Part shown: piece by piece, positions 1 through 64,000 of the stretch
Numbering within the stretch: the stretch's first letter is position 1
How the letters are laid out: every line of letters starts with the position of its first letter
Assembly: GCF_000378605.1 (NCBI RefSeq)
Contig: NZ_KB905156.1
Location: forward strand, 539,209 to 603,208
DNA from: Thioalkalivibrio sp. ALJ21
Lineage (GTDB): Bacteria > Pseudomonadota > Gammaproteobacteria > Ectothiorhodospirales > Ectothiorhodospiraceae
DNA length: 64,000 bases
Direction of reading: 5' to 3'
Made by a program: the position numbers and the translations under genes
Notes under the pieces: model-generated
Seen by the model: only the letters and a program-made list of their open reading frames with translations
Database searches by the model: none
What the model was told of the DNA's origin: nothing

Positions 1-2184
1 GAAGCCGAGTACCAGCCACTTGGAGCCCGCGTGGGCGAAGTTCACCTGCACCCGCGCCGAATTGCCTGAACCCTCGAACTGGGTGATCAGGCCCTCGCCG
101 AATTTCGCATGGTGCACGCGGGCCCCGATGGACAGGCCATTGTCGCGGGCCGAGGCATCTGCGGTATCCAGTGATCCAAAGCCCGCGGTGCGCTGGCGGC
201 TGGCGGCAAAGCGCCCCGCACCAAACGGCGAGGCCTGCGGGCGCAGCACCTCCAGCGCGCCCTCCGGGATCTCGTTGATGAAGCGCGAGGCGACGTTGTA
301 GGACTCGCGCCCGTACAGGCGGCGGGTCTCGGCGTGGATCAGGTACAGCTCCTGCTCCGCGCGGGTCATGCCGACGTAGGCGAGGCGGCGCTCCTCCTCC
401 AGTCGCCCCGGCTCCTCCAGCGAGCGTGAATTGGGAAACAGGCCCTCTTCCAGGCCGGTCAGGAAGACCAGTGGGAACTCCAGGCCCTTGGCCGAGTGCA
501 GAGTCATCATCTGCACCGCATCCTCGTGCGGGTCAGCCGCGCCCTCGCCGGCCTCCAGCGCCGCGTGGGCGAGGAACTCCGTCAGGCGATTGCCCTCGCC
601 TTCCTCGCTCTCGGCCGTGGGCTCCATGTCGAAGGCGCGCGCCGCGCCTACCAGTTCGTCCAGGTTCTCCAGGCGCGCCTCGCCGCGCTCGCCCTTCTCC
701 TTCTTGTAGTGCTCGCGCAGCTGCGAGCGCTCGATCGCCTGTTCCACCTGGTCGGCCAGCGGCTGGCGCGGAAGCTCCTGCTGCAAGGTGTGGATCAGCT
801 GTACGAAGCCGGCGACCGCGTTGCGCGCGCGCCCGGGCAGAGCGTCGGAGTCGACCGCATGGACGGCCGCCTGCAGCAGGCTGGTGTCCGCCGCCTGGGC
901 CGCCTGGCGCAGGCCCTCCAGGGTCTTTTCGCCGATCCCGCGCGGCGGCTGGTTGACCACGCGCAGGAAGGCGGCGTCGTCATCGCCGTTGCCGGCCAGG
1001 CGCAGGTAGGCCAGGGCGTCGCGGATCTCCTGGCGCTCGAAGAAGCGCAGGCCGCCGTAGACGCGATAGGGCATGCGCCGCGCGATGAAGGTCTCCTCCA
1101 GTACGCGCGACTGGGCGTTGGAGCGGTACAGCACGGCGCATTCGCGGTACAGCCCGCCCTGGTCCACGTGGCGCGCGATAGTCTCGGCGACGAAGCGCGC
1201 CTCTTCCTGCTCGTTCAGCGCGGTGTACAGGCGCACCGGGGCGCCTTCGGTGTCCTCGGTCCACAGCTCCTTGCCCAGGCGCCCGGAGTTGTGGCGGATC
1301 AGCGCGTTGGCGGCGTTCAGGATGTTGGCGCTGGAGCGGTAGTTCTGTTCCAGGCGCACGACCTGCGTGCCCGGGTAGTCCTTTTGGAAGTGCTGGATGT
1401 TCTCGATCTTCGCGCCGCGCCAGCCATAGATGGACTGGTCGTCGTCACCGACCGCGAACACCGGGCTGTCGCCCGCCAGCAGGCGCAGCCAGGCGTACTG
1501 GATGTCATTGGTGTCCTGGAACTCGTCGACCAGCACATGGCGAAAGCGCGTGCGGTAGTGCTCCAGCAGGGCCTTGTTGTCGCGCAACAGCTCCAGCGAG
1601 CGCAGCATCAGTTCAGCGAAGTCCACCACCCCGGCGCGCTCGCAGGCCTGCTGGTAGGTCGTGTAGATGCGCACCCACTGGCGTGCGACCGGGTCGCCGG
1701 TATCCGGCAGGTGTTCCGGACGCGAGCCCTCGTCCTTGCGCGCGTTGATGTACCACTGCGCCTGTTTCGGCGGCCATCGCGCCTCGTCCAGCTCCAGGCC
1801 GCGCAGCACGCGCTTGACCATGCGCAACTGGTCGTCGGAGTCGAGGATCTGGAAGCCCTGCGGCAGCCGCGCGTCCTGCCAGTGCTGGCGCAGCAGGCGG
1901 TGGGCCAGCCCGTGGAAGGTGCCGACCCACAGTCCAGTCGCCGGATGCCCCAGCAGCGTCTCGATGCGCCCTCGCATTTCCGCTGCCGCCTTGTTGGTGA
2001 AGGTGACCGCCAGCAGGCTGTGCGGCGCCACGCCCTCAACACCGATCAGCCAGGCGATGCGGTGCACCAGTACGCGGGTCTTGCCGGAACCGGCGCCGGC
2101 CAGCACCAGCAGCGGCTGCGGCGGGGCGGCCACGGCCTCGCGCTGGGCCGGGTTCAGGGAATCGAGCAGGGGGGAGACATCCAT
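1..2184 (-). CDS. uvrD: DNA helicase II (UvrD/PcrA), 3' end cut by window start
   Basis: Superfamily 1 3'-5' DNA helicase of nucleotide excision and mismatch repair. Read on the minus strand from the ATG at 2184 (MDVSPLLDSLNPAQREAV) the frame stays open for 728 codons to base 1. Motifs in order: Walker A AGAGSGKTRVL near residue 30, FTNKAA, FHGLAHRLLR, Walker B VDEFQDTN, GDDDQSIYGWRGA, QNYRSS, MTLHSAKGLEFP, and a C-terminal Tudor-like tail ending SKWLVLGF. Family length is about 720-730 residues, so only the last few codons are missing. It is divergent from sucA with 177 bp between the two starts. Confidence 0.96.
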   Translation of the reverse strand, partial: MDVSPLLDSLNPAQREAVAAPPQPLLVLAGAGSGKTRVLVHRIAWLIGVEGVAPHSLLAVTFTNKAAAEMRGRIETLLGHPATGLWVGTFHGLAHRLLRQHWQDARLPQGFQILDSDDQLRMVKRVLRGLELDEARWPPKQAQWYINARKDEGSRPEHLPDTGDPVARQWVRIYTTYQQACERAGVVDFAELMLRSLELLRDNKALLEHYRTRFRHVLVDEFQDTNDIQYAWLRLLAGDSPVFAVGDDDQSIYGWRGAKIENIQHFQKDYPGTQVVRLEQNYRSSANILNAANALIRHNSGRLGKELWTEDTEGAPVRLYTALNEQEEARFVAETIARHVDQGGLYRECAVLYRSNAQSRVLEETFIARRMPYRVYGGLRFFERQEIRDALAYLRLAGNGDDDAAFLRVVNQPPRGIGEKTLEGLRQAAQAADTSLLQAAVHAVDSDALPGRARNAVAGFVQLIHTLQQELPRQPLADQVEQAIERSQLREHYKKEKGERGEARLENLDELVGAARAFDMEPTAESEEGEGNRLTEFLAHAALEAGEGAADPHEDAVQMMTLHSAKGLEFPLVFLTGLEEGLFPNSRSLEEPGRLEEERRLAYVGMTRAEQELYLIHAETRRLYGRESYNVASRFINEIPEGALEVLRPQASPFGAGRFAASRQRTAGFGSLDTADASARDNGLSIGARVHHAKFGEGLITQFEGSGNSARVQVNFAHAGSKWLVLGF

Positions 2185-2361
2185 GCGCGAATGGTAGGGA
2201 AACCCGGCCGGAATCGCACGTTGTGCACGCGGGACGTGTGCCTTCCGCCGCGCAAACGCGCTACTCTCGGTCACAACCGTCATCGGCCCTGCGCGGGGAA
2301 CCTCGCCGCCGAGACGAGTCCCAAGTAGTAACACCGCGCACGAGCAATCGGAACATCGCGA

Positions 2362-5163
2362 ATGAATGACATGCCCTCGCTGCACCGGCTGGATACGCCG
2401 GTCTCCGGACAGGAGCTACACCCGGACAACCTGCTTTTCGCCGAGACCCTGCTGGAACGCTACCGCGAGGACCCGGAGTCGGTTCCGCCAGCCTGGGCCG
2501 ACTACTTCCGCTCGCTGGAGAGCGCGCCAGGTCGAGAGCGCCGTCGGCGTTCCAGCGATCGTCCGGATCTGGCCCATGAGCAGCTGCAGATCCGGGTGCT
2601 GCAGTTCATCAACTCCTATCGCTACCTGGGCCACTTCGGGGCGCGCCTGGATCCGCTGGAGCGCGCGGCCCCCGAGCCGCCCGTGGAGTTGAGCCGGGAG
2701 TACCACGGGCTGGACCGGGTCGGCCCGGAGATCCTGTTCGACCCCGGTTCCCTGTTCATCGAGGGCCCGGTCTCGCTGGACACGATCGAGCGGGTACTGC
2801 GCGAGACCTACTGCGCGAGTATCGGTGCCGAGTACATGCACATCGCGGCGACCGAGGAGAAACGCTGGCTGCAGGAGCGGCTGGAGTCGGTTCATGGCCA
2901 CTTCGGCTTCGGCGACGAGACGCGGCTGGCCATCCTCGAACGCCTGACCGCGGCCGAGGGGCTGGAGCGCTATCTGCATCGGCGCTATGTCGGACAGAAG
3001 CGCTTCTCCCTGGAGGGTGCGGAGAGCCTGATCCCGCTGTTGAATGCCCTGGTCCAGCGCGGTGGTGCGCGCGGGCTGCAGGAGGTCGTGCTGGGCATGG
3101 CGCATCGCGGGCGCCTGAACGTGCTGGTCAACCTGTTCGGCAAGGCCCCCGCGGATCTGGCCGGCGAGTTCGAGGGCCGCCCGCGCGACGACCGGGGTAC
3201 CGGGGACGTCAAGTACCACATGGGCTTCTCCTCGAATGTCGAGACGCCCGGTGGCCCGGTCCATCTGGCGCTGGCGTTCAACCCCTCGCATCTGGAGATC
3301 GTGACACCCGTGGTCGAGGGCTCGGTGCGCGCCCGCCAGGTGCGCATTGGCGACCGCAAGGGCAACCGGGTGATGCCCGTGGTGATCCATGGCGATGCCG
3401 CCTTCGCCGGGCAAGGCGTGGTCATGGAGACCCTGAACATGTCCCAGACCCGGGGATTCTCCACCAAGGGCACGGTGCACGTGGTCGTGAATAACCAGAT
3501 CGGTTTTACCACATCGACCCTGAAAGACGCGCGTTCGACGCATTACGCGACCGATGTCGCCAAGATGGTGAATGCGCCGATCCTGCACGTGAACGGCGAC
3601 GATCCCGAGGCCGTGGTATTCGTCACCCAGGCCGCACTGGACTACCGCATGCGCTTCGGCAAGGACGTCGTGATCGACCTGGTCTGCTACCGCCGCCAAG
3701 GGCATAACGAGGCCGACGAACCGGCCGCCACGCAGCCGCACATGTACCGCCGTATCCGCGACCTGCCGACCACCCGCGAGCTTTACGCGCGCTCACTGAT
3801 CGAGGCCGGGTTGACCGAGGAGAAGACCCAGGACGAGGCGGTCGAGACCTATCGCGCCCGCCTGGATGCCGGCGAGCCCGTGGCCCTGTCGCTGCACGAC
3901 GACGGGCATGGCACCACAACCAACTGGGCGCCCTATGTGAACCAGACCTGGGATCAGGATGTGGAGACGGGCGTGGAGAGCGCGCGCCTGTCGCGTATGC
4001 TCGGCCAGCTCTCGACACCGCCGGAGGGCTTTCAGGTCCACCCGCGTGTGCAGAAGATCCTCGATGCCCGTCGCGCGATGGCTGCGGGCGATCAGTTGCT
4101 GGACTGGGGCGCGGCCGAGACGCTGGCCTATGGCACGCTGATCCAGGACGGCTACCGTATTCGCCTGTCCGGCCAGGACTCCGGGCGCGGCACATTCTTC
4201 CACCGCCACGCGGTGCTGCATGACCAGGAGACCGGAAAGGCGCTAGTGCCGCTACGCCGGCTGGATCCGGATCACCCGCGCTTTCTGGTCATCGATTCGC
4301 TGCTGTCCGAGGAAGGCGTGCTCGCATTCGAGTACGGCTATGCAACGGCCGCGCCGGAGGCCCTGGTGGTCTGGGAGGCGCAGTTCGGTGACTTCGTGAA
4401 CGGCGCGCAGGTGGTGATCGACCAGTTCATTTCTTCCGGCGAGCAGAAGTGGGGTCGCCTGTGCGGACTGACGCTGCTGCTGCCGCATGGTTACGAGGGG
4501 CAGGGTCCGGAGCATTCCTCGGCCCGGCCCGAGCGCTTCCTGCAACTGGCGGCGCAGGAGAACATGCAGGTCTGTGTGCCGACCACGCCCGCGCAGATCT
4601 TCCATCTGCTGCGCCGGCAGATGGTACGCCCCTATCGCAAGCCGCTCATCGTGATGACGCCGAAGAGCCTGCTGCGGCATCAACACGCAGTCTCCGATCT
4701 CGAGGCACTGGCGCACGGGCAGTACCAGACGGTCATCGACGATGCGCGCATCGAGGACCCCAAGGCCGTCAAGCGTGTGTTGCTGACCAGCGGGCGCATC
4801 TACTATGACCTGGCTGCCAGCCAGTCCGAGGGCCAGCACTGGGATGTCGTGATCCTGCGCCTGGAACAGTGCTACCCGTTCCCCGAGGAGCGCCTGACCG
4901 AACTGCTGGGACGTTACCCACACGCGGAGGAGTTCGTCTGGGTGCAGGACGAGCCGGAGAACCAGGGCTATCTGGGATTCCTGGCGCCGCGCATCAATCC
5001 ACTGCTGACGGTGCGTGGTCAGACGCTGCACGCAGTCGCACGACCCCCGGCCGCCGCGCCGGCGGTCGGCTACCCGGAGGTCCACAAGGCGCAGCTGAAG
5101 GACCTGCTCGAGCGGGCATTCGGGCCGATCAGTTCGCGCGACACCCCGCACCCCACGCCCTGA
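2362..5163 (+). CDS. sucA: 2-oxoglutarate dehydrogenase E1 component
   Basis: Thiamine-diphosphate-dependent decarboxylase of the 2-oxoglutarate dehydrogenase complex (TCA cycle, cytoplasm). It has 933 residues, the usual family length. Visible blocks: VLGMAHRGRLNVLVN near residue 242, FNPSHLEIV near 305, GDAAFAGQGV near 343, NNQIGFTT near 377 and GHNEADEPA near 450. The N-terminal NLLFAETLLERY region is the E2-contact segment. It is followed after 28 bp by sucB, so the two form an operon. No E3 (lpd) gene follows. A complete SucA suggests a full or nearly full TCA cycle, which many obligate autotrophs lack. Confidence 0.97.
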   Translation: MNDMPSLHRLDTPVSGQELHPDNLLFAETLLERYREDPESVPPAWADYFRSLESAPGRERRRRSSDRPDLAHEQLQIRVLQFINSYRYLGHFGARLDPLERAAPEPPVELSREYHGLDRVGPEILFDPGSLFIEGPVSLDTIERVLRETYCASIGAEYMHIAATEEKRWLQERLESVHGHFGFGDETRLAILERLTAAEGLERYLHRRYVGQKRFSLEGAESLIPLLNALVQRGGARGLQEVVLGMAHRGRLNVLVNLFGKAPADLAGEFEGRPRDDRGTGDVKYHMGFSSNVETPGGPVHLALAFNPSHLEIVTPVVEGSVRARQVRIGDRKGNRVMPVVIHGDAAFAGQGVVMETLNMSQTRGFSTKGTVHVVVNNQIGFTTSTLKDARSTHYATDVAKMVNAPILHVNGDDPEAVVFVTQAALDYRMRFGKDVVIDLVCYRRQGHNEADEPAATQPHMYRRIRDLPTTRELYARSLIEAGLTEEKTQDEAVETYRARLDAGEPVALSLHDDGHGTTTNWAPYVNQTWDQDVETGVESARLSRMLGQLSTPPEGFQVHPRVQKILDARRAMAAGDQLLDWGAAETLAYGTLIQDGYRIRLSGQDSGRGTFFHRHAVLHDQETGKALVPLRRLDPDHPRFLVIDSLLSEEGVLAFEYGYATAAPEALVVWEAQFGDFVNGAQVVIDQFISSGEQKWGRLCGLTLLLPHGYEGQGPEHSSARPERFLQLAAQENMQVCVPTTPAQIFHLLRRQMVRPYRKPLIVMTPKSLLRHQHAVSDLEALAHGQYQTVIDDARIEDPKAVKRVLLTSGRIYYDLAASQSEGQHWDVVILRLEQCYPFPEERLTELLGRYPHAEEFVWVQDEPENQGYLGFLAPRINPLLTVRGQTLHAVARPPAAAPAVGYPEVHKAQLKDLLERAFGPISSRDTPHPTP

Positions 5164-5191
5164 ACACTGACGCACAGCACAAGGAAGCGAA

Positions 5192-6511
5192 ATGGCATCC
5201 GACCCGACCCCGATCCAGGTCCCCGAGCTCCCGGAATCCGTCGCCGATGCGACCGTGGTCGCCCTGCACAAGAAGGCGGGCGATGCGGTCAAGCGCGATG
5301 AACTGATCGCCGAACTCGAGACCGACAAGGTCGTACTCGAGGTCTCCGCTCCCTCCGCCGGCACCCTGACGGCGCTGGAGGTCAGCGAGGGCGATACCGT
5401 GAAGACCGATGCGGTAATCGGCTACCTGGGGCCGGCCGAAGAGGCGAGCGAAGATGACGCCGGAGCCGAAGAAGAGGAGGCGTCCACACCCTCGCAGCCA
5501 ACAGGTGAATCCTCCGGTGCAGCGACTTCTGCTCCCGGCGCCGAGGGGGCAGGCAAGGCCCGGGACACCGCGAAGCCCCCACGCGATGGCGGCTCCTCTG
5601 GTGCCGCCACCCCGCCACCCAGTCCGTCCGTGCGACGTCTGCTGCAGGAGGCGGGGCTCAAAGCCGAGGATGTCGAAGGCACCGGCGAGGATGGCCGTAT
5701 TCAGCGTGAGGACGTCGAGCGCGCACAGGCAGCCCGTTCGCACCGTAGCGAGGCACCCTCGCCTGCTTCAACCGAAGGGCGCGCCCCGGAACGCGAGCCG
5801 GCGCAATCCGCCGGCGGCATCGAACGTGTACCGATGACGCGCCTGCGCGCGCGGATCGCCGAGCGGCTGCTGGAGGCCAAGCAGTCCACCGCGATGCTCA
5901 CGACCTTCAACGAAATCGACATGTCCGCCGTGATGGACCTGCGCGCGCGCCACAAGGAGGCCTTCGAGAATCGCCACTCGATCAAGCTGGGCTTCATGGG
6001 CCTGTTCGTGGCCGCCGCCAGCCGCGCGCTGGAGCGCTTTCCGATCATCAATGCCGCGCTCGATGGCGAGGAGATCGTCTATCACCACTACAGCGACATC
6101 GGCATCGCCGTGTCCTCGCCGCGCGGGCTGGTGGTGCCTGTGCTGCGCGATACCGGCAACGCCAGCGTCGCCGATATCGAGCGCCGCATCCGCGACTTCG
6201 CCGAGCGCGCCCGCGACGGCAAGCTGGATATCGACGAGCTGCGCGGCGGCACTTTCACGATCACCAACGGTGGGGTATTCGGCTCGCTGTTCTCCACCCC
6301 GATCGTGAACCCGCCGCAAAGCGCCATCCTCGGCATGCACGCGATCAAGGAACGCCCCGTTGCGGTGGACGGCGAGGTGGCGATCCGGCCGATGATGTAT
6401 ATCGCCCTCTCCTACGACCACCGCCTGGTCGACGGCGCCGATGCCGTCCGCTTCCTCGTCGCCATCAAGGACGCGATCGAGGACCCGGCGCGCCTGCTCC
6501 TCGACGTCTGA
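5192..6511 (+). CDS. sucB: 2-oxoglutarate dehydrogenase E2 (dihydrolipoyllysine-residue succinyltransferase)
   Basis: Core acyltransferase of the 2-oxoglutarate dehydrogenase complex, 439 residues. One N-terminal lipoyl domain (residues 1-80) carries the lipoylated lysine about K46 in [15 protein letters not shown]. An acidic, Pro/Ala-rich linker (about 85-150) follows, then an E3-binding domain ([20 protein letters not shown]) and the CoA-acyltransferase domain from about 215, with catalytic His near 410 in [12 protein letters not shown]. It is co-oriented with sucA 28 bp upstream and ends before a strong hairpin that separates it from the convergent ubiB. Confidence 0.97.
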
Positions 6512-6542
6512 CCCCGCCCGTCCCGGACCTCGCCCCCCTGTA

Positions 6543-6606
6543 GGAGGCCAGCCCTCTGGCCGATGGGGCGTTGGACAGGTCCCTATCGGCCAGAGGGATG
6601 GCCTCC
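6543..6606. repeat. 22-bp inverted repeat between convergent sucB and ubiB
   Basis: Arms 6543-6564 and 6585-6606 are complementary at 21 of 22 positions (GGAGGCCAGCCCTCTGGCC and its partner), with a 20-nt loop. It lies 31 bp after the sucB stop and 53 bp before the ubiB stop. There is no T-tract on either side, so it is not a classic intrinsic terminator. It could protect mRNA 3' ends or act as a bidirectional transcription block. Confidence 0.6.
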
Positions 6607-6659
6607 TGCCGGCTGCAGCGATACGGCCGTGAACGAACGGGCGACGCTGCCCGTGGTGT

Positions 6660-8345
6660 TCAGGCGCGGTCGACGGGGCGTCGGTACGGGCCCGGGCGCA
6701 ACCCGAATAGCAGCATCGCGGCGCCGAACAGGCCGAGCGGCCAGGCCGGCCAGGCCAGTCCGAGCCAGGTGGACACGTCAAGCTGGGTGGCCAGCCCCGC
6801 CAGGGCGAGCAGGCCCGCGCCTCCCCAGGCCTCGTGGCGCCGGCGGTTCTGGCGGCGCAGCCCCTCTTCCAGATCGCGGATCTGCTGGCGCAGGGCGGCG
6901 TCGCGTTCGGCGCGCTGCTCCTCCACCGTCAGGGCCTTCTCCAGGTGCATGGGCATCTCGGGCAGTTGGGCGAGCAACCGAGGCAGGTGCTGCTGCGCAT
7001 TGCGGATGAATGCGCGCACGCCCATGCGCTCGTGCATCCAGTCCTCGATGAACGGCTTGGCGGTGGTCCACAGATCCAGCTGCGGATAGAGCTGACGGCC
7101 CAGACCCTCGATGTTCAGCAGGGTCTTCTGCAACAGCACCAGCTGCGGCTGGACCTCCATGTTGAAGCGCCGGGCGGTCTGGAACAGGCGCAGCAGCACC
7201 TGGCCGAAGGAGATCTCCTCGAGCGGGCGCTGGAAGATCGGCTCGCAGACGGTGCGGATTGCCGCCTCGAACTCGTCTACACGGGTGTCCTTCGGTACCC
7301 AGCCGGATTCCACGTGCAACTCGGCCACGCGGCGGTAGTCGCGGTTGAAGAAGGCGTGGAAGTTCTCCGCCAGGTAGCGCTGGTCGGAATCCAGCAGCGA
7401 GCCGACGATGCCGAAGTCCACCGCCAGGTAGGTCGGGTCGTCCGGGTGGGTGGCATCGACGAAGATGTTGCCCGGGTGCATGTCGGCGTGGAAGAAGTTG
7501 TGCTGGAACACCTGGGTGAAGAAGATCTCCACTCCGCGTTCGGCCAGCAGCCTCAGGTCCACGTTGCGTTCACGCAGTGCCGCGATATCCGCCACCGGGA
7601 TGCCGCCGATGCGCTCCATCACCAGCACGCTGCGGCGCGTGTAGTCCCAGATGATCTCCGGGATGTACAGCAGGTGGCTGTCCTCGAAGTTGCGGTGGAT
7701 CGCGGCGGCGTTGGCGCCCTCGCGGATCAGGTCCAATTCGTCGGTGACGGTCTTTTCGTATTCGTCCACCACCTCGCGCGGGCGCAGGCGCTTGGCCTCG
7801 GACCAGTAGCGATCGGCCAGGTCCGCGATCAGGTGCATCACCTCGAGATCCGCGCGGATGGTCTTGAGGATGCCGGGGCGCACGACCTTGACCACGACCT
7901 CGCGCCCGTCCTGCAGCGTGGCCGCATGCACCTGTGCGATGGAGGCCGAGGCGATCGGCGTGTCCTCGAACGTGGCGAAGGAATTCTCGATCGGACGTTC
8001 CAGCTCGGCCTCGATCAGGGCGCGCGCCTGCTCGAACGGGAACGGGGGTACCCGGTCCTGCAGCCGCGCCAGCTCCACCGCGATGTCGTCCGGCAGCAGA
8101 TCGCGCCGGGTGGACAACATCTGCCCGAACTTGATGAAGATCGGCCCCAGATCCTCCAGCGCGCGGCGGATGCGCTCGCCGCGCGTACCTTCGGTGCGGC
8201 GAAACCAGTTCCAGGGCGCGAGATAGAGCAGGAAGCTGAGCGGGCGCAGCGGCTTCAGCGTAAACAGGATGACATCGAGGCGATAGCGCACCAGGACCCG
8301 CGCGATGGTCCACAGCCGCAGCCCCCGGTACAGCGCGCGGCGCAT
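6660..8345 (-). CDS. ubiB: UbiB, ABC1/ADCK-family atypical kinase for ubiquinone biosynthesis
   Basis: Membrane-associated atypical kinase/ATPase needed for ubiquinone biosynthesis. Signatures: [17 protein letters not shown] (the family KxGQ motif), [35 protein letters not shown] and [10 protein letters not shown]. Two hydrophobic helices close the protein (around [12 protein letters not shown] and [13 protein letters not shown]). Start set at 8345 ([12 protein letters not shown]), giving 561 residues. An upstream in-frame ATG at 8444 would add 33 residues coded by the inserted repeat and is rejected. This start also matches the TGATG overlap with ubiJ that is recovered when the repeat is removed. 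Last gene of the DUF971-ubiE-ubiJ-ubiB operon. Confidence 0.95.
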
Positions 8346-8388
8346 CAGGCCTGCCGGTCGTCGGTATCGGAGGCGGTGCTGGCCTCCA

Positions 8389-8656
8389 GGGAAACACTGA
8401 TCCATGTACACGCTCGCGCTCGAGTCGCTTTTGCGTGCGAACAAGGCGCGGCGACTGCCGTGCAGTCATTCTGCACAAGGGAGCCGCAACGCCGTGCGCG
8501 CACAAAAGCGGCCGAGCCCCTTCGGGGTTGGTGCCCCAGGTTCCCCGATCCTGCGTTGCGCCGCTTGCGGGTAGAACCACTACCCGCTACACGACGCGCC
8601 TTGCCTCGGAAAACCTGGGGTACCAACGCGAGCGTGTTCATGGATCAGTGTTTCCC
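8389..8656 (-). repeat. Interspersed structured repeat, copy A (268 bp)
   Basis: Terminal inverted repeats at 8389-8418 and 8627-8656 agree at 29 of 30 positions (GGGAAACACTGATCCATG, then one mismatch, then ACACGCTCGCG). Flanks CA (8387-8388) and CA (8657-8658) look like a 2-bp target duplication. Internal hairpin 8567-8587 has stem GCGGGTAG with a 5-nt loop. It lies between ubiJ and ubiB, on the minus strand in the orientation where the CCAGGTT domain comes first. Its terminus provides the TGA stop (8645-8647) used by ubiJ. It belongs to the short subtype, like the copy at 51144. No transposase is encoded. Confidence 0.9.
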
Positions 8657-9238
8657 CAGCTGGCGCAGGCGTGCATCCAGCCGGGCGACTCCATCACGCA
8701 GGTCGGCGACATCCTCGGCAAAGGCCTCGAAGGCCCCGCCGGCCGGCAGCCACTCGAGTTCGTCACGCAGATAGTCAGCGGTGTCCTCGGCGGAGCGGCG
8801 GCCCAGGTGGCGCAGGCTGCCGCGGGCCTGATCCAGCAGGTGGCGAAGCGGCCCGGCGGCCCCGGCGCCGGCAAAGCGCTCGAACAGCCCCTCCCAGTCG
8901 ACCCCGGCATCGCGCAGCGCATGCTGCAGATCGGAGAGCACGGTGGCGTCACCGTTGATGGTCAGTCCGGAGCGGTCGTCGCGCCCCATCGCTGCGGCCA
9001 GTGACAGTGGCGAGCCTGCCAGTTGTACATCCACCGGTGCCTCGACACCGCCGATGACCTGCAGTCGGTCGGCGGCCCCGACCAGCGAAAAGGCCAGCCC
9101 CGGCGGCTCGATCACGATGGCGATCGCACGCCCGGCCAGGCGCGCCCGATCCTTCTCCGGCGCGCTCGCCAGATGATCGTTCAGCGCGGCCTCGATCAGG
9201 GCCGTGAACGGACTGGGCAGGGCGAAGGGTTCGGCCAT
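8645..9238 (-). CDS. ubiJ: UbiJ, SCP2-domain ubiquinone biosynthesis accessory factor
   Basis: 197 residues. The N-terminal SCP2 sterol/lipid-carrier fold (VIEPPGLAFSLVGAADRLQV, SPLSLAAAMG, GDATVLSDLQ) matches UbiJ, which with UbiK holds ubiquinone intermediates for the Ubi complex. A C-terminal helical segment (VADLRDGVARLDARLRQL) follows. It sits 6 bp after ubiE and before ubiB, the standard gammaproteobacterial order. The last residues GKH and the stop codon come from the terminus of the inserted repeat. Without the repeat the frame would run 13 codons further ([13 protein letters not shown]) and stop at a TGA overlapping the ubiB ATG. Confidence 0.9.
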   Translation of the reverse strand: MAEPFALPSPFTALIEAALNDHLASAPEKDRARLAGRAIAIVIEPPGLAFSLVGAADRLQVIGGVEAPVDVQLAGSPLSLAAAMGRDDRSGLTINGDATVLSDLQHALRDAGVDWEGLFERFAGAGAAGPLRHLLDQARGSLRHLGRRSAEDTADYLRDELEWLPAGGAFEAFAEDVADLRDGVARLDARLRQLGKH

Positions 9239-9244
9239 GAAACG

Positions 9245-9994
9245 CTACAGTTTCGTGCCGCGGTGGAGGGCGACGATGCCACCGGTCAGGTTGTCGTACT
9301 CGACCCGTTCCAGCCCGGCATCGCGCATCATCCCGGCCAGGGTCTCCTGATCCGGGTGCATGCGGATGGACTCCGCCAGGTAGCGGTAACTGTCGGCATC
9401 GTTGGCGACCAGCTTGCCCATCAGCGGCAGCATCTTGAACGAATAGACATCGTAGATCGGGCGCAACGGCGCCATCGGCTGCGAGAACTCCAGCACCAGC
9501 ACGCGCCCGCCTGGCTTGATCACCCGGCGCATCTCGGCCAGCGCGCGCTCCTTGCGGGTCACGTTGCGCAGGCCAAAGGCGATGGTCACGCGGTCGAAAT
9601 AGTCATCCGGATAGGGTAGCTGCTCGGCATCCGCCTGCACGAAGTCGAGGTTGCCCACATGGCCCTCGTCCAGCATGCGGTCGCGTCCGGCCTCCAGCAT
9701 CGAGGCGTTGATGTCGCAGACCACGATCTGTCCCTTCGGCCCGACGCGCGGGGCAAAGGCCCCGGCCAGGTCCCCGGTGCCCCCGGCCAGGTCCAGGATC
9801 TTCATGCCCGGGCGCACGCCGGTGCGCTCCAGCGTGTAGCGCTTCCAGATGCGATGGATGCCCATCGACATCAGGTCGTTCATCACGTCGTAGCGCGAGG
9901 CGACCGAGTGGAACACCTCGCCGACCCGCGAGGCCTTCTCGGACTCGGGGACGCTCTGGTAGCCGAAGTGGGTCTTGCCGGGCTCTTCTTTCAT
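9245..9994 (-). CDS. ubiE: UbiE, demethylmenaquinone / 2-polyprenyl-benzoquinol C-methyltransferase
   Basis: SAM-dependent class I methyltransferase of ubiquinone/menaquinone biosynthesis, 249 residues from the ATG at 9994 ([16 protein letters not shown]). Motifs: [23 protein letters not shown] motif [41 protein letters not shown], and C-terminal [16 protein letters not shown]. The longer frame from 10096 overlaps the upstream DUF971 gene and is rejected. It starts 2 bp after the DUF971 stop. Confidence 0.96.
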
Positions 9995-9996
9995 CG

Positions 9997-10362
9997 TCAG
10001 TGCGTCTTGCGCTCGTGGCCGGCCTCTTTCAGCCGATCCAGGTAATCCTGCCACAGACTTTCCTGCTCCGTGCCGAGCTTGTGCAGGTAGTCCCAATCAT
10101 AGATGCCGGTGTCGTGGCCGTCAGAGAACTCCAGCTTCACCGCATAGTTACCGACCGGCTCGATCCCGGTGATGTTCACATCCTCCTTGCCCACCTGCAG
10201 CACCTCCTGGCCCGGGCCATGCCCGCGCACCTCGGCCGAGGGCGAGTACACCCGCAGAAATTCGCAGGGCAACTCGAAATGCGAGCCATCGGAGTAGGAG
10301 ATCTCCAGGATGCGCGACTTCTGATGCAACTGGATATCGGTGGGTCGGTGCTTGCTGCTCAT
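9997..10362 (-). CDS. DUF971 family protein
   Basis: 121-residue DUF971 protein (fold of the gamma-butyrobetaine hydroxylase N-terminal domain). Recognised by [31 protein letters not shown] and the C-terminal [14 protein letters not shown] block. Function unknown. It is often found just upstream of ubiE in gammaproteobacteria, as here with a 2-bp gap, and is probably the first gene of the ubiquinone operon. The 190 bp upstream (10363-10553) should contain the operon promoter; I see no clear -35/-10 pair. Confidence 0.88.
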
Positions 10363-10553
10363 GCGGCCTCCAGAATCCTCGGCCGGGACGGGCCCGGAAA
10401 GATCTTGCGCGACCGCCCGAAGCGGCCACTGTCAACAGGCTGCGAGGATACCAGCCCAGCGGGTCAGCGTGGCATCTCCCTGCGCACCGCGGGCCTGCCC
10501 CCCGGCAGGATGGATCACACAGGCGACAGGACCATGTGCGAGAGCGCTGCCGG

Positions 10554-11459
10554 CTACTCGGCGTCGCGGCCCCGCTCGGGGACGGGGGGCGGGGTGGCGC
10601 GGGAGGAGACGCTGAGGGCGGTGACGGTGACCAGGATCAGGGCCATGCCGATGATCTGAACCAGTGCCAGGCTTTCGTGCAGGATCACCACGCCGAACAG
10701 CGTGGCGGTGACCGGTTCGATCATCGCGACGATCGAGGCAACGGCGGGGGCCGTGGTCCGCAGTCCATTGATGTAGAAGGCGAACGACAGGCCGGCACCA
10801 AAGATGCCAAGGGCCAGGAACAGCGGCCAGTCGGTGGTGGTCAGCACGGTGGCCATCTGCGTGTTGTCGCCCGGCAGCATCAGCAGGATGACGAGCACGC
10901 CGAAGGCGATCGCGAGGATCGCCTGCGGGCTGCCGTGCTGGCCGGCGTACTTGAAGCCGAAGATGAAGATCGCGTAGGACAGGCCCGCCAGCAGGCCGGC
11001 ACCGGCGCCGATCAGGGTGACACCGCCCGCCCCGGTGTCGTAGATCTGGGTGAGCAGGACGATGCCGACCATGACCATCGCGATGGCCACCAGTTTGAGC
11101 GTGGTAGGGGTCTCCAGCCTCAGGGCGAAGGAAATGATGTAGACAAACACCGGGGCGCAGTACATCAGCGTGGCGGCGACCGCGACGCTGCCATGCGCGA
11201 TGCTGAGAAAGTAGAACGCGAAGTTGCCGGCTACACCCAGCCCGGCCACGGCTGACCAGAACCACATCTTGCCGCTGCCCAGCCCGCTGCCACCCGGACG
11301 CCAGGCGAGCCAGATCAGCACGAACAGCAGGCCGATGGCCCCGCGGTAGAACGAGACCACGAAGGCATCCCAGCCCTCGGCCATCAGGATGCCGCCGATC
11401 CCACCGGACAGCCCCCAGAAGAAGGCCGCCAGCACCACCAGTCCCACACCCAGACCCAT
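10554..11459 (-). CDS. EamA/DMT-superfamily transporter
   Basis: 301-residue inner-membrane protein with about ten hydrophobic helices in two EamA repeats (first near residue 5 LVVLAAFFWGLSGG, second near residue 150 LIGAGAGLLAGLSYAIFIFGF). Typical drug/metabolite transporter features are PVFVYIISF in the first half and a basic-acidic C-terminus. The ATG at 11459 is preceded by AGGAAGCG; the frame opens further upstream (11489) with no better site. Substrate cannot be predicted. It stands alone between the ubi operon and the next small genes. Confidence 0.85.
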   Translation of the reverse strand: MGLGVGLVVLAAFFWGLSGGIGGILMAEGWDAFVVSFYRGAIGLLFVLIWLAWRPGGSGLGSGKMWFWSAVAGLGVAGNFAFYFLSIAHGSVAVAATLMYCAPVFVYIISFALRLETPTTLKLVAIAMVMVGIVLLTQIYDTGAGGVTLIGAGAGLLAGLSYAIFIFGFKYAGQHGSPQAILAIAFGVLVILLMLPGDNTQMATVLTTTDWPLFLALGIFGAGLSFAFYINGLRTTAPAVASIVAMIEPVTATLFGVVILHESLALVQIIGMALILVTVTALSVSSRATPPPVPERGRDAE

Positions 11460-11825
11460 TATTCGCTTCCTTTCTTGTTGTCCGAACAAGCCGCCACCGG
11501 GTCGTAACCTGGCCGCGCTTGATTAAGGACCGCGACGAAGGGATCGGTCCGCGGTTCACAAATAACGTCCTATGGTGAAGGGCGCGTCGGCGTATACGCC
11601 AATCGCCCCGTCAGTCGCGTGGCGGATAGTCCACCTGGCGGCCACGTCTCATCCGCGCTGGCGACGATCGGCAAGACCAGGACCAGACCGGCCAGCCACA
11701 GACTCATTCAGCGCATGAACGCCCTCCCCGTTCCCCGTGGCCAGCATACGCCTCGCAGGTCATGGCACAACCGCCCCAAGCCGCTGGCGCCCGCGCTGTC
11801 CTTCGTCGAAATGGATACTGGCGCG
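11460..11825. other. 366-bp gap with one weak small reading frame
   Basis: Upstream region of the EamA gene and downstream end of the small receiver-like gene. The only coding candidate is the 45-codon minus-strand frame at 11570-11707, listed separately. No convincing terminator, RNA gene or repeat was seen. Longer frames crossing it on the plus strand are arginine/proline-rich and look like shadows. Confidence 0.5.
11570..11707 (-). CDS. Possible small secreted peptide (45 aa), possibly decayed
   Basis: The minus-strand frame encodes a signal-peptide-like start (MSLWLAGLVLVLPIVASA, then DETWPPGG) and stops after 45 codons. A good GGAGGG site precedes a different ATG nine bases upstream (11716), in the same frame but followed two codons later by TGA (ATG-CGC-TGA-ATG). 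The gene may thus be read by reinitiation, be a nonsense-mutated longer gene, or be chance. No family is recognised. Confidence 0.3.
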   Translation of the reverse strand: MSLWLAGLVLVLPIVASADETWPPGGLSATRLTGRLAYTPTRPSP

Positions 11826-12146
11826 TTAGGACGACCCGGAGCCTTCGATTCGGCGGCTCACGCGATCGGCTACCTTGCCGCGCACAACGACCTCGTCGGC
11901 ACCCGCCTGGCGGGCGGCCTTGAGCATCGCGCCTTCCACGTGCGGACCGAAGGCCAGGATGGCGGCATCCGGACAGCGTTCGCGCCAGGTGGCCACGGTA
12001 GCCACGTCGCGGGCCGCCAGGTCAATCGCCACCAGATCGGGGCGCTCGGCCCCATCGCCACTGGTGACCGTGGCCCCGGCCGAACGCCAGCGGGATTCGA
12101 GGCGCACGCGGGTCATCAGGTCCGGGGTATCGAGGTGGATGTGCAT
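11826..12146 (-). CDS. Small receiver-like hypothetical protein
   Basis: 106 residues from the ATG at 12146 with GGAG seven bases upstream. The pattern LVAIDLAARDV / AILAFGPHVEGAMLKAARQAGADEVVVRG resembles the beta3-to-alpha5 half of a CheY receiver fold: an Asp at the end of a central strand, then an A-rich helix and a G-A-D-E turn. It has no output domain and the N-terminal acidic pair is poor, so it may be a pseudo-receiver. It is divergent from hypA with 201 bp between starts. No partner kinase is nearby. Confidence 0.6.
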   Translation of the reverse strand: MHIHLDTPDLMTRVRLESRWRSAGATVTSGDGAERPDLVAIDLAARDVATVATWRERCPDAAILAFGPHVEGAMLKAARQAGADEVVVRGKVADRVSRRIEGSGSS

Positions 12147-12347
12147 GGGCGTCTCCGACGAAAGGGGGCTGTCGTTTGAATGCACAGCCTCGCGCACGAC
12201 GGTCAGCCGCACCAGAGACGTCATGCGGGGCAGAGAATACAAGTGCCCGGAAAACATCCGCGCCCGTGCGGTTGAGCGCACTCCCGGGTTGGAGGAAGCT
12301 GGGCACTGAAACCGACTGCGCTGGCGCACCCAATCCAAGGAGTCGAG

Positions 12348-12608
12348 ATGCACGAGTTTTCGTTGATGGCCGACCTGATGCGCAAGATCGAGCAGGTGGC
12401 GGCGGATAACAACGCCGAGCGGGTCACCCGGGTGCGGGTCTGGCTGGGCGCGCTGTCGCACATCACGCCGGAGCACTTCCGCGAACACTTCGAGGATGGC
12501 ACCCGCGGCACGCTGGCCGAGGGCGCCGAGCTGGAGGTGGAAACCTCCGACGACGAGACCCACCCCGAGGCGCAACAGATCCTGCTGCGGAGCCTGGACG
12601 TGGCGTGA
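12348..12608 (+). CDS. hypA: HypA-like nickel metallochaperone lacking the zinc domain
   Basis: 86 residues. The N-terminus MHEFSLM keeps the invariant Met-His-Glu nickel-binding start of HypA, followed by the usual VRVWLGALSHITPEHFREHF block. Usual HypA is about 113-118 residues with a zinc domain of two CxxC pairs. This protein has no cysteine at all; the stretch between ELEVET and ILLRSLDV is only about a dozen residues. AAGGAG lies ahead of the ATG. It overlaps hypF by GTGA and begins the hyp operon. No hypB is present in this cluster. Confidence 0.88.
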   Translation: MHEFSLMADLMRKIEQVAADNNAERVTRVRVWLGALSHITPEHFREHFEDGTRGTLAEGAELEVETSDDETHPEAQQILLRSLDVA

Positions 12609-14920
12609 ACACGCCCGCGACACTTAGCCCGGCGCGGGAGCGCTGGCGCCTGGTCGTCACCGGCCGGGTGCAGGGCGTGGGTTTTCGCCCATTCGTCGCG
12701 GCGCTGGCGCGGCGTCTGTCCCTGGCTGGCACGGTCGGCAACACGCCCGCGGGCGTGGTGATCGAGGCCGAGGGCGACGCAGCCAGCCTGGATGCGTTTC
12801 GCGCGGCGCTGGCGCAAGAGGCGCCGGCAGCCGCGCACGTCGATGGCATTTCCGTCGGCCCCGTAAGCCCCACCGGCGCGGCGGGCTTCCGGGTCACCGC
12901 GGGGCCGAACCGAGGCGGTGCCCCGGCCCTGGCCGCGGACCGCGCCCCCTGTCCCGACTGCCTGGCCGAGATCCGCGACCCGACGGCGCGGCGCTACCGC
13001 TACCCGTTCACCGCCTGCACGGCCTGCGGCCCGCGCTGGAGCATTGCCACGGCACTGCCCTGGGATCGTGCCGGCACCACCCTTCATGACTTCCCGCTGT
13101 GCCCGGCCTGTCGGGCGGAGTTCGAGAACCCGGGGGATCGGCGCTTCCATGCCGAGGCGATGGCCTGCCCGGACTGCGGGCCGCGGCTCGTGCAGCGCGC
13201 GCCGGACGGTACCGAACAGGCCACCGGTGATGCGGCACTGGATGCCGCCGTGGCCACCCTGCGCGAGGGGCAGATTCTGGCCCTGAAGGGCCCGGGCGGA
13301 TTCCAGCTGCTGACGGACGCCACCCGCGAGTCCGCGGTTGCCCGCCTGCGCGCGCGCAAGCAGCGCCCGGAAAAGCCGCTGGCGGTGCTGCTGCCGGATG
13401 GCGGCTGGCTGGACCGTCTGGCCCATGTATCCGAAGCGGAACGGGCACTGCTGGACAGCCCGGAGGCCCCGATCGTGCTGGTGGATCGCAAGATTGGCGC
13501 GCCGCTGGCCGGGAACATCGCCCCGGGGCTGAACCGCCTCGGGCTGATGCGGGCGGCCACGCCTCTGCACCAGATGCTGCTGGACGCGCTCGCGATCCCG
13601 CTGGTCTGCACCTCCGGCAACCGCAGTGGCGAGCCGCTTTGTATCGACGGCGAGGAAGCGGTGGCCCGGCTGGGCGTGATCGCGGATGCCATCCTCGACC
13701 ACGACCGGCCGATTGCGCGGCCGCTGGACGACAGCGTGTTCCAGATCGCGGCCGGGCAGCCGCAGTGTCTGCGCCTGGGGCGGGGAACCATGCCCCTGCG
13801 CATCCCGCTGCCGGCGCCCGGCCCAGTCACGCTGGCGCTGGGCGGCCACCTGAAGGCGGCACCGGCGCTGGCCCTGAACCGCGAGGTCGTGGTCGGCGCC
13901 CACGTCGGCGACCTCGACAGCGATCCGGCCCTGCGCCGCCTCGACAGCGAGGCCCGCGCGCTGGCCGGGCTCTGCGGCGTGCAGATCGAACACGTCGCCT
14001 GCGACCGGCACCCGGACTACGCCTCCACGGCACTGGCCGAGGGCGCGGGCGTGCCGGTCTTCCCCGTGCAGCACCACCACGCCCATGCCGCGGCCTGTCT
14101 GGCCGAGCAGGGAGTGCAGGCCTCGGCCCTGGCGCTGGTCTGGGACGGTGCGGGGCTGGGCACGGACGGGACGCTCTGGGGGGGCGAGTGCCTGACCGTG
14201 GCCGCCAATGGCGACTGGCAGCGCCTAGGCCATCTGCGCCCGTTCCGACTGCCGGGGGGCGAGGCCGCAATCCGCGAGCCGCGCCGCGCACTGCTGGGGC
14301 TGCTGCATGCGCACTTCGCGAGCGATACGGCGGCCCTGGCGGCCAGTCCGGCGCGGGCCTTGTTCGACGATGCCGAGTGGCCAGCGCTGCTCCGCGTCCT
14401 GGATCGCGGCGTCAACGCGCCCTGGACCAGCAGCGTCGGGCGTCTGTTCGATGCGGTGGCCGCCCTGACCGGGCTGCGCACCGGTGCCGGCTTCGAGGGG
14501 CAGGCCGCGATGCTGGTGCAGCAGGCGGCGGAGGCCGCGCCGGGCGTGGTGGATGCCCCGGATCTCGAGCTGGAGAACGCGATGCCCTGGCAGGCGGACT
14601 GGGGCCCGCTGATCGCCGCCCTGCTGGCGGCGCAGGCGGGCGGTGCCGCCCCCGGGGCGATTGCCGCAAGGCTGCATATCGCACTGGCGCGGTTCGCGGT
14701 GGCCGCCGCACGGGCGAGCAAACGCGAGACCGTGGCATTGACCGGCGGATGCTTCCAGAATCGGCATCTACTGCAATGCTGCGTGGCGGCCCTGCGGGAC
14801 GCCGGCTTTCACCCGCTGTGGCCACGGGCCGTTCCGCCCAACGATGGCGGACTGGCGCTGGGCCAGGCGGTGCTCGCACGCCGCGCCGCGCACCCGGCCC
14901 GACCGGAAGAAGGAGACTGA
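12605..14920 (+). CDS. hypF: HypF carbamoyltransferase, [NiFe] hydrogenase maturation
   Basis: 771-residue enzyme that makes the carbamoyl group later converted to the CN ligands of the [NiFe] site. Domains in order: acylphosphatase (GRVQGVGFRPFV near residue 20), zinc fingers (CPDCLAEI, CTACGPRWS, CPACRAEF, CPDCGPRL), a YrdC-like domain (ILALKGPGGFQLLTDA, KPLAVLL), and a Kae1-like domain (VQHHHAHAAACLAEQG, LVWDGAGLGTDG, LTGGCFQNRHLL). The GTG start at 12605 overlaps the hypA stop (GTGA), so the two are coupled. hypC starts 3 bp after its stop. Confidence 0.96.
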   Translation: MNTPATLSPARERWRLVVTGRVQGVGFRPFVAALARRLSLAGTVGNTPAGVVIEAEGDAASLDAFRAALAQEAPAAAHVDGISVGPVSPTGAAGFRVTAGPNRGGAPALAADRAPCPDCLAEIRDPTARRYRYPFTACTACGPRWSIATALPWDRAGTTLHDFPLCPACRAEFENPGDRRFHAEAMACPDCGPRLVQRAPDGTEQATGDAALDAAVATLREGQILALKGPGGFQLLTDATRESAVARLRARKQRPEKPLAVLLPDGGWLDRLAHVSEAERALLDSPEAPIVLVDRKIGAPLAGNIAPGLNRLGLMRAATPLHQMLLDALAIPLVCTSGNRSGEPLCIDGEEAVARLGVIADAILDHDRPIARPLDDSVFQIAAGQPQCLRLGRGTMPLRIPLPAPGPVTLALGGHLKAAPALALNREVVVGAHVGDLDSDPALRRLDSEARALAGLCGVQIEHVACDRHPDYASTALAEGAGVPVFPVQHHHAHAAACLAEQGVQASALALVWDGAGLGTDGTLWGGECLTVAANGDWQRLGHLRPFRLPGGEAAIREPRRALLGLLHAHFASDTAALAASPARALFDDAEWPALLRVLDRGVNAPWTSSVGRLFDAVAALTGLRTGAGFEGQAAMLVQQAAEAAPGVVDAPDLELENAMPWQADWGPLIAALLAAQAGGAAPGAIAARLHIALARFAVAAARASKRETVALTGGCFQNRHLLQCCVAALRDAGFHPLWPRAVPPNDGGLALGQAVLARRAAHPARPEEGD

Positions 14921-14923
14921 CCC

Positions 14924-15178
14924 ATGTGCCTTGCGATCCCCGGCCTTATCGACACGGTGGAGGGCGACGACCCGCTGTTCCGCCAGGCGCGGGTCCGCTT
15001 CGGTGGCGTGGCGCGCACGGTGTCGCTCGCCTGCACCCCGGAGGCCGGGCCCGGCGACTACGTGCTGGTGCATGCCGGCATCGCGATCGCCACCATCGAC
15101 GAGGCCGCGGCCGAGCGTACCCTGGCGGCGCTGCGCGCGATCCCCGAGCACGCGCCGCCCGCCCCGGAGGGCCCGTGA
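14924..15178 (+). CDS. hypC: HypC/HybG hydrogenase maturation chaperone
   Basis: 84 residues starting MCLAIPG, with Cys2 the known ligand that carries the Fe(CN)2CO precursor with HypD. The family tail is present (ARVRFGGVARTVSLACTP, GDYVLVHAGIAI, IDEAAAERTL). AGAAGGAGA is just ahead of the ATG. Its stop overlaps the hypD GTG start. Confidence 0.96.
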   Translation: MCLAIPGLIDTVEGDDPLFRQARVRFGGVARTVSLACTPEAGPGDYVLVHAGIAIATIDEAAAERTLAALRAIPEHAPPAPEGP

Positions 15179-16263
15179 GGCACCTGGACGAATACCGCGA
15201 CCCGGCGCTGATCCTGCAGCAGGCGGAGGCGATTCGCGCGGCCTGCACCCGGCGCTGGACGCTGATGGAGGTCTGCGGCGGCCAGACCCACGCGATCCTG
15301 CGCCACGGGCTGGACGATCTACTGGCGGACGCGGTCGAGCTGCTCCACGGCCCCGGCTGCCCGGTCTGTGTGACCCCGACCGAGACCCTGGACCAGGCCG
15401 TACTGCTGACCCGCCGCCCGGAGGTGATGCTGTGCACCTTCGGCGACATGCTGCGCGTACCCGGCGCGCTGGGCGACCTGAACGCCGCGCGCGCGGCCGG
15501 CGGGGATGTGCGCGTGATCTACTCGCCGCTGGATGCGGTCGCGCTGGCGCGCGAACACCCGCAGCGCGAGGTGGTGCTGCTGGCGGTGGGCTTCGAGACC
15601 ACCGCCCCGGCCGCCGCGATCACGGTACTGCAGGCCGAGGCCCTGGGGCTGTCCAACCTGTCGCTGCTGGTCTCGCACTCGCTGGTGCCGCCGGCGATGG
15701 AGGCCCTGCTGACGGACCCGGCCCACCGCATCCAGGGCTTTCTGGCCGCCGGGCATGTCTGCACCGTGGAGGGGGCGGCGGCCTATCAGGCGATCGCCGA
15801 GCATTTCCGGGTGCCCATCGTGGTGACGGGCTTCGAGCCGGTGGACCTGCTGGCCGGGATCCGGGCCTGTGTGGAGCAGCTGGAACGCGGCGAGGCCCGG
15901 GTCGAGAACCGCTATGACCGGGCCGCCCGCGACGACGGCAATGCCGCCGCGCGCGATGCGGTCAGTCGCGTGTTCGAGCCGGTGGAACGTGACTGGCGCG
16001 GCATGGGCCGCCTGCCCGCCAGCGGGCTGGGCCTGCGCCCGGCCTACGCCCGCTTCGATGCCGTCGCGCGTTTCGGGATCACCGCCCCCGCGACCGGTGC
16101 GGACGGGCCCTGCATCGCCGGCGAGGTGCTGCGCGGGCTGCGCCGACCGACCGATTGCCCCGCCTTCGGCCGCGAGTGCACCCCGGACACTCCGCTGGGC
16201 GCGCCGATGGTGTCCTCCGAGGGGGCCTGTGCCGCCTATCTGCACTACCGGGGCGGGGCATGA
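15175..16263 (+). CDS. hypD: HypD hydrogenase maturation protein
   Basis: 362 residues from the GTG at 15175 (RHLDEYRDP), overlapping the hypC TGA (GTGA). Fe-S protein that with HypC assembles Fe(CN)2CO. Motifs: MEVCGGQTHAIL, LLHGPGCPVCVTP, FGDMLRVPG, VGFETTAPA, and the C-terminal cysteine-rich segment (RRPTDCPAFGRECTPDTPLG, SSEGACAAY) that holds the 4Fe-4S cluster. Family length is about 360-380. The longer frame opening at 13639 is a shadow of hypF. Confidence 0.96.
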   Translation: MRHLDEYRDPALILQQAEAIRAACTRRWTLMEVCGGQTHAILRHGLDDLLADAVELLHGPGCPVCVTPTETLDQAVLLTRRPEVMLCTFGDMLRVPGALGDLNAARAAGGDVRVIYSPLDAVALAREHPQREVVLLAVGFETTAPAAAITVLQAEALGLSNLSLLVSHSLVPPAMEALLTDPAHRIQGFLAAGHVCTVEGAAAYQAIAEHFRVPIVVTGFEPVDLLAGIRACVEQLERGEARVENRYDRAARDDGNAAARDAVSRVFEPVERDWRGMGRLPASGLGLRPAYARFDAVARFGITAPATGADGPCIAGEVLRGLRRPTDCPAFGRECTPDTPLGAPMVSSEGACAAYLHYRGGA

Positions 16264-17264
16264 CCACGGAGGTGGTCCGCCTCGCGCATGGCGGCGGGGG
16301 CCGGCTGCAGGCGAAGCTGCTGGACGAGGTGATCCTGCCGGCACTGGGCACCCCGGCCCGCGGCGCCCCCGATGCGGCCGTGCTCGACGCACCGGGCGGG
16401 CGCCTGGCCCTGACCACCGACAGCTTCGTGGTGCGGCCCCTGTTCTTCCCGGGCGGCGACATCGGCCGCCTCGCGGTACACGGCACGATCAACGACCTGG
16501 CGATGGCCGGGGCGCGGCCGCTGTGGCTGACGCTGGGGCTGATCCTCGAGGAGGGGCTCCCGCTGGAGGATCTGCGGCGCATCCTCGCCTCCGTAAGCGC
16601 GGCTGCCGAAGAATGTGGTGTGCAGGTGGTGGCCGGCGATACCAAGGTGGTCGAGGCCGGGCGCGGCGACGGGGCCTACCTCAACACCAGCGGGGTGGGC
16701 ATCGTGCCGGAGGGGGTGCGGATCGCACCGGACGCGATCCGGCCCGGTGACGTGCTGCTGGCCAGCGGTGACCTGGGCCGACATGGCGTCGCCATCCTGG
16801 CCGCGCGCGAGGGTCTGGGGCTGGACCCACCGACCCCCAGCGACAGCGCGTCGGTCGCTGGGGCGGTGGCCGCGCTGCTGGCGGCCGACGTGCCCGTGCA
16901 TGCGCTGCGCGACCCGACCCGCGGCGGCACGGTGGCCGCGCTGCAGGAACTTGCGGATGCCTCAGGCTGCCGCCTGGTGCTGGACGATGCGGCCATCCCG
17001 GTGCGCGCGGACGTGCGCGGGGCCTGCGAGATGCTCGGGCTGGACCCGCTGCACAGCGCCTCGGAGGGCCGCTTTCTGGCCGCCGTACCGGAACCCGCGG
17101 CCGAACATGCCCTGAGCGTGCTGCGGTCACGATCGGAGACGGCCGGCGCCGTCGCGATCGGCCAGGCCGAGGCGGGCGAGCCCGCGGTCATCCGACGCCT
17201 GGCGACCGGCGTGGACCGCCGCGTGATCCTGCCGGCCGGCGAGCAGTTGCCCCGCATCTGCTGA
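16260..17264 (+). CDS. hypE: HypE carbamoyl-dehydrating hydrogenase maturation enzyme
   Basis: 334 residues, ATP-dependent dehydratase that turns the HypF carbamoyl adduct into thiocyanate on its C-terminal cysteine. The terminal PRIC ends with that cysteine. Also seen: LAHGGGGRLQAKLL at the start, DSFVVRPLFFPGGDIG, VHGTINDLAMAGARPLWLT, GDTKVVEAGRGDGAYLNT and HALRDPTRGGTVAALQE. The ATG at 16260 overlaps the hypD stop (ATGA). Last enzyme of the coupled hypA-F-C-D-E block; no hydrogenase structural genes are in the window. Confidence 0.96.
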   Translation: MTTEVVRLAHGGGGRLQAKLLDEVILPALGTPARGAPDAAVLDAPGGRLALTTDSFVVRPLFFPGGDIGRLAVHGTINDLAMAGARPLWLTLGLILEEGLPLEDLRRILASVSAAAEECGVQVVAGDTKVVEAGRGDGAYLNTSGVGIVPEGVRIAPDAIRPGDVLLASGDLGRHGVAILAAREGLGLDPPTPSDSASVAGAVAALLAADVPVHALRDPTRGGTVAALQELADASGCRLVLDDAAIPVRADVRGACEMLGLDPLHSASEGRFLAAVPEPAAEHALSVLRSRSETAGAVAIGQAEAGEPAVIRRLATGVDRRVILPAGEQLPRIC

Positions 17265-17379
17265 GGGACCGCGGAAACGGCCCGATGGAGTGCTGACGGA
17301 GATACGGGATGACGGGCATGACGGCGGCGCCCGACGGGCGTTATGGTGAAACTCACGCTTCAGTCAGGAGGAACCCACG

Positions 17380-17592
17380 ATGTCGATGCGCCCATTGATT
17401 CCTGCGGTCCTCGCGCTCGCCAGCAGCCCCGCCCTCGCCCACCCGGGGCACGGCCATGGCGACGGCTTCTCGCTGCTGCACTACCTGAGCGCCCCGGAAC
17501 ATGTGGCAGGACTGGTACTGCTCGCTGTGGTCGGCGGGGGCATTGTCGGCTGGTGGCTGCGCCGCCGAAGCCGTGACGACCGCCGGGACTGA
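17380..17592 (+). CDS. Small His-rich membrane protein downstream of hypE
   Basis: 70 residues: a cleavable-looking signal (VLALASSPALA), a short His/Gly segment HPGHGHGDG at the mature N-terminus, one transmembrane helix (AGLVLLAVVGGGIVGWWL) and a basic tail RRRSRDDRRD. A good AGGAGG ribosome site precedes the ATG. The mature N-terminus resembles the HPG/HGH start of periplasmic nickel-linked proteins such as HupE, but the protein is far too short to be HupE. Its position 115 bp after hypE makes a nickel-related role plausible, though unproven. Confidence 0.7.
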   Translation: MSMRPLIPAVLALASSPALAHPGHGHGDGFSLLHYLSAPEHVAGLVLLAVVGGGIVGWWLRRRSRDDRRD

Positions 17593-17610
17593 TCCGGGCG
17601 CCCTGCGCGT

Positions 17611-18114
17611 TCATGCATCGGCCGCAATCGGACACCAGTAGCGCTGCTCGAAGTCCCGGTCCCGGTCGCGTACCGGCACCGACTGGAAGCCGACCCGGGC
17701 GAAAAAGCCGGCCGCCGACGTCTGCGCCTTGACCAGCACCCCGTCGACATCCGCAGCGCGGGCGGCCTCCTGGCAGGCCACTACCAGTTGCCGTCCGACA
17801 CCCGTACCACGGGCGGTGCGGGCCACGTACAGCCCGTGCAGCAGCAGGCCCGTGACCGCTCCGTCGGGCAGCTCCCGCGCCTCGGCGGACTCCCAGGTCG
17901 CCACACCGACCACCTGTTCGGCCTCCTCCCGCACGACGGCGTCCAGGAACATCAGATCGGCCTCGGTGTAGCGACAGGCCGGCAGTGCCAGGCGGCGTAC
18001 CCGCTCCGGCAAGGGCCAGTCCTCGATCGCCTCGGCGACCAGCTGATTGATCGCCCCCAGGTCCTCTCGGCAGGCGGGGCGCAGGCCCGAACTCTGGACA
18101 ACGCTGGCGGCCAT
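17611..18114 (-). CDS. GNAT-family N-acetyltransferase
   Basis: 167 residues from the ATG at 18114 (MAASVVQSSGLRPA). The acetyl-CoA-binding motif is LYVARTARGTGVGRQLVVAC near residue 97, followed by ARAADVDGVLVKAQTSAAGFFARVGF, the typical strand-helix end of GNAT folds. Upstream in-frame codons to 18153 lack a ribosome site. Substrate unknown. Convergent with the His-rich gene, 18 bp between stops. Confidence 0.82.
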   Translation of the reverse strand: MAASVVQSSGLRPACREDLGAINQLVAEAIEDWPLPERVRRLALPACRYTEADLMFLDAVVREEAEQVVGVATWESAEARELPDGAVTGLLLHGLYVARTARGTGVGRQLVVACQEAARAADVDGVLVKAQTSAAGFFARVGFQSVPVRDRDRDFEQRYWCPIAADA

Positions 18115-18250
18115 CGGACACCCCTTATTCGGCACGGTTCCTGCTGGGACCACGAGAGGGGTCAGGAGTGCCCCATGCCGAGGGCTTCACGACAGCGACA
18201 TGTGCGATCAGAGATAATCACGCCGCACCGAAAAGAGACGACAGCGCACC

Positions 18251-19201
18251 ATGACGGAACTGAAAAAAGCCATCGAGCACCAGCGCGAATATCTGGAAGC
18301 CCGGCTACAGGAGCCGCTGGCCGAAATCGCAGCCCGTATAAGCAAGGCCTGGCCGCGACGCGAGGCACTGGATTCGATCCTGGAAGAGGCGATCCGGCAG
18401 ATCCCGGAAGCCACGTTTGTCTATGCCCTGAACACCGAGGGCATCCAGCTATCCGACAACATCTCGCGCAGCGGCGTGCTGCCGGAGCACTTCGGTCGCG
18501 ACCGCTCGCAGCGCCCCTACATGAAGGAGGCGGTGCCAGCCGAGGGCTTCCTGCTGTCGGAGGCCTACATCAGCCTGCTCGGACGCCGCCCTTCGCTCAC
18601 CTCGCTACAACTGGTGCGCGACGAGAACGGCACGGCACTCGGGTTCCTCGGCGCGGACTTCGACCTGCGCAATCTGCCGGACCTGTCGGAGGATCTCTAC
18701 GAAGAACCGAACGAATGGCGCCAGATCAAGGGCGACCCGTCCATCCGCGGAACGCTGTTCCTGCAGAGCCGCACCGAAAGCCTGATGGACCAGCACATCG
18801 ACACCGCGCTGGCCATCCTGGAAGAACTGTTCACTGAGCGCGGCGTATTCCAGGGCGTGTTCCATTTCTCCAGCTCGCGGGCGACGCTCTGGACCACCGA
18901 GGACCCCTACCGCTACCGCATCCTGACCCACGAATCCCTGGCCGACCCCGATGTCTGCCTCGCCTTCCCCCACGAGCCCTACCCGGAGGAAGCCCTGATC
19001 CCGAAAGAGGCTGTGGGCCGCGTGCTCGAAGGGCTCAAGGCCCTGCGCTTTGCCGACGAGACCATCTACCTGCGCTCGGCCTCGGTGAACCTGTTCAACG
19101 GCATGGTCAGCCTGACCTTCTCCTGCGACGGCTCCCACTACATGACCTGGGACGACTTCCTCGGCCGCTCCATCGACTTCTGGATCGGCGCCACCGGGTA
19201 A
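18251..19201 (+). CDS. Cache/PDC sensor-domain protein
   Basis: 316 residues, no signal peptide or transmembrane helix. The segment from about residue 45 to 130 (ILEEAIRQIPEATFVYALN, DRSQRPYMKEA, LLSEAYISLLGRRPSLT, GFLGADFDLRNL) is like a dCache/PDC sensor fold, with the R-S-Q-R-P-Y-M and Y-I-S ligand-pocket pattern. No kinase, cyclase or chemotaxis output domain follows, so it may be a free-standing cytoplasmic sensor. The C-terminal half (from about 165) is not recognised. A PP2C phosphatase gene follows after 72 bp. Confidence 0.7.
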   Translation: MTELKKAIEHQREYLEARLQEPLAEIAARISKAWPRREALDSILEEAIRQIPEATFVYALNTEGIQLSDNISRSGVLPEHFGRDRSQRPYMKEAVPAEGFLLSEAYISLLGRRPSLTSLQLVRDENGTALGFLGADFDLRNLPDLSEDLYEEPNEWRQIKGDPSIRGTLFLQSRTESLMDQHIDTALAILEELFTERGVFQGVFHFSSSRATLWTTEDPYRYRILTHESLADPDVCLAFPHEPYPEEALIPKEAVGRVLEGLKALRFADETIYLRSASVNLFNGMVSLTFSCDGSHYMTWDDFLGRSIDFWIGATG

Positions 19202-19273
19202 ACGGCCTCGCGCGCTGACAGCGACCCGCCGCCTGGGCCATGATGGGCTCGGATCCAGGCGCGGGGACAGGGG

Positions 19274-20104
19274 ATGGATACCGCAGTAGCCAAGGAGATC
19301 GGCGGGCGGCGCGAGCAGCAGGACGCAGTCGGCGTATGGGCCTGCCCGGATGCCCGCTGCGCGTTGCTGGTCGTCGCGGACGGCATGGGCGGGCACGCGG
19401 ACGGCGCTCAGGCAGCCCGGATGGCCATCGCCACCGCCGAGCGCCTGTGGAACGACTGCGACGGTCGCCCGCAGGACCCGGCGACACTCCTGAAGCGCCT
19501 CTTTCACGAGACCCAGGCCGCCCTGTACAACCCCGGCTCGGCACCCGGTGAACAATCCGGGACCACGCTGGTCGCGCTGTATGTCGGGCCGGAGCGGGCC
19601 TGGTGGGCCCACTGCGGCGACAGCCGTCTGTATCACTTCGAGGGGGAGCACCTGATCACCCGCACGCGGGACCACACCCGGGTGCAGGCGCTGGTGGATG
19701 CCGGCGAGATTCGCGAAGAGGACATGGCAACCCACCCGGAACAAAATCAGCTCCTGCAGGCCCTGGGCGTGGTCGACCCAATACGGGTGGACCATGGCGA
19801 GGCCTCGCTGACGCCCGATAGTCGCTTCCTGCTGTGCTCCGATGGGTACTGGGAACAGCGGGGCCCCGAGGAAAGTGCTCGATGGATGAGTCAGCCGGAT
19901 CTTCGGGCCGCCTGTACGCAGGCGGCCGCCTGCGCAGCACAGCGCGGCGGCGCGCATGGCGACAATGTGGCCATCGCCGCCTGGCGTGCACAGGCCATGA
20001 CCGGCCCGGATCGGCGCCACCTGCGTGCCGCCATCCGGCCGCTACTGCTGGGGGCCCTGCTCCTGCTCGCCGTCCTTGCAATCCTCTTCTGGCCTCTGGA
20101 CTGA
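19274..20104 (+). CDS. PP2C-family Ser/Thr protein phosphatase with C-terminal membrane anchor
   Basis: 276 residues. PP2C metal-binding motifs: GRREQQDAV, VVADGMGGHADG, WWAHCGDSRLYHF, LLCSDGYWEQ and HGDNVAIAAWR. The insert RTRDHTRVQALVDAGEI is the usual helical flap. The last 25 residues form one hydrophobic helix (LLLGALLLLAVLAILFW), tethering the enzyme to the inner membrane. No partner Ser/Thr kinase is encoded nearby. The LysM lipoprotein gene starts 2 bp after its stop. Confidence 0.9.
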   Translation: MDTAVAKEIGGRREQQDAVGVWACPDARCALLVVADGMGGHADGAQAARMAIATAERLWNDCDGRPQDPATLLKRLFHETQAALYNPGSAPGEQSGTTLVALYVGPERAWWAHCGDSRLYHFEGEHLITRTRDHTRVQALVDAGEIREEDMATHPEQNQLLQALGVVDPIRVDHGEASLTPDSRFLLCSDGYWEQRGPEESARWMSQPDLRAACTQAAACAAQRGGAHGDNVAIAAWRAQAMTGPDRRHLRAAIRPLLLGALLLLAVLAILFWPLD

Positions 20105-20106
20105 AC

Positions 20107-21126
20107 ATGACGCGCCTTGTTGTAGGGGCAGCATTGCCCCTCGTCGCCCTGCTGACCGGCTGCGCGGTGCTGGGCGTCGATGAAGACGAACCGGCCACCG
20201 AGGCGCCCGAGGTGTCAGAAGAAGCCGCTGCAGACGGCGGCCCCGCGCCTGCGGAAGACCTGACCATCGCGGAAATCATCGAGGCCCTGCAGGAAGGGGA
20301 CATCGAACGGGCAGACCCAGCCCTGGACCGATTCCTGAAGGGCGAACCCGGTCACCGGGTCGCGCGCAGCCTGCGCGCGCAGCTGGATGCGGACCCGCGC
20401 GAGGAACTGGGCTCGGCCTATTTCTCGCACACGGTGGAGCCGGGCGAGACACTGGGTCAGCTGGCCCGGCAGTACCTGGGTGATGCCAATCGCTTCCTGA
20501 TCCTCGCGCGTTACAACGACATCGAGCGCCCGTCGCGGTTACTGGTCGGCCAGCGCCTGCGGATACCGCAGAGCGCCGCGCGCGAGGCGCCGGCCGCCAA
20601 TGCGGAGGGACTCGAAGACCAACTGGCCGCCCTGGGCGGACAGGACGACGAAGAGGCCTATCTGCGCGCGATCGAGGCTGACCTGGAGGCGGGTCGTTAC
20701 GGAGAGGCGCGCGATGGGGTCCGGCAGGCGCGTGCGCAGACCGGCAATGGCCTTCGGGGGCAACGACTCGACGAGCTGGAACGCGCAGTGGACGGCCGCT
20801 ACTGGGAGCAGCGCGGGCACGCGGCGCGCGATGCGGGTGACCCCGAGGCCGCACTCGCCGCCTATGACCGGGCGCTGGAGGCCGACTCCGGGCACGATGC
20901 GGCCCGGGAAGCGCGTGAGGAATTGCGCGAACAGCGCAAGGAAGAGCTGCATGCGGCGGCCATCCAGCGCTACCGCAACCAGGACCTGGAAGAGGCGATC
21001 GCCCTGTGGGACAAGGCGCTGGAGCTGGATCCCGAGTTCGAGGCCGCACGCGGATACCGCCTGCGGGCCCTGGAACTGCAGCGCCGCCTGGAACGGCTGG
21101 GACGCTCGGAAGAAGGCGCCTCCTGA
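20107..21126 (+). CDS. LysM and TPR domain lipoprotein
   Basis: 339 residues from the ATG at 20107. Lipoprotein signal: hydrophobic run ending LLTGC (lipobox, Cys near residue 19). An acidic linker follows, then a LysM domain at about 104-150 (HTVEPGETLGQLARQYLG, RLLVGQRLRIP) that binds peptidoglycan. The rest is helical, with TPR-like repeats (EARDGVRQARAQTG, DPEAALAAYDRALEAD, LEEAIALWDKALELDP). Likely a periplasmic cell-envelope protein. It follows the PP2C gene by 2 bp and is probably co-transcribed. The longer frame from 19834 is not used. Confidence 0.85.
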   Translation: MTRLVVGAALPLVALLTGCAVLGVDEDEPATEAPEVSEEAAADGGPAPAEDLTIAEIIEALQEGDIERADPALDRFLKGEPGHRVARSLRAQLDADPREELGSAYFSHTVEPGETLGQLARQYLGDANRFLILARYNDIERPSRLLVGQRLRIPQSAAREAPAANAEGLEDQLAALGGQDDEEAYLRAIEADLEAGRYGEARDGVRQARAQTGNGLRGQRLDELERAVDGRYWEQRGHAARDAGDPEAALAAYDRALEADSGHDAAREAREELREQRKEELHAAAIQRYRNQDLEEAIALWDKALELDPEFEAARGYRLRALELQRRLERLGRSEEGAS

Positions 21127-21131
21127 GCCGG

Positions 21132-21767
21132 TCAGACCCCGTATTCGGCGCGGTAGGCGCGCAGCGCCTCAAGGTGCTCGGGGGCGCGGCCGGTCTGTTC
21201 CAGCATCTGCACCAGGTCCCCCAGCCGAGCCACGCGCACGACCTCCAGGCCCAGCTCGTCCTCGACCTCCTGGATTGCCGAACGCTCGCCGCGGCCGCGC
21301 TCTTCGCGATCCAGGGCAATAGCCACCGCCACCGGCGTGGCGCCCGCCGCACGGATCAGCTCCACCGATTCACGGATGGCAGTGCCGGCGGTGATCACGT
21401 CGTCCACGATCAGCACGCGCCCGGCCAGCGGCGCACCCACGATGTTGCCGCCCTCTCCGTGATCCTTGGCCTCCTTGCGGTTGAAGGCCCAGGGGCGATC
21501 CATGTCGTGGTCGCGGTACAGCGCCTCGGTTACGGCCGCGGCCAAGGGGATGCCCTTGTATGCCGGGCCAAAGACCAGGTCGAAGGCGACGCCGGAATCG
21601 ACGATGGCCTGCGCGTAGAATTCGCCCAGGCGCACGAGATCGGAGCCCCGGTTGAACAGGCCGGCATTGAAGAAATACGGGCTTACCCGCCCCGACTTCA
21701 GTGTGAACTCGCCAAAGCGCAGGACGTCGCGTTCCAGGGCATAGTCGAGAAAGGCATGGGCGGTCAT
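21132..21767 (-). CDS. pyrE: Orotate phosphoribosyltransferase
   Basis: Transfers phosphoribosyl from PRPP to orotate in pyrimidine synthesis. 211 residues from the ATG at 21767 ([12 protein letters not shown]), with GGAG eight bases upstream. Motifs: [37 protein letters not shown] and the PRPP loop [17 protein letters not shown]. Convergent with the LysM gene (5 bp between stops). Confidence 0.97.
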
Positions 21768-21870
21768 CGCGGGGCTCCGGTCGGAAAACGCCGTATTCTG
21801 ACACAAGCGTGGCGGGATTCATCACGCCAGCCCTTTCCTGTACACGCGCGCGCCGGTATCGTTCCCGGCC

Positions 21871-22644
21871 ATGCGCATACTCTCGATGAACGCCAATGGC
21901 ATCCGTGCCGCCGCCCGCAAGGGCTTCTTCGACTGGCTCCCGACGACCGCGGCCGACGTGGTCTGCATCCAGGAGACCAAGGCCCAGATTCACCAGATTC
22001 AGGGCGAGCCTTTCCACCCCCCCGGCTACCACTGCGCCTATGTGGATGCGGTAAAGCCCGGCTACAGTGGCGTGGCCCTGTACAGCCGGCGTCAGCCGGA
22101 CGAGGTGATCGCGCGCATTGGCTTCGAGGAGGCGGACAACGAGGGCCGCTACGTGGAGATGCGCTTCGGGGACCTGTCCGTGGTGTCGCTCTACCTGCCC
22201 TCGGGTTCCTCGGGGGACCACCGGCAGGAGTCCAAGTGGCGGTTTCTGGACTTTTTCCGGCCGTGGCTGGCAGAGCGCATGCAGGACGGGCGCGAGTGGG
22301 TGATCTGCGGCGACTGGAACATCGCCCACAAGGAGATCGACCTGCGCAACTGGAAATCCAATCAGAAGAACTCCGGCTTCCTCCCCGAGGAGCGCGCCTG
22401 GCTGGATCACCTGTTCGACGAGATCGGGATGGTGGATGTCTTCCGGCGACTGGACGACCGCCCCGAGCAGTACACCTGGTGGTCCAATCGCGGCCAGGCC
22501 TGGGCGAAGAACGTGGGCTGGCGCATCGATTACCAGATCGCCACCCCCGGCATCGCAGAAACCGCGCGGGACCCGTACATCCATACTGACGACCGCTACT
22601 CCGATCACGCCCCGTTCTGGATCGACTATGACTACACCCCCTGA
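21871..22644 (+). CDS. xth: Exodeoxyribonuclease III-type AP endonuclease
   Basis: 257 residues of the Xth/ExoIII endonuclease-exonuclease-phosphatase fold. Motifs: MRILSMNANGIRAA, VCIQETKAQ (metal-binding Glu), GYSGVALYSR, VSLYLPSGSSG, WVICGDWNIAHKEIDLRNWK, WWSNRGQAWAKNVGWRIDYQ and YSDHAPFWIDYD (catalytic Asp-His). Role: repair of abasic sites. Divergent from pyrE with 103 bp between starts. A second EEP-fold gene at 60395 is of another subfamily. Confidence 0.93.
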   Translation: MRILSMNANGIRAAARKGFFDWLPTTAADVVCIQETKAQIHQIQGEPFHPPGYHCAYVDAVKPGYSGVALYSRRQPDEVIARIGFEEADNEGRYVEMRFGDLSVVSLYLPSGSSGDHRQESKWRFLDFFRPWLAERMQDGREWVICGDWNIAHKEIDLRNWKSNQKNSGFLPEERAWLDHLFDEIGMVDVFRRLDDRPEQYTWWSNRGQAWAKNVGWRIDYQIATPGIAETARDPYIHTDDRYSDHAPFWIDYDYTP

Positions 22645-22665
22645 TCGTCATCTGCGGGCAACTTC

Positions 22666-24093
22666 GTGAGCACGGCTGCCGAGTCGCAGAATCGGCCGAA
22701 CCGCGACTGGCGCGAGGCACTGGCCGTCTACCGCCACCCACGGGTGGTGGGCATGCTGTTCCTTGGCTTTGCCGCCGGGCTTCCGCTACTGCTGACAGGC
22801 GGCACCTTCACCGCCTGGCTGCGCGACCTCGGTGTCGAACTGGCCTCGATTGGGTTCCTCTCCTGGGTGGGCATGGCCTACAGCATCAAGGTGCTGTGGG
22901 CCCCGATCGTAGACCGGATGCGGCTGCCGCTGCTGACCCGGATCTTCGGGCGGCGGCGCGCCTGGATGCTGGCGGCGCAGGCGACCATCATGCTGGGGCT
23001 GTTCGGGATTGCCTTTACCGATCCCACCGAACAGCTCTGGCTGGTCGCGGTCTGGGCCGTGCTCACGGCCTTTGGCGCCGCGACTCAGGACATCGCGATT
23101 GATGCCTACCGCATCGAGGCAGTCAGCCAGGAGCGCCAGGGCGCCATGGCGGCCGCCTATGTCTTCGGCTATCGCGTGGCATTGCTGACGGCCGGAGCGG
23201 GGGCCCTGCATATTGCGGCCGCCGGCAGCTGGAGCCTGTCCTACATGGCGATGGCGGCACTAATGCTGGTCGGGGTGATCTGCACCCTGATCGTGCGCGA
23301 GCCAGAGGTCGCGCCGCGCGACACGAAGACCGCGCAACTGGAAGAGCGCGTGGTGCATTACATCAACAACACCTCCGACACCGGGCTCTGGCGCGACTTC
23401 AAAGCCTGGCTCATCGGCGCGGTGGTGTGTCCGTTCGTGGATTTCTGGCAGCGCTTCGGGCGTGTTGCGCTGGTAGTGATCGCGTTCATCGCGATCTTCC
23501 GCATCAGCGACATCTTTATGGGCGTGATGGCCAATCCGTTCTATCTCGACCTGGGCTTCACCAAGGACGAGATCGCCAACATCGCTGCGGCGTTCGGCCT
23601 GGCAATGACGCTGACGGGGGCCGCACTGGGCGGACTGCTGGTCGTGCGATTCGGGATCATGCGCATGCTGATCGCCACCGCCATCCTGGCGCCGGCCACC
23701 AACCTGACTTTCTCCTGGCTGGCGACCCTGGGCCCGGAAATCTACGGCCTGGTGTTCGCGATCATGGCCGACAACCTCTCTGGCGGGATGGCAATCTCGG
23801 TGTTCATCGCCTATCTCTCCAGCCTGACCAACTCGGCCTATACCGCGACCCAGTACGCCCTGTTCAGCTCGATCATGACCCTCCCGGGTCAGTTCCTGGC
23901 CGGATTTACCGGTGTGTTCGCCGAGCACTTGGGCTGGTTCTGGTTCTTTGTCAGCTCGGCGCTCATTGGCATTCCCACCATCCTGCTGGCGCTCGCACTG
24001 ATGCGCTGGGCCAATCCGGATCGCATGGCCCAGCCGGGCCGACCGTCGGAGTTGCAGGCGCCGCCGGAGGGACCGGAACGCGCCCCCTCGTAA
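22666..24093 (+). CDS. ampG: AmpG-family MFS permease (muropeptide uptake)
   Basis: 475-residue major facilitator with about 12-14 transmembrane helices, GTG start at 22666. AmpG hallmarks: LLFLGFAAGLPLLLTGGTF-like first helix, WVGMAYSIKVLWAPIVDR, ATQDIAIDAYRIE, AAYVFGYRVALL, and late FIAYLSSLTNSAYTATQYALFS. AmpG imports anhydromuropeptides for cell-wall recycling. It follows the exonuclease gene by 21 bp and may share its transcript. Confidence 0.9.
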   Translation: MSTAAESQNRPNRDWREALAVYRHPRVVGMLFLGFAAGLPLLLTGGTFTAWLRDLGVELASIGFLSWVGMAYSIKVLWAPIVDRMRLPLLTRIFGRRRAWMLAAQATIMLGLFGIAFTDPTEQLWLVAVWAVLTAFGAATQDIAIDAYRIEAVSQERQGAMAAAYVFGYRVALLTAGAGALHIAAAGSWSLSYMAMAALMLVGVICTLIVREPEVAPRDTKTAQLEERVVHYINNTSDTGLWRDFKAWLIGAVVCPFVDFWQRFGRVALVVIAFIAIFRISDIFMGVMANPFYLDLGFTKDEIANIAAAFGLAMTLTGAALGGLLVVRFGIMRMLIATAILAPATNLTFSWLATLGPEIYGLVFAIMADNLSGGMAISVFIAYLSSLTNSAYTATQYALFSSIMTLPGQFLAGFTGVFAEHLGWFWFFVSSALIGIPTILLALALMRWANPDRMAQPGRPSELQAPPEGPERAPS

Positions 24094-24140
24094 GAGGCGG
24101 GCCCGGGTTCCGAACGTCGGCCCGTCCGTCCGGGGCCTAC

Positions 24141-24182
24141 CAAAACAAAAACGTCCGCCGGCGATGACGATCGCAAGCGGAC
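24141..24182 (-). terminator. Rho-independent terminator of the apr operon
   Basis: Read on the minus strand: stem GTCCGC...GCGGAC with an inner GCGAT/ATCGC pairing around a CGTC loop (24153-24182), directly followed by a T-rich tract (complement of 24142-24151). It lies 52 bp after the stop of the small 54-aa gene and ends the minus-strand aprM-to-ORF54 transcript, opposite the end of ampG. Confidence 0.85.
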
Positions 24183-24234
24183 GGCAGGGCAGCGCCCCCG
24201 GTATCGAAGGGGCGGCTATCGACTACTCCCGGCT

Positions 24235-24399
24235 TCAGGGGCGCTTCGGCGTCTGGTACTCCGCCTCTTTCTGGAAAGACTCCCAGATCGTCTCGTAACC
24301 GACGAAGCCCTTTTCGTTGGGCGGCATCTGGCGGGTCACCAGGTAACGGGACTTGCCGTCCGGGACCTGCGGGTGTTTCTTCTCGGTATCCTGGCTCAT
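24235..24399 (-). CDS. Small conserved-looking hypothetical protein (54 aa), end of apr operon
   Basis: 54-residue frame from the ATG at 24399 (MSQDTEKKHPQVPDGKSRYL) with AGGTGA eight bases upstream, ending QTPKRP. No Cys, signal or membrane segment; charged and hydrophilic. It lies 92 bp after the SlyD-like gene and just before the minus-strand terminator, so it reads as the last gene of the apr transcript. No family is recognised. Confidence 0.7.
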   Translation of the reverse strand: MSQDTEKKHPQVPDGKSRYLVTRQMPPNEKGFVGYETIWESFQKEAEYQTPKRP

Positions 24400-24491
24400 G
24401 GTTCATTCACCTCGCTTCGATGAAAAAGAGGGGATGGGAGATACTGGTCTCGCTCCCCAGACATACTGAAAGGCCGGCTGGACCGGCTCCA

Positions 24492-25004
24492 TCACTCGAT
24501 GGGCACCGTTCGTCCGCTGTCGATTTCCGGGCCCGACTCCACCTTGCCACCATGCTCGATTTCGTCCGCAGTGGCATCACGCACCAACAACACATTCAGT
24601 TTGAAAATCACCTGCCGACCACACAGCGGGTTATTGCCATCGATGGTGATCGTCTTGTCGTCGAGCCGCGTAACCAGAAAATTCTTGGTCTGGCCGCGAT
24701 CGTTTTCCATCAGGATCGCCGTACCGACTTCGCGGTACTCCTCCGGCACGTTTTCGATCGCTTCCGTGATCACCAGGGACTCGTCGCGCGGGCCGTACAG
24801 CGCATTGCAATCGATGGGGACCTCGATGGTCTCGCCCTGCGCCTTGCCCTCAAGCTCGCCCATTACCTTGGGTGACAGGACCTCATTGACGCCGTGCACA
24901 TAGCCCAGCGGGAACTCCACTTCGGTCAGGACCTGGCCGGATTTCTCGTCGATGACCTGATAGTTCAGCTCAACGTACTTGTTGTCCTTGATTACATCTG
25001 TCAT
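24492..25004 (-). CDS. SlyD-like FKBP-type peptidyl-prolyl isomerase
   Basis: 170 residues. SlyD layout: an N-terminal half-FKBP strand (YVELNYQVIDEKSGQVL), FPLGYVHGVNEVLSPKVMGE, an insert-in-flap chaperone domain (about 65-125), then TITIDGNNPLCGRQVIF and the closing LNVLLVRDATADEIEHGG. The His-rich metal-binding tail of E. coli SlyD is absent. It probably helps fold APS reductase or other operon products, a role inferred from its place 16 bp after ORF130 in the apr operon. Confidence 0.88.
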   Translation of the reverse strand: MTDVIKDNKYVELNYQVIDEKSGQVLTEVEFPLGYVHGVNEVLSPKVMGELEGKAQGETIEVPIDCNALYGPRDESLVITEAIENVPEEYREVGTAILMENDRGQTKNFLVTRLDDKTITIDGNNPLCGRQVIFKLNVLLVRDATADEIEHGGKVESGPEIDSGRTVPIE

Positions 25005-25020
25005 TCAAAGTCCCGCTGTC

Positions 25021-25413
25021 TTAGAAAATGGACGCACCGAAGATTCGCACTTCGCCTTCCTCGTAACCAAGGACCATGCGGCCGAGCCACTCGCCTTCTT
25101 TCTTCGTGCTGCGCACCCGATACAGGACCGTGACATGTTCGCCGCGGCGAATGATGCCGAGGTAATCCCAGTCCTCCTTCAGGTTGCGGGTCAGCTCGCT
25201 CTGGGCGAATTGCTTGCCCACCTCGACTTCATTGAGGCCGAACAGCAGGTGGTAGGAGAACCGGCGGACGAACTTGCCGTACTGGCCCTTGTTCGAGTAC
25301 TTGATCAGATCGCTCCACATGGGGTGGGCGATCTCCAGGATCTCCTCGTCGGAGTGATCGATGATGTTCATCGAGGTCTCCGGCATTGGCTGTGCTTCAG
25401 CTGCACTGGTCAT
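25021..25413 (-). CDS. Conserved hypothetical protein of the apr operon (ORF130)
   Basis: 130 residues from the ATG at 25413; starts at MPETS or MNIIDHSDEE are also possible because no strong ribosome site is visible. Soluble and helix-rich with aromatic clusters (AHPMWSDLIKYSNKGQYGKF, RRFSYHLLFGLNEVEVG), then a beta-like end (HVTVLYRVRSTKK, RMVLGYEEGEVRIFG). Not a family I recognise. It lies between aprA and the SlyD-like gene on the same strand. Two hairpins separate it from aprA. Confidence 0.75.
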   Translation of the reverse strand: MTSAAEAQPMPETSMNIIDHSDEEILEIAHPMWSDLIKYSNKGQYGKFVRRFSYHLLFGLNEVEVGKQFAQSELTRNLKEDWDYLGIIRRGEHVTVLYRVRSTKKEGEWLGRMVLGYEEGEVRIFGASIF

Positions 25414-25449
25414 GTTGAAACCCCCGGGGGTGACGGTTGAAAGAGAAGA

Positions 25450-25519
25450 CCAACGCGCGAACGCGTTGGCCATCGCTGCTTGCCAGCCATAGTGACGGGG
25501 CCGCAGCCGACCCCGTCAC
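25450..25519 (-). other. Two perfect hairpins between aprA and ORF130
   Basis: Hairpin 1, 25492-25519: stem GTGACGGGG / CCCCGTCAC (9 bp) with a 10-nt loop, 9 bp after the aprA stop. Hairpin 2, 25450-25469: stem CCAACGCG / CGCGTTGG (8 bp) with a CGAA tetraloop. Neither has a following T-tract. They may stabilise the 3' end of aprBA message or reduce read-through into the accessory genes. Confidence 0.6.
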
Positions 25520-25528
25520 GTTAGCACC

Positions 25529-27427
25529 CTAGGCTTCCGCCTTCTCGGGCTCGGCCGGGGCCTCGTCCTTGTCGACCAGGTGATAGCACGGCGCCTTCTC
25601 CATGGTGTACTCGCCCGTCTTCGGGTCACGACGAGAGACGGTCAGGTGATGCCAGTTCTTGTCGTCGAGCTTCATGTAGTCGCCGCGGTAGTAGTAACCC
25701 GGCCAGCGGGTTTCCTTGCGGAACAGCGTGTGGTGGAAGACGCTCTCGGCCGTGCGCACGCGGTGCTTCAGCTCCCAGGCGCGCAGCAACTCGTGGATGT
25801 CCTCCGCCGCCAGCTTTTCCAGATCCTCTTCGAGGATGTGCATCTTTTTCAGGCCGATGTTGAGCAGCTTTTCGTTGGTCATGTAGCTGACCGTCACGCC
25901 ACCGCAGTATTCGTCCATCAGCTTCTGCAGGCGGTCGAGACCCTGGCGCGGGTTGATGTAGTTCGGATTGACCGAACCGGCCACGACCTCGTTGCGATAG
26001 ATCTTGTAGTGCTCGAGCGGCTTGTAGATCTCCTCTTTGCGCTTGTTGATCTGCGAATCGGAGACGCGAATGCCGTCGGCCTTGCCATCGTCGATGTACT
26101 TGCAGGCGGCCTTGGCGGCCAGGCGGCCCTCAGTGAAGGAACCGGAGGAGAACGCATGCGGCGTCCCGCCCACGGCGTCGCCGGCACCAAACAGGCCTTC
26201 GACGCTGGTCATACGGTTGTAGCCCCAGAAGTACTCGGGCGGGGAGACATCCTCCGGACCGGAGCACCAGGCACCACAACCCGTGGCATGCGAGCCCATC
26301 ACGTAGGGTTCCGAGGTGGTCAGCTCTGGGTTCTCGTTCTTGGGGTCCACGTCGGTGGCGGCCCACAGCACGGCCTGGCCGACGGTCATGCCCAGGAAGT
26401 TCTCCCAGCCCACCTCTTCGAGGTGCGGATCCTGGAAGGCCTCCATGGTGACCATGTGGATCGGGCCACGACCGGCATTCACCTCGTTCAGGAATGCGTG
26501 GTTGCGCAGGCAGGTCGGGATCGGGCGATGGGTCCGGTGGGAGGCCTCCGGGTCGAGGTACTCCTTGCCGACCATTTCCTGCAGCCCTGGCCACCACTTG
26601 GACTCGTACTCTTCACCATTGCAGTTCTGCGTACGGGTCTTCAGATGCAGGAAGTACGCACCGACTGGACCGTAACCATCCTTGAAGCGGGCCAGCACGA
26701 TGCGGTTTTCCATCTGGGTCATCTTGGCACCGGCGTTGATCAGCAGACCATAGGCCGAGCCGGAAGACCACGGGGCGTACCAGACGCGACCGGCACCTTC
26801 ACCGACCGAACGCGGCTTGAAGATCATCGAGGCACCGCCGGCGGCGACGATCACGGTCTTCGACTTGAAGACGTGATAGTTACCGGTGCGCACGTTGAAG
26901 CCCACGGCACCGGCCACCCGGTTCTCCTTGGACTCGTCCATCAGCAGATGGGTGACGCAGATGCGGTTGTAGATCGTATCGGCCGACTTCTTGGCGGCCT
27001 CGGCCACGATCGGCTTGTAGGATTCGCCGTGGATCATGATCTGCCAGCGGCCTTCACGCTGGTAGGCGCCCGTCTTCGGGTCGCGCATCAGCGGCAGGCC
27101 CCATTCCTCGAACTGGTGCACGGTGGAATCCACGTGACGCGCCATGTCGAACAGCAGGTCCTCGCGCACCATGCCCATCAGGTCGATGCGGGCGTAGCGG
27201 ACATGGTCCTCGGGGTTGTTTTCGCCCCAACGGGTGCCCATGTAACAGTTGATCGCGTACAGGCCCTGGGCCACGGCGCCGGAGCGGTCGATGTTGGCCT
27301 TTTCGGCAATCACGACCTTCTTGTCCTGGCCCCAGAACCGGGCTTCCCAGGCGGCGCCCGTGCCGCCGAGCCCGGCGCCGCAGACCAGGATGTCGATGTT
27401 GTCTTCGACGATTGTCTTGTAGGCCAT
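25529..27427 (-). CDS. aprA: Adenylylsulfate (APS) reductase alpha subunit
   Basis: 632-residue FAD flavoprotein. In sulfur oxidisers it runs in reverse, joining sulfite and AMP to form APS in the cytoplasm. N-terminal FAD-binding segment DILVCGAGLGGTGAAWEA (near residue 11), then RSGAVAQGLYAINCYMGTRWG, VVAAGGASMIFKPRS, EDVSPPEYFWGYNRMTSVEG and GLFGAGDAVGGTPHAFSSGS. The C-terminal helical domain ends HLTVSRRDPKTGEYTMEKAP. The start codon overlaps the aprB stop (TGATG). Part of aprM-aprB-aprA. Confidence 0.98.
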   Translation of the reverse strand: MAYKTIVEDNIDILVCGAGLGGTGAAWEARFWGQDKKVVIAEKANIDRSGAVAQGLYAINCYMGTRWGENNPEDHVRYARIDLMGMVREDLLFDMARHVDSTVHQFEEWGLPLMRDPKTGAYQREGRWQIMIHGESYKPIVAEAAKKSADTIYNRICVTHLLMDESKENRVAGAVGFNVRTGNYHVFKSKTVIVAAGGASMIFKPRSVGEGAGRVWYAPWSSGSAYGLLINAGAKMTQMENRIVLARFKDGYGPVGAYFLHLKTRTQNCNGEEYESKWWPGLQEMVGKEYLDPEASHRTHRPIPTCLRNHAFLNEVNAGRGPIHMVTMEAFQDPHLEEVGWENFLGMTVGQAVLWAATDVDPKNENPELTTSEPYVMGSHATGCGAWCSGPEDVSPPEYFWGYNRMTSVEGLFGAGDAVGGTPHAFSSGSFTEGRLAAKAACKYIDDGKADGIRVSDSQINKRKEEIYKPLEHYKIYRNEVVAGSVNPNYINPRQGLDRLQKLMDEYCGGVTVSYMTNEKLLNIGLKKMHILEEDLEKLAAEDIHELLRAWELKHRVRTAESVFHHTLFRKETRWPGYYYRGDYMKLDDKNWHHLTVSRRDPKTGEYTMEKAPCYHLVDKDEAPAEPEKAEA

Positions 27428-27906
27428 CAGTAGTACACCCCTTCTTTCAGTTTGAGACCGGCGGCCTCAAGCGTGTGCAGATCCCCCTCATCCATGCGGA
27501 TGTACTTGGGTTCGTTGAACAGCAACTGGCTGTCGCGCATGGACTTGTCCGGTGCGGGGACGTCCGCCAGCTGCGGGATGTGCTTGCCCCAGGGTTTGGT
27601 AGTGATCGGCGACAGGAAATTCTTCTCCCGGCCGTCGCGGAACTTGATCTTCCAGGCAATGGTGCCGCGCTCTTCGTCGCGGTCGACGCGCACGCTGTGC
27701 CCCAGTGGCGCGAAGTCCGCGTAGCCGCGCACGTCAATGGCGTGGTGCGGACAGGCCTTCACGCAGGAATAGCATTCCCAGCACATGTTGGGCTCGATGT
27801 TGTAGGCGCGACGGGTGGTTTCGTCGATATGCATGATGTCTGACGGGCAGATGTCCACGCAGTACCCACAGCCATCGCAACGGGTCATGTATACGAAAGT
27901 TGGCAT
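27427..27906 (-). CDS. aprB: Adenylylsulfate (APS) reductase beta subunit
   Basis: 159-residue iron-sulfur subunit carrying electrons between the AprA flavin and the membrane partner. Two 4Fe-4S motifs: CDGCGYCVDICP near residue 9 and CWECYSCVKACP near residue 42. The C-terminal tail (about 60-159) wraps AprA in known structures. It overlaps aprA by one base and lies 39 bp after aprM. Confidence 0.98.
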   Translation of the reverse strand: MPTFVYMTRCDGCGYCVDICPSDIMHIDETTRRAYNIEPNMCWECYSCVKACPHHAIDVRGYADFAPLGHSVRVDRDEERGTIAWKIKFRDGREKNFLSPITTKPWGKHIPQLADVPAPDKSMRDSQLLFNEPKYIRMDEGDLHTLEAAGLKLKEGVYY

Positions 27907-27945
27907 GGTAGTCCTCGATCGATGCTGATGTTCGGGTAAATGGCT

Positions 27946-28776
27946 TTAGTAGTGGTTGGGCGCTTCACGCTGGATACCCTTCCCCATCTCCATCGGCGCG
28001 TCACGCAACAGCTCCATCGAGTGGCGCTGCTGTTGCTCGGGGTCGTCACGCGTGAGGGTCGGGAGGTTTTCGGCGGAACCGTCAGCCCGGGTAAGGCGCT
28101 TCTGATAGGCCGCGGCGGGCTTGAAGAACATGTGCGCGAACTTGGACCAGTAAACCGTTGCGAACAGCGTCGTGGTGGCCGCGAGGAAGAGCGCGAAGAA
28201 GATCCAGCCGAGGGCACCGGCGCCCTGGGTCAGCGACCACAGAATGGCGAACGTCGACATCGCCAGAAGCGACACGATGAACAGATCGGCACGGACCAGC
28301 TGGTACCAGCGACGACCTTCGGAATTCACATCGACACGAATGAAGAACCAGAACCAGTAGCCACCAAATGCGAGCGACAGGGCGCCCAGGTGCCACAGGA
28401 GCGGCCACACGCCGGCGGCAGGCTCGGCCGCGTAGCCAAAAATCAGCACGGCGGAAGAGACGACGAAAACAATAAAGCCCCACATGGTGAAGAGGTGGGA
28501 GGCACGACGCGTCGGATTTTTGAATTCGCCGGAGGTGATGACCTCTTTCCCAATGGTCTGCATCGCGAGCGAGAATTTTTCGCCACCGCTCACGCTGCGG
28601 GTTGCGTTCTTCTCGGCTTTCTTGGCGTTCTCGAAAAAGTACTTGGCACTCCTCTTGTGCATCATGTCGAGGATCGTGCCACCGGCCACCAGAATGACCA
28701 TGAGCACGACATACGCCTGCATTGCGGCTGGTGGGATAAACGCAGCCAGTTCGGCAAAGGGATTGCTAGTGATCAC
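27946..28776 (-). CDS. aprM: AprM, putative membrane anchor of APS reductase
   Basis: 276-residue membrane protein with about five to six helices (YVVLMVILVAGGTILDMM, SHLFTMWGFIVFVVSSAVLIFG, LWHLGALSLAFGGYWFWFFI, LFIVSLLAMSTFAILWSLT, LGWIFFALFLAATTTLFA). In sulfur oxidisers lacking qmoABC, aprM precedes aprBA and is proposed to link the reductase to the quinone pool. No qmo genes are seen here. GTG start at 28776 preceded by AGGAGG. First gene of the apr operon. Confidence 0.9.
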   Translation of the reverse strand: MITSNPFAELAAFIPPAAMQAYVVLMVILVAGGTILDMMHKRSAKYFFENAKKAEKNATRSVSGGEKFSLAMQTIGKEVITSGEFKNPTRRASHLFTMWGFIVFVVSSAVLIFGYAAEPAAGVWPLLWHLGALSLAFGGYWFWFFIRVDVNSEGRRWYQLVRADLFIVSLLAMSTFAILWSLTQGAGALGWIFFALFLAATTTLFATVYWSKFAHMFFKPAAAYQKRLTRADGSAENLPTLTRDDPEQQQRHSMELLRDAPMEMGKGIQREAPNHY

Positions 28777-29290
28777 GGCGTCAGGCCTCCTCGAGTGTCC
28801 AATGGGCCCACTGAGTCTGTGATAAATCGTTCTTGCGCTTCAAATCAAAGTTGCTTGCCGCGACATAAAGGGAATGTATGGGTCGATATGCTAATTTAGG
28901 GAAACGCTAATCTATTAAGGTCGCCCGCAGATGGGCACCCGCCCCCAACGGCCCTTCGGCCGGTCTTTACTTTGCAGCCCGCATCAAGGCCCCTGAACAA
29001 TCGCAAAGCCCGCAGCGGCGGGCATTGCGCCCGAGCGAACCGTCGGCATTAAGCCCCGCACTACAAACCCCGATACCGCTTGATCTGCACAGCCCGGCCG
29101 AGGGCGCGGCCCGACAGAGGGTCAAGTAACCCGGCGCTTTATGGACTATCTTGTGCTACGTTCAGGGTCGATTAGCAGCGCGCCCGGCCACCAGACGGGC
29201 TGGCCGCGTGCGGCCCGAGCACGACACCCGGCGGGATAATCCGCCCAATCCATGCAGCCCACATCCAGCGTCGGCAGGAGATAAAGCCCC
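28777..29290. promoter_or_regulatory. 514-bp divergent control region between aprM and sat
   Basis: No gene fits here. It separates two sulfite-oxidation transcripts read in opposite directions, so it should hold both promoters. The part near aprM (28860-28920) is unusually AT-rich for this genome. I could not find a convincing -35/-10 pair for either side. A 10-nt match to the repeat terminus (GGGAAACGCT, 28899) is present but no element follows it. Confidence 0.55.
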
Positions 29291-30481
29291 ATGATCAAAC
29301 CGCACGGTGCAGACACCCTGAAGCCCCTGTTTGTCTACGACCCCGAACAACACCATGCCCTGCTGAAAGAGGCCGAAAGCCTCCCCTCCGTGGTGATCAG
29401 CTCGGCGGCCGCCGGCAACGCCGTGATGATGGGGGGGGGCTATTTCACACCCCTGACCGGCTTCATGAATGTCGCGGATGCGATGAGCTGCGCGGAAAAC
29501 ATGCGAACCACCAGCGGTCTGTTTTTCCCGGTCCCGGTGGTGAACCTGCTGGAGAATGCCGACGCCATCCGCGGGGCCAAGCGAATCGCCCTGCGTGATC
29601 CCAACATGGAAGGGAACCCGGTGCTCGCCATCCAGGAAGTCGAGGCCATCGAGGAGTTCAGCGCCGAGCAGATGGAGACCATGACGCAGAAGGTCTACGG
29701 CACAACCGACATGGAACACCCCGGGGTGGCCGCCTTCAACAGCGTGGGTCGCGTCTGCGTGTCGGGCCCCATTCAGGTGCTCCACTTCTCCTATTTCCAG
29801 GATGACTTCCCCGACACCTTCCGCACTGCGGTCGAGATCCGCAACGAGATTGCGGAACGCGGCTGGAACAAGGTCGTGGCCTTCCAGACCCGCAACCCGA
29901 TGCACCGCGCTCACGAAGAGCTGTGCCGCATGGCACTGGACCAGCTGGGCGCCGATGGTCTGGTGATCCACATGCTGCTGGGCAAGCTGAAGCCCGGCGA
30001 TATCCCGGCCCCGGTGCGCGACGCCGCCATTCGCAAGATGGCCGAGATCTACTTCCCCCCGAACACCGTAATGATCACCGGGTACGGCTTCGACATGCTC
30101 TATGCGGGGCCGCGCGAGGCCGTGCTCCATGCGCTGTTCCGGCAGAACATGGGTGCGACCCACTTCATCATCGGGCGCGATCACGCCGGCGTGGGGGACT
30201 ACTACGGACCGTTCGACGCCCAGACCATCTTCGACACGGAGGTCCCCGACGATGCGCTGGAGATCGAGATCTTCCGGGCGGATCACACCGCCTTCTCGAA
30301 GAAGCTCGGCCGCGTGGTGATGATGTGTGATGCACCCGATCACACGAAGGAGGATTTCGTGCTCCTGTCCGGCACCAAGGTTCGCGAGATGCTGGGCCGC
30401 GGCGAGGCACCACCGGTGGAATTCTCGCGCCCGGAAGTGGCGGAGATCCTGATGGACTACTACCAGAGCATCAACAAGTAG
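29291..30481 (+). CDS. sat: Sulfate adenylyltransferase (ATP sulfurylase), dissimilatory type
   Basis: 396-residue homo-oligomeric ATP sulfurylase; in sulfur oxidisers it converts APS and PPi to sulfate and ATP (substrate-level phosphorylation). Motifs: GGGYFTPLTGFMN near residue 50, VAFQTRNPMHRAHEELC (nucleotide-binding QxRNPxHxxH), GYGFDMLYAGPREAVLHA, FIIGRDHAGVGDYYG and LSGTKVREML. GGCAGGAG precedes the ATG. It is divergent from the apr operon, with which it forms the AMP-dependent sulfite oxidation route. A G9 run lies in codons 46-49. Confidence 0.98.
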   Translation: MIKPHGADTLKPLFVYDPEQHHALLKEAESLPSVVISSAAAGNAVMMGGGYFTPLTGFMNVADAMSCAENMRTTSGLFFPVPVVNLLENADAIRGAKRIALRDPNMEGNPVLAIQEVEAIEEFSAEQMETMTQKVYGTTDMEHPGVAAFNSVGRVCVSGPIQVLHFSYFQDDFPDTFRTAVEIRNEIAERGWNKVVAFQTRNPMHRAHEELCRMALDQLGADGLVIHMLLGKLKPGDIPAPVRDAAIRKMAEIYFPPNTVMITGYGFDMLYAGPREAVLHALFRQNMGATHFIIGRDHAGVGDYYGPFDAQTIFDTEVPDDALEIEIFRADHTAFSKKLGRVVMMCDAPDHTKEDFVLLSGTKVREMLGRGEAPPVEFSRPEVAEILMDYYQSINK

Positions 30482-30483
30482 CG

Positions 30484-30544
30484 GGGCCGGGCCGCAGCCC
30501 GGCCCGCAAGGCGAATCGGTGGCGGGATTTCCCGCCACCGTTTT
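30484..30544 (+). terminator. Hairpin pair and rho-independent terminator after sat
   Basis: 30517-30540 forms a perfect 10-bp stem (CGGTGGCGGG / CCCGCCACCG) with an ATTT loop, followed by TTTT at 30541-30544. A second GC-rich hairpin lies just upstream (30484-30505, GGGCCGGGC...GCCCGGCCC). It ends the sat transcript before the convergent CBS gene. Confidence 0.85.
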
Positions 30545-30548
30545 GCAT

Positions 30549-31154
30549 TCAGTAGGTCTTCGACAAGGCCGCCTGGATCTCGGCGAAGGTCCGCGCGACA
30601 TCGAATGTCTGCACCGACACGCCCAGCTGGCGGCCAATCTGCGTGGCTGAGAACATGCCGCGGATACGGGTCTCGCCGGTCGCCGGATCCGTCTGCCCAA
30701 CGAGCGCATGCTGACGCCCCCAGTCCTTCAGGGTTGCGATGATGTCGCCAACGTCCGCCTGCATCACCCGCTGCATGTCCAGAAGATCCACGTCATCCAG
30801 GGGCGCCATCAGGTCACGTACCCGAAGATCCTCGTGCCGCAGACCGCGCTCGTTCACCATCTGGATCGGGCGCTCCCCCTGCGTATCGCGAGCCGTAATC
30901 AACCCGCGCACCTGGCGCGCGTCGTCGACCACGATCAGCAACCGCACACCCCTGGCAATCATCTGCTCCGTCGCCTGACCGAGGGTCGCGTCGGGACCGA
31001 TTGTGGCCACCGGCACTCGGCGGAAGTCGGTCAGCACACACAGCGCGGAGGAGGCCAGCGTAACCCGCGGTTCCTCGTCGGTTACCTGCTGAAGCCCGGT
31101 TCCGGGAGCTGCCTTGCTCGATGGCAGGGGCTTGTGCGGGAATTCTGCGGTCAT
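30549..31154 (-). CDS. CBS-domain pair protein
   Basis: 201 residues. Two CBS motifs: first VPVATIGPDATLGQATEQMIARGVRLLIV-like region near 48-100 with GLITARD, second from about 115 (VRDLM, VGDIIATLKDWGRQHALVG, RIRGMFSATQIGRQLG). CBS pairs bind adenosine nucleotides. Its position next to sat and apr, where AMP, APS and ATP are made and used, makes adenylate sensing an attractive inference, but no output domain is present. Confidence 0.82.
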   Translation of the reverse strand: MTAEFPHKPLPSSKAAPGTGLQQVTDEEPRVTLASSALCVLTDFRRVPVATIGPDATLGQATEQMIARGVRLLIVVDDARQVRGLITARDTQGERPIQMVNERGLRHEDLRVRDLMAPLDDVDLLDMQRVMQADVGDIIATLKDWGRQHALVGQTDPATGETRIRGMFSATQIGRQLGVSVQTFDVARTFAEIQAALSKTY

Positions 31155-31281
31155 CGCGTTTCTCCATCCAGGGTGGGAACCTAGACGATGCCCTGAGATG
31201 GGCGCGCTGACAAGCGGGTTCTGCCGGACCGGGCCGGTGAGGGCGAATCAACGCCAAGGGGCCACCGAGGGCCCCGAGGGG

Positions 31282-31818
31282 TCACTTGATTCCGGCGACC
31301 GCCTCTTCCGGCGTTGGCCGGATCTCGAACGACATGCGGTCGAGATCCCCCAGCGCCCAGGTCGCCTCGGGCGCGCCGAGACCGGCGACCGTGCCGGGAT
31401 TCACGACCCAGGTAGAGCCATTCTGGACGTGCGGCTGCTGACGGATCTCGGTCTCGTGGCTGTGGCCGCAGCAGACCAGGTCGTAGTCACCGGTGCAGGC
31501 CATCGCGTGGGCGTAGTGGGGGTAGTGCGTGACGAAGATGCGGCGCCCCCCCAGCGTGATCGTGGCATCCAGCCCGTAGTAGTGCAGCAGGCCGTTGGAT
31601 TGGTGGGCGATGCGCGAGATCGCGACCGGGTCCCCCAGGTTGTTGCCATGCACCGCGTGGATCGGCACACCCAGCTTCAGTGACGCCCGCAGCGTATTGC
31701 CGCCGATCACGTCGCCGCAATGGATGACCGCCTCGGCGCCTTCGGCAATGCCAGCCTCGATCGCGCGGGCCAGCATCGGGCCGCGGTCGTGGCTGTCGGA
31801 AACAATGCATACCTTCAT
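31282..31818 (-). CDS. YfcE/MJ0936-type metallophosphoesterase
   Basis: 178 residues with the calcineurin-like metal motifs in order: VSDSHDRG (residue 7), VIHCGDVIG, VHGNNLGD, VTHYPHYAHAM and VCCGHSHETEI, ending in the family-type WVVNPGTVAG. A small phosphodiesterase; substrate unknown. Divergent from soeA with 226 bp between starts. Confidence 0.88.
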   Translation of the reverse strand: MKVCIVSDSHDRGPMLARAIEAGIAEGAEAVIHCGDVIGGNTLRASLKLGVPIHAVHGNNLGDPVAISRIAHQSNGLLHYYGLDATITLGGRRIFVTHYPHYAHAMACTGDYDLVCCGHSHETEIRQQPHVQNGSTWVVNPGTVAGLGAPEATWALGDLDRMSFEIRPTPEEAVAGIK

Positions 31819-32044
31819 TGGATTCGCGGGCCTCTGCTGTCAGGTTCCTGGCCCGAGACGATAACACTGCCGCACCCATCCCCGCGTTCAGCCCCGATCC
31901 AGGCCGCCCAATCGATACACAAATCGCGCCCGAAATGCCTTGTGGTGGACCCCCCGGAACTGCATAGTGGGGGTAACCCCGGGCGGCAGAGAGGGGGACG
32001 CAAGTATATCGTAATTGTCTAAACTATCAAGGCGTTAACGATCT

Positions 32045-34906
32045 ATGGCACAGACCCCGTCGCACGAAATCAAGAACACCACCTGTTACATGTGCGCCTG
32101 CCGTTGCGGCATCCGGGTGCACCTGCGTGACGGGGAGGTGCGCTACATTGATGGCAACCCCGAGCACCCGATCAACGAGGGCGTAATCTGCGCCAAGGGC
32201 GCCTCCGGGATCATGAAGCAGCACTCCCCGGCGCGGCTGACCCAGCCCCTGCGGCGCAAGCCCGGCGCCGAGCGTGGCGACGGCGAGTTCGAGCCGATCT
32301 CCTGGGAGGAGACCTTCGAGATTCTTGCCGAGCGCCTCGGACACATCCGCGAGACCGACCCGAAGCGCTTTGCGCTGTTTACCGGGCGCGACCAGATGCA
32401 GGCCCTGACCGGGCTGTTCGCCAAGCAGTTCGGCACCCCCAACTACGCGGCACACGGTGGGTTCTGCTCGGTAAACATGGCCGCCGGCATGATCTACACC
32501 ATCGGCGGCTCGTTCTGGGAGTTCGGCGGCCCTGACCTGGAACGCTCGAAGCTGTTCGTGATGATCGGCACTGCGGAGGACCACCACTCCAACCCGCTGA
32601 AGGTGGCGATCTCCAAGTTCAAGCGCCAGGGCGGGCGCTTTATCTCCATCAACCCGGTGCGCACCGGCTACTCCGCGATCGCCGACGAATGGGTCCCGAT
32701 CCGTCCGGGAACCGATGGCGCCCTGCTGCTGGCACTGATCCACGAGATCATCAACAAGGGCCTGTACGACCGCGACTTCCTGGTGCGCTACAGCAATGCC
32801 GGCCAGCTGGTGAACATGGACGAGGATCAGGACGACTTCGGCATGTTCCTGCGCACCGAAGAGCCGCCGGAAGAGGGCTGCTACGACGCGCAGAACCAGC
32901 TCTGGTGGGATCGCAAGACCGGTCGCCCGGTGCCCACCCACACCCCGGGCGCCGACCCCTTCCTGCTCGGAGAATTCATACTCGACGACGGGACACGCGC
33001 AAAGCCCTCGTTCCAGCTGTTGCAGGACCGGGTCGCGGAGTACACCCCGGAATGGGCCGAGCGCGTCACCGGCATAGCGGCCAAGGATATCCGCCGCCTG
33101 GCTCACGAGATGGGCGTGACCGCGCGCGACCAGCGCATCGAGCTGCCGATCGCCTGGACCGATTCCTGGGGTGTGGAGCACGAGTCGGTAACCGGCAACC
33201 CGGTCTCCTTCCATGCGATGCGCGGGCTGGCCGCGCACTCCAACGGTTTCCATACCATCCGCGCGCTGTCGATCCTGATGTCGCTGCTGGGCACCATCGA
33301 CCGCCCCGGCGGTTTCCGCCACAAGGCCCCGTTCCCGCGTCCGATCCCGCCCTGCGCCCGCACGCCGAAGGGGCCGGAGGGCGTACAGCCCGGCAAGCCG
33401 CTGGACGGCATGGTGCTCGGCTGGCCGGCCAGCCCGGACGACCTGTTCGTGGACGACAAGGGCGAGCCGGTCCGGCTCGACAAGGCCTTCTCCTGGGAAT
33501 ACCCGCTGGCCGTGCACGGCATGATGCACAACGCGATCACCAATGCCTGGCGCGGCGACCCCTACCCGATCGACACCCTGCTGATCTTCATGGCCAACAT
33601 GGCGTGGAACTCGACCATGAACACGGAAGAGGTCCGCAAAATGTTGAACGACAAGGACGACAACGGGGAGTACAAGATCCCGTTCCTGGTCGTGGCGGAT
33701 GCCTTCCAGTCCGAGATGACCGCGTTTGCCGACCTGGTGCTGCCGGATACCACCTATCTGGAACGCCACGACGTGATGTCGATGCTGGATCGCCCGATCT
33801 CCGAGTTCACCGGCCCGGTGGATTCGGTGCGCATCCCGGTGGTGCCGCCGAAGGGCGAGTGCAAGCCCTTCCAGGATGTGCTGATCGAGCTCGGATCGCG
33901 CCTGAAGCTGCCAGCCTTCGTGAACGAGAAGGGCGACCGCAAATTCCGCGACTACCCGGACTTCGTGGTCAACTACGAGACTGAGCCGGGCTCCGGCATC
34001 GGCTTCCTGGCCGGCTGGCGCGGCAAGGGTGGCGAAAAGTCCCTGCGCGGCGAACCCAACCCCAACCAGTGGGAGATGTACGCGAAGAACAACTGCGTCT
34101 TCCAGTACGAGCTGCCGCGCAGCTACCAGTACATGCGCAACTGGAACAAGGGCTATCTGGAGTGGTCGCAGCGCAACCGCATCACGCGCTACGGCGAGCC
34201 CGTACTGATCCACCTCTACTCCGAGGTGCTGATGAAATTCCGCGCCGCCGCCCAGGGCAAGGGGACCACACGCAAGGTGCCGGCGCACCTGGCCAAGCGC
34301 GTCGAGACCTTCTTCGACCCGCTGCCCTTCTACTACGACCCGCTGGAACACCAGTCCACGGACAAGCACACCTATCCGCTGGCGGCGGTCACCCAGCGGC
34401 CGATGGCGATGTACCACTCCTGGGACTCCCAGAACGCCTGGCTGCGCCAGATCCACGCCCACAACCTGCTGTACGTGAACGCGCGCACCGCGCGGGCCGC
34501 CGGCATCGAAGACGAGGACTGGATCTGGGCGGAGAGCCCCTGGGGCCGGGTGCGCTGCATGGCCAAGTATTCGGAGGCCGTCGAGCCCGGCACCGTCTGG
34601 ACCTGGAATGCGATCGGCAAGGCCGCGGGCGCCTGGAACCTGACCCCGGGTGCCAACGAGTCACGCAAGGGCTTTCTGCTGAACCACCTGATCTCCGAGG
34701 AGCTGCCGGGGCATGACGGCCCGATCTCCAACTCCGATCCGGTGACCGGTCAGGCGGCCTGGTATGACGTCCGCGTACGAATCTACAAGGCCGAAGAAGG
34801 GGAGCCGCAGGAGACCTCTCCCCAGTTCAAGCCGCTCAAACCGTATCCCGGCCAGTCCACACGGGCACGTGTTTTGAACTTCTTTGCGGGCCTGGGGAAA
34901 CGCTGA
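32045..34906 (+). CDS. soeA: SoeA, molybdopterin subunit of cytoplasmic sulfite dehydrogenase
   Basis: 953-residue molybdo-bis(MGD) oxidoreductase of the Psr/Phs/Soe group that oxidises sulfite directly to sulfate. N-terminal 4Fe-4S site CYMCACRCG...VICAKGAS and no Tat signal, as expected for cytoplasmic SoeA. Further cofactor-region motifs include RFALFTGRDQMQAL, WVPIRPGTDGALLLAL and HDVMSMLDRPISEF. The final GKR and TGA are read from the terminus of an inserted repeat. Removing it and 2 bp gives codons GGA-GGC-AAG-AAA-TGA with the TGA overlapping the soeB ATG. Confidence 0.93.
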   Translation: MAQTPSHEIKNTTCYMCACRCGIRVHLRDGEVRYIDGNPEHPINEGVICAKGASGIMKQHSPARLTQPLRRKPGAERGDGEFEPISWEETFEILAERLGHIRETDPKRFALFTGRDQMQALTGLFAKQFGTPNYAAHGGFCSVNMAAGMIYTIGGSFWEFGGPDLERSKLFVMIGTAEDHHSNPLKVAISKFKRQGGRFISINPVRTGYSAIADEWVPIRPGTDGALLLALIHEIINKGLYDRDFLVRYSNAGQLVNMDEDQDDFGMFLRTEEPPEEGCYDAQNQLWWDRKTGRPVPTHTPGADPFLLGEFILDDGTRAKPSFQLLQDRVAEYTPEWAERVTGIAAKDIRRLAHEMGVTARDQRIELPIAWTDSWGVEHESVTGNPVSFHAMRGLAAHSNGFHTIRALSILMSLLGTIDRPGGFRHKAPFPRPIPPCARTPKGPEGVQPGKPLDGMVLGWPASPDDLFVDDKGEPVRLDKAFSWEYPLAVHGMMHNAITNAWRGDPYPIDTLLIFMANMAWNSTMNTEEVRKMLNDKDDNGEYKIPFLVVADAFQSEMTAFADLVLPDTTYLERHDVMSMLDRPISEFTGPVDSVRIPVVPPKGECKPFQDVLIELGSRLKLPAFVNEKGDRKFRDYPDFVVNYETEPGSGIGFLAGWRGKGGEKSLRGEPNPNQWEMYAKNNCVFQYELPRSYQYMRNWNKGYLEWSQRNRITRYGEPVLIHLYSEVLMKFRAAAQGKGTTRKVPAHLAKRVETFFDPLPFYYDPLEHQSTDKHTYPLAAVTQRPMAMYHSWDSQNAWLRQIHAHNLLYVNARTARAAGIEDEDWIWAESPWGRVRCMAKYSEAVEPGTVWTWNAIGKAAGAWNLTPGANESRKGFLLNHLISEELPGHDGPISNSDPVTGQAAWYDVRVRIYKAEEGEPQETSPQFKPLKPYPGQSTRARVLNFFAGLGKR

Positions 34907-35177
34907 ACAATGTACACACTCGCGTTGGCACCCCAGGTTTTCCGAGACAAGGCGCGGTGCGCAGCCGGTAGTGGTTCTACCGGCAAGGACCGCAACGCAG
35001 GATCGGGGAACCTGGGGCGCCACCCCCACAAACCATTGAAAAGCAGGGGCTCGGCCGCTTTTGCATGCGCACGGCGTTGCGGCTCCCTTGTGCAGAGTGA
35101 CTGCACGGCAGTCGCCGCGCCTTGTTCGCACGCAAAAGCGACTCGAGCGCGAGTGCGCACATTGTGCAGCGTTCCCC
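34895..35177 (+). repeat. Interspersed structured repeat, copy B (283 bp), between soeA and soeB
   Basis: Left terminus GGGAAACGCTGAACAATG (34895) and right terminus ending CAGCGTTCCCC (35177) are inverted repeats of each other with a few mismatches. Internal hairpins: 34964-34984 (GCCGGTAG / CTACCGGC, loop TGGTT) and 35090-35106 (GTGCAG / CTGCAC, loop AGTGA). The outer arms of the first domain are GGCACCCCAGGTT and its near-complement before 35015. Long subtype, with an 18-nt linker between the domains. Flanks are TG and CA, not identical. It supplies the soeA stop; the soeB ribosome site (AGGAGG, 35179) is just outside it. Confidence 0.9.
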
Positions 35178-35190
35178 CAGGAGGCAAGAA

Positions 35191-35922
35191 ATGACCCAAC
35201 TCGCCCTCGTCATCGATCTCAACGTCTGCGTGGGTTGCCACGCCTGCGTGACCAGCTGCAAGGAATGGAACACCTCCGGCGATGCCGGCCCGCTGGTCGA
35301 CCAGAACCCCTACGACGCGGACCCCACCGGCACCTTCTTCAACAGGGTGCAGAGTTTCGAGGTGGGTGAATACCCGAACACCGAGACGGTGCACTTTCCA
35401 AAGTCCTGCCTGCATTGCGAGGAGCCGCCCTGCGTGCCGGTGTGTCCGACCGGGGCCTCCTACAAGCGCGAGTCGGACGGCATCGTGCTGGTCGATTACG
35501 ACAAGTGCATCGGCTGCAAGTACTGCTCCTGGGCCTGCCCCTACGGCGTGCGCGAGGTGGACGCCGAACGCAAGGTGATGACCAAGTGCACCCTGTGCGT
35601 GGACCGCATCTACAACGAGGAGCTGCCGGAATGGGATCGCAAGCCGGCCTGCGTGCGAGCCTGCCCGACCAATGCCCGGCTCTACGGCGATATCCATGAC
35701 CCCGAGTCGGTCGTCTCCAAGGCCATCCGCGAGGCCGGTGGTTACCAGCTGATGCCGGAATGGGGGACCAAGCCGGCCAACCACTACCTGCCGCGGCGCA
35801 AGACCCAGCTCACCATCCGCGAGGACGAGGTCGAACGCGCGGACAACCCGCTGAAGATCGACAGTCAGTTGCCGAAGCCCGGGCAGGACGAACCCTCGCT
35901 CGACGACGTCACCAGCTGGTAA
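35191..35922 (+). CDS. soeB: SoeB, iron-sulfur subunit of sulfite dehydrogenase
   Basis: 243 residues from the ATG at 35191 (MTQLALVIDLNVCVGC). An upstream in-frame start at 35122 would lie inside the repeat and is rejected. Four 4Fe-4S motifs of the DmsB/PsrB type: CVGCHACVTSCKEW, CLHCEEPPCVPVCP, CIGCKYCSWACP and CTLC...ACVRACP. It passes electrons from SoeA to SoeC. AGGAGG lies 6 bp ahead of the start, outside the repeat. Confidence 0.94.
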   Translation: MTQLALVIDLNVCVGCHACVTSCKEWNTSGDAGPLVDQNPYDADPTGTFFNRVQSFEVGEYPNTETVHFPKSCLHCEEPPCVPVCPTGASYKRESDGIVLVDYDKCIGCKYCSWACPYGVREVDAERKVMTKCTLCVDRIYNEELPEWDRKPACVRACPTNARLYGDIHDPESVVSKAIREAGGYQLMPEWGTKPANHYLPRRKTQLTIREDEVERADNPLKIDSQLPKPGQDEPSLDDVTSW

Positions 35923-35939
35923 ACAGGGACGAAGACACT

Positions 35940-36923
35940 ATGCATCCAGCCTTCTCGGTCATTTTTCTCACCACCCTGATTGGCGCCGGCCAGGGCCTGT
36001 TTCTCGGCCTGTTCGGTGCCGAGGCACTGAGCCTGCTGGGCGTACTGCCGCCCCCGGGTTCGGACTTCCTGGCTCTGGGCTCCGCGCTTGCGCTGGTCTT
36101 CCTGGTGCTGGGGCTGATCGCCTCGTTCTTCCACCTGGGACGGCCGGAACGCGCCTGGCGCACCGCCACCAAGTGGCGCACCTCGTGGCTCTCGCGCGAG
36201 GTGATCGTGCTCCCGGCGTTCATGGGCGTAGTGTTCCTGTACGGCGCGGCCCATGCGTTCGGGTTCAACCCGCCCCTGGGTACGCTGGCCGGGGACGTAC
36301 CCGTCCTGCTGACCGTCGTGCTCGGGGCGGTCGGGGCGCTGCTGGCCATCGTGCTGTATGTGACCACCGCGATGATCTACGCCTGCATCAAGTTCCTGCA
36401 GGAATGGCACTCCCCGCTGACCGTGGTCAACTACACCGTGCTGGGGGCCGCCAACGGCTTTACCCTGGCGGCCGCCTATGCGGCCTGGGCCGGTGTCCCG
36501 CTGGTCGCCTTCCTGGCGACAGTCGCGATCGTCCTGACGGTTCTGGGACTGGGTACCCGCAGCGCGTCGCTGGTGCGCAACTCCCGCATCAAGTCGAAAT
36601 CGACGCTGCAAACCGCGATTGGGGTGAAGCACCCGAAGATCCAGCAGAAGTCCCAGGGCTTCATGGGCGGCTCATTCAATACGCGGGAGTTCTTCCACCA
36701 CATGTCGGCGGCGTTCCTGCGCGGCATGAAGTGGATCTTCCTGCTGGGTGCGTTCGTGGTCCCGGCTATCCTGCTACTGGTCGTACTGGTCACCCGCATC
36801 GACCCGGTCAACCTGCTGATCGCTGCGTTCGTGATCCAGTATCTGGGCATGGTCGCCGAGCGCTGGTTCTTCTTCGCCCAGGCCAACCACCCGCAGAACA
36901 TCTACTACCAGTCGGTCGCCTGA
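35940..36923 (+). CDS. soeC: SoeC, DmsC-like membrane anchor of sulfite dehydrogenase
   Basis: 327 residues from the ATG at 35940 (MHPAFSVIFLTTLIGAGQGL), about eight transmembrane helices (SALALVFLVLGLIASFFHLG, VIVLPAFMGVVFLYGAAHAF, PVLLTVVLGAVGALLAIVLY, IFLLGAFVVPAILLLVVLVT). DmsC-family subunit delivering electrons to the quinone pool. It starts 17 bp after soeB. With SoeAB it provides AMP-independent sulfite oxidation alongside Apr-Sat. Confidence 0.92.
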   Translation: MHPAFSVIFLTTLIGAGQGLFLGLFGAEALSLLGVLPPPGSDFLALGSALALVFLVLGLIASFFHLGRPERAWRTATKWRTSWLSREVIVLPAFMGVVFLYGAAHAFGFNPPLGTLAGDVPVLLTVVLGAVGALLAIVLYVTTAMIYACIKFLQEWHSPLTVVNYTVLGAANGFTLAAAYAAWAGVPLVAFLATVAIVLTVLGLGTRSASLVRNSRIKSKSTLQTAIGVKHPKIQQKSQGFMGGSFNTREFFHHMSAAFLRGMKWIFLLGAFVVPAILLLVVLVTRIDPVNLLIAAFVIQYLGMVAERWFFFAQANHPQNIYYQSVA

Positions 36924-36998
36924 ACCTGCCGGGGGGGCGGGAATACTGCCCCCCGGCCTGCCCGCAGCGAATGCCTCGCTTCTTCAAACCCCCTTCCG

Positions 36999-38165
36999 TC
37001 ATACCGCCGGCCAACCCTCGGTCGCGATCCCCTCGCCCAGATCGAACTCCACCAGGCGGCGGCGCACCTCCAGCAACTTCTCGACCAGGTCCGGTTCGAC
37101 GCGCTCGTAGGCCTCCGCGTCCGGTACCCGGTTGACCACCACCCCCAGCAGCTCGGTGATCGCGTTGCCGATCGAGTTCTGACTGATCGTGACGATCAGG
37201 CGACCCTCGTCGTTGCGGTAGATCAGCTGCTTGAAGGCCGGCTGCCAGCGGATCGCGTGGGCGTACTTGGCGTCGGTGAAGCAGCGATCGCGTATTTTCT
37301 TCGCGGTCTTCAGGAAGTCGTTGTTGAACAGCAGGACCTCCTCCACCGCATCGGGGAAGTGCACGCCCTCGGGCATCGGGGCATTGCGGGTGGAGACCTG
37401 CGAAAAGAAGGTCCGGTAGAAGTCCAGAAAGCCCTGCAGGACCGCGTCGTATTCCCGCCAGAAGCGGATGTCCTTCAGCGCCTCGACCCCACCCTGAATC
37501 TCCCAGCTCGGGAGACCGTGCGGGTAACCGGTCAGTCCCAGTCGGGCCTGATGATCCGGCGCCGGACGCAGAATCTGCAGATCCAGGGCCCGGGTAAAGA
37601 ACGCCCGGTAGACATCGCGCATATAGGCCTGGAACAGGCTGTGCTGGCCGCCATCGGTGAGGTTGGGGTTGCCGGGATCCGCCAGCGGTGCATCGGCCAG
37701 GGTCGCCATCGGAAAGACAATGAAATGGTTGTGCAGCATGCGGATGCTGGGCACCCCGGGCGCGGTCAGCGGCCAGGTCGCGTCCAGGCTGGCCTCGCCC
37801 GCCAGCACCAGGGCCTCGGCCGGGTCCGGGTACTGCTCCAGCATGTACTCGATGATCACGCCGTTCATCCGGTTCCAGACATGCCGCACCGGCTCCGGCA
37901 CCTGGGTGCGTCGCACCGGGCGCCCCATCGGGTCGAGGATCGTCTGCGAGGTGTTGTAGATGATGGAGCAGTCAAACTCGTTGCTGTGTCCCAGCGCCTT
38001 GCGGTAGAGCAGGAGGTTCTCCGGATTGACCAGCAGGCCGTTGTTATTCACCAGGTCGGCGAGGTTCTCGGTGCTGTTGAAGAACTCGTTGGGTTTCATG
38101 CCCTCCGGGATGTCCAGGGGGATGGGCCGAAACGGCGTGGTGATCTCGCGGGGGCCGGCTTGCAT
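36999..38165 (-). CDS. Unrecognised conserved-looking protein next to soeABC
   Basis: 388 residues from the ATG at 38165 (MQAGPREITTPFRPIPLDIP). Soluble, no signal or membrane helix. Notable features: GMKPNEFFNSTENLADLVNN, IRMLHNHFIVFPMATL, HGLPSWEIQGGVEALKDIRFW and a C-terminal helix rich in charged residues. I could not assign a family; the L-H-N-H-F-I-V-F-P string recalls HIT/GalT-like histidine motifs only faintly. Convergent with soeC, divergent from adk (151 bp between starts). Confidence 0.7.
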   Translation of the reverse strand: MQAGPREITTPFRPIPLDIPEGMKPNEFFNSTENLADLVNNNGLLVNPENLLLYRKALGHSNEFDCSIIYNTSQTILDPMGRPVRRTQVPEPVRHVWNRMNGVIIEYMLEQYPDPAEALVLAGEASLDATWPLTAPGVPSIRMLHNHFIVFPMATLADAPLADPGNPNLTDGGQHSLFQAYMRDVYRAFFTRALDLQILRPAPDHQARLGLTGYPHGLPSWEIQGGVEALKDIRFWREYDAVLQGFLDFYRTFFSQVSTRNAPMPEGVHFPDAVEEVLLFNNDFLKTAKKIRDRCFTDAKYAHAIRWQPAFKQLIYRNDEGRLIVTISQNSIGNAITELLGVVVNRVPDAEAYERVEPDLVEKLLEVRRRLVEFDLGEGIATEGWPAV

Positions 38166-38205
38166 AACGGTTGATGACTCCTTGCAGGGGGCGGGTGTCA
38201 CATAA

Positions 38206-38973
<768 letters not shown>

Positions 38974-38974
38974 C

Positions 38975-39067
38975 AAAGGCCCGCCCGGCGTACCGAGCGG
39001 GCTTTGTCAGGGGATCAAACCCCCTGTACTTGGCCCCTGGCCCCGGACACGGGACCAGGGCCTTTTT
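38975..39067 (+). terminator. Two tandem terminator hairpins after adk
   Basis: First hairpin 38975-39006: AAAGGCCCGCCCGG, CGTA loop, CCGAGCGGGCTTT. Second hairpin 39032-39062: GGCCCCTGG... CCAGGGCC, followed by TTTTT (39063-39067). The T-tract ends one base before the stop codon of the convergent phosphofructokinase gene. Confidence 0.82.
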
Positions 39068-40276
39068 CTAGCGACCGAGCACCTTGGTCACCTTGTTCTT
39101 GCGCAGACGATAGGCATCCGGCATGCCCGAGCCCAGCAACGGGCGCAGATACATCCGGAAGGCATCGGTCACATCGGTGCCCGAGGCATCGATGAATTCG
39201 TCCGGCATCACCTTGGTCTTGCCCGCAACGGCCTCCAGCGGCACATAGTCGTAGTCCACCGAATAAAAGCCGGTGCGCTTGATCGCGACCGAGCCGTCGC
39301 GGCCTTCCCACATTGCGAACTGCACGGCCTTCTCGCCCACCTCGCGGGCCTCGCGCTGATCGACATCGGAGACACAGCCAATGAAGGCACGCTGGAGATA
39401 ACCGAAGGTATCGCCGCGCACGCGCTTGACCCCCAGCTTGCTGCGGATCTCGTCGCAGAGCATGTCGGCCAGGGCCCCGGTACCGGAGAGTTGCACGTTG
39501 CCGTGGGCGTCTTTCTCCACGTCCTTGGCAAGCTTGGTCGCGATCGGTTCGCCGTCCGCATCGTGGATGCCCTCGCTGACCGCGATCACACAGCGGCCGT
39601 GGCGGTCCATGGTCGCCTTGACGTCCGAGAGGAAGCGATCGACCTCGAATACCCGTTCGGGCACATAGATCAGATGGGGGCCGTCATCCGGGAACTTCTT
39701 CCCGAGGGCGGAGGCCGCGGTCAGGAATCCGGCGTGCCGCCCCATGACGACCGCCAGGTAGATCCCCGGGAGGGCATAGTTGTCGAGGTTGGCGCCGATA
39801 AAGGCCTGGGCCACGAAGCGAGCGGCCGAGGGAAAACCTGGCGTGTGGTCGTTCTCCACCAGGTCATTGTCGATCGTCTTCGGGATGTGCACGCAGCGCA
39901 TCGGGTAGTTGGCCTTGCGTGCCTCCTCACTGACGATGCGCACCGTGTCAGAGGAGTCGTTCCCGCCGATATAGAAGAAGTAGGTGATCTCGTGGGCCTT
40001 CAGAACCTTGAAGATCTCCTTGCAGTAGTCGAGGTCCGGCTTGTCGCGCGTCGAACCCAAGGCGGACGAGGGCGTCTGCGCGACCATTTCCAGGTTGTGG
40101 GTGGTCTCCTGAGTCAGGTCCAGGAATTCCTCGTCGATGATCCCGCGGACCCCGTGGAAGGCCCCGTATACCAGCTCGACGTCGGTAAATTTCCGGGCTT
40201 CCAGGACCGCGCCCACCATGGATTGATTGATTACCGCCGTCGGGCCTCCACCCTGGGCGATCAGAACCTTGGCCAT
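39068..40276 (-). CDS. pfp: 6-phosphofructokinase, PPi-dependent type
   Basis: 402 residues. PFK signatures: AQGGGPTAVINQSM, YIGGNDSSDTVRI, PKTIDNDL (the K of PKTxDND marks PPi-using enzymes), MGRHAGFLTAASAL, DTFGYLQRAFIGC. Likely uses pyrophosphate reversibly between fructose-6-phosphate and fructose-1,6-bisphosphate; the GGND instead of GGDD leaves donor preference not fully certain. In a Calvin-cycle autotroph such enzymes can act in the gluconeogenic direction. CCTTCGTCCTCC complement gives a GGAGGACGAA ribosome site. Confidence 0.9.
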   Translation of the reverse strand: MAKVLIAQGGGPTAVINQSMVGAVLEARKFTDVELVYGAFHGVRGIIDEEFLDLTQETTHNLEMVAQTPSSALGSTRDKPDLDYCKEIFKVLKAHEITYFFYIGGNDSSDTVRIVSEEARKANYPMRCVHIPKTIDNDLVENDHTPGFPSAARFVAQAFIGANLDNYALPGIYLAVVMGRHAGFLTAASALGKKFPDDGPHLIYVPERVFEVDRFLSDVKATMDRHGRCVIAVSEGIHDADGEPIATKLAKDVEKDAHGNVQLSGTGALADMLCDEIRSKLGVKRVRGDTFGYLQRAFIGCVSDVDQREAREVGEKAVQFAMWEGRDGSVAIKRTGFYSVDYDYVPLEAVAGKTKVMPDEFIDASGTDVTDAFRMYLRPLLGSGMPDAYRLRKNKVTKVLGR

Positions 40277-40448
40277 CTTCGTCCTCCTTCTGCGACTTTA
40301 AGTACGTTCCAACCGTGAATCGGCCGCGCAACGACCGGGCATCTCAGTGACATAAGGCCCGAAGATAGCAAATTCCGCACTCGCCGCACGGAAACGTTTA
40401 ATTGTATTATCAAAGACTTATTGACTGAGGAGGGCCCACGGGTGCAAC

Positions 40449-40479
40449 GGCACCACCAACCCGGTGGGTCGGTGGTGCC
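40449..40479. other. Perfect hairpin upstream of pfp, downstream of the hydrolase-like gene
   Basis: GGCACCACC (40449-40457) pairs with GGTGGTGCC (40471-40479), with a second inner pairing CCC/GGG. It lies 35 bp after the stop of the minus-strand dienelactone-hydrolase-like gene. No T-tract follows, so it may be an mRNA-stabilising or rho-assisted end rather than an intrinsic terminator. Confidence 0.55.
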
Positions 40480-40514
40480 AGCTCGCAGGCCAGGAGAGGA
40501 AGTCGAGGGAGAAC

Positions 40515-41387
40515 TCAGTCGCGCAGATGCTGGTTCGCAAAGCGCGTGACCCGAATCATCGCGTCACGCGAGGCCAGATCGTCGGCGAAGGTGCGGTTGC
40601 TGCCGTTGCGAAAATCGAAGCCGCGGCCAACGCCTGGATATTCGATCCAGGTCACATCACCGCCGCGGCTTTCCAGGCCGTCTGCCGCCATCTTCGCGGT
40701 CCGGTGGCGCTGATACTGCTCGTCCTCGCCGATCAGGATCATCATCGGGATTTCGAGCTGATTGACCTCGTTGGCGTAGCGATACACCTGGTGCGGCTCG
40801 CCAAGGTTCGGGTCCTGCAGGTGCGGGTAGTAACCGGCCCAGCAGGCGACGTCCTCGACCTGGCGCTCGTAGGTCACTGCGACCTTCAGCGTCTTGTAGC
40901 CCCCGCGCGTGATGGACACCAGGCAGGCCCGGTCGCCGACGATGTCGTCGCGCTCGAGCAGGACATCCAGCCCCTGGTTCAGGTCGCCCTCCAGTTCGTA
41001 GTCATGATCCAGCGGATGCGTCTCCATGAAGCGGCCGGTGTACAGGTCCGGCGCCATCACCACGAAGCCGCGCGCGGCCAGGCGCTTCACGTGCAGGATC
41101 GCCAGATCGTCCAGCCCGCGCCGGCCATGTGCCCAGAGGATCGCGGGATAGGCCTCGCCATCGGCGGGGCGCGCCACCAGCGCCGGGATGTCCACGCCGT
41201 CGCGCTCATACTCGAATCGCTCGATCTCGACCTCGTGATTCTCAAGGTCCGAATACAGCACGCCGTCCTCCCACCAGTCGTCATCCCACCACCAGTTGTC
41301 GGAACCGGTGGGTTCGTCCGCGGCGAGCGGCGCGACGAGGAGGCTGGCGGTGACCAGCAGGCAGAACGATCGCAAAGCAGAAAACAT
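40515..41387 (-). CDS. Secreted dienelactone-hydrolase-like protein with substituted catalytic residues
   Basis: 290 residues from the ATG at 41387, with a signal peptide (LLVTASLLVAPLAA). A tryptophan/aspartate-rich mature start (DNWWWDDDWWEDG) precedes an alpha/beta hydrolase of the DLH type (PAILWAHGRRGLDD, RGFVVMAPDLYTG, IPMMILIGEDEQ). The nucleophile position, normally G-x-C/S-x-G-G, is S158-I-T160-R-G-G. The position of the catalytic histidine (normally G-H-G-F) is R255 in GVGRGF. Only the Asp (D222) remains. Probably a non-catalytic periplasmic binding or structural protein. Confidence 0.8.
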   Translation of the reverse strand: MFSALRSFCLLVTASLLVAPLAADEPTGSDNWWWDDDWWEDGVLYSDLENHEVEIERFEYERDGVDIPALVARPADGEAYPAILWAHGRRGLDDLAILHVKRLAARGFVVMAPDLYTGRFMETHPLDHDYELEGDLNQGLDVLLERDDIVGDRACLVSITRGGYKTLKVAVTYERQVEDVACWAGYYPHLQDPNLGEPHQVYRYANEVNQLEIPMMILIGEDEQYQRHRTAKMAADGLESRGGDVTWIEYPGVGRGFDFRNGSNRTFADDLASRDAMIRVTRFANQHLRD

Positions 41388-41505
41388 GAATCCCGAACCC
41401 CTTGTTCTTGGAGCCGCGCGGACGGTCCAACCAAGGGTCCCGCAGCCGTGAGCCACGCCTTCGAGCTTAGAGCAAAGCACGGCTTCCTGCCCAGCGCATC
41501 AGCCA

Positions 41506-41970
41506 CTAGACCCCACCCGGAAAACCGAGCTGGCGCCACGCCTCATAGACGACCACCGCCACCGCGTTGGAGAGATTCAGGCTGCGGCTGTCGGGCTGCA
41601 TGGGCAGACGCAGTCGCTGTTCGGGAGGCAGCGCGTCGAGTACCGCTTGGGGCAGGCCGCGGGTCTCCGGGCCAAACAACAGCGCGTCACCGGACTGGAA
41701 CCCGGCCTGATCGTAACGGGCCTGCCCGCGCGTGGTCAGAGCGAGCACGCGTTGCGGCCGGGTCGATTCCCGCCACTGGTCGAGGCTGTCATACTCTTGC
41801 ACCCGGGCCAGCTCGTGATAGTCGAGCCCGGCGCGGCGCGCCCGGGCGCTGTCCAGCTCGAAGCCGAGCGGATGGATCAGGTGCAGCGCCGCCCCGGTGT
41901 TGGCCGCCAGACGAATAATATTGCCCGTGTTCGGCGGGATTTCCGGTTCATAAAGGACGATGTGAAGCAT
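41506..41970 (-). CDS. trmL: TrmL, tRNA (cytidine/uridine-34-2'-O)-methyltransferase
   Basis: 154-residue SPOUT methyltransferase of wobble base 34. Start fixed by the strongly conserved [20 protein letters not shown]. Other signatures: [23 protein letters not shown] and [20 protein letters not shown] (trefoil-knot SAM site). Its start codon overlaps that of pyrD on the other strand (shared CATG at 41967-41972). Confidence 0.95.
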
Positions 41971-42961
41971 GAGTGATTCGCGCACCGATCCGCGGCTGGC
42001 CGTTGATTTCTGCGGGCTGCATTTGAACACGCCGCTGGTGCTGCTGTCCGGCTGTGTCGGCTTTGGCGAGGAATACACCCGGGTCGCGGGGTTCTCCAAT
42101 CGCGACGCAGGTGCGATCTGCCTGAAGGGCACGACCGGCCAGGCGCGATTGGGTAATCCGCCGCACCGCGTCTACGAGACCCCGGAAGGCATGCTGAACG
42201 CAATCGGGCTGCAAAACCCGGGCGTCGACCGGGTGGTGGACGAGATCCTGCCCGCGCTCGATTTCGAGGAGACGCGCTTTTTCGCCAACGTCTCCGGCTC
42301 CACAATCGAGGAGTACATCGAGGTCACCCGGCGTTTCGACGACTCGCCGATCGATGCCATCGAGATCAATATCTCCTGTCCCAACGTGAAAGAAGGCGGC
42401 GTGGCCTTCGGCAACGACCCGGAGATGTCCGCGCGCGTGGTCGAGGCCTGCCGTTCGGTAACCTCCAAGCCGCTGATCACCAAGCTCTCGCCCAACCAGA
42501 CCGACATTGCCGAAAACGCCCGCCGGTGCATCGACGCCGGGACGGACGGCTTCGCCGTGATCAACACCCTGATGGGGATGGCCGTCGACGTGGAAAGCCG
42601 CCGTGCGGTGATCGGCAACAACCAGGGCGGACTCTCCGGCCCGGCGATCAAGCCGATTGCGCTGTTGAAAGTACAGCAGGTCTATCAGGTGGCCGCGCCG
42701 CACAACGTGCCGATCATCGGCCAGGGCGGTGTGCTGACCGCGCGCGACGCCCTGGAATTCCTGATCGCCGGCGCCAGCACCGTGGGTGTCGGGACCGGTC
42801 TGTTCTACGATCCGCTGTGCCTGCCGAAGATCCTGGACGGCATCCGCGACTACATGAATTGCCACGGCATCCAGCAGGTCAGCGAGCTGACCGGGAGCCT
42901 GCAGCTCAACAGCGCGATCTCCGCCTGCGCCGCCCCGGCCCCGGAAGACCCGACGACCTGA
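41969..42961 (+). CDS. pyrD: Dihydroorotate dehydrogenase, class 1B-like catalytic subunit
   Basis: 330 residues. FMN enzyme of pyrimidine synthesis. Signatures: [86 protein letters not shown] and [15 protein letters not shown]. The catalytic Cys is in the SCPN loop, as in class 1 enzymes; a PyrK partner is not seen in the window. Start at 41969 in the shared CATG with trmL; AAAGGA lies upstream inside trmL. Confidence 0.9.
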
Positions 42962-42967
42962 CCCGCG

Positions 42968-44404
42968 CTACTCGTCGTCGATGCCCAGCTCCTGAATCTT
43001 GCGAGTCAGGGTGTTGCGGCCCCAGCCCAACAGGGCGGCAGCCTGCTGGCGGTGCCCACCGGTCACATTCAGCGCCTCGCGGATGACCGTGCGCTCCAGT
43101 TGTGGCAGGACCCGCCCAAGCAGATCACGCTCGCCCTGTTGCCAGTGCTGCCGAGCGACCTGGGCCAGCTCGCTGGTCCAGTCCCGCGGCGTGGCCATCT
43201 GCGCGTCCGACAGGCCTCCATGGGCCTCCATGGGCGGGGCCTCTTGATGCAGCTCGGTCGGCAGGTCATCCAGATGCACCTCGCGCCCCGATGCCATGAC
43301 CGTCAACCAGCGACAGGTGTTCTCCAGCTGGCGCACATTGCCCGGCCAGGGCAAGCGCTGCAGCTCACGCACCACCTCCGGCCGCATGGTCTTTGCCTCC
43401 ACGCCCAATTCGCGCGCCACCTCGGCCATGAAGTGCTGCACCAGCAGCGGGATATCCTCCGGGCGCTCGCGCAGTGACGGCACATGGATGCGGATCACGT
43501 TCAGGCGATGGAACAGATCCTCGCGGAACAGCCCCGCTCGTACACGCTCCTCGAGATCCTGGTGGGTAGCGGCGATGATGCGCACATCCACGCGGATCGG
43601 GGTGTGCCCGCCGACACGATAGAAGGTTCCGTCCGCCAGCACCCGCAGCAAACGCGTCTGCAGGTCGAACGGCATGTCGCCGATCTCGTCGAGGAACAAC
43701 GTGCCGCCATCGGCCTGCTCGAAGCGGCCCTTGCGGCTCTGGCTGGCGCCGGTAAAGGCGCCACGTTCATGGCCAAACAGTTCGCTCTCCAGCAGGTCCT
43801 TCGGGATCGCGGCGGTATTCAGGGCGATCAACGGCTGATCGGCCCGCGGGCTGTGCTGGTGCAGGGCCCGCGCGACCAGCTCCTTGCCGGTACCGGACTC
43901 GCCGTTGATCAGTACGGTGATGTTGCTGCGCGACAGACGCCCGATCGCGCGGAACATCTCCTGCATCGCCGGCGCCTCGCCGATGATCGGGGTGTCCTCG
44001 ATCCGGGCGCCACCCTCGGCGTTTTGCTGCGCAGTCGCCCGCGCCTCCAGCGCTCGCTGAACAAGGGCTACGGCCTCGTCGACATCGAACGGTTTGGGCA
44101 GATACTCGAAGGCCCCGGTCTGGTAGGCGCCGACCGCGCTCTCCAGATCCGAAAACGCCGTCATGATGATGACCGGTGGCGGATCCGGGCGGGTCTGCAT
44201 GCGGGCGAGAAAATCGAGGCCGTTCAGCCCCGGCATGCGGATGTCGGCCACCACCGTATCCGGGGCCTCGTCGGTCTCCAGCGCAGCCCAGGCCGCGTCG
44301 GCCGTCTCGAATCCGCGCACCTGGATACCGGCGCGTTGCAGGGCGCGGTCCAGCACCCAACGGATCGAGTCGTCGTCATCAATGATCCAGACGATGGGGT
44401 CCAT
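42968..44404 (-). CDS. glnG: NtrC (NR-I), sigma-54-dependent nitrogen response regulator
   Basis: 478 residues from the ATG at 44404. Receiver domain ([14 protein letters not shown], phosphoacceptor Asp in [12 protein letters not shown]), AAA+ domain (Walker [15 protein letters not shown], sigma-54 contact GAFTGA, Walker B-like [13 protein letters not shown]) and a Fis-type helix-turn-helix end ([20 protein letters not shown]). Start overlaps the ntrB stop (TGATG). Activates nitrogen-assimilation promoters under low nitrogen. Confidence 0.97.
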
Positions 44405-45501
44405 CAGTTGCCGGCCTCCTTGGCATTTTGGGGTTCGATCGGCAGCAGGATGTCGAACGAGGTGCTGCCCGGTCGTGAACGGCACTCGATGAGCCCGTTG
44501 TGCAACTGGATCAGGCTCTGGGCGATCGGCAGGCCCAGCCCGGTGCCGGCGGCGCGGCCGGTCACCATCGGGAAGAAGATGCGCTCACGGATCTCCTCCG
44601 GGATGCCCGGGCCGTTGTCGCGCACGCTCAGGCGCGCCACCAGTCGGTGGCGGTGACCAGAAATGGTGTACTGGCGCAGCACGCGCGAGACCAGCGTGAT
44701 CTCGCCGCCCTCGCTCAACGCCTGCACCGCGTTCTGCACCAGATTCAGGATGGCCTGCACCACCATGTCGCGGTCGGCCTGCACATCGGGGATGCTCGGG
44801 TCATAGTCACCGCGGATCTTCAGACCCAGCGGCAGCTGCACACTGACCAGGCCGCGCACATGCTCCAGCACCTCGTGGAGGTTTACGGCCTCGAGGCGGG
44901 GCAGATTGTTCGGCCCGAGCATGCGATCCACCAGGCTGCGCAGCCGATCCGCCTCGCGAATGATGATGCCGGTGTATTCCTTCAGCCCGTCGTCGTCGAG
45001 CTCGCTGGCCAGCAGTTGCGCGGCCCCGCGCAGGCCACCGAGCGGGTTCTTGATCTCGTGGGCCAGTCCGCGGGTCACCGCACGTGTGATGGCCTGCTGC
45101 TTCTGCAGCTGTTCCTCGCGACTGATCCGTTCGTGGCGATCGATGGCGTTGAGTTCGAACAAGAGCTGTGACGCTCGACTATCTTCACCGCGCAGGGGCG
45201 TGATGGTGATGTCCGCCAGGAAGGGCTCGGCGCGCAATGGTTCCATCTGTCGGGCGCGCAGGGTGATCGGCTGATCGAGCGACAACACCGACCGCAGCCG
45301 ATTGGACAGGCTGCGGTCGAGCCTGAGCCACTGCCCCAGTCCGTGACCAACGATACGCTCGCGGCTAAGCCCCAGCAGGACTTCGGCCGCACTGTTCAGG
45401 CTGACCAGGCGCAGCTCGCCATCCGTCACCAGCACGGCTGTAGACAGGTCATCCCACCAGGGCCATGGAGCTGGGGCGGGCTTGGCGACAGGATTGTTCA
45501 T
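44404..45501 (-). CDS. glnL: NtrB (NR-II), nitrogen-sensing histidine kinase
   Basis: 365 residues from the ATG at 45501, with GAGG seven bases upstream. PAS domain (LSTAVLVTDGELRLVSLNSA), phosphoacceptor His in GLAHEIKNPLGGLRGAAQLL, N box ILNLVQNAVQAL, G1 DNGPGIPEEI, G2 GTGLGLPIAQ. No membrane helices, as for NtrB. Coupled to ntrC. A perfect 14-bp palindrome and another dyad lie upstream. Confidence 0.97.
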   Translation of the reverse strand: MNNPVAKPAPAPWPWWDDLSTAVLVTDGELRLVSLNSAAEVLLGLSRERIVGHGLGQWLRLDRSLSNRLRSVLSLDQPITLRARQMEPLRAEPFLADITITPLRGEDSRASQLLFELNAIDRHERISREEQLQKQQAITRAVTRGLAHEIKNPLGGLRGAAQLLASELDDDGLKEYTGIIIREADRLRSLVDRMLGPNNLPRLEAVNLHEVLEHVRGLVSVQLPLGLKIRGDYDPSIPDVQADRDMVVQAILNLVQNAVQALSEGGEITLVSRVLRQYTISGHRHRLVARLSVRDNGPGIPEEIRERIFFPMVTGRAAGTGLGLPIAQSLIQLHNGLIECRSRPGSTSFDILLPIEPQNAKEAGN

Positions 45502-45512
45502 CAACGGGCCTC

Positions 45513-45530
45513 AAGCAGGAATCGCGCCAA
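45513..45530 (-). promoter_or_regulatory. Sigma-54-like GG-N10-GC sequence upstream of ntrB
   Basis: On the minus strand TTGGCGCGATTCCTGCTT has the GG and GC at exact 10-nt spacing and fits most of the TGGCACG-N4-TTGCW consensus. It ends only about 12 nt before the ntrB ATG, which would make the transcript almost leaderless and exclude the GAGG ribosome site. It may therefore be chance. Confidence 0.3.
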
Positions 45531-45585
45531 ACAGGGGCACCGCACGGGGTGGATCATCCGCGGGCCGGAAAGCGCCCAGGCGCGG

Positions 45586-45648
45586 TTGCCATGATGGCAA
45601 TCGCAAAGCGCCGCCCCATTATAGTGCAAAAAAGGCACTATAATGGGG
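45586..45648. promoter_or_regulatory. Operator-like dyads upstream of ntrBC (possible NtrC sites)
   Basis: 45614-45627 and 45635-45648 form a perfect 14-bp inverted repeat (CCCCATTATAGTGC / GCACTATAATGGGG) around a 7-nt A-rich loop. Each arm, read outward with neighbours, gives TGCACTATAATGGGGC or GGCACTATAATGGGGCA, close to the enteric NtrC box TGCACYANNNTGGTGCA. A second palindrome TTGCCATGATGGCAA lies at 45586-45600. Both are 85-150 bp upstream of ntrB. Autoregulation by NtrC is inferred. Confidence 0.55.
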
Positions 45649-45677
45649 CAATATGCGCACGGAGTTGGTGCGAGCGG

Positions 45678-46322
45678 CTAGTTCTGCGGGACCTGGGGCT
45701 GGGGTGCGCGCGGGGCTTGTGGGGCCCGAGGGGCCTGCGGGGCCCCACCCTGGGGGAATTGCTGCGGGCGCTGTTGTTGCTGCTGTTCGCGCGGGATCGC
45801 CATGCGCAGCACGTTGAACTGGATGGTGTCGCTGCTGGCGAGCTCCTGTCCGGCGTCGTCTTCTACCCGCGCCCGCAGGCTGTATTCGCCTCGATTGAGG
45901 CCCTCGAAGGTGATACTGGAGCCGGTGCTGTCGCCGGCCTCTTCGCCGTTCAACAGCCAGACGACGCGATGGCCAGCCTCGGCATCCAGTGCCGGCTCCA
46001 GCGCCACCTCTGCAGTGACATTGCCGTCATTGGCACGCACGCCGGATCCGTCTTCCGGCTGCGTAATCGCGACGCGTTCGTAGCCACTGGCATCGGCCTC
46101 CTCCTGCTGAGGCCGCACCGGACGCTCGAGGATCTCGCGGGCACCCTCGAGTGGTACCCCGCGCATGGGCTCACGCACATCGACCGACTCGCTGGCGCTG
46201 CCCTCGGGAGGACGGTCACCAAAGTGCACATTGCCCTGGTCGTCGGTCCAGCGGTAGACCTCGGCCTGGGTGAGCGCCGGCAGGCACATCGCGACTAGAA
46301 ACAGCACCCAGACCTTGTTCAT
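45678..46322 (-). CDS. DUF4124-domain secreted protein
   Basis: 214 residues from the ATG at 46322. Signal peptide (MNKVWVLFLVAMCLPALTQA) followed directly by the DUF4124 motif EVYRWTDDQGNVHFGDRPPE. The middle forms an immunoglobulin-like beta region (HRVVWLLNGEEAGDSTGSS, NRGEYSLRARVEDDAG). The tail is a low-complexity run of Q, P, A and R with APRAPQ repeats. Exported, function unknown. Same strand as ntrBC, 176 bp upstream of ntrB. Confidence 0.85.
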   Translation of the reverse strand: MNKVWVLFLVAMCLPALTQAEVYRWTDDQGNVHFGDRPPEGSASESVDVREPMRGVPLEGAREILERPVRPQQEEADASGYERVAITQPEDGSGVRANDGNVTAEVALEPALDAEAGHRVVWLLNGEEAGDSTGSSITFEGLNRGEYSLRARVEDDAGQELASSDTIQFNVLRMAIPREQQQQQRPQQFPQGGAPQAPRAPQAPRAPQPQVPQN

Positions 46323-46360
46323 CGTCGATCTCCTTGGCCGAAACCCCCGACCCTGGCCAC

Positions 46361-47197
46361 CTACGCGGCGTGCACCCACATGCCTTGCACACGGGCGGCA
46401 TGCCCCTGCAGCGCAACGAGCCGCTGGCGTTCGGCTTCGCCCGTCGTACCGGATTCGCGCCGGGCGATCCAGTCGTCCAGCGCGGCCAGGCGCAGCAATG
46501 TCGGTGCGGCCCCGCGCTCGATCGCGGCCAGCGGGCGTTTGGCATGGTAGCCCGCCAGCAACGAGCGGTAGGCATCGGCTCGAATTTCGCCTGCCTCGTC
46601 CACCGCAATCGCCAGTGCGATGCGCGCGAGCTGCCAGAAGGCGGGCACCGGCGCCGGCGGCATCACCAGGTCCGCGAGCCCCGCCCCTTCCGGATAGACC
46701 CGCACCGAGTGCCAATAGCTCCCGGCCAGCGGCAGATCCTCGAAACGATAAAGGCTCTGGTGGTGAAGTTCGGCATCCAGCGTCTCCCGCTCGTCGGCCG
46801 ACAGCGTCTGGCCGAGGGCATCGGCGCGTTCGCGCAATAGCTGCTGCAGTACCCCGCGGCGATAGCCGGTGGCCTCCGGCATCGCACTCGCCGGGTGCAG
46901 GGCCTGCCAGCTCGCGGCCCGCTCGCCCAGGGCCTCGAGGCTTCCGGGGCCCTCGGCCGACAGGGGTTCGCACAATGCCTGACCTTGATCCAGCAAAAGA
47001 ATCCGCGCCCCGTCGGCATCGGCCATGGCCAGCGGGTTGATACCTGCGTCTTTCAGGGCTGCCTCGATACCGGAGGCGGCATCCGCCGACAGACGCAGGC
47101 ACTGCACGGGCTGCCCCGCCAGCAAGGCCTCGCCCTCGCGAAACTCGATGATCACCCCGCAGGCCGCGGCGCAGGCCTGGAGGTCGTGTTCATTCAT
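46361..47197 (-). CDS. Hypothetical protein (278 aa)
   Basis: Start at the ATG at 47197, which overlaps the stop of the DUF2782 gene (TAATG), pointing to translational coupling. Acidic, alanine/leucine-rich, mostly helical, no signal or membrane helix. Segments such as RRGVLQQLLRERADALGQTL and PAFWQLARIALAIAVDEAGE look like packed helices. No family is recognised. It is the last of the LOG-DUF2782-ORF278 set read away from polA. Confidence 0.75.
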   Translation of the reverse strand: MNEHDLQACAAACGVIIEFREGEALLAGQPVQCLRLSADAASGIEAALKDAGINPLAMADADGARILLLDQGQALCEPLSAEGPGSLEALGERAASWQALHPASAMPEATGYRRGVLQQLLRERADALGQTLSADERETLDAELHHQSLYRFEDLPLAGSYWHSVRVYPEGAGLADLVMPPAPVPAFWQLARIALAIAVDEAGEIRADAYRSLLAGYHAKRPLAAIERGAAPTLLRLAALDDWIARRESGTTGEAERQRLVALQGHAARVQGMWVHAA

Positions 47198-47595
47198 TAC
47201 CATTGGAAAATCACCCAGGACGGCGGTACGAAGTCGGGTTCCAGCTCGCGCTGACGGCGATCGAGCAAGCCGTCGCCGGTGCTGTCGATCAGGTAGTAGG
47301 AGGGACCGGCCGCGGGGATGACCTCGACCATCACCAGCTGGCCGCCCACGCGGTATTCGCGCCGGGTCTCGCCGTCGCGCTCGATGATCACGATGTCGGC
47401 CTCTTCCAGGCCGCGCTGCTCACGCGCGCGCTCGTCGAGAACGGGCGGCGCGGGGTCGACCTCCGCCTCGTCCGGCATCTCGGGCGGCGGCGGGGCATCG
47501 TCCCACTCGCGCTCCTGCTGGGCAAAGGCCAGGGCCGGCGCGAGGAACAGACCAGCCAGGATGGCGGCGGGGTAACGGGTGGGTTTAGCGGCCAT
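47197..47595 (-). CDS. DUF2782 family periplasmic protein
   Basis: 132 residues from the ATG at 47595. Signal peptide (AAILAGLFLAPALAFA), an acidic Pro-rich linker, then the DUF2782 core: VIIERDGETRREYRVGGQLV, VEVIPAAGPSYYLIDSTGDG, closing PPSWVIFQW. DUF2782 genes commonly sit beside polA in gammaproteobacteria. It starts 2 bp after the LOG gene stop. Confidence 0.87.
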   Translation of the reverse strand: MAAKPTRYPAAILAGLFLAPALAFAQQEREWDDAPPPPEMPDEAEVDPAPPVLDERAREQRGLEEADIVIIERDGETRREYRVGGQLVMVEVIPAAGPSYYLIDSTGDGLLDRRQRELEPDFVPPSWVIFQW

Positions 47596-47597
47596 GC

Positions 47598-48323
47598 TCA
47601 CAGCTCCATCATGCGTTTCTTTTCTTCCGCGGAAGGCTCGAAGCTGCGCGCCTCGTAGTGCTCGAAAATCACGCGCACCACGTCTTCCGGGGCATCCACC
47701 AACGAGTATAGCTGCAGGTCCTCGGCGTCGATTGTGCCTTCGGACACAAGAGTGTCCTCGAACCAGTGCAGCAGCCCCTTCCAGAACTCGGAGCCGACCA
47801 GCACGATCGGAATGCGCCGGGTCTTGCCGGTCTGCACCAGGGTCAGGATCTCCGCCAGTTCGTCCAGCGTGCCAAAACCGCCCGGCAGGACCACATAGGC
47901 GGAGGCGTACTTCACGAACATCACCTTGCGCGAGAAAAAGTGGCGAAACCCAAGGCCGATGTCCTGATAGGGGTTGGCGCTTTGCTCGTGGGGGAGCTGG
48001 ATATTCAGGCCGATGCTGGGCGAGCACCCGGCGAAGGCGCCCTTGTTGGCTGCCTCCATGATGCCCGGGCCACCGCCACTGACCACCGCGAAGCCAGCAT
48101 CCGACAACTGACGGGCGACCTCTTCGGCCAGCAGGTAATGCGGATGCCCCGGCGGGAAGCGCGCGGAGCCAAAGATGCTCACGGATGGCTTGATATGCGC
48201 CAGGCGCTCGAAGCCCTCCACGAACTCCGCCATGATCTGGAAGATCTTCCAGCTTTCGCGGGTCAGGGCGGAGTCGTCAATCGGGCGCAGGCCGGGGTGT
48301 TCGGCGCGTTCGCGGTCGTTCAT
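47598..48323 (-). CDS. LOG-family protein (TIGR00730, possible cytokinin riboside phosphoribohydrolase)
   Basis: 241 residues from the ATG at 48323 (MNDRERAEHPGL). Rossmann-like nucleotide-binding protein with VSIFGSARFPPGHP, VVSGGGPGIMEAANKGAF, SRKVMFVKYASAYVVLPGGFGTLDEL. The PGGxGTxxE motif and the arginine before it are the LOG active site that removes ribose-5-phosphate from nucleoside monophosphates. The frame from 48419 would overlap the polA promoter and is rejected. Confidence 0.9.
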   Translation of the reverse strand: MNDRERAEHPGLRPIDDSALTRESWKIFQIMAEFVEGFERLAHIKPSVSIFGSARFPPGHPHYLLAEEVARQLSDAGFAVVSGGGPGIMEAANKGAFAGCSPSIGLNIQLPHEQSANPYQDIGLGFRHFFSRKVMFVKYASAYVVLPGGFGTLDELAEILTLVQTGKTRRIPIVLVGSEFWKGLLHWFEDTLVSEGTIDAEDLQLYSLVDAPEDVVRVIFEHYEARSFEPSAEEKKRMMEL

Positions 48324-48404
48324 GCGGCGGGTTCCTCGTGTCGAAGGCCAAGCGTAACGGCCGCCCCGGGTCGGTACAAATGGTCGCGGCCTGAGACGGG
48401 GCTG

Positions 48405-48410
48405 TAGAAT
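48405..48410 (+). promoter_or_regulatory. Probable polA -10 element
   Basis: TAGAAT preceded by TG-like bases (CTG TAGAAT) lies 32 bp before the ATG at 48442. No good -35 is visible. If used, the transcript starts near 48417, so the in-frame ATG at 48409 could not be the start. Confidence 0.4.
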
Positions 48411-48441
48411 GGCGCGCACCTTCCGAACGGATGCCGCATTG

Positions 48442-51144
48442 ATGTCACAAGCCCCCCTTGTCCTGGTCGACGGCTCGTCGTATCTGTTCCGGGCCTACCA
48501 TGCCCTGCCGCCGCTTACCGCGCCGGATGGCGCCCCGACCGGGGCGATGATTGGTGTGGCCAACATGCTGCGCAAGCTGCGCGCGGACTACGGCCCGGAG
48601 CACATGGCGGTGGTGTTCGACGCCAAGGGCAAGACCTTCCGCGACGACATCTACCCGGAATACAAAGCCACCCGCCCGCCGATGCCGGAAGAGCTGGCCG
48701 CCCAGATCGAACCGCTGCACGAACTGGTGCGGGCGATGGGCCTGCCGCTTTTGTGCGTCGAGGGGGTGGAGGCCGATGATGTGATCGCGACCCTCGCCGA
48801 CCAGTCCGCCGCAGCCGGGCACGATGTGGTGATCTCCACCGGCGACAAGGACCTCGCGCAGCTGGTGAATGACCGCATCACGCTGGTCAACACCATGAGC
48901 GGGGTCACGCTGGACCCCGAGGGCGTGCAGGAGAAATTCGGCGTGGCCCCAGAGCAGATCGTCGACTACCTCGCGCTGATGGGCGACAGCGTCGACAACA
49001 TCCCGGGCGTGGACAAGGTCGGCCCCAAGACCGCGGCCAAGTGGATCGCGAAGTACGGCGACCTCGACACCATCCTGGAACAGGCCGACGACATCGGCGG
49101 CAAGATCGGCGAGAACCTGCGCGCCGCGGCCGAGCGCCTGCCCACCTCGCGCGAACTGATCACGGTCAAGCGCGATGTCGAGCTGGACGTCGGCCCCGAC
49201 GACCTCAACATCCGCGAGCCGGATCACGAGCGCCTGCTGGAGATGGTGCGCCGCTACGGCTTCACCCGCTGGCGCGCGGAGCTGGAGGGCAGCGAAGACG
49301 AGGCCGCCGGCGGCAATCCGGGCTCGGCGCAGGCGAAGGGCGACTACCGCACGTTGCGCGAGGAGGCCGAACTGGCCGAGCTGCTGGAGCGTCTGGACCA
49401 GGCCGAGCGGGTCGCCTTCGATACCGAGACCACCAGCCTGGATGCGATGCGCGCCGAGATCGTCGGCATGTCCTTCGCCTTCGAGCCGGGGACCGCGTAC
49501 TACCTGCCGCTGGCCCACACCGGGCCGGATGCCGACCCGCAGCTGCCGCGCGCGGAGACGCTCGAACGCCTGAAGCCGTGGCTGGAGTCGGAGCGCCACG
49601 GCAAGCTGGGGCATCACCTGAAGTACGACCGCAACGTGCTGGGCAATCACGGCATCACCCTGCGCGGCATCGTCGACGACACCCTGCTCGAGTCGTTCTG
49701 CCTGGACGCCGGCGCCAACCGCCACGACCTCGACTCCCTGGCCGAGCGCCACCTGGACTACCAGACCACGCACTACGAGGACGTGGCCGGCAAGGGGGCG
49801 AAGCAGATCCCGTTTGCCGAGGTGGATATCGGCATCGCCACCGATTACGCCGGCGAGGATGCCGATATCTGCCTGCAGCTGGATGCGGTGTTCCAGCCAC
49901 GGCTGCAGGAGGCTGAAGGCCCCGCGTTCGTCTACCGCGAGATCGAGATGCCGCTGGTCCCGGTGCTGGCGGATATCGAACGCGTGGGCGTAAAGGTGGA
50001 CCCGGATCTGCTCGGCGAGCAGAGCCAGGAGCTGCTGGCCGAGATGGAGCGCATCGAGCGCGAGGCCTTCGAGGAGGCCGGCGGCGAGTTCAACCTCGGC
50101 TCGCCCAAGCAGATCCAGGAGATCCTGTTCGAGCGCCTGGGCCTGCCGGTGCTGCGGCGCACGCCCAAGGGCCAGCCCTCCACCGCCGAGGACGTGCTGG
50201 AGCAGATGGCGGACGACTACCCCCTGCCGCGCCTGATCCTCGAGCATCGCGGCCTGTCCAAACTGCGCAGCACCTACACCGAGACCCTGCCCCGGCGCAT
50301 CCACCCGGAGACCGGACGGGTGCACACCTCCTATCACCAGGCGGGGGCGGCCACCGGCCGGCTGTCGTCCTCGGAGCCGAACCTGCAGAACATCCCGGTG
50401 CGCACCGAAGCCGGCCGGCGCATCCGCCGCGCGTTCATCGCGGATGAGGGCCACCAGCTGCTGGCGGCGGACTACTCGCAGATCGAGCTGCGCATCATGG
50501 CCCACCTGTCGCAGGATGCCGGCCTGCTGAAGGCCTTTGCCGAGGGCCAGGACATCCACCGCGCGACCGCCGCCGAGGTCTTCGGGCTGGACCCGGAAAA
50601 GGTCTCCGGCGATCAGCGCCGCGCGGCCAAGGCGATCAACTTCGGCCTGATCTACGGCATGTCCGCCTGGGGCCTGGCGCGCAACCTCGGCATCGAGCAG
50701 GGCGAGGCCCGCGAGTACATCGACCGCTACTTCAATCGCTATCCCGGCGTGCACGACTATATGGAGCGCGCGCGCGCCTCCGGGCGCGAGAACGGCTATG
50801 TCGAGACCCTGTTCGGCCGCCGCCTGTACCTGCCGGAGATCAACAGCCGCAACGGGGCGCGACGCCAGCAGTCCGAGCGTGTCGCCATCAACGCCCCGAT
50901 GCAGGGCACGGCCGCCGACATCATCAAGCGCGCGATGGTACGGGTCGCCGATGACCTCGCCTCGGCGAAGATCGAGGCACGCATGATTATGCAGGTCCAC
51001 GACGAACTGGTGTTCGAGGTGGCCGATGCGGCGGTGGAGGACCTGACCACGCTCGTGCGCCAGGCCATGAGCGGGGCCGCCGATCTGGACGTCGAGCTGG
51101 TCGTGGACGTCGGCACCGGCGCCAACTGGGACGACGCCCACTAG
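48442..51144 (+). CDS. polA: DNA polymerase I
   Basis: 900 residues from the ATG at 48442 (MSQAPLVLVDGSSYLFRAYH); an in-frame ATG 33 bp upstream lies within the likely -10 box. 5'-3' exonuclease (residues 1-290: YPEYKATRPPMPEEL, VEADDVIATLA, GDSVDNIPGV), intact 3'-5' exonuclease (AFDTETTSLD, HHLKYDRNVL, YAGEDADICLQ) and polymerase (motif A LLAADYSQIELRIMAHLS, B RRAAKAINFGLIYGMSAWG, C MQVHDELVFEV). The TAG stop is made by TA plus the first G of an inserted repeat; the ancestral stop reads TAA. Confidence 0.97.
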   Translation: MSQAPLVLVDGSSYLFRAYHALPPLTAPDGAPTGAMIGVANMLRKLRADYGPEHMAVVFDAKGKTFRDDIYPEYKATRPPMPEELAAQIEPLHELVRAMGLPLLCVEGVEADDVIATLADQSAAAGHDVVISTGDKDLAQLVNDRITLVNTMSGVTLDPEGVQEKFGVAPEQIVDYLALMGDSVDNIPGVDKVGPKTAAKWIAKYGDLDTILEQADDIGGKIGENLRAAAERLPTSRELITVKRDVELDVGPDDLNIREPDHERLLEMVRRYGFTRWRAELEGSEDEAAGGNPGSAQAKGDYRTLREEAELAELLERLDQAERVAFDTETTSLDAMRAEIVGMSFAFEPGTAYYLPLAHTGPDADPQLPRAETLERLKPWLESERHGKLGHHLKYDRNVLGNHGITLRGIVDDTLLESFCLDAGANRHDLDSLAERHLDYQTTHYEDVAGKGAKQIPFAEVDIGIATDYAGEDADICLQLDAVFQPRLQEAEGPAFVYREIEMPLVPVLADIERVGVKVDPDLLGEQSQELLAEMERIEREAFEEAGGEFNLGSPKQIQEILFERLGLPVLRRTPKGQPSTAEDVLEQMADDYPLPRLILEHRGLSKLRSTYTETLPRRIHPETGRVHTSYHQAGAATGRLSSSEPNLQNIPVRTEAGRRIRRAFIADEGHQLLAADYSQIELRIMAHLSQDAGLLKAFAEGQDIHRATAAEVFGLDPEKVSGDQRRAAKAINFGLIYGMSAWGLARNLGIEQGEAREYIDRYFNRYPGVHDYMERARASGRENGYVETLFGRRLYLPEINSRNGARRQQSERVAINAPMQGTAADIIKRAMVRVADDLASAKIEARMIMQVHDELVFEVADAAVEDLTTLVRQAMSGAADLDVELVVDVGTGANWDDAH

Positions 51145-51410
51145 GGAAACACTGACGAATGTACACACTCGCGTTGGCACCCCAGGTTTTTCGAGACAAG
51201 GCGCGTCGTGCAGCGGGTAGTGGTTCTACCCGCAAGCGACGCAACGCAGGATCGGGGAACCTGGGGTGCCAACCCCACGGGGCTCGGCCGCTTTTGCGCG
51301 CGCACGGCGTTGCGGCTCGCTTATGTAGCTCGGCTACACTGCGCTCACCGCGCCTTGTTCGCACGCAAAAGCGACTCGAGCGCGAGCGTGTACATTCGTC
51401 AGTGTTTCCC
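51144..51410 (+). repeat. Interspersed structured repeat, copy C (267 bp), at the polA stop
   Basis: Termini GGGAAACACTGACGAATG (51144) and CATTCGTCAGTGTTTCCC (to 51410) are perfect inverted complements. Flanks TA (51142-51143) and TA (51411-51412) form a 2-bp duplication. Hairpin 51213-51233: GCGGGTAG / CTACCCGC with loop TGGTT. Second hairpin 51324-51338: TGTAG / CTACA, where a C-G pair in copies A and B is T-A here. Short subtype. It separates polA from the next gene by about 270 bp. Confidence 0.92.
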
Positions 51411-51418
51411 TAACCACA

Positions 51419-51916
51419 ATGTCCGCCCGCCGCTTTAACCGTATAGCCGCCTGGCTGGTCGCACTGCTGCTGCTCGCGACGGGCTGGATGCTGGCCGAGC
51501 GCTACCTGGATGGTGGCGCCCCAATGGGTCTGCCAGTGGTCCTGCCGGAGGACTGCGACCTGAATGCCGGTCCGTGCACGGCCGAACTGGCCAAGGGGGG
51601 CACGATCACGCTCGACATCAGCCCGCGGCCCGTGCCCATGCTGCGCGAACTGGAGCTGCGTCTGGTGCTGGATGAACCGGCACGGGCGGCGCTCGGGACA
51701 CCCGACACGCTGGAACTCGATCTGGCGGGCGTGGAGATGTTCATGGGGTATCAGCGCCCGGCGCTGGAACACGCCGGCGAAGGCGAGTATCACGGCACGA
51801 CCACCCTGCCGATCTGCGTGACCGAATCCATGACCTGGGCCGCCACGGCCATGCCCGCTGGCGCGCCGGACGAAGCCTTTGCACAATTCCGCTTCGTCAC
51901 GGCCCGCGATCACTGA
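51419..51916 (+). CDS. Hypothetical membrane-anchored protein between polA and the SCO gene
   Basis: 165 residues: an N-terminal signal-anchor (WLVALLLLATGWMLAERYL), then an extracytoplasmic beta-rich domain with three cysteines (PEDCDLNAGPCTAEL, LPICVTES). It ends 10 bp before the SCO gene, so a role in copper/cytochrome oxidase assembly is plausible. The ATG is 8 bp after the repeat and has no ribosome site; before insertion it would have lain 7 bp after the polA stop and could have been coupled to polA. Confidence 0.72.
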   Translation: MSARRFNRIAAWLVALLLLATGWMLAERYLDGGAPMGLPVVLPEDCDLNAGPCTAELAKGGTITLDISPRPVPMLRELELRLVLDEPARAALGTPDTLELDLAGVEMFMGYQRPALEHAGEGEYHGTTTLPICVTESMTWAATAMPAGAPDEAFAQFRFVTARDH

Positions 51917-51926
51917 TGAGTCCGTT

Positions 51927-52574
51927 ATGAACCGCATCCCCGTCAGCAGCCTCTTCTGGGCCTTTGCCGTGGTCGCCGCCGGTGCGCTGCTCGTGTACGT
52001 CACCCTGGCTCCGGGCGAACCGCCGCAGCGCGATTTCGCGGCCCACGCGCAATTGCCAGTCGCCGACGAGGTGCAGGGCGGCCCCATCGAACTGCCGGTG
52101 GCCACCCATGCGGAGCGGTTCGACCTGGACGACTACGCGGGCCAGTACATCTGGCTGTACTTCGGCTACACCAGCTGCCCGGACGCCTGTCCGACCAGCC
52201 TCGGCTGGATCGGCGGGGCGCTGAACCGCTTGCCGGAAGAATGGCAGGGCGAGGTGAACGGCGTACTGATCAGCGTCGACCCGGAGCGCGATACCGAGGA
52301 CCGCCTGGCCGACTATGTGGGCCATTTTCATGCCGGGATTCATGCGGCCACCGGACCGGAGGACGACCTGAGGCCCATAGCCGAACGCTACGGCGTCTTC
52401 TACGAGCGGCGCGCAACGGACTCGGCCATGGGCGATGTGATCGACCACAGCTCATCCACCTATCTGATTGGGCCCGATGGCGAACTGCTGGAGATTCACC
52501 CGCACGGGACCAGCGCAGCCGAACTGATCGAGGCCTTGCTGGAACATGCCGGACACCGGGAAAGCGCCGACTGA
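51927..52574 (+). CDS. SCO1/SenC family copper chaperone
   Basis: 215 residues from the ATG at 51927. One N-terminal membrane anchor (LFWAFAVVAAGALLVYVTLA) and a thioredoxin-like SCO domain: WLYFGYTSCPDACPTSLG with the copper-binding CxxxC, VLISVDPERDTEDRLADYV, and the ligand His in VIDHSSSTYLIGPDG. Delivers copper to cytochrome c oxidase. Last protein gene before the small RNA and engB. Confidence 0.92.
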   Translation: MNRIPVSSLFWAFAVVAAGALLVYVTLAPGEPPQRDFAAHAQLPVADEVQGGPIELPVATHAERFDLDDYAGQYIWLYFGYTSCPDACPTSLGWIGGALNRLPEEWQGEVNGVLISVDPERDTEDRLADYVGHFHAGIHAATGPEDDLRPIAERYGVFYERRATDSAMGDVIDHSSSTYLIGPDGELLEIHPHGTSAAELIEALLEHAGHRESAD

Positions 52575-52639
52575 CGGGCCCTCTGGGCGGCCGCGCTCAG
52601 GACTGTGATGCCAATCACGTTCATTTTCCGGAACGGATG

Positions 52640-52667
52640 GAACTCGAGGCAACGAACGCTTTCTTAC
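52640..52667 (+). promoter_or_regulatory. Sigma-E/AlgU-like promoter of the small RNA
   Basis: GGAACTC (52640-52646), a 16-nt spacer and TCTTA (52663-52667) resemble the envelope-stress sigma consensus GGAACTT-N16-TCTGA with one difference in each box. Transcription would start near 52673-52675. ErsA of Pseudomonas, at the same locus, is known to be transcribed by the AlgU sigma factor. Confidence 0.55.
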
Positions 52668-52673
52668 GTTACA

Positions 52674-52784
52674 AGCGCTCTAGCCCAGCGCGAGCCCGCT
52701 TCTCTCCCTGAGCGGGCAGGCCTCGCTCCCCCCTGTCGAGGCCGAATCTTGCCCCGGCCCTCCCCAAGGCCGGGGCATTTTTTT
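52674..52784 (+). ncRNA. Candidate small RNA, Spot 42 / ErsA / sX13 locus
   Basis: About 111 nt between the SCO gene and engB with no reading frame. Three hairpins: SL1 52694-52717 (GCCCGCT / AGCGGGC, loop TCTCTCCCTG), SL2 52719-52743 (GGCCTCG / CGAGGCC, loop CTCCCCCCTGT) and SL3 52751-52776 (GCCCCGGCC / GGCCGGGGC, loop CTCCCCAA) followed by a T7 tract. All three loops carry C-rich CTCCC-type motifs able to pair with ribosome-binding sites, as in sX13. The polA-engB location is where E. coli has spf, Pseudomonas ersA and Xanthomonas sX13. The 5' end is inferred. Confidence 0.75.
52751..52784 (+). terminator. Rho-independent terminator of the small RNA / SCO transcript
   Basis: Perfect 9-bp GC stem (52751-52759 with 52768-52776), loop of 8 nt, then A and seven T (52778-52784). 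It also serves as the third hairpin of the candidate small RNA. Confidence 0.9.
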
Positions 52785-52824
52785 GTCTGGGGTTCATGGT
52801 TCTTGCCCGAGGCGCGGGCCACGG

Positions 52825-53436
52825 TCAGTCTTCGACCGGCTGGAGCCACTCGGTCAACAGGCCGCGCAGGTCGTCGACCCCCTGATTTTTCAATGATGAA
52901 AAGGTCTGCAGGGTCGCCTCGATCCCCAAGCCTTCCAGCTCGCGCTGGGTCGCGTGCAATTGCTTGTCGGCGGCTTGCCGCGAGAGCTTGTCGGCTTTGG
53001 TCAGCAGGCAGTGCAACTGGCAGCGCTCCAGCGGCACCCACTCCAGCAGCTGACGGTCGAGCTCGGTCAGGGGACGACGGATGTCCATGATCAGCACCAG
53101 CCCTGCCAGGCACTCGCGCGACTGCAGGTAATCCCCCAGCAGCCGGTCCCAGTGCTGGCGCTGGCCGGCCGATACCTTCGCGTAGCCATAGCCGGGCAGA
53201 TCCACCAGCCGCCATGCCTCGTCCGGCGGCAGTGCGAACAAGTTGATCTCCTGCGTGCGCCCGGGCGTGCGACCCACCCGGGCCAGGGCCTTGCGCCCGC
53301 ACAGGGCGTTCAGGGCACTGGATTTGCCGGCATTCGAGCGCCCGGCGAAGGCAATCTCGATGCCGTCATCCTCCGGGAGCTGCTCGACCTGGGCCACGCC
53401 CTTAATAAAGGCGGTCTCGCGAAAACGGGGTTCCAT
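52825..53436 (-). CDS. engB: EngB/YsxC/YihA ribosome-assembly GTPase
   Basis: 203 residues from the ATG at 53436 (MEPRFRETAFIKGVAQ). TrmE-Era-like GTPase: G1 GRSNAGKSSALNAL, G2-region GRTPGRTQEINLF, G3 VDLPGYGYAKV, G4 LTKADKLS. Works in 50S subunit assembly. The frame to 53508 would add residues coded by the inserted repeat and is rejected. AAGGACG lies 10 bases upstream of the start, just outside the repeat. Convergent with the small RNA. Confidence 0.95.
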   Translation of the reverse strand: MEPRFRETAFIKGVAQVEQLPEDDGIEIAFAGRSNAGKSSALNALCGRKALARVGRTPGRTQEINLFALPPDEAWRLVDLPGYGYAKVSAGQRQHWDRLLGDYLQSRECLAGLVLIMDIRRPLTELDRQLLEWVPLERCQLHCLLTKADKLSRQAADKQLHATQRELEGLGIEATLQTFSSLKNQGVDDLRGLLTEWLQPVED

Positions 53437-53452
53437 GGGGCGGGGCGTCCTT

Positions 53453-53734
53453 GGGAAACACTGATTAATGTACACGCTCGCTGCTTCGTCGCTTTTGCGG
53501 GCGGACAAGGCGCGGCGGCTGCCGTGCCGTCATTCTGCACAAGGGAACCTCAACGCCGTGCGTGGGCAAAAGAGTCCGAGCCCCTGCTTTGAATGGCTTG
53601 CGGGGTTGGTACCCCAGGTTCCCCGATCCCGCGTTGCGCCGCTTACCGGTAGAATCACTACCGGATGCGCACCGCGCCTTGCCTCGGAAAACCTGGGGTA
53701 CCAACGCGAGCGAGCACATTGATCAGTGTTTCCC
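53453..53734 (-). repeat. Interspersed structured repeat, copy D (282 bp), between engB and cytochrome c4
   Basis: Left terminus GGGAAACACTGATTAATG and right terminus ending CAGTGTTTCCC are inverted repeats. Flanks TT (53451-53452) and TT (53735-53736) form a 2-bp duplication. Hairpin 53646-53664: CCGGTAG / CTACCGG. Long subtype like copy B, with a 16-18-nt linker between domains. Orientation minus, same strand as engB, placed 16 bp upstream of the engB start, so it must have displaced or replaced the ancestral engB promoter region. Confidence 0.9.
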
Positions 53735-53762
53735 TTGGCCGAGTGCGGGGCTCGGGATATTT

Positions 53763-53791
53763 TTGAGCGTAATTTAGCATTGTGCTATAAA
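53763..53791 (+). promoter_or_regulatory. Sigma-70 promoter of the cytochrome c4 gene
   Basis: TTGAGC (53763-53768), 17-nt spacer, TATAAA (53786-53791): one of the clearest housekeeping promoters in the window. Transcription should start near 53798, about 84 bp before the cytochrome c4 ATG. It lies 28 bp outside repeat copy D. Confidence 0.75.
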
Positions 53792-53881
53792 CTGCGCCCC
53801 TTATGTTGATCGCCCTGCCAAGGGGCACAAGGAACGCGGGTCTGACCCGGCACGCATTTACATGCAGGAGAATCTTCGATC

Positions 53882-54505
53882 ATGAACCACAAGCTTTCCG
53901 CTCTCTTTGCTGCCCTGTCCGTATCCCTGCTGCTCCCGCTGTCGGCAGCTCAGGCGGGCGATCCCCAGCGCGGCCAGGAAATCTCCCAGTCGTGCGCGGC
54001 CTGCCACCAGGCGGACGGCAACTCGACCAACCCGGAGTGGCCGAAGCTCGCGGGCCAGCACCCGAAGTACACCGTCAAACAGCTGCGTGACTTCCAGGAA
54101 GGCGAGACCCGCTCCGATTCGCTGATGGCGGGCGAAGTCGCGGATCTGGACGAGCAGGATATGCGCGACCTGGCGGCCTACTTCGCCGAGCAGTCCATCA
54201 CCACCGAAACCGCCGACGAAGACGTCGTCGAGCGTGGCGAGCGCATCTACCGTGGCGGCATCCCGTCCCAGAACGTCGCCGCCTGTATCGCGTGCCACGG
54301 CCCGAACGGCCAGGGCAACCCGGAGGCCATGTTCCCGAAGGTGGCTGGCCAGCACGCCACCTACAGCGCAAACCAGCTGCGCAAGTTCCGTGACGGCGAG
54401 CGCGCGAACGACGCCGGTCGCATGATGCGCAACGTGGTTCAGCGCATGTCCGACGAAGACATCGAGGCCGTGTCGCAGTACATGGCCGGGCTGTCGTCCG
54501 ACTGA
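53882..54505 (+). CDS. cc4: Diheme cytochrome c4
   Basis: 207 residues with signal peptide (LFAALSVSLLLPLSAAQA). Two class I heme sites, CAACH (near residue 38) and CIACH (near 133), each followed by a P-K-L/V-A-G-Q-H block and a later Met ligand (SLMAGEV, AGRMMRN). Periplasmic electron carrier to terminal oxidases. CAGGAG precedes the ATG. First gene after engB, in the same order as in Pseudomonas (engB, cc4, then dsbA). Confidence 0.95.
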   Translation: MNHKLSALFAALSVSLLLPLSAAQAGDPQRGQEISQSCAACHQADGNSTNPEWPKLAGQHPKYTVKQLRDFQEGETRSDSLMAGEVADLDEQDMRDLAAYFAEQSITTETADEDVVERGERIYRGGIPSQNVAACIACHGPNGQGNPEAMFPKVAGQHATYSANQLRKFRDGERANDAGRMMRNVVQRMSDEDIEAVSQYMAGLSSD

Positions 54506-54551
54506 TCGTGCCGGAGCGCCGTGCAGTCCGGGCGGCGAACCTCCCAGGGAA

Positions 54552-54578
54552 GGGGCGGCCATGGGCCGCCCCTTTTTT
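54552..54578 (+). terminator. Terminator after cytochrome c4
   Basis: Perfect 9-bp stem GGGGCGGCC / GGCCGCCCC with an ATG loop (54552-54572) followed by T6 (54573-54578). It lies 46 bp after the cytochrome stop and separates it from the ccs genes. Confidence 0.9.
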
Positions 54579-54770
54579 GCTGTCCGGGGCAGACAAATTT
54601 TTCCGCTACCGGGAATGGAGCGAGGGCTCGGCACGTCAGACAGGTCGGATCAGAGGAACTGGCCCGCTCCAGTAACAGGGTTTGCACGAAACTTCCGTGC
54701 AGTTTGTCTAGGAAATTGAATCCCGACAGGGGTGCTTCGCATAGTCGCGAAGGTCAACGCAGGTTTCAGT

Positions 54771-56807
54771 ATGTCGAATAACGAACAGGTGGCGGGTTCT
54801 GCTCCCGCGGCCGGTGCCCGCAGCAAGTCCGCCCGCGCCCCGCGGCGCAGCCGCATCCTGGTCGAGTTCATGGGGTCGATGAACCTGGCGATCACCCTGT
54901 TGGTCGCGCTGGCCATTGCCTCGGTGATTGGCACGGTCCTCGTCCAGAACCAGCCCTACACTGAGTACCTGATCGACTACGGCCCCTTCTGGCACGAGAT
55001 CTTTGCCGGCATGGGGCTTTATCAGGTCTATTCCGCCACCTGGTTCCTGCTGATCGTCACCTTCCTGGTGGCCTCCACCTCGTTCTGCGTCTACCGTCAG
55101 AGTCCGGGCATTCTGAAGGACCTGCGGCGCTACAACCTGCAGGTGAAGGAGAAGTCCCTGCGCTCGTTCCATTCGAGCGCGACCGGGGAACTCGATCAGT
55201 CGCAACAAGAGTTCGTTGATCATGCGCGGCGCGTGCTGAAGGCCCAGGGCTTCAAGGCGCGCGAGAAGGAATCCGAGGGGCAGACCGTGATCGCGGCCAT
55301 GAAGGGCCGCTGGAACCGCCTCGGCTATCTGCTGACCCACGTCGGGATCGTGGTGATCTGCGTGGGCGCGCTGGCAGACGGCTCGACGCTCCTCAAGGCC
55401 AAAGAGTGGCTGGGTATAATCGAGATCGAGACCCGGAGCGTCCCGGTCTCCGAGGTCCCGCGGTCGGCCTGGGTGCCGGTCTCCAATCCCTCGTTCCGTG
55501 GCATGGTCGAGATCCCGGAAGGCTCCTCCGCAGACGTGGTGTTCCTGCCGATGCGAGAGGGCTATTTCGTCCAGCAACTGCCGTTTCGAATTGAGCTGGA
55601 AGAATTTCGCATCGAGCGTTTCTCGACCGGTGCGGAGAGCTCCTTCGAATCCGATCTGATCATTCATGACCCCGAGCGTGACGAACCTCTGCGCCACACC
55701 ATTTCGGTCAACCACCCGCTGATCTACAACGGGTACGCGATCTATCAGGCGAGCTTTGCCGATGGTGGAACCCGCCTCGATATCGAGGCGATCCCGCTCG
55801 GTGGCGAGGCACTGCGTTCACTCGAAGTTCCAGGCCGGGTCTTCCAGGAGCAGGAGATCCCGACCCCGCAGGGTGACACGCGGACCATTGAGTTCATCGA
55901 CTTCCGTGACGAAAACGTCGTACCGCTCCTGAACGAGGAAGGGCAGCGGGAAAACCGGCACCTTGGTCCCGCCTTCGACTTCCGCCTGATGGACCGCACC
56001 GGGCACGGGCTGTACTACCGTAACTACATGCGCCCGGCGCTACAGGAGGGGGCGATGTACTTCCTCAGTGGCGTGCGCGAAAGCCCCGGCGACGAGTTCC
56101 ACTATCTGTTCCTGCCGGCGGATGCCGATGACTCGCTGGACCGTTTCCGGACCTATCTGGCGATGCTGCACAACGCCGAGGTGCGTAACACCATCGCGCG
56201 CGAAGTCGCGGCCGACGACCCCTCCGGTACCGCGATCGCGCAGACAACCTCGGAGCTGATGCGCCTGTTCGCCGAGGGCGGATACGGCGCGGTGCACGCG
56301 GAGATTGACCGCCGCGTGCCGGAAGAACAGCGCGAGCAGGTCGGCCAGCTCCTGATGCGGGTGCTGCACGCCGGGCTACAGGGCCTGTACATGGAGGTCC
56401 TGGAAGACGAGGGTGTGGTCTCGATCCAGGAGGAGGAGCAGCGCTGGCTGGAAGATGCGGTCTCCGCGATCAACGCGATCAGCCTCTACGAGTCGCCGTT
56501 CTATTTCCACCTGAGCGACTTCGAACACCGCGAGGCCTCCGGTCTGCAGATTGCGCGCGCCCCGGGGCAAAGTACGGTGTACACCGGCAGTGTGATGCTG
56601 ATCATCGGGATTTTCCTGATGTTTTATGTGTCGTATCAGCGTCTGTGGATCATCGCCCGACGCCGTGAAGACGGCCGCGGGACTCAGGTGACCATGGCCG
56701 GCACCAGTAACCGGCACAAGGTGGAATTCGAGAACCGTTTCGCGCATCTTAAGCGTTGGATCATCGATCAGAAGCCGGCCAACGGCTCGGACGATGGCCA
56801 GAAATGA
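54771..56807 (+). CDS. resB: ResB/CcsB-type System II cytochrome c biogenesis protein
   Basis: 678 residues from the ATG at 54771 (MSNNEQVAGS). ResB family: first helices MNLAITLLVALAIASVIGTVLVQ and YSATWFLLIVTFLVASTSF, third LGYLLTHVGIVVICVGALA, a large periplasmic domain (about 205-595), and a final helix (TGSVMLIIGIFLMFYVSYQRLW). With CcsA it moves and reduces heme for attachment to CXXCH apocytochromes. Long relative to Gram-positive ResB, as is usual in proteobacteria. ccsA follows after 47 bp. Confidence 0.93.
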   Translation: MSNNEQVAGSAPAAGARSKSARAPRRSRILVEFMGSMNLAITLLVALAIASVIGTVLVQNQPYTEYLIDYGPFWHEIFAGMGLYQVYSATWFLLIVTFLVASTSFCVYRQSPGILKDLRRYNLQVKEKSLRSFHSSATGELDQSQQEFVDHARRVLKAQGFKAREKESEGQTVIAAMKGRWNRLGYLLTHVGIVVICVGALADGSTLLKAKEWLGIIEIETRSVPVSEVPRSAWVPVSNPSFRGMVEIPEGSSADVVFLPMREGYFVQQLPFRIELEEFRIERFSTGAESSFESDLIIHDPERDEPLRHTISVNHPLIYNGYAIYQASFADGGTRLDIEAIPLGGEALRSLEVPGRVFQEQEIPTPQGDTRTIEFIDFRDENVVPLLNEEGQRENRHLGPAFDFRLMDRTGHGLYYRNYMRPALQEGAMYFLSGVRESPGDEFHYLFLPADADDSLDRFRTYLAMLHNAEVRNTIAREVAADDPSGTAIAQTTSELMRLFAEGGYGAVHAEIDRRVPEEQREQVGQLLMRVLHAGLQGLYMEVLEDEGVVSIQEEEQRWLEDAVSAINAISLYESPFYFHLSDFEHREASGLQIARAPGQSTVYTGSVMLIIGIFLMFYVSYQRLWIIARRREDGRGTQVTMAGTSNRHKVEFENRFAHLKRWIIDQKPANGSDDGQK

Positions 56808-56854
56808 ATCAACTAATAAGAACGACTAACCGGTAGCAGTCGGAGGAGCGATCC

Positions 56855-58027
56855 ATGTCAGTACCCCATGAGGCCCTGGATTTTGAACGGCCCAGTATCT
56901 TCCGGCGCATCCGGCCGCTCGACTGGGCATACTTTGCGCTGGTGCTCGCCGTTGCGGTGATCGCTCACTGGCAGTACGGCCACCTGATGGATCGCTATGA
57001 TACCGGCGGCCTGATCCTCGCCGCCGGCATGAGTGCCTGGCTGGGCTGGTTCTGGCGCCCCTGGCAGCTCTTTTCGATCATCGTCGCCGCGCTCTCGCTG
57101 TTCGGGGTCTGGTTGTACGGTGACGATCTGGCCCGGGGCAGCACCAACTTCTGGCTGAACTACATTGGCTCCGGCCAGGCCGGTGTGATGTGGATGAGCG
57201 TGATGCTCTACATGGCCACCGCGACCTACATCCTCGGCCTGTTCACCAAATCCGACTTCCCGTCGCGCCTCGGGGCCGCTTTCGCCTGGATCGGCTCGGG
57301 CGCCGGCATGATGGCGCTGATGGTGCGCTGGCGCGAGATCTACCTGACCGACCCCAGCTGGGGCTACATCCCGGTGTCCAACCTCTACGAGGTATTCATC
57401 CTGCTGGCGGTAATGACCACGCTCATGTACCTGTACTACGAGCAGCGCACCGGTCAGCGCACCATGGGCGCCTTCGTGATGCTGGTGATCGCCGCCTCGG
57501 TGACTTTCCTGCTGTGGTACATGTGGGACCGCCAGGCGCACGAGATCGAACCGCTGGTGCCGGCCCTCAACTCCTGGTGGATGAAGATCCACGTACCGAC
57601 CAACTTCGTCGGCTACGGCGGCTTTGCCATCGCGGCCATGCTGGGTGTGGCCTACCTGATCAAGCACCGTTTCGAGCGCACCCGGCCGGATGCCGCGATC
57701 ACTCATCGGCTGCCCAGCAAGGATGCGCTGGACAGCGTGATGTACAAGTCCATCGCGATCGGTTTCGCCTTCTTCACCATCGCCACCGTGCTGGGCGCGA
57801 TGTGGGCGGCCGAGGCCTGGGGCGGCTACTGGACTTGGGATCCGAAGGAGACCTGGAGCCTGATCCTGTGGCTGACCTACGCGTCCTGGCTGCATATGCG
57901 CTTCACCAAGGGCTGGCGCGGCCCGGTCATGGCCTGGTGGGCCATCATCGGTCTGTTCGTCACCACCTTCACCTTCCTGGGCGTGAATATGTTCCTGTCC
58001 GGGCTGCATTCCTACGGAGAGCTGTAA
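56855..58027 (+). CDS. ccsA: CcsA/ResC-type System II cytochrome c biogenesis protein
   Basis: 390 residues, about ten membrane helices. The heme-handling WWD motif is seen as WAAEAWGGYWTWDPKETW near residue 310, with conserved histidines in the flanking helices (for example in MKIHVPTNFVGYGG and SWLHMRF). Together with ResB it forms the cytochrome c synthetase. AGTCGGAGGAG precedes the ATG. Its TAA stop is directly followed by the ATG of the DsbA-like gene. Confidence 0.94.
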   Translation: MSVPHEALDFERPSIFRRIRPLDWAYFALVLAVAVIAHWQYGHLMDRYDTGGLILAAGMSAWLGWFWRPWQLFSIIVAALSLFGVWLYGDDLARGSTNFWLNYIGSGQAGVMWMSVMLYMATATYILGLFTKSDFPSRLGAAFAWIGSGAGMMALMVRWREIYLTDPSWGYIPVSNLYEVFILLAVMTTLMYLYYEQRTGQRTMGAFVMLVIAASVTFLLWYMWDRQAHEIEPLVPALNSWWMKIHVPTNFVGYGGFAIAAMLGVAYLIKHRFERTRPDAAITHRLPSKDALDSVMYKSIAIGFAFFTIATVLGAMWAAEAWGGYWTWDPKETWSLILWLTYASWLHMRFTKGWRGPVMAWWAIIGLFVTTFTFLGVNMFLSGLHSYGEL

Positions 58028-58660
58028 ATGAGGCGTCGTGATTTCCTGGGTGCGATGGGCGGTGCCGGGTTGCTGCTGGCAACCGGCACCAGCCTGGCCC
58101 GCGAATACCGGGACGGCCAGAACTTCCGGACCATCCAGCCGCCCATTGATACCGGGCTGGAAGACGGGAAGATCCAGGTGGTCGAGGTGTTCTGGTATGG
58201 CTGCCCGCACTGCTACTCGTTCGAGCCCTACGTGCAGGAGTGGCAGAAAGGGCTGGCCGACGATGTCGAGTTCGTCTATCTGCCCGCACCGATGAACGAT
58301 GTCTGGGCCCTGCATGCGCGTGTCTTCTACACCGCGCAGAAGCTGGAGGTCCTGGACGAGGTCCACCAGGCGTTCTATGACGCCATACATGACCAGGGCC
58401 GCGAGCTGCGCTCGGAAAGCGCCATCCTGCGCTTTATCAATCAGCGCGGTCTGGATGCAGACGAGTTCCGCGAAGTGATGCGCTCCGAAGAAATCCGCCG
58501 CAAGGTCACCGAGGCCGGCCAGGACGTCCAGGAGTACGGCGTCGAGGGCGTGCCCACCCTCGTCATCGATGGCGAGGCCGTGGTCTCGGCCAGCATGACG
58601 CGCAGCCACGAGGAGATGCTCGACGTCGCCGATTTCCTGATCGAACGGGCCCGGGGCTGA
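58028..58660 (+). CDS. dsbA: DsbA-like thiol:disulfide oxidoreductase
   Basis: 210 residues. N-terminal signal with a twin-arginine-like start (MRRRDFLGAMGGAGLLLATG). Thioredoxin fold with active site CPHC (VEVFWYGCPHCYSFEPYV near residue 50) and the cis-Pro loop GVPTLVIDGE. Starts with no gap after ccsA, so oxidation of apocytochrome thiols and heme attachment are made from one transcript. Confidence 0.93.
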   Translation: MRRRDFLGAMGGAGLLLATGTSLAREYRDGQNFRTIQPPIDTGLEDGKIQVVEVFWYGCPHCYSFEPYVQEWQKGLADDVEFVYLPAPMNDVWALHARVFYTAQKLEVLDEVHQAFYDAIHDQGRELRSESAILRFINQRGLDADEFREVMRSEEIRRKVTEAGQDVQEYGVEGVPTLVIDGEAVVSASMTRSHEEMLDVADFLIERARG

Positions 58661-58703
58661 TCCCGCCCGTGTCCAGGTTCCAGCCGACCGGGTGGCGTAA
58701 CGC

Positions 58704-60347
58704 GTGAGCACAACCGTCACCACGGCCCAGCGACTGGTCGAATGCCTGGAACAGGAACAGGTCGAGCGCGTGTTCGGCCTGCCGGGCGAAGAGAACATGG
58801 CCGTTCTCGACGCCCTGGCCGATTCCCCCATCGAGTTCATCACCACGCGCCACGAACAGGGCGCGGCCTTCATGGCCGACGTCCATGGCCGCCTGTCCGG
58901 CCGTGCCGGGGTGTGCCTGGCGACGCTTGGTCCGGGTGCGACCAACCTGATCACCGGTGTGGCCGATGCCAACATGGATCACGCCCCGCTGGTCGCGATC
59001 GCGGGCCAGGCCAGTACCCACCGACTGCACAAGGAGTCGCACCAGGTACTTGACCTGAAGGGTCTGTTCCAGCCGATCACCAAGTACAGCTCCAGCGTGG
59101 TCGAGCCCGAGATCCTGCCGGAGATCGTCCGCAAGGCCTTCAAGTGGGCCGAGGGCGGCAAGCCCGGCGCCAGCTTCATCGAGCTGCCGGAGAACGTGGC
59201 GGCCCTGCCATGCCCCAACCCGCCGCTCCCGGTCCATGCCGGCCCCGAGGCGGTGCCGGCCGAGGCCTCGCTGGAGGCCGCGGCGAAGCTGCTCAACGAG
59301 GCCAAACATCCGCTGATCCTGGCGGGCAACGGCGTGATCCGATCGGGGGCCAGCGGTGCCCTTTCGCAGCTCGCCTCCGCGCTGAATATCCCGGTAGCCA
59401 ACACCTTCATGGCCAAGGGCGTGCTGCCATTCCGCCACCCGCTGGCCCTGGGCTCGGTCGGCCTGCAAAGCCAGGATTTCGTGAATTTCGGATTTCACAA
59501 GGCCGACGTTATCGTCTGCACCGGGTACGACCTGGTGGAATATCCACCCAAGCTCTGGCACCCCACGGGGGACCGCACGCTGATCCACATCGACTCCGCG
59601 CCGGCCGAGGTCGATGGCCACTACAACGTCTCGTCCGAGGTGATCGGCGACCTGAACACCTGCCTCGCCCGCCTCACGGATCTCGTGGACCCGCGCGAGG
59701 AGACTATCCTGCGCCCGCTGCGCCAGAGTCTGATCGACGACATGAACGAGCATCGCGAGGACACCCAGTTCCCGCTGAAGCCGCAGAAGCTGATCTGGGA
59801 CCTGCGCACCGCGGCCGAGCTCGACGCCGTGGTCATTACGGACGTCGGGGCGCACAAGCTCTGGATGGCACGCATGTTCCGCTGCGAGCTCCCCAACACC
59901 TGCCTGATCTCGAACGGCTTTGCCAGCATGGGCATCGCCCTGCCGGGGGCTATCGCGGCGGCGGCGCTCTACCCGGAACGCCAGGTGATCGCGGTTACCG
60001 GCGATGCCGGCTTCCTGATGAATGTGCAGGAACTGGAAACGGCCGTGCGTCTGAACCAGAGCTTTGTCGTGCTGATCTGGAACGACAATGCCTACGGCCT
60101 GATCGAGTGGAAGCAGGTGCGCGAGTACGGGCGCAAGGCCTTTGTCGATTTCGGCAACCCCGATTTTGTGCAGCTGGCGCACTCGTTTGGCGCCAGCGGC
60201 GTGCGCATCGGCCCGGACGACAGCCTGGAGGCCGCCCTGCGCGAGGCCCTCGCCACCCCCGGTGTCACCATCATCGACTGCCCGGTCGACTACAGCGAAA
60301 ACCTGAAGCTGACGGAACGTTTGGGCGAATTGGTCTGTCCATTTTAG
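58704..60347 (+). CDS. alsS: Acetolactate synthase-like thiamine-diphosphate enzyme
   Basis: 547 residues, GTG start. TPP enzyme with three domains: catalytic Glu region TTRHEQGAAFMADVHGR near residue 50, LATLGPGATNLITGVADAN, middle domain from about 190, and the TPP/Mg site VTGDAGFLMNVQELET ... NDNAYGLIEWKQ. Closest by eye to catabolic acetolactate synthase (AlsS), which makes 2-acetolactate from pyruvate. No regulatory subunit or acetolactate decarboxylase is adjacent, so another 2-oxoacid reaction cannot be excluded. Confidence 0.8.
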   Translation: MSTTVTTAQRLVECLEQEQVERVFGLPGEENMAVLDALADSPIEFITTRHEQGAAFMADVHGRLSGRAGVCLATLGPGATNLITGVADANMDHAPLVAIAGQASTHRLHKESHQVLDLKGLFQPITKYSSSVVEPEILPEIVRKAFKWAEGGKPGASFIELPENVAALPCPNPPLPVHAGPEAVPAEASLEAAAKLLNEAKHPLILAGNGVIRSGASGALSQLASALNIPVANTFMAKGVLPFRHPLALGSVGLQSQDFVNFGFHKADVIVCTGYDLVEYPPKLWHPTGDRTLIHIDSAPAEVDGHYNVSSEVIGDLNTCLARLTDLVDPREETILRPLRQSLIDDMNEHREDTQFPLKPQKLIWDLRTAAELDAVVITDVGAHKLWMARMFRCELPNTCLISNGFASMGIALPGAIAAAALYPERQVIAVTGDAGFLMNVQELETAVRLNQSFVVLIWNDNAYGLIEWKQVREYGRKAFVDFGNPDFVQLAHSFGASGVRIGPDDSLEAALREALATPGVTIIDCPVDYSENLKLTERLGELVCPF

Positions 60348-60394
60348 GGAGTATCCAGGCGGGCCTTCCGCCATTCTCTGGGGAACCAAGCAGT

Positions 60395-61261
60395 ATGACG
60401 GCCGACGGCAAGCATGCCGAACCCGTTCGCGCACAGCCGGCCTCGCCGGAGGTCCGCGGACTGACCTATCAGCACGACCAGGGGGCGCAGCGCCTGCGCC
60501 TGTTGAGCTTCAATGCCCAAGTGGGCATCCCCTCGTCGCGCCTGCACCACTATCTGACCAACTCCTGGAAGCACGTCCTGCCTTACAAGGGGAGGATCGG
60601 CAACCTGGACCGCGTCGCGCGCTTCATCTCCGATTTCGACATCGTCGGCGTCCAGGAGCTGGACGGGGGCAGCCTGCGCTCGAACTTTGTCGACCTGGCC
60701 TCCTATCTGTCGGAAAAGGCCCGCTTCCCGCATACCTACAACCGAATCAATCGCAATCTCGGCCAATTCGCCAAGCACTCGCTGGCCCTGTTTTCGCGGC
60801 TGGAGCCGGAGCGGGTCGAGATGCACCGCCTGCCCGGACCGCTGCCGGGGCGCGGGGCCATCGAGGCCCGCTACGCGATGGAAAATGGCGAGGAACTGGT
60901 GCTGTTTCTGCTGCACCTCGCACTCGGCCGGCGCGCCCGCCAGGCCCAGCTGGACTACGTCGCCGAGCGGATCCAGTCGGAACGTCACGCCGTGGTGATG
61001 GGGGATCTCAACTGCCAGCAGGACAGCCTGGAGATCCTCCGCCTGGTTGCCCGTACCGGGCTCCTGGAGCCCATGAGCTGCCCGGCCACCTATCCCTCCT
61101 GGGATCCGCGGCTCGTGTTCGACCACATCCTGCTGACACCGGACCTGCATGTCAGCGACATGCGTGTGTACAACGTGGCCCTGTCCGACCACCTCCCGGT
61201 CGGTATCGAGATCGAACTCCCCGCCGCCCAGTCGCTGCACGGGACCCGCCACACCGCCTGA
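60395..61261 (+). CDS. Endonuclease/exonuclease/phosphatase-family protein
   Basis: 288 residues from the ATG at 60395; the longer frame from 59144 is a shadow of the upstream gene. EEP-fold motifs: RLRLLSFNAQVG, IVGVQELDGG (metal Glu), LFLLHLALG, VVMGDLNCQQ (Asp-x-Asn), and closing VALSDHLPVGIEI (Ser-Asp-His). Resembles phosphodiesterase-like members rather than ExoIII. Substrate unknown. It follows the AlsS-like gene by 47 bp. Confidence 0.83.
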   Translation: MTADGKHAEPVRAQPASPEVRGLTYQHDQGAQRLRLLSFNAQVGIPSSRLHHYLTNSWKHVLPYKGRIGNLDRVARFISDFDIVGVQELDGGSLRSNFVDLASYLSEKARFPHTYNRINRNLGQFAKHSLALFSRLEPERVEMHRLPGPLPGRGAIEARYAMENGEELVLFLLHLALGRRARQAQLDYVAERIQSERHAVVMGDLNCQQDSLEILRLVARTGLLEPMSCPATYPSWDPRLVFDHILLTPDLHVSDMRVYNVALSDHLPVGIEIELPAAQSLHGTRHTA

Positions 61262-61342
61262 TCCCCACTGGTGGCGTCCGCGTCGCGGACGCGGTTAAAT
61301 GATCCCGGCACACCCACACTCCACAGCCCTTCCGGGAGCCCC

Positions 61343-62644
61343 ATGTCCGCCAGCGAGATGCGCAGGACCATCATCGACCTCGAACGCCGCCTGGAGCGCG
61401 AGCAGGTCCAGCAGGATGCACTGAGGCGGGTGGCCCTGCGGGCACTGGCGGTGGTCGGTGCCCGCGTGCCGGCACTGGAGGGCGCGGTTCAGGACCTGTC
61501 CCGCGCGGTAGAAGCCAGCCCGCCCGACTCTGCCTGGATGGATCGGCTGGGTGCGCAGCTGGCCGACGCGGTTCGCAGCTCCGATCACCACGAGGACCTG
61601 GCCAGCGCTGTGCTCGAGGTCGTGCGCCGCGGACTGAACGGGTTCGATTTCCTGGATCCCGGCCTGGATGACCTGCATCGCGCCACGGAGCGGCGCGACC
61701 GCTCGGAGATCGAACGAACGCTTTCCCAGCTCTTCCTCGTCTTGCACGACAAGTGCGAGCGCGCCATGCACGAGCGCGACGAGTTGTCGGACGTCGTGGG
61801 CGAAATCTGGCATCGCCTGGAAGATGTCGACTCGGCCCTGTCAGAAGACGAGAAACGCAGCGAACGGGCACGCGACTCGGTTGCGTCCCTGCACGCCGGC
61901 ATCTCGGACAACGTCCAGGCCATGAAGGGCCGCATGGACGACCTGGAGGACATCGGCACCCTGCGCCAGGAGATCAGCCGGGGCCTGGACCGCGTGGTCG
62001 AACACGTGGCGGCCTTTCGCAACCAGCAGGAAAGCGATCTGCTCGAGGCCCTGGAGCGCAACCGCCTGCTGCGGGCGAAGGGCCGTACGCTGGAGTCGCA
62101 GATCAATGCCCTGCGCAAGCGGCTGGATCAGGCGCGGGCAGAGGCCTACCGCGACAGCCTGACCGGGCTGCCCAACCGCACCGCCTTCGAGCGCTACCTT
62201 GATGGCCTGCGGGAGGAACTGGGGGCGGAGCAACCGGCCTGTCTGCTGGTCTGGGATATCGACCGTTTCAAGGCGATCAACGACGAGTACGGCCACAGTG
62301 CCGGCGACAAGGTGCTGAAGGCCGTCGCGGAGATCCTGGCCGAAGGTGTACACAGCGAGGACTTCGTCGCGCGCTACGGGGGCGAGGAATTCGTGATGAT
62401 CCTCACCTCGGACCCGGATACCTGCCAGCGCCGTGCCGATTCGATCCGCGAGGCCGTCGATCGGCTGATCGTACGGGCCGGCAAGACGCGGCTGCGCGTG
62501 ACCATCTCGGCAGGTATGTGCCCGATCGCAGCTGGGCAGTCCACCGAGGCCATCTTCGACGCCGCGGATCACGCCCTGCTACAAGCCAAGAAGCTCGGGC
62601 GCGATCGCGTGGAGCGGGCCGACCGCGAGCCTCAAACGTCCTGA
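61343..62644 (+). CDS. Diguanylate cyclase with N-terminal coiled-coil region
   Basis: 433 residues from the ATG at 61343 (MSASEMRRTIIDLERRLERE), with GGGAG upstream. The first ~270 residues are helical and heptad-rich with no membrane segment. The GGDEF domain starts at about 268 (DSLTGLPNRTAFERYL, WDIDRFKAINDEYGHSAGDKVL) with active site RYGGEEFVMIL. No RxxD inhibitory site precedes the GGEEF. Makes cyclic di-GMP in the cytoplasm; the coiled coil is probably the input/dimerisation part. Confidence 0.93.
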   Translation: MSASEMRRTIIDLERRLEREQVQQDALRRVALRALAVVGARVPALEGAVQDLSRAVEASPPDSAWMDRLGAQLADAVRSSDHHEDLASAVLEVVRRGLNGFDFLDPGLDDLHRATERRDRSEIERTLSQLFLVLHDKCERAMHERDELSDVVGEIWHRLEDVDSALSEDEKRSERARDSVASLHAGISDNVQAMKGRMDDLEDIGTLRQEISRGLDRVVEHVAAFRNQQESDLLEALERNRLLRAKGRTLESQINALRKRLDQARAEAYRDSLTGLPNRTAFERYLDGLREELGAEQPACLLVWDIDRFKAINDEYGHSAGDKVLKAVAEILAEGVHSEDFVARYGGEEFVMILTSDPDTCQRRADSIREAVDRLIVRAGKTRLRVTISAGMCPIAAGQSTEAIFDAADHALLQAKKLGRDRVERADREPQTS

Positions 62645-62678
62645 TCGCCCGGGACAATTTCCCTGATAGGAGGCCACT

Positions 62679-63566
62679 GTGAGTGCCGAGCCATCCCCCC
62701 AGCTGATCTTTGGCGAGGTCCTGTTCGATGTCTTTCCCAATGGACAGCGCGTCCTGGGCGGGGCGCCGTTCAATGTCGCCTGGAACCTGCATCAGCTCGG
62801 GGAGCCGGTCTGTTTCGTCGGCGGCATTGGCAACGACCCGGCGGGTGCCGAGGTGCAGGCCCGCATGGATGCGATCGGCATGGATACCCGTGGGCTCTAC
62901 CGGCACCCCAAGGTCCCGACCGGCGAGGTCCGTGTCGAACTCGCCCACGGCGAACCCAGCTACACCATCGTGCCGGACCAGGCCTACGACGACGTACCCG
63001 CAGCCTGGGCCGATGGACTGCCCGCCTCCACGCCGCTGCTCTACCACGGCACCCTGGCCCTGCGCCGGGGGAATCACGACCTGCTGGCACGCCTGCGCGA
63101 ACGCGCCGGGCACCGCTTCGTGGACGTGAACCTGCGCGACCCCTGGTATACCCGGGACACGACACTGGACCTGATACGGGACGCCGACGTGGTGAAGCTG
63201 AACCAGGACGAGCTGGCCACCCTGGTCCCCGGGGCTGCGGACGAAGAGGCGGAGAAGACCACCCTGCTGGCGCAGGCGGGCATCCGTCAGGCCCTGGTCG
63301 TCACCGCCGGGGCCGACGGGGCGATCATCCAGACCGTAGAGGGGGAACGCGTTGCGGCCCCCGCCCCGTCGGTACCCGAGCTGCGCGATGCGGTCGGGGC
63401 CGGCGATGCCTTTGCCAGTGTCGTCCTGCTTGGCATGCGGCAGGGCTGGGACTGGCCGACCATCCTCGAACGCGCGCTGGCCTTCGCGGCAGCCGTCTGC
63501 ACCCTGCAGGGCGCCACCAGCGACGACCCCGACTTTTACCGGGACGCCCGCATCCACTGGGATTGA
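62679..63566 (+). CDS. PfkB-family carbohydrate kinase (fructokinase-like)
   Basis: 295 residues, GTG start preceded by AGGAGG. PfkB/ribokinase fold: GEVLFDVFPNGQRVLGGAPFN-type start, NLHQLGEPVCFVGGIGND (signature 1), and AVGAGDAFASVVLLG (signature 2, catalytic Asp). Sugar phosphorylation, probably fructose; in halophilic relatives fructokinases accompany sucrose metabolism, but no sucrose gene is visible here. Confidence 0.88.
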   Translation: MSAEPSPQLIFGEVLFDVFPNGQRVLGGAPFNVAWNLHQLGEPVCFVGGIGNDPAGAEVQARMDAIGMDTRGLYRHPKVPTGEVRVELAHGEPSYTIVPDQAYDDVPAAWADGLPASTPLLYHGTLALRRGNHDLLARLRERAGHRFVDVNLRDPWYTRDTTLDLIRDADVVKLNQDELATLVPGAADEEAEKTTLLAQAGIRQALVVTAGADGAIIQTVEGERVAAPAPSVPELRDAVGAGDAFASVVLLGMRQGWDWPTILERALAFAAAVCTLQGATSDDPDFYRDARIHWD

Positions 63567-63620
63567 GCGCGGACAAGCCTGGCCACCTCGTCCGAGATGG
63601 CCGTTGGCCGAACCGCCAGC

Positions 63621-64000
63621 TTACGGGCGCCAGCCGAACTCGTCGGCCTTCTGGCGGGCCAGCGCCGGGATGTCGGTGGCGACGAACTTCTCGTGCAGCA
63701 CCTGCACCCCGATCATGTGGTTGATCACCGCGTCCAGCTGGACCTGGGTGGCCGCCGGGGTGTTCTCGTCCTCGTGGATCTCGAACACGCGCCGCACGCC
63801 CTCCGGGTCCAGCAGGCCCGCCTCGGCCACCTTCTCCGGCGACAGATAGCGATCGGCCAGGGCCTTCATCGCCGCCCACTTGACCGGGTCCGTGTGCGCG
63901 GGCGGGGCCATGAACGCGAATTTCTCGCGCTCGTAGAGCACCTTGGGCAGCAGGCCTTTCATCGATTCGCGCAGCACGTACTTCTCGGTGCGACCCTTGA
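63621..64000 (-). CDS. asnB: Asparagine synthetase (glutamine-hydrolysing), C-terminal part only
   Basis: The minus-strand frame is open from the window end (KGRTEKYVLRESMKGLLP) to the stop at 63621, about 126 codons. The pattern EKYVLRESMKGLLPKVLY, REKFAFMAPPAH and the helical tail matches the end of class B asparagine synthetase/amidotransferase proteins. The glutaminase and ATP-pyrophosphatase domains are outside the window. Convergent with the kinase gene, 54 bp between stops. Confidence 0.85.
   Translation of the reverse strand, partial: KGRTEKYVLRESMKGLLPKVLYEREKFAFMAPPAHTDPVKWAAMKALADRYLSPEKVAEAGLLDPEGVRRVFEIHEDENTPAATQVQLDAVINHMIGVQVLHEKFVATDIPALARQKADEFGWRP

Follow-up and report, generated by a model that had tools for sequence, protein, structure and literature searches.

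The intergenic region between the polA-SCO genes and engB of Thioalkalivibrio sp. ALJ21 most likely holds a real small regulatory RNA gene. Weighing the comparative evidence, we put a probability of about 0.78 on an independent, trans-acting sRNA that would be transcribed by sigma-E at the polA-engB site, would be homologous to anti-hemB and most likely to ErsA, and would pair through its loops with Shine-Dalgarno sequences. The window, i.e., the whole 64,000-nucleotide stretch of DNA that was analyzed, contains one copy of the gene, on the + strand, at positions 52672 to 52784 (about 113 nt, the promoter having served to place the 5′ end and the terminator the 3′ end). According to the proposed mechanism, envelope stress would release RpoE from an RseA-like anti-sigma factor. 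RpoE would then start transcription about 6 to 8 nt past the −10 element, and the terminator hairpin would end an RNA of about 113 nt. The stems would provide a rigid frame presenting three C-rich loops, CUCUCCCU, CUCCCCCC, and CUCCCCAA, which would pair with G-rich Shine-Dalgarno regions (e.g., AGGGAGA) and thereby keep ribosomes from binding to a set of mRNAs. The outcome would probably be a decreased synthesis of envelope or secreted proteins during envelope repair. The first-pass annotation had placed an sRNA at this site, and the homologues, compensatory changes, loops, and promoter described below bear out its finding in essence and most of its interpretation.

Three strong GC hairpins with C-rich loops, followed by a T7 tract, were read directly at positions 52694 to 52784, as first described. 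Hairpin 1 (52694 to 52717) exposes the loop CTCTCCCT, whose core CTCCCTGAG is common to the Rfam family RF02837, and hairpin 2 (52719 to 52743) carries CCCCCC within its loop, the C run being kept in relatives on a covarying stem. The terminator (52750 to 52784), detected by both the terminator scan and the fold, consists of a hairpin with the loop CTCCCCAA (52750 to 52777) and the T7 tract (52778 to 52784). The initial inventory had overlooked an additional 5′ hairpin (GCGCT/AGCGC with the loop CTAGCCC; 52675 to 52691), which is found in the fold and shows compensatory double changes in relatives. The three-hairpin part (52684 to 52784) had a folding energy of −53.3 kcal/mol versus −37.0 ± 3.4 kcal/mol for 200 dinucleotide shuffles (z = −4.82), none of which was as stable (0/200). 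The terminator scan taken alone was at chance level (1 terminator found versus 0.9 expected in 1.4 kb), and the promoter scan revealed no sigma-70-type promoter.

The window contains no Rfam match at the gathering level, and the gene is to that extent unannotated, as had been claimed. At a permissive threshold, however, RF02837 (anti-hemB) matched positions 52693 to 52784 (49.0 bits for a cut-off of 49.5; E = 2e-10) over the entire model (1 to 81 of 81), corresponding to a full-length structural homology. The sRNA is missing from Rfam because its score is 0.5 bit below the curated cut-off. Anti-hemB, which is thus the closest catalogued family, had not been named in the first reading. The anti-hemB RNA (Burkholderia RNA 7; ncS04 of B. 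cenocepacia) and the window sRNA have in common the order of the hairpins, the terminator, and the core CTCCCTGAGCGGG of stem-loop 1, whereas loops 2 and 3 are C-rich in the window sRNA and U-rich in the RF02837 consensus. Unlike anti-hemB, the window sRNA lies between polA-SCO and engB and not beside hemB; at the one locus checked in this respect, hemB adjoins the copy of Polaromonas (L074). In Burkholderia, ncS04 is named as anti-hemB in PMC5688073, where its level is described as not significantly changed in the seven conditions listed and short stress exposures, including SDS, as having largely failed to induce the sRNAs tested. In PMC4603805, ncS04 is described as a 105-nt transcript with the flanking-gene arrangement ← → ← that co-purified with Hfq.

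The covariance search among relatives that had been proposed as a check detected RF02837 in 44 of 58 related genomes, comprising 28/30 genomes of the genus (some matches being weak), all seven genomes from the rest of the family, and 9/21 from the rest of the class. Within the genus, G007 and G023 had matches only at other, weak places. The gathering cut-off was exceeded in 6 of the 58 genomes, all of the same family. Ectothiorhodospira mobilis DSM 4180 (L080) carries the sRNA, and the genome that contains the window belongs to the same family, that of Ectothiorhodospira. At E ≤ 1e-3, matches were obtained in 133 of 276 genomes of the class, 15 of them over the cut-off, and in 3 of 14 control genomes, all under it. 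Since the search is loose at this threshold, class-wide analyses were based on the 60 genomes that matched best beyond the own family (best-match E values of 7e-15 to 3.9e-7; G045 and G050 left out, and a second place on another contig of G148 not included). The 73 class-wide copies include neighboring weak matches, up to an E value of 8.8e-5, and a number of the 60 loci (e.g., L207 and L209) probably reflect chance. Scanning named genomes with a sequence pattern retrieved at least 120 stretches, largely from Betaproteobacteria and some from Gammaproteobacteria, as judged by title; the conservation of loop 1 in these loci results from selection, because the pattern fixes loop 1.

Weak secondary matches to RF02837 were also observed in G006, G007, G015, G017, G023, and G024. 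They all lacked the promoter (scores of 5 to 7) and were not counted as copies; four of the six sit behind frames of a sigma-factor-like operon. Four genomes of the genus carry a conserved 3′-UTR element that begins with TCTCCCCC(G/A)ACCCTC, contains hairpins, and immediately follows an operon whose first gene is sigma-factor-like (L364, 2059 to 2138; L365, 1997 to 2075; L366, 1531 to 1609; L367, 2027 to 2105; sRNA strand). No sigma-E-like promoter of its own was found for this element in the four genomes, and it is possibly a 3′-UTR-derived C-rich sRNA.

RNAalifold analysis of 26 own-family sequences (duplicates, L013, and L024 left out) revealed double-sided changes at 10 of the 21 pairs predicted in the first three hairpins: 3/6 in the 5′ hairpin, 1/8 in hairpin 1, and 6/7 in hairpin 2. 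Two outer pairs, one of which belongs to the 5′ hairpin, were broken in 7/26 sequences each. The terminator stem dropped out of the consensus fold because the alignment is poor at the 3′ end. CCCTGA in loop 1 and the CCC run in loop 2 were invariant in the 26 sequences. The first-pass annotation had staked its reading on the conservation of the three loops in relatives, and 27 of 29 own-family copies retained three CCC-bearing hairpin loops, two such loops being present in the other 2 (the 29 include the window's own copy and three duplicates by RNA sequence). Class-wide, 35 of the 73 copies had three CCC-bearing loops, 29 had two, 8 had one, and 1 had none, versus three loops in 0.5% and two in 4.4% of base-shuffled copies; these counts are based on one fold per copy and on the criterion of CCC in a hairpin loop. 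The C residues of loops 2 and 3 were not selected for by the search, because the RF02837 consensus does not require C at these positions.

Conserved C-rich loops could also belong to a sigma-E-controlled sRNA that mainly sequesters an RNA-binding protein or the ribosome by means of CCUCCC-like loops instead of pairing with specific mRNAs. The loops were indeed kept while the stems varied, multi-copy arrays (see below) would suit a dosage-dependent sponge, and loop 1 resembles the anti-Shine-Dalgarno sequence, CCUCC. CsrA sponges, however, bear GGA in their loops, whereas the loops of the window sRNA are C-rich. In addition, sX13 is described as using its C-rich loops on G-rich mRNA sites (PMC3771888), and we consider sequestration unlikely. 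Loop pairing, by analogy with sX13, is the most likely mode of action of the window sRNA, and both the pairing mode and the targets are matters that we infer.

The putative promoter combines a −35 element of the sigma-E (RpoE/AlgU) type, GGAACTC and not GGAACTT (+ strand, 52639 to 52645), and a −10 element, TCTTA, located 16 nt past it (+ strand, 52662 to 52666). These elements are as initially described, except that GGAACTC starts at 52639 and not at 52640. GAACT was invariant in 26 own-family sequences, as were the T, the C, and the fifth-position A of the −10 element. GAACT-N16-TCnnA was present in 26 of the 27 own-family sequences other than that of the window, at a near-fixed distance upstream and with varying spacer columns. 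The promoter alignment left out L008 (the window) as well as L009, L013, and L024 (other families); L013 and L024 had promoter scores of 6 and 9, respectively, and the second copy of L015, with a 17-nt spacer and a score of 7, was counted as lacking the motif. In the 55 nt preceding the class-wide RNAs, promoter scores of ≥8/10 were reached in 62 of the 73 copies (≥9 in 49; <8 in 11). Scores of ≥8 and ≥9 were found in 1.8% and 0.34%, respectively, of 7,300 random windows drawn from the same loci, which may include true promoters. Among the matches listed for a mixed set, scores of ≥8 were obtained in 89/102 engB-linked copies and in 12/44 copies without engB nearby, after exclusion of 4/106 and 2/46 copies, respectively, with short upstream sequences. 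By their titles, many of the copies without engB nearby are from Comamonadaceae or from genera that we take to belong there. Such copies (e.g., L074 at about 5991 and L151 at about 3025, sRNA strand) are often devoid of a sigma-E-like promoter, and the RNA may have come under a different regulation in them.

The genome that contains the window encodes RpoE (310 bits for a cut-off of 236) and Hfq (98 bits), and the ORF next to rpoE matched RseA (E = 4.5e-14, under the model cut-off). CGAACTT-N16-TCCAT was located 73 nt before the rpoE start codon at 27/27 loci of the genus, many of these upstream stretches being near-identical. This motif scores 8/10, a value that 5.9% of random 100-nt windows also reach, but a function is favored by its constant position and by spacers that vary across 13 loci. 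The sRNA promoter has the same layout as the genus rpoE promoter, and promoter and sigma factor therefore fit within the genus. The sigma-E/AlgU-like promoter first proposed is thus upheld within the family, across the class, and by comparison with rpoE. From these data, we infer the transcription of the sRNA gene, its 5′ end, and its sigma-E dependence; control by stress would be most likely, by analogy with ErsA.

It is improbable that an sRNA of the same family is transcribed here by a sigma factor other than RpoE, even though more ECF-like sigma factors are encoded in the genome, another RpoE-like match is present at a lower score (68 bits), and the motif is mostly lacking both from the copies without engB nearby and from true sX13 loci. 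The motif of the window has the layout of the rpoE promoter found at all 27 genus loci, and ErsA is described as depending on sigma-22 (PMC7565897).

Profile searches assigned the flanking genes to the PolA, SCO1/SenC, cytochrome c, ResB, and EngB/YsxC families. On the + strand, polA (48409 to 51144; Pfam DNA_pol_A, 544.5 bits) and the SCO1/SenC copper chaperone-like gene (51924 to 52574; PF02630, 116.6 bits) precede the sRNA gene, and engB/ysxC (52825 to 53508, − strand, longest-ORF coordinates; TIGR03598, 223.1 bits, over the cut-off) is convergent with it. The gene block engB-cytochrome c-resB recurs in relatives. At the 28 own-family loci, EngB was downstream in 26, PolA upstream in 18, and SCO upstream in 16, and PolA and/or EngB was in place in 26. 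The 60 class-wide loci displayed PolA upstream in 32, EngB downstream in 33, either in 45, and both in 20; the gene order was different in 3, and the fetched stretch contained neither PolA nor EngB in 12. These neighbor counts, including those for SCO, are underestimates owing to short stretches and contig ends. Among the matches listed for the pattern scan, EngB was downstream and convergent in 77/120 loci, a count lowered by the same factors.

Two other features of this region were observed. An ORF of 165 amino acids between polA and the SCO gene (51419 to 51916) has no Pfam match and is conserved beside SCO in relatives. The window also contains four copies of an interspersed, MITE-like repeat of about 270 nt with terminal inverted repeats of about 30 nt (51144 to 51411, 53453 to 53734, 8388 to 8656, and 34895 to 35177), which are 78 to 89% identical to the first; two of them flank the SCO-sRNA-engB block, and more copies occur elsewhere in the genome.

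The gene context bears on the role that was suggested for the sRNA in envelope or redox stress. The envelope part is consistent with the envelope-stress-type promoter motif, whereas the redox part reflects only the neighborhood, SCO being present at 16/28 own-family loci. Likewise, the neighborhood would be the only tie of the sRNA to copper or cytochrome assembly, and the sRNA gene occurs elsewhere without SCO. The context also bears on the idea that no RNA of its own is made from this region, which would simply be the terminator and 3′ UTR of the SCO message. The SCO gene ends at 52574, the −35 element starts only 64 nt past this stop codon, and 3′-UTR-derived sRNAs do exist. Nonetheless, we see very little chance that this idea is correct: the conserved promoter is the gene's own, the gene also follows polA, hemB, or still other genes and occurs in different arrangements, and its relative in Burkholderia has a transcript entry of its own (PMC4603805). 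A mere terminator between the convergent SCO and engB genes, with the other hairpins being incidental, would account for a strong hairpin and T tract at this place but is scarcely tenable in view of the compensatory changes in the hairpins, the kept loops and promoter, and the tandem copies, which mostly have a promoter each.

An independent sRNA at this site invites comparison with Spot 42 of E. coli, ErsA of Pseudomonas, and sX13 of Xanthomonas, to which the first-pass annotation had related it. The likeness extends to location, C-rich loops, and an ErsA-type promoter, but for Spot 42 it does not go beyond location. Spot 42 is described as adjoining polA (PMC3771888), where the title of a reference presents it as repressed by cAMP-CRP. 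Membership of the window sRNA in the Spot 42 family (RF00021) was rejected (15.3 bits for a cut-off of 80; E = 3.1).

The ErsA model (RF01719) scored 16.1 bits on the window sRNA, under its cut-off of 50. It matched in 12 of the 276 class genomes, with a full ErsA in G182 (121 bits), and 11 of the 12 loci were beside PolA and/or EngB. ErsA is described as encoded between polA and engB (PMC8575079), as having a strict requirement for sigma-22 (PMC7565897), and as regulating algC, amrZ, and oprD in P. aeruginosa (PMC8575079, PMC7565897). The polA-engB location is common to ErsA and the window sRNA, the window having in addition SCO and the unnamed ORF after polA. At the full ErsA locus (L214), TGAACTT-N17-TCATA was found 56 nt before the start of the model, with a spacer of 17 nt versus 16 nt in the window. 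As read from this locus, ErsA has its C-rich loop in the terminator hairpin and, unlike the window sRNA, no CTCCCTGAG hairpin.

For sX13, the model (RF02232) scored 25.2 bits on the window sRNA for a cut-off of 50 and matched in 15 of the 276 class genomes. Of 12 sX13-model loci examined, 8 were beside PolA and/or EngB and 4 elsewhere. The gene of sX13 is described as lying beside polA and its RNA as forming three stem-loops with C-rich loops, repression depending on C-rich motifs of the sRNA together with G-rich ones of its targets, with Hfq being dispensable (PMC3771888). Three stem-loops and C-rich loops are common to sX13 and the window sRNA, as had been pointed out, but the likeness does not include the promoter. 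The three full sX13 loci (L226 to L228; 103 to 125 bits, PolA upstream) had promoter scores of only 6 to 7; true sX13 combines the same locus and C-rich loops with the lack of a sigma-E-like promoter. The alpha-r7 sRNAs of Alphaproteobacteria are also described as having a polA locus, three stem-loops, and apical C-rich motifs (PMC3771888). The permissive Rfam scan returned no match of the window sRNA to a family of this type.

The family models nevertheless converge on some loci. The ErsA and RF02837 models meet at seven places (G190, G292, G273, G095, G176, G089, and G308), and the sX13 and RF02837 models have places in common in G190 (48.3 bits for a cut-off of 50), G109, G243, and G283. 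In the array of G190, each of the three models found a match, those of ErsA and sX13 lying on different copies. Because the ErsA and sX13 models match several RF02837 places, anti-hemB and ErsA probably form one sigma-E-driven family, and the same overlap suggests that the common origin extends to sX13. A common origin of the three families falls short of proof because short hairpins rich in C could have arisen by convergence.

Tandem arrays of two to four copies were present at 7 of the 60 class-wide loci (L155, L159, L183, L195, L197, L198, and L202), five of them beside PolA and/or EngB in the fetched stretch (not L155 and L159). Nineteen of the 20 array copies had their own sigma-E-like promoter with a score of ≥8/10. 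In L197 and L183, the later copies match RF02837 weakly and have an altered first hairpin. L195 (2615 to 3350, sRNA strand) contains four copies between polA and engB, which agree fully in the loop cores TTTTCTCCCTGA, CCCCAAG, and TTCCCCC and diverge in the spacers and in portions of the stems. Nitrosospira briensis Nsp8 has two copies 123 nt apart, with promoter scores of 10/10 and 7. In the same family outside the genus, two same-strand RF02837 matches in a row were found in 4 of 7 genomes (G031, G033, G034, and G035).

Potential targets were sought as loop-complementary motifs upstream of start codons. CAGGGAG-N4-10-ATG occurred 62 times in the genome versus 8 times for the reversed pattern, an excess that mainly reflects the Shine-Dalgarno-like nature of the motif, and GGGGGGAG-N4-10-ATG occurred 5 times versus 2. 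Nineteen of the 62 CAGGGAG frames were shorter than 40 codons, and the sites of L283 and L284 abut copies of the interspersed repeat. The frames behind the sites, named by sequence reading, included type IV pilin-like, TonB-type receptor, cytochrome c, ferrochelatase-like, and ZIP-like frames. For the TonB-type receptor, six of the seven close orthologues carried AGGGAGA ahead of the start codon (CAGGGAG in 2 and AAGGGAG in 4; 30 genus genomes searched), a figure that comes from close relatives, amounts to one data point, and may reflect ordinary Shine-Dalgarno conservation. In the exceptional genome, G017, loop 1 is CCCTCCCT and not YTCTCCCT. This coincidence is suggestive and makes the TonB-type receptor a candidate target; we claim none.

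In a wider reading, to which we give an even chance, anti-hemB, ErsA, and the window sRNA would be members of one old sigma-E-dependent family residing at polA-engB in Beta- and Gammaproteobacteria and fulfilling there the role of the sRNAs MicA and RybB of E. coli. Lineages would tune this family by changing how many C-rich loops the RNA has and by multiplying the gene to as many as four tandem copies, nearly all of which have a sigma-E promoter of their own and have retained the loops, and sX13 would be a branch in which the loops were kept and the promoter was lost. Our search, mostly of open-access papers, found no literature linking anti-hemB to RpoE or describing arrays at polA-engB. The putative sigma-E-type promoter of anti-hemB, the apparent overlap of three named families at certain places, and the arrays would thus go beyond the print that was found. 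Placement of the sRNA at polA/engB extends to over a hundred loci (45/60, 26/28, and 77/120 among the matches listed), at some of which three separately named RNA families meet, and most of the engB-side copies scored have an envelope-stress-type promoter. The anti-hemB RNA of Burkholderia would become a predicted member of the RpoE regulon, and the natural arrays of one to four copies allow a test of sRNA dosage.
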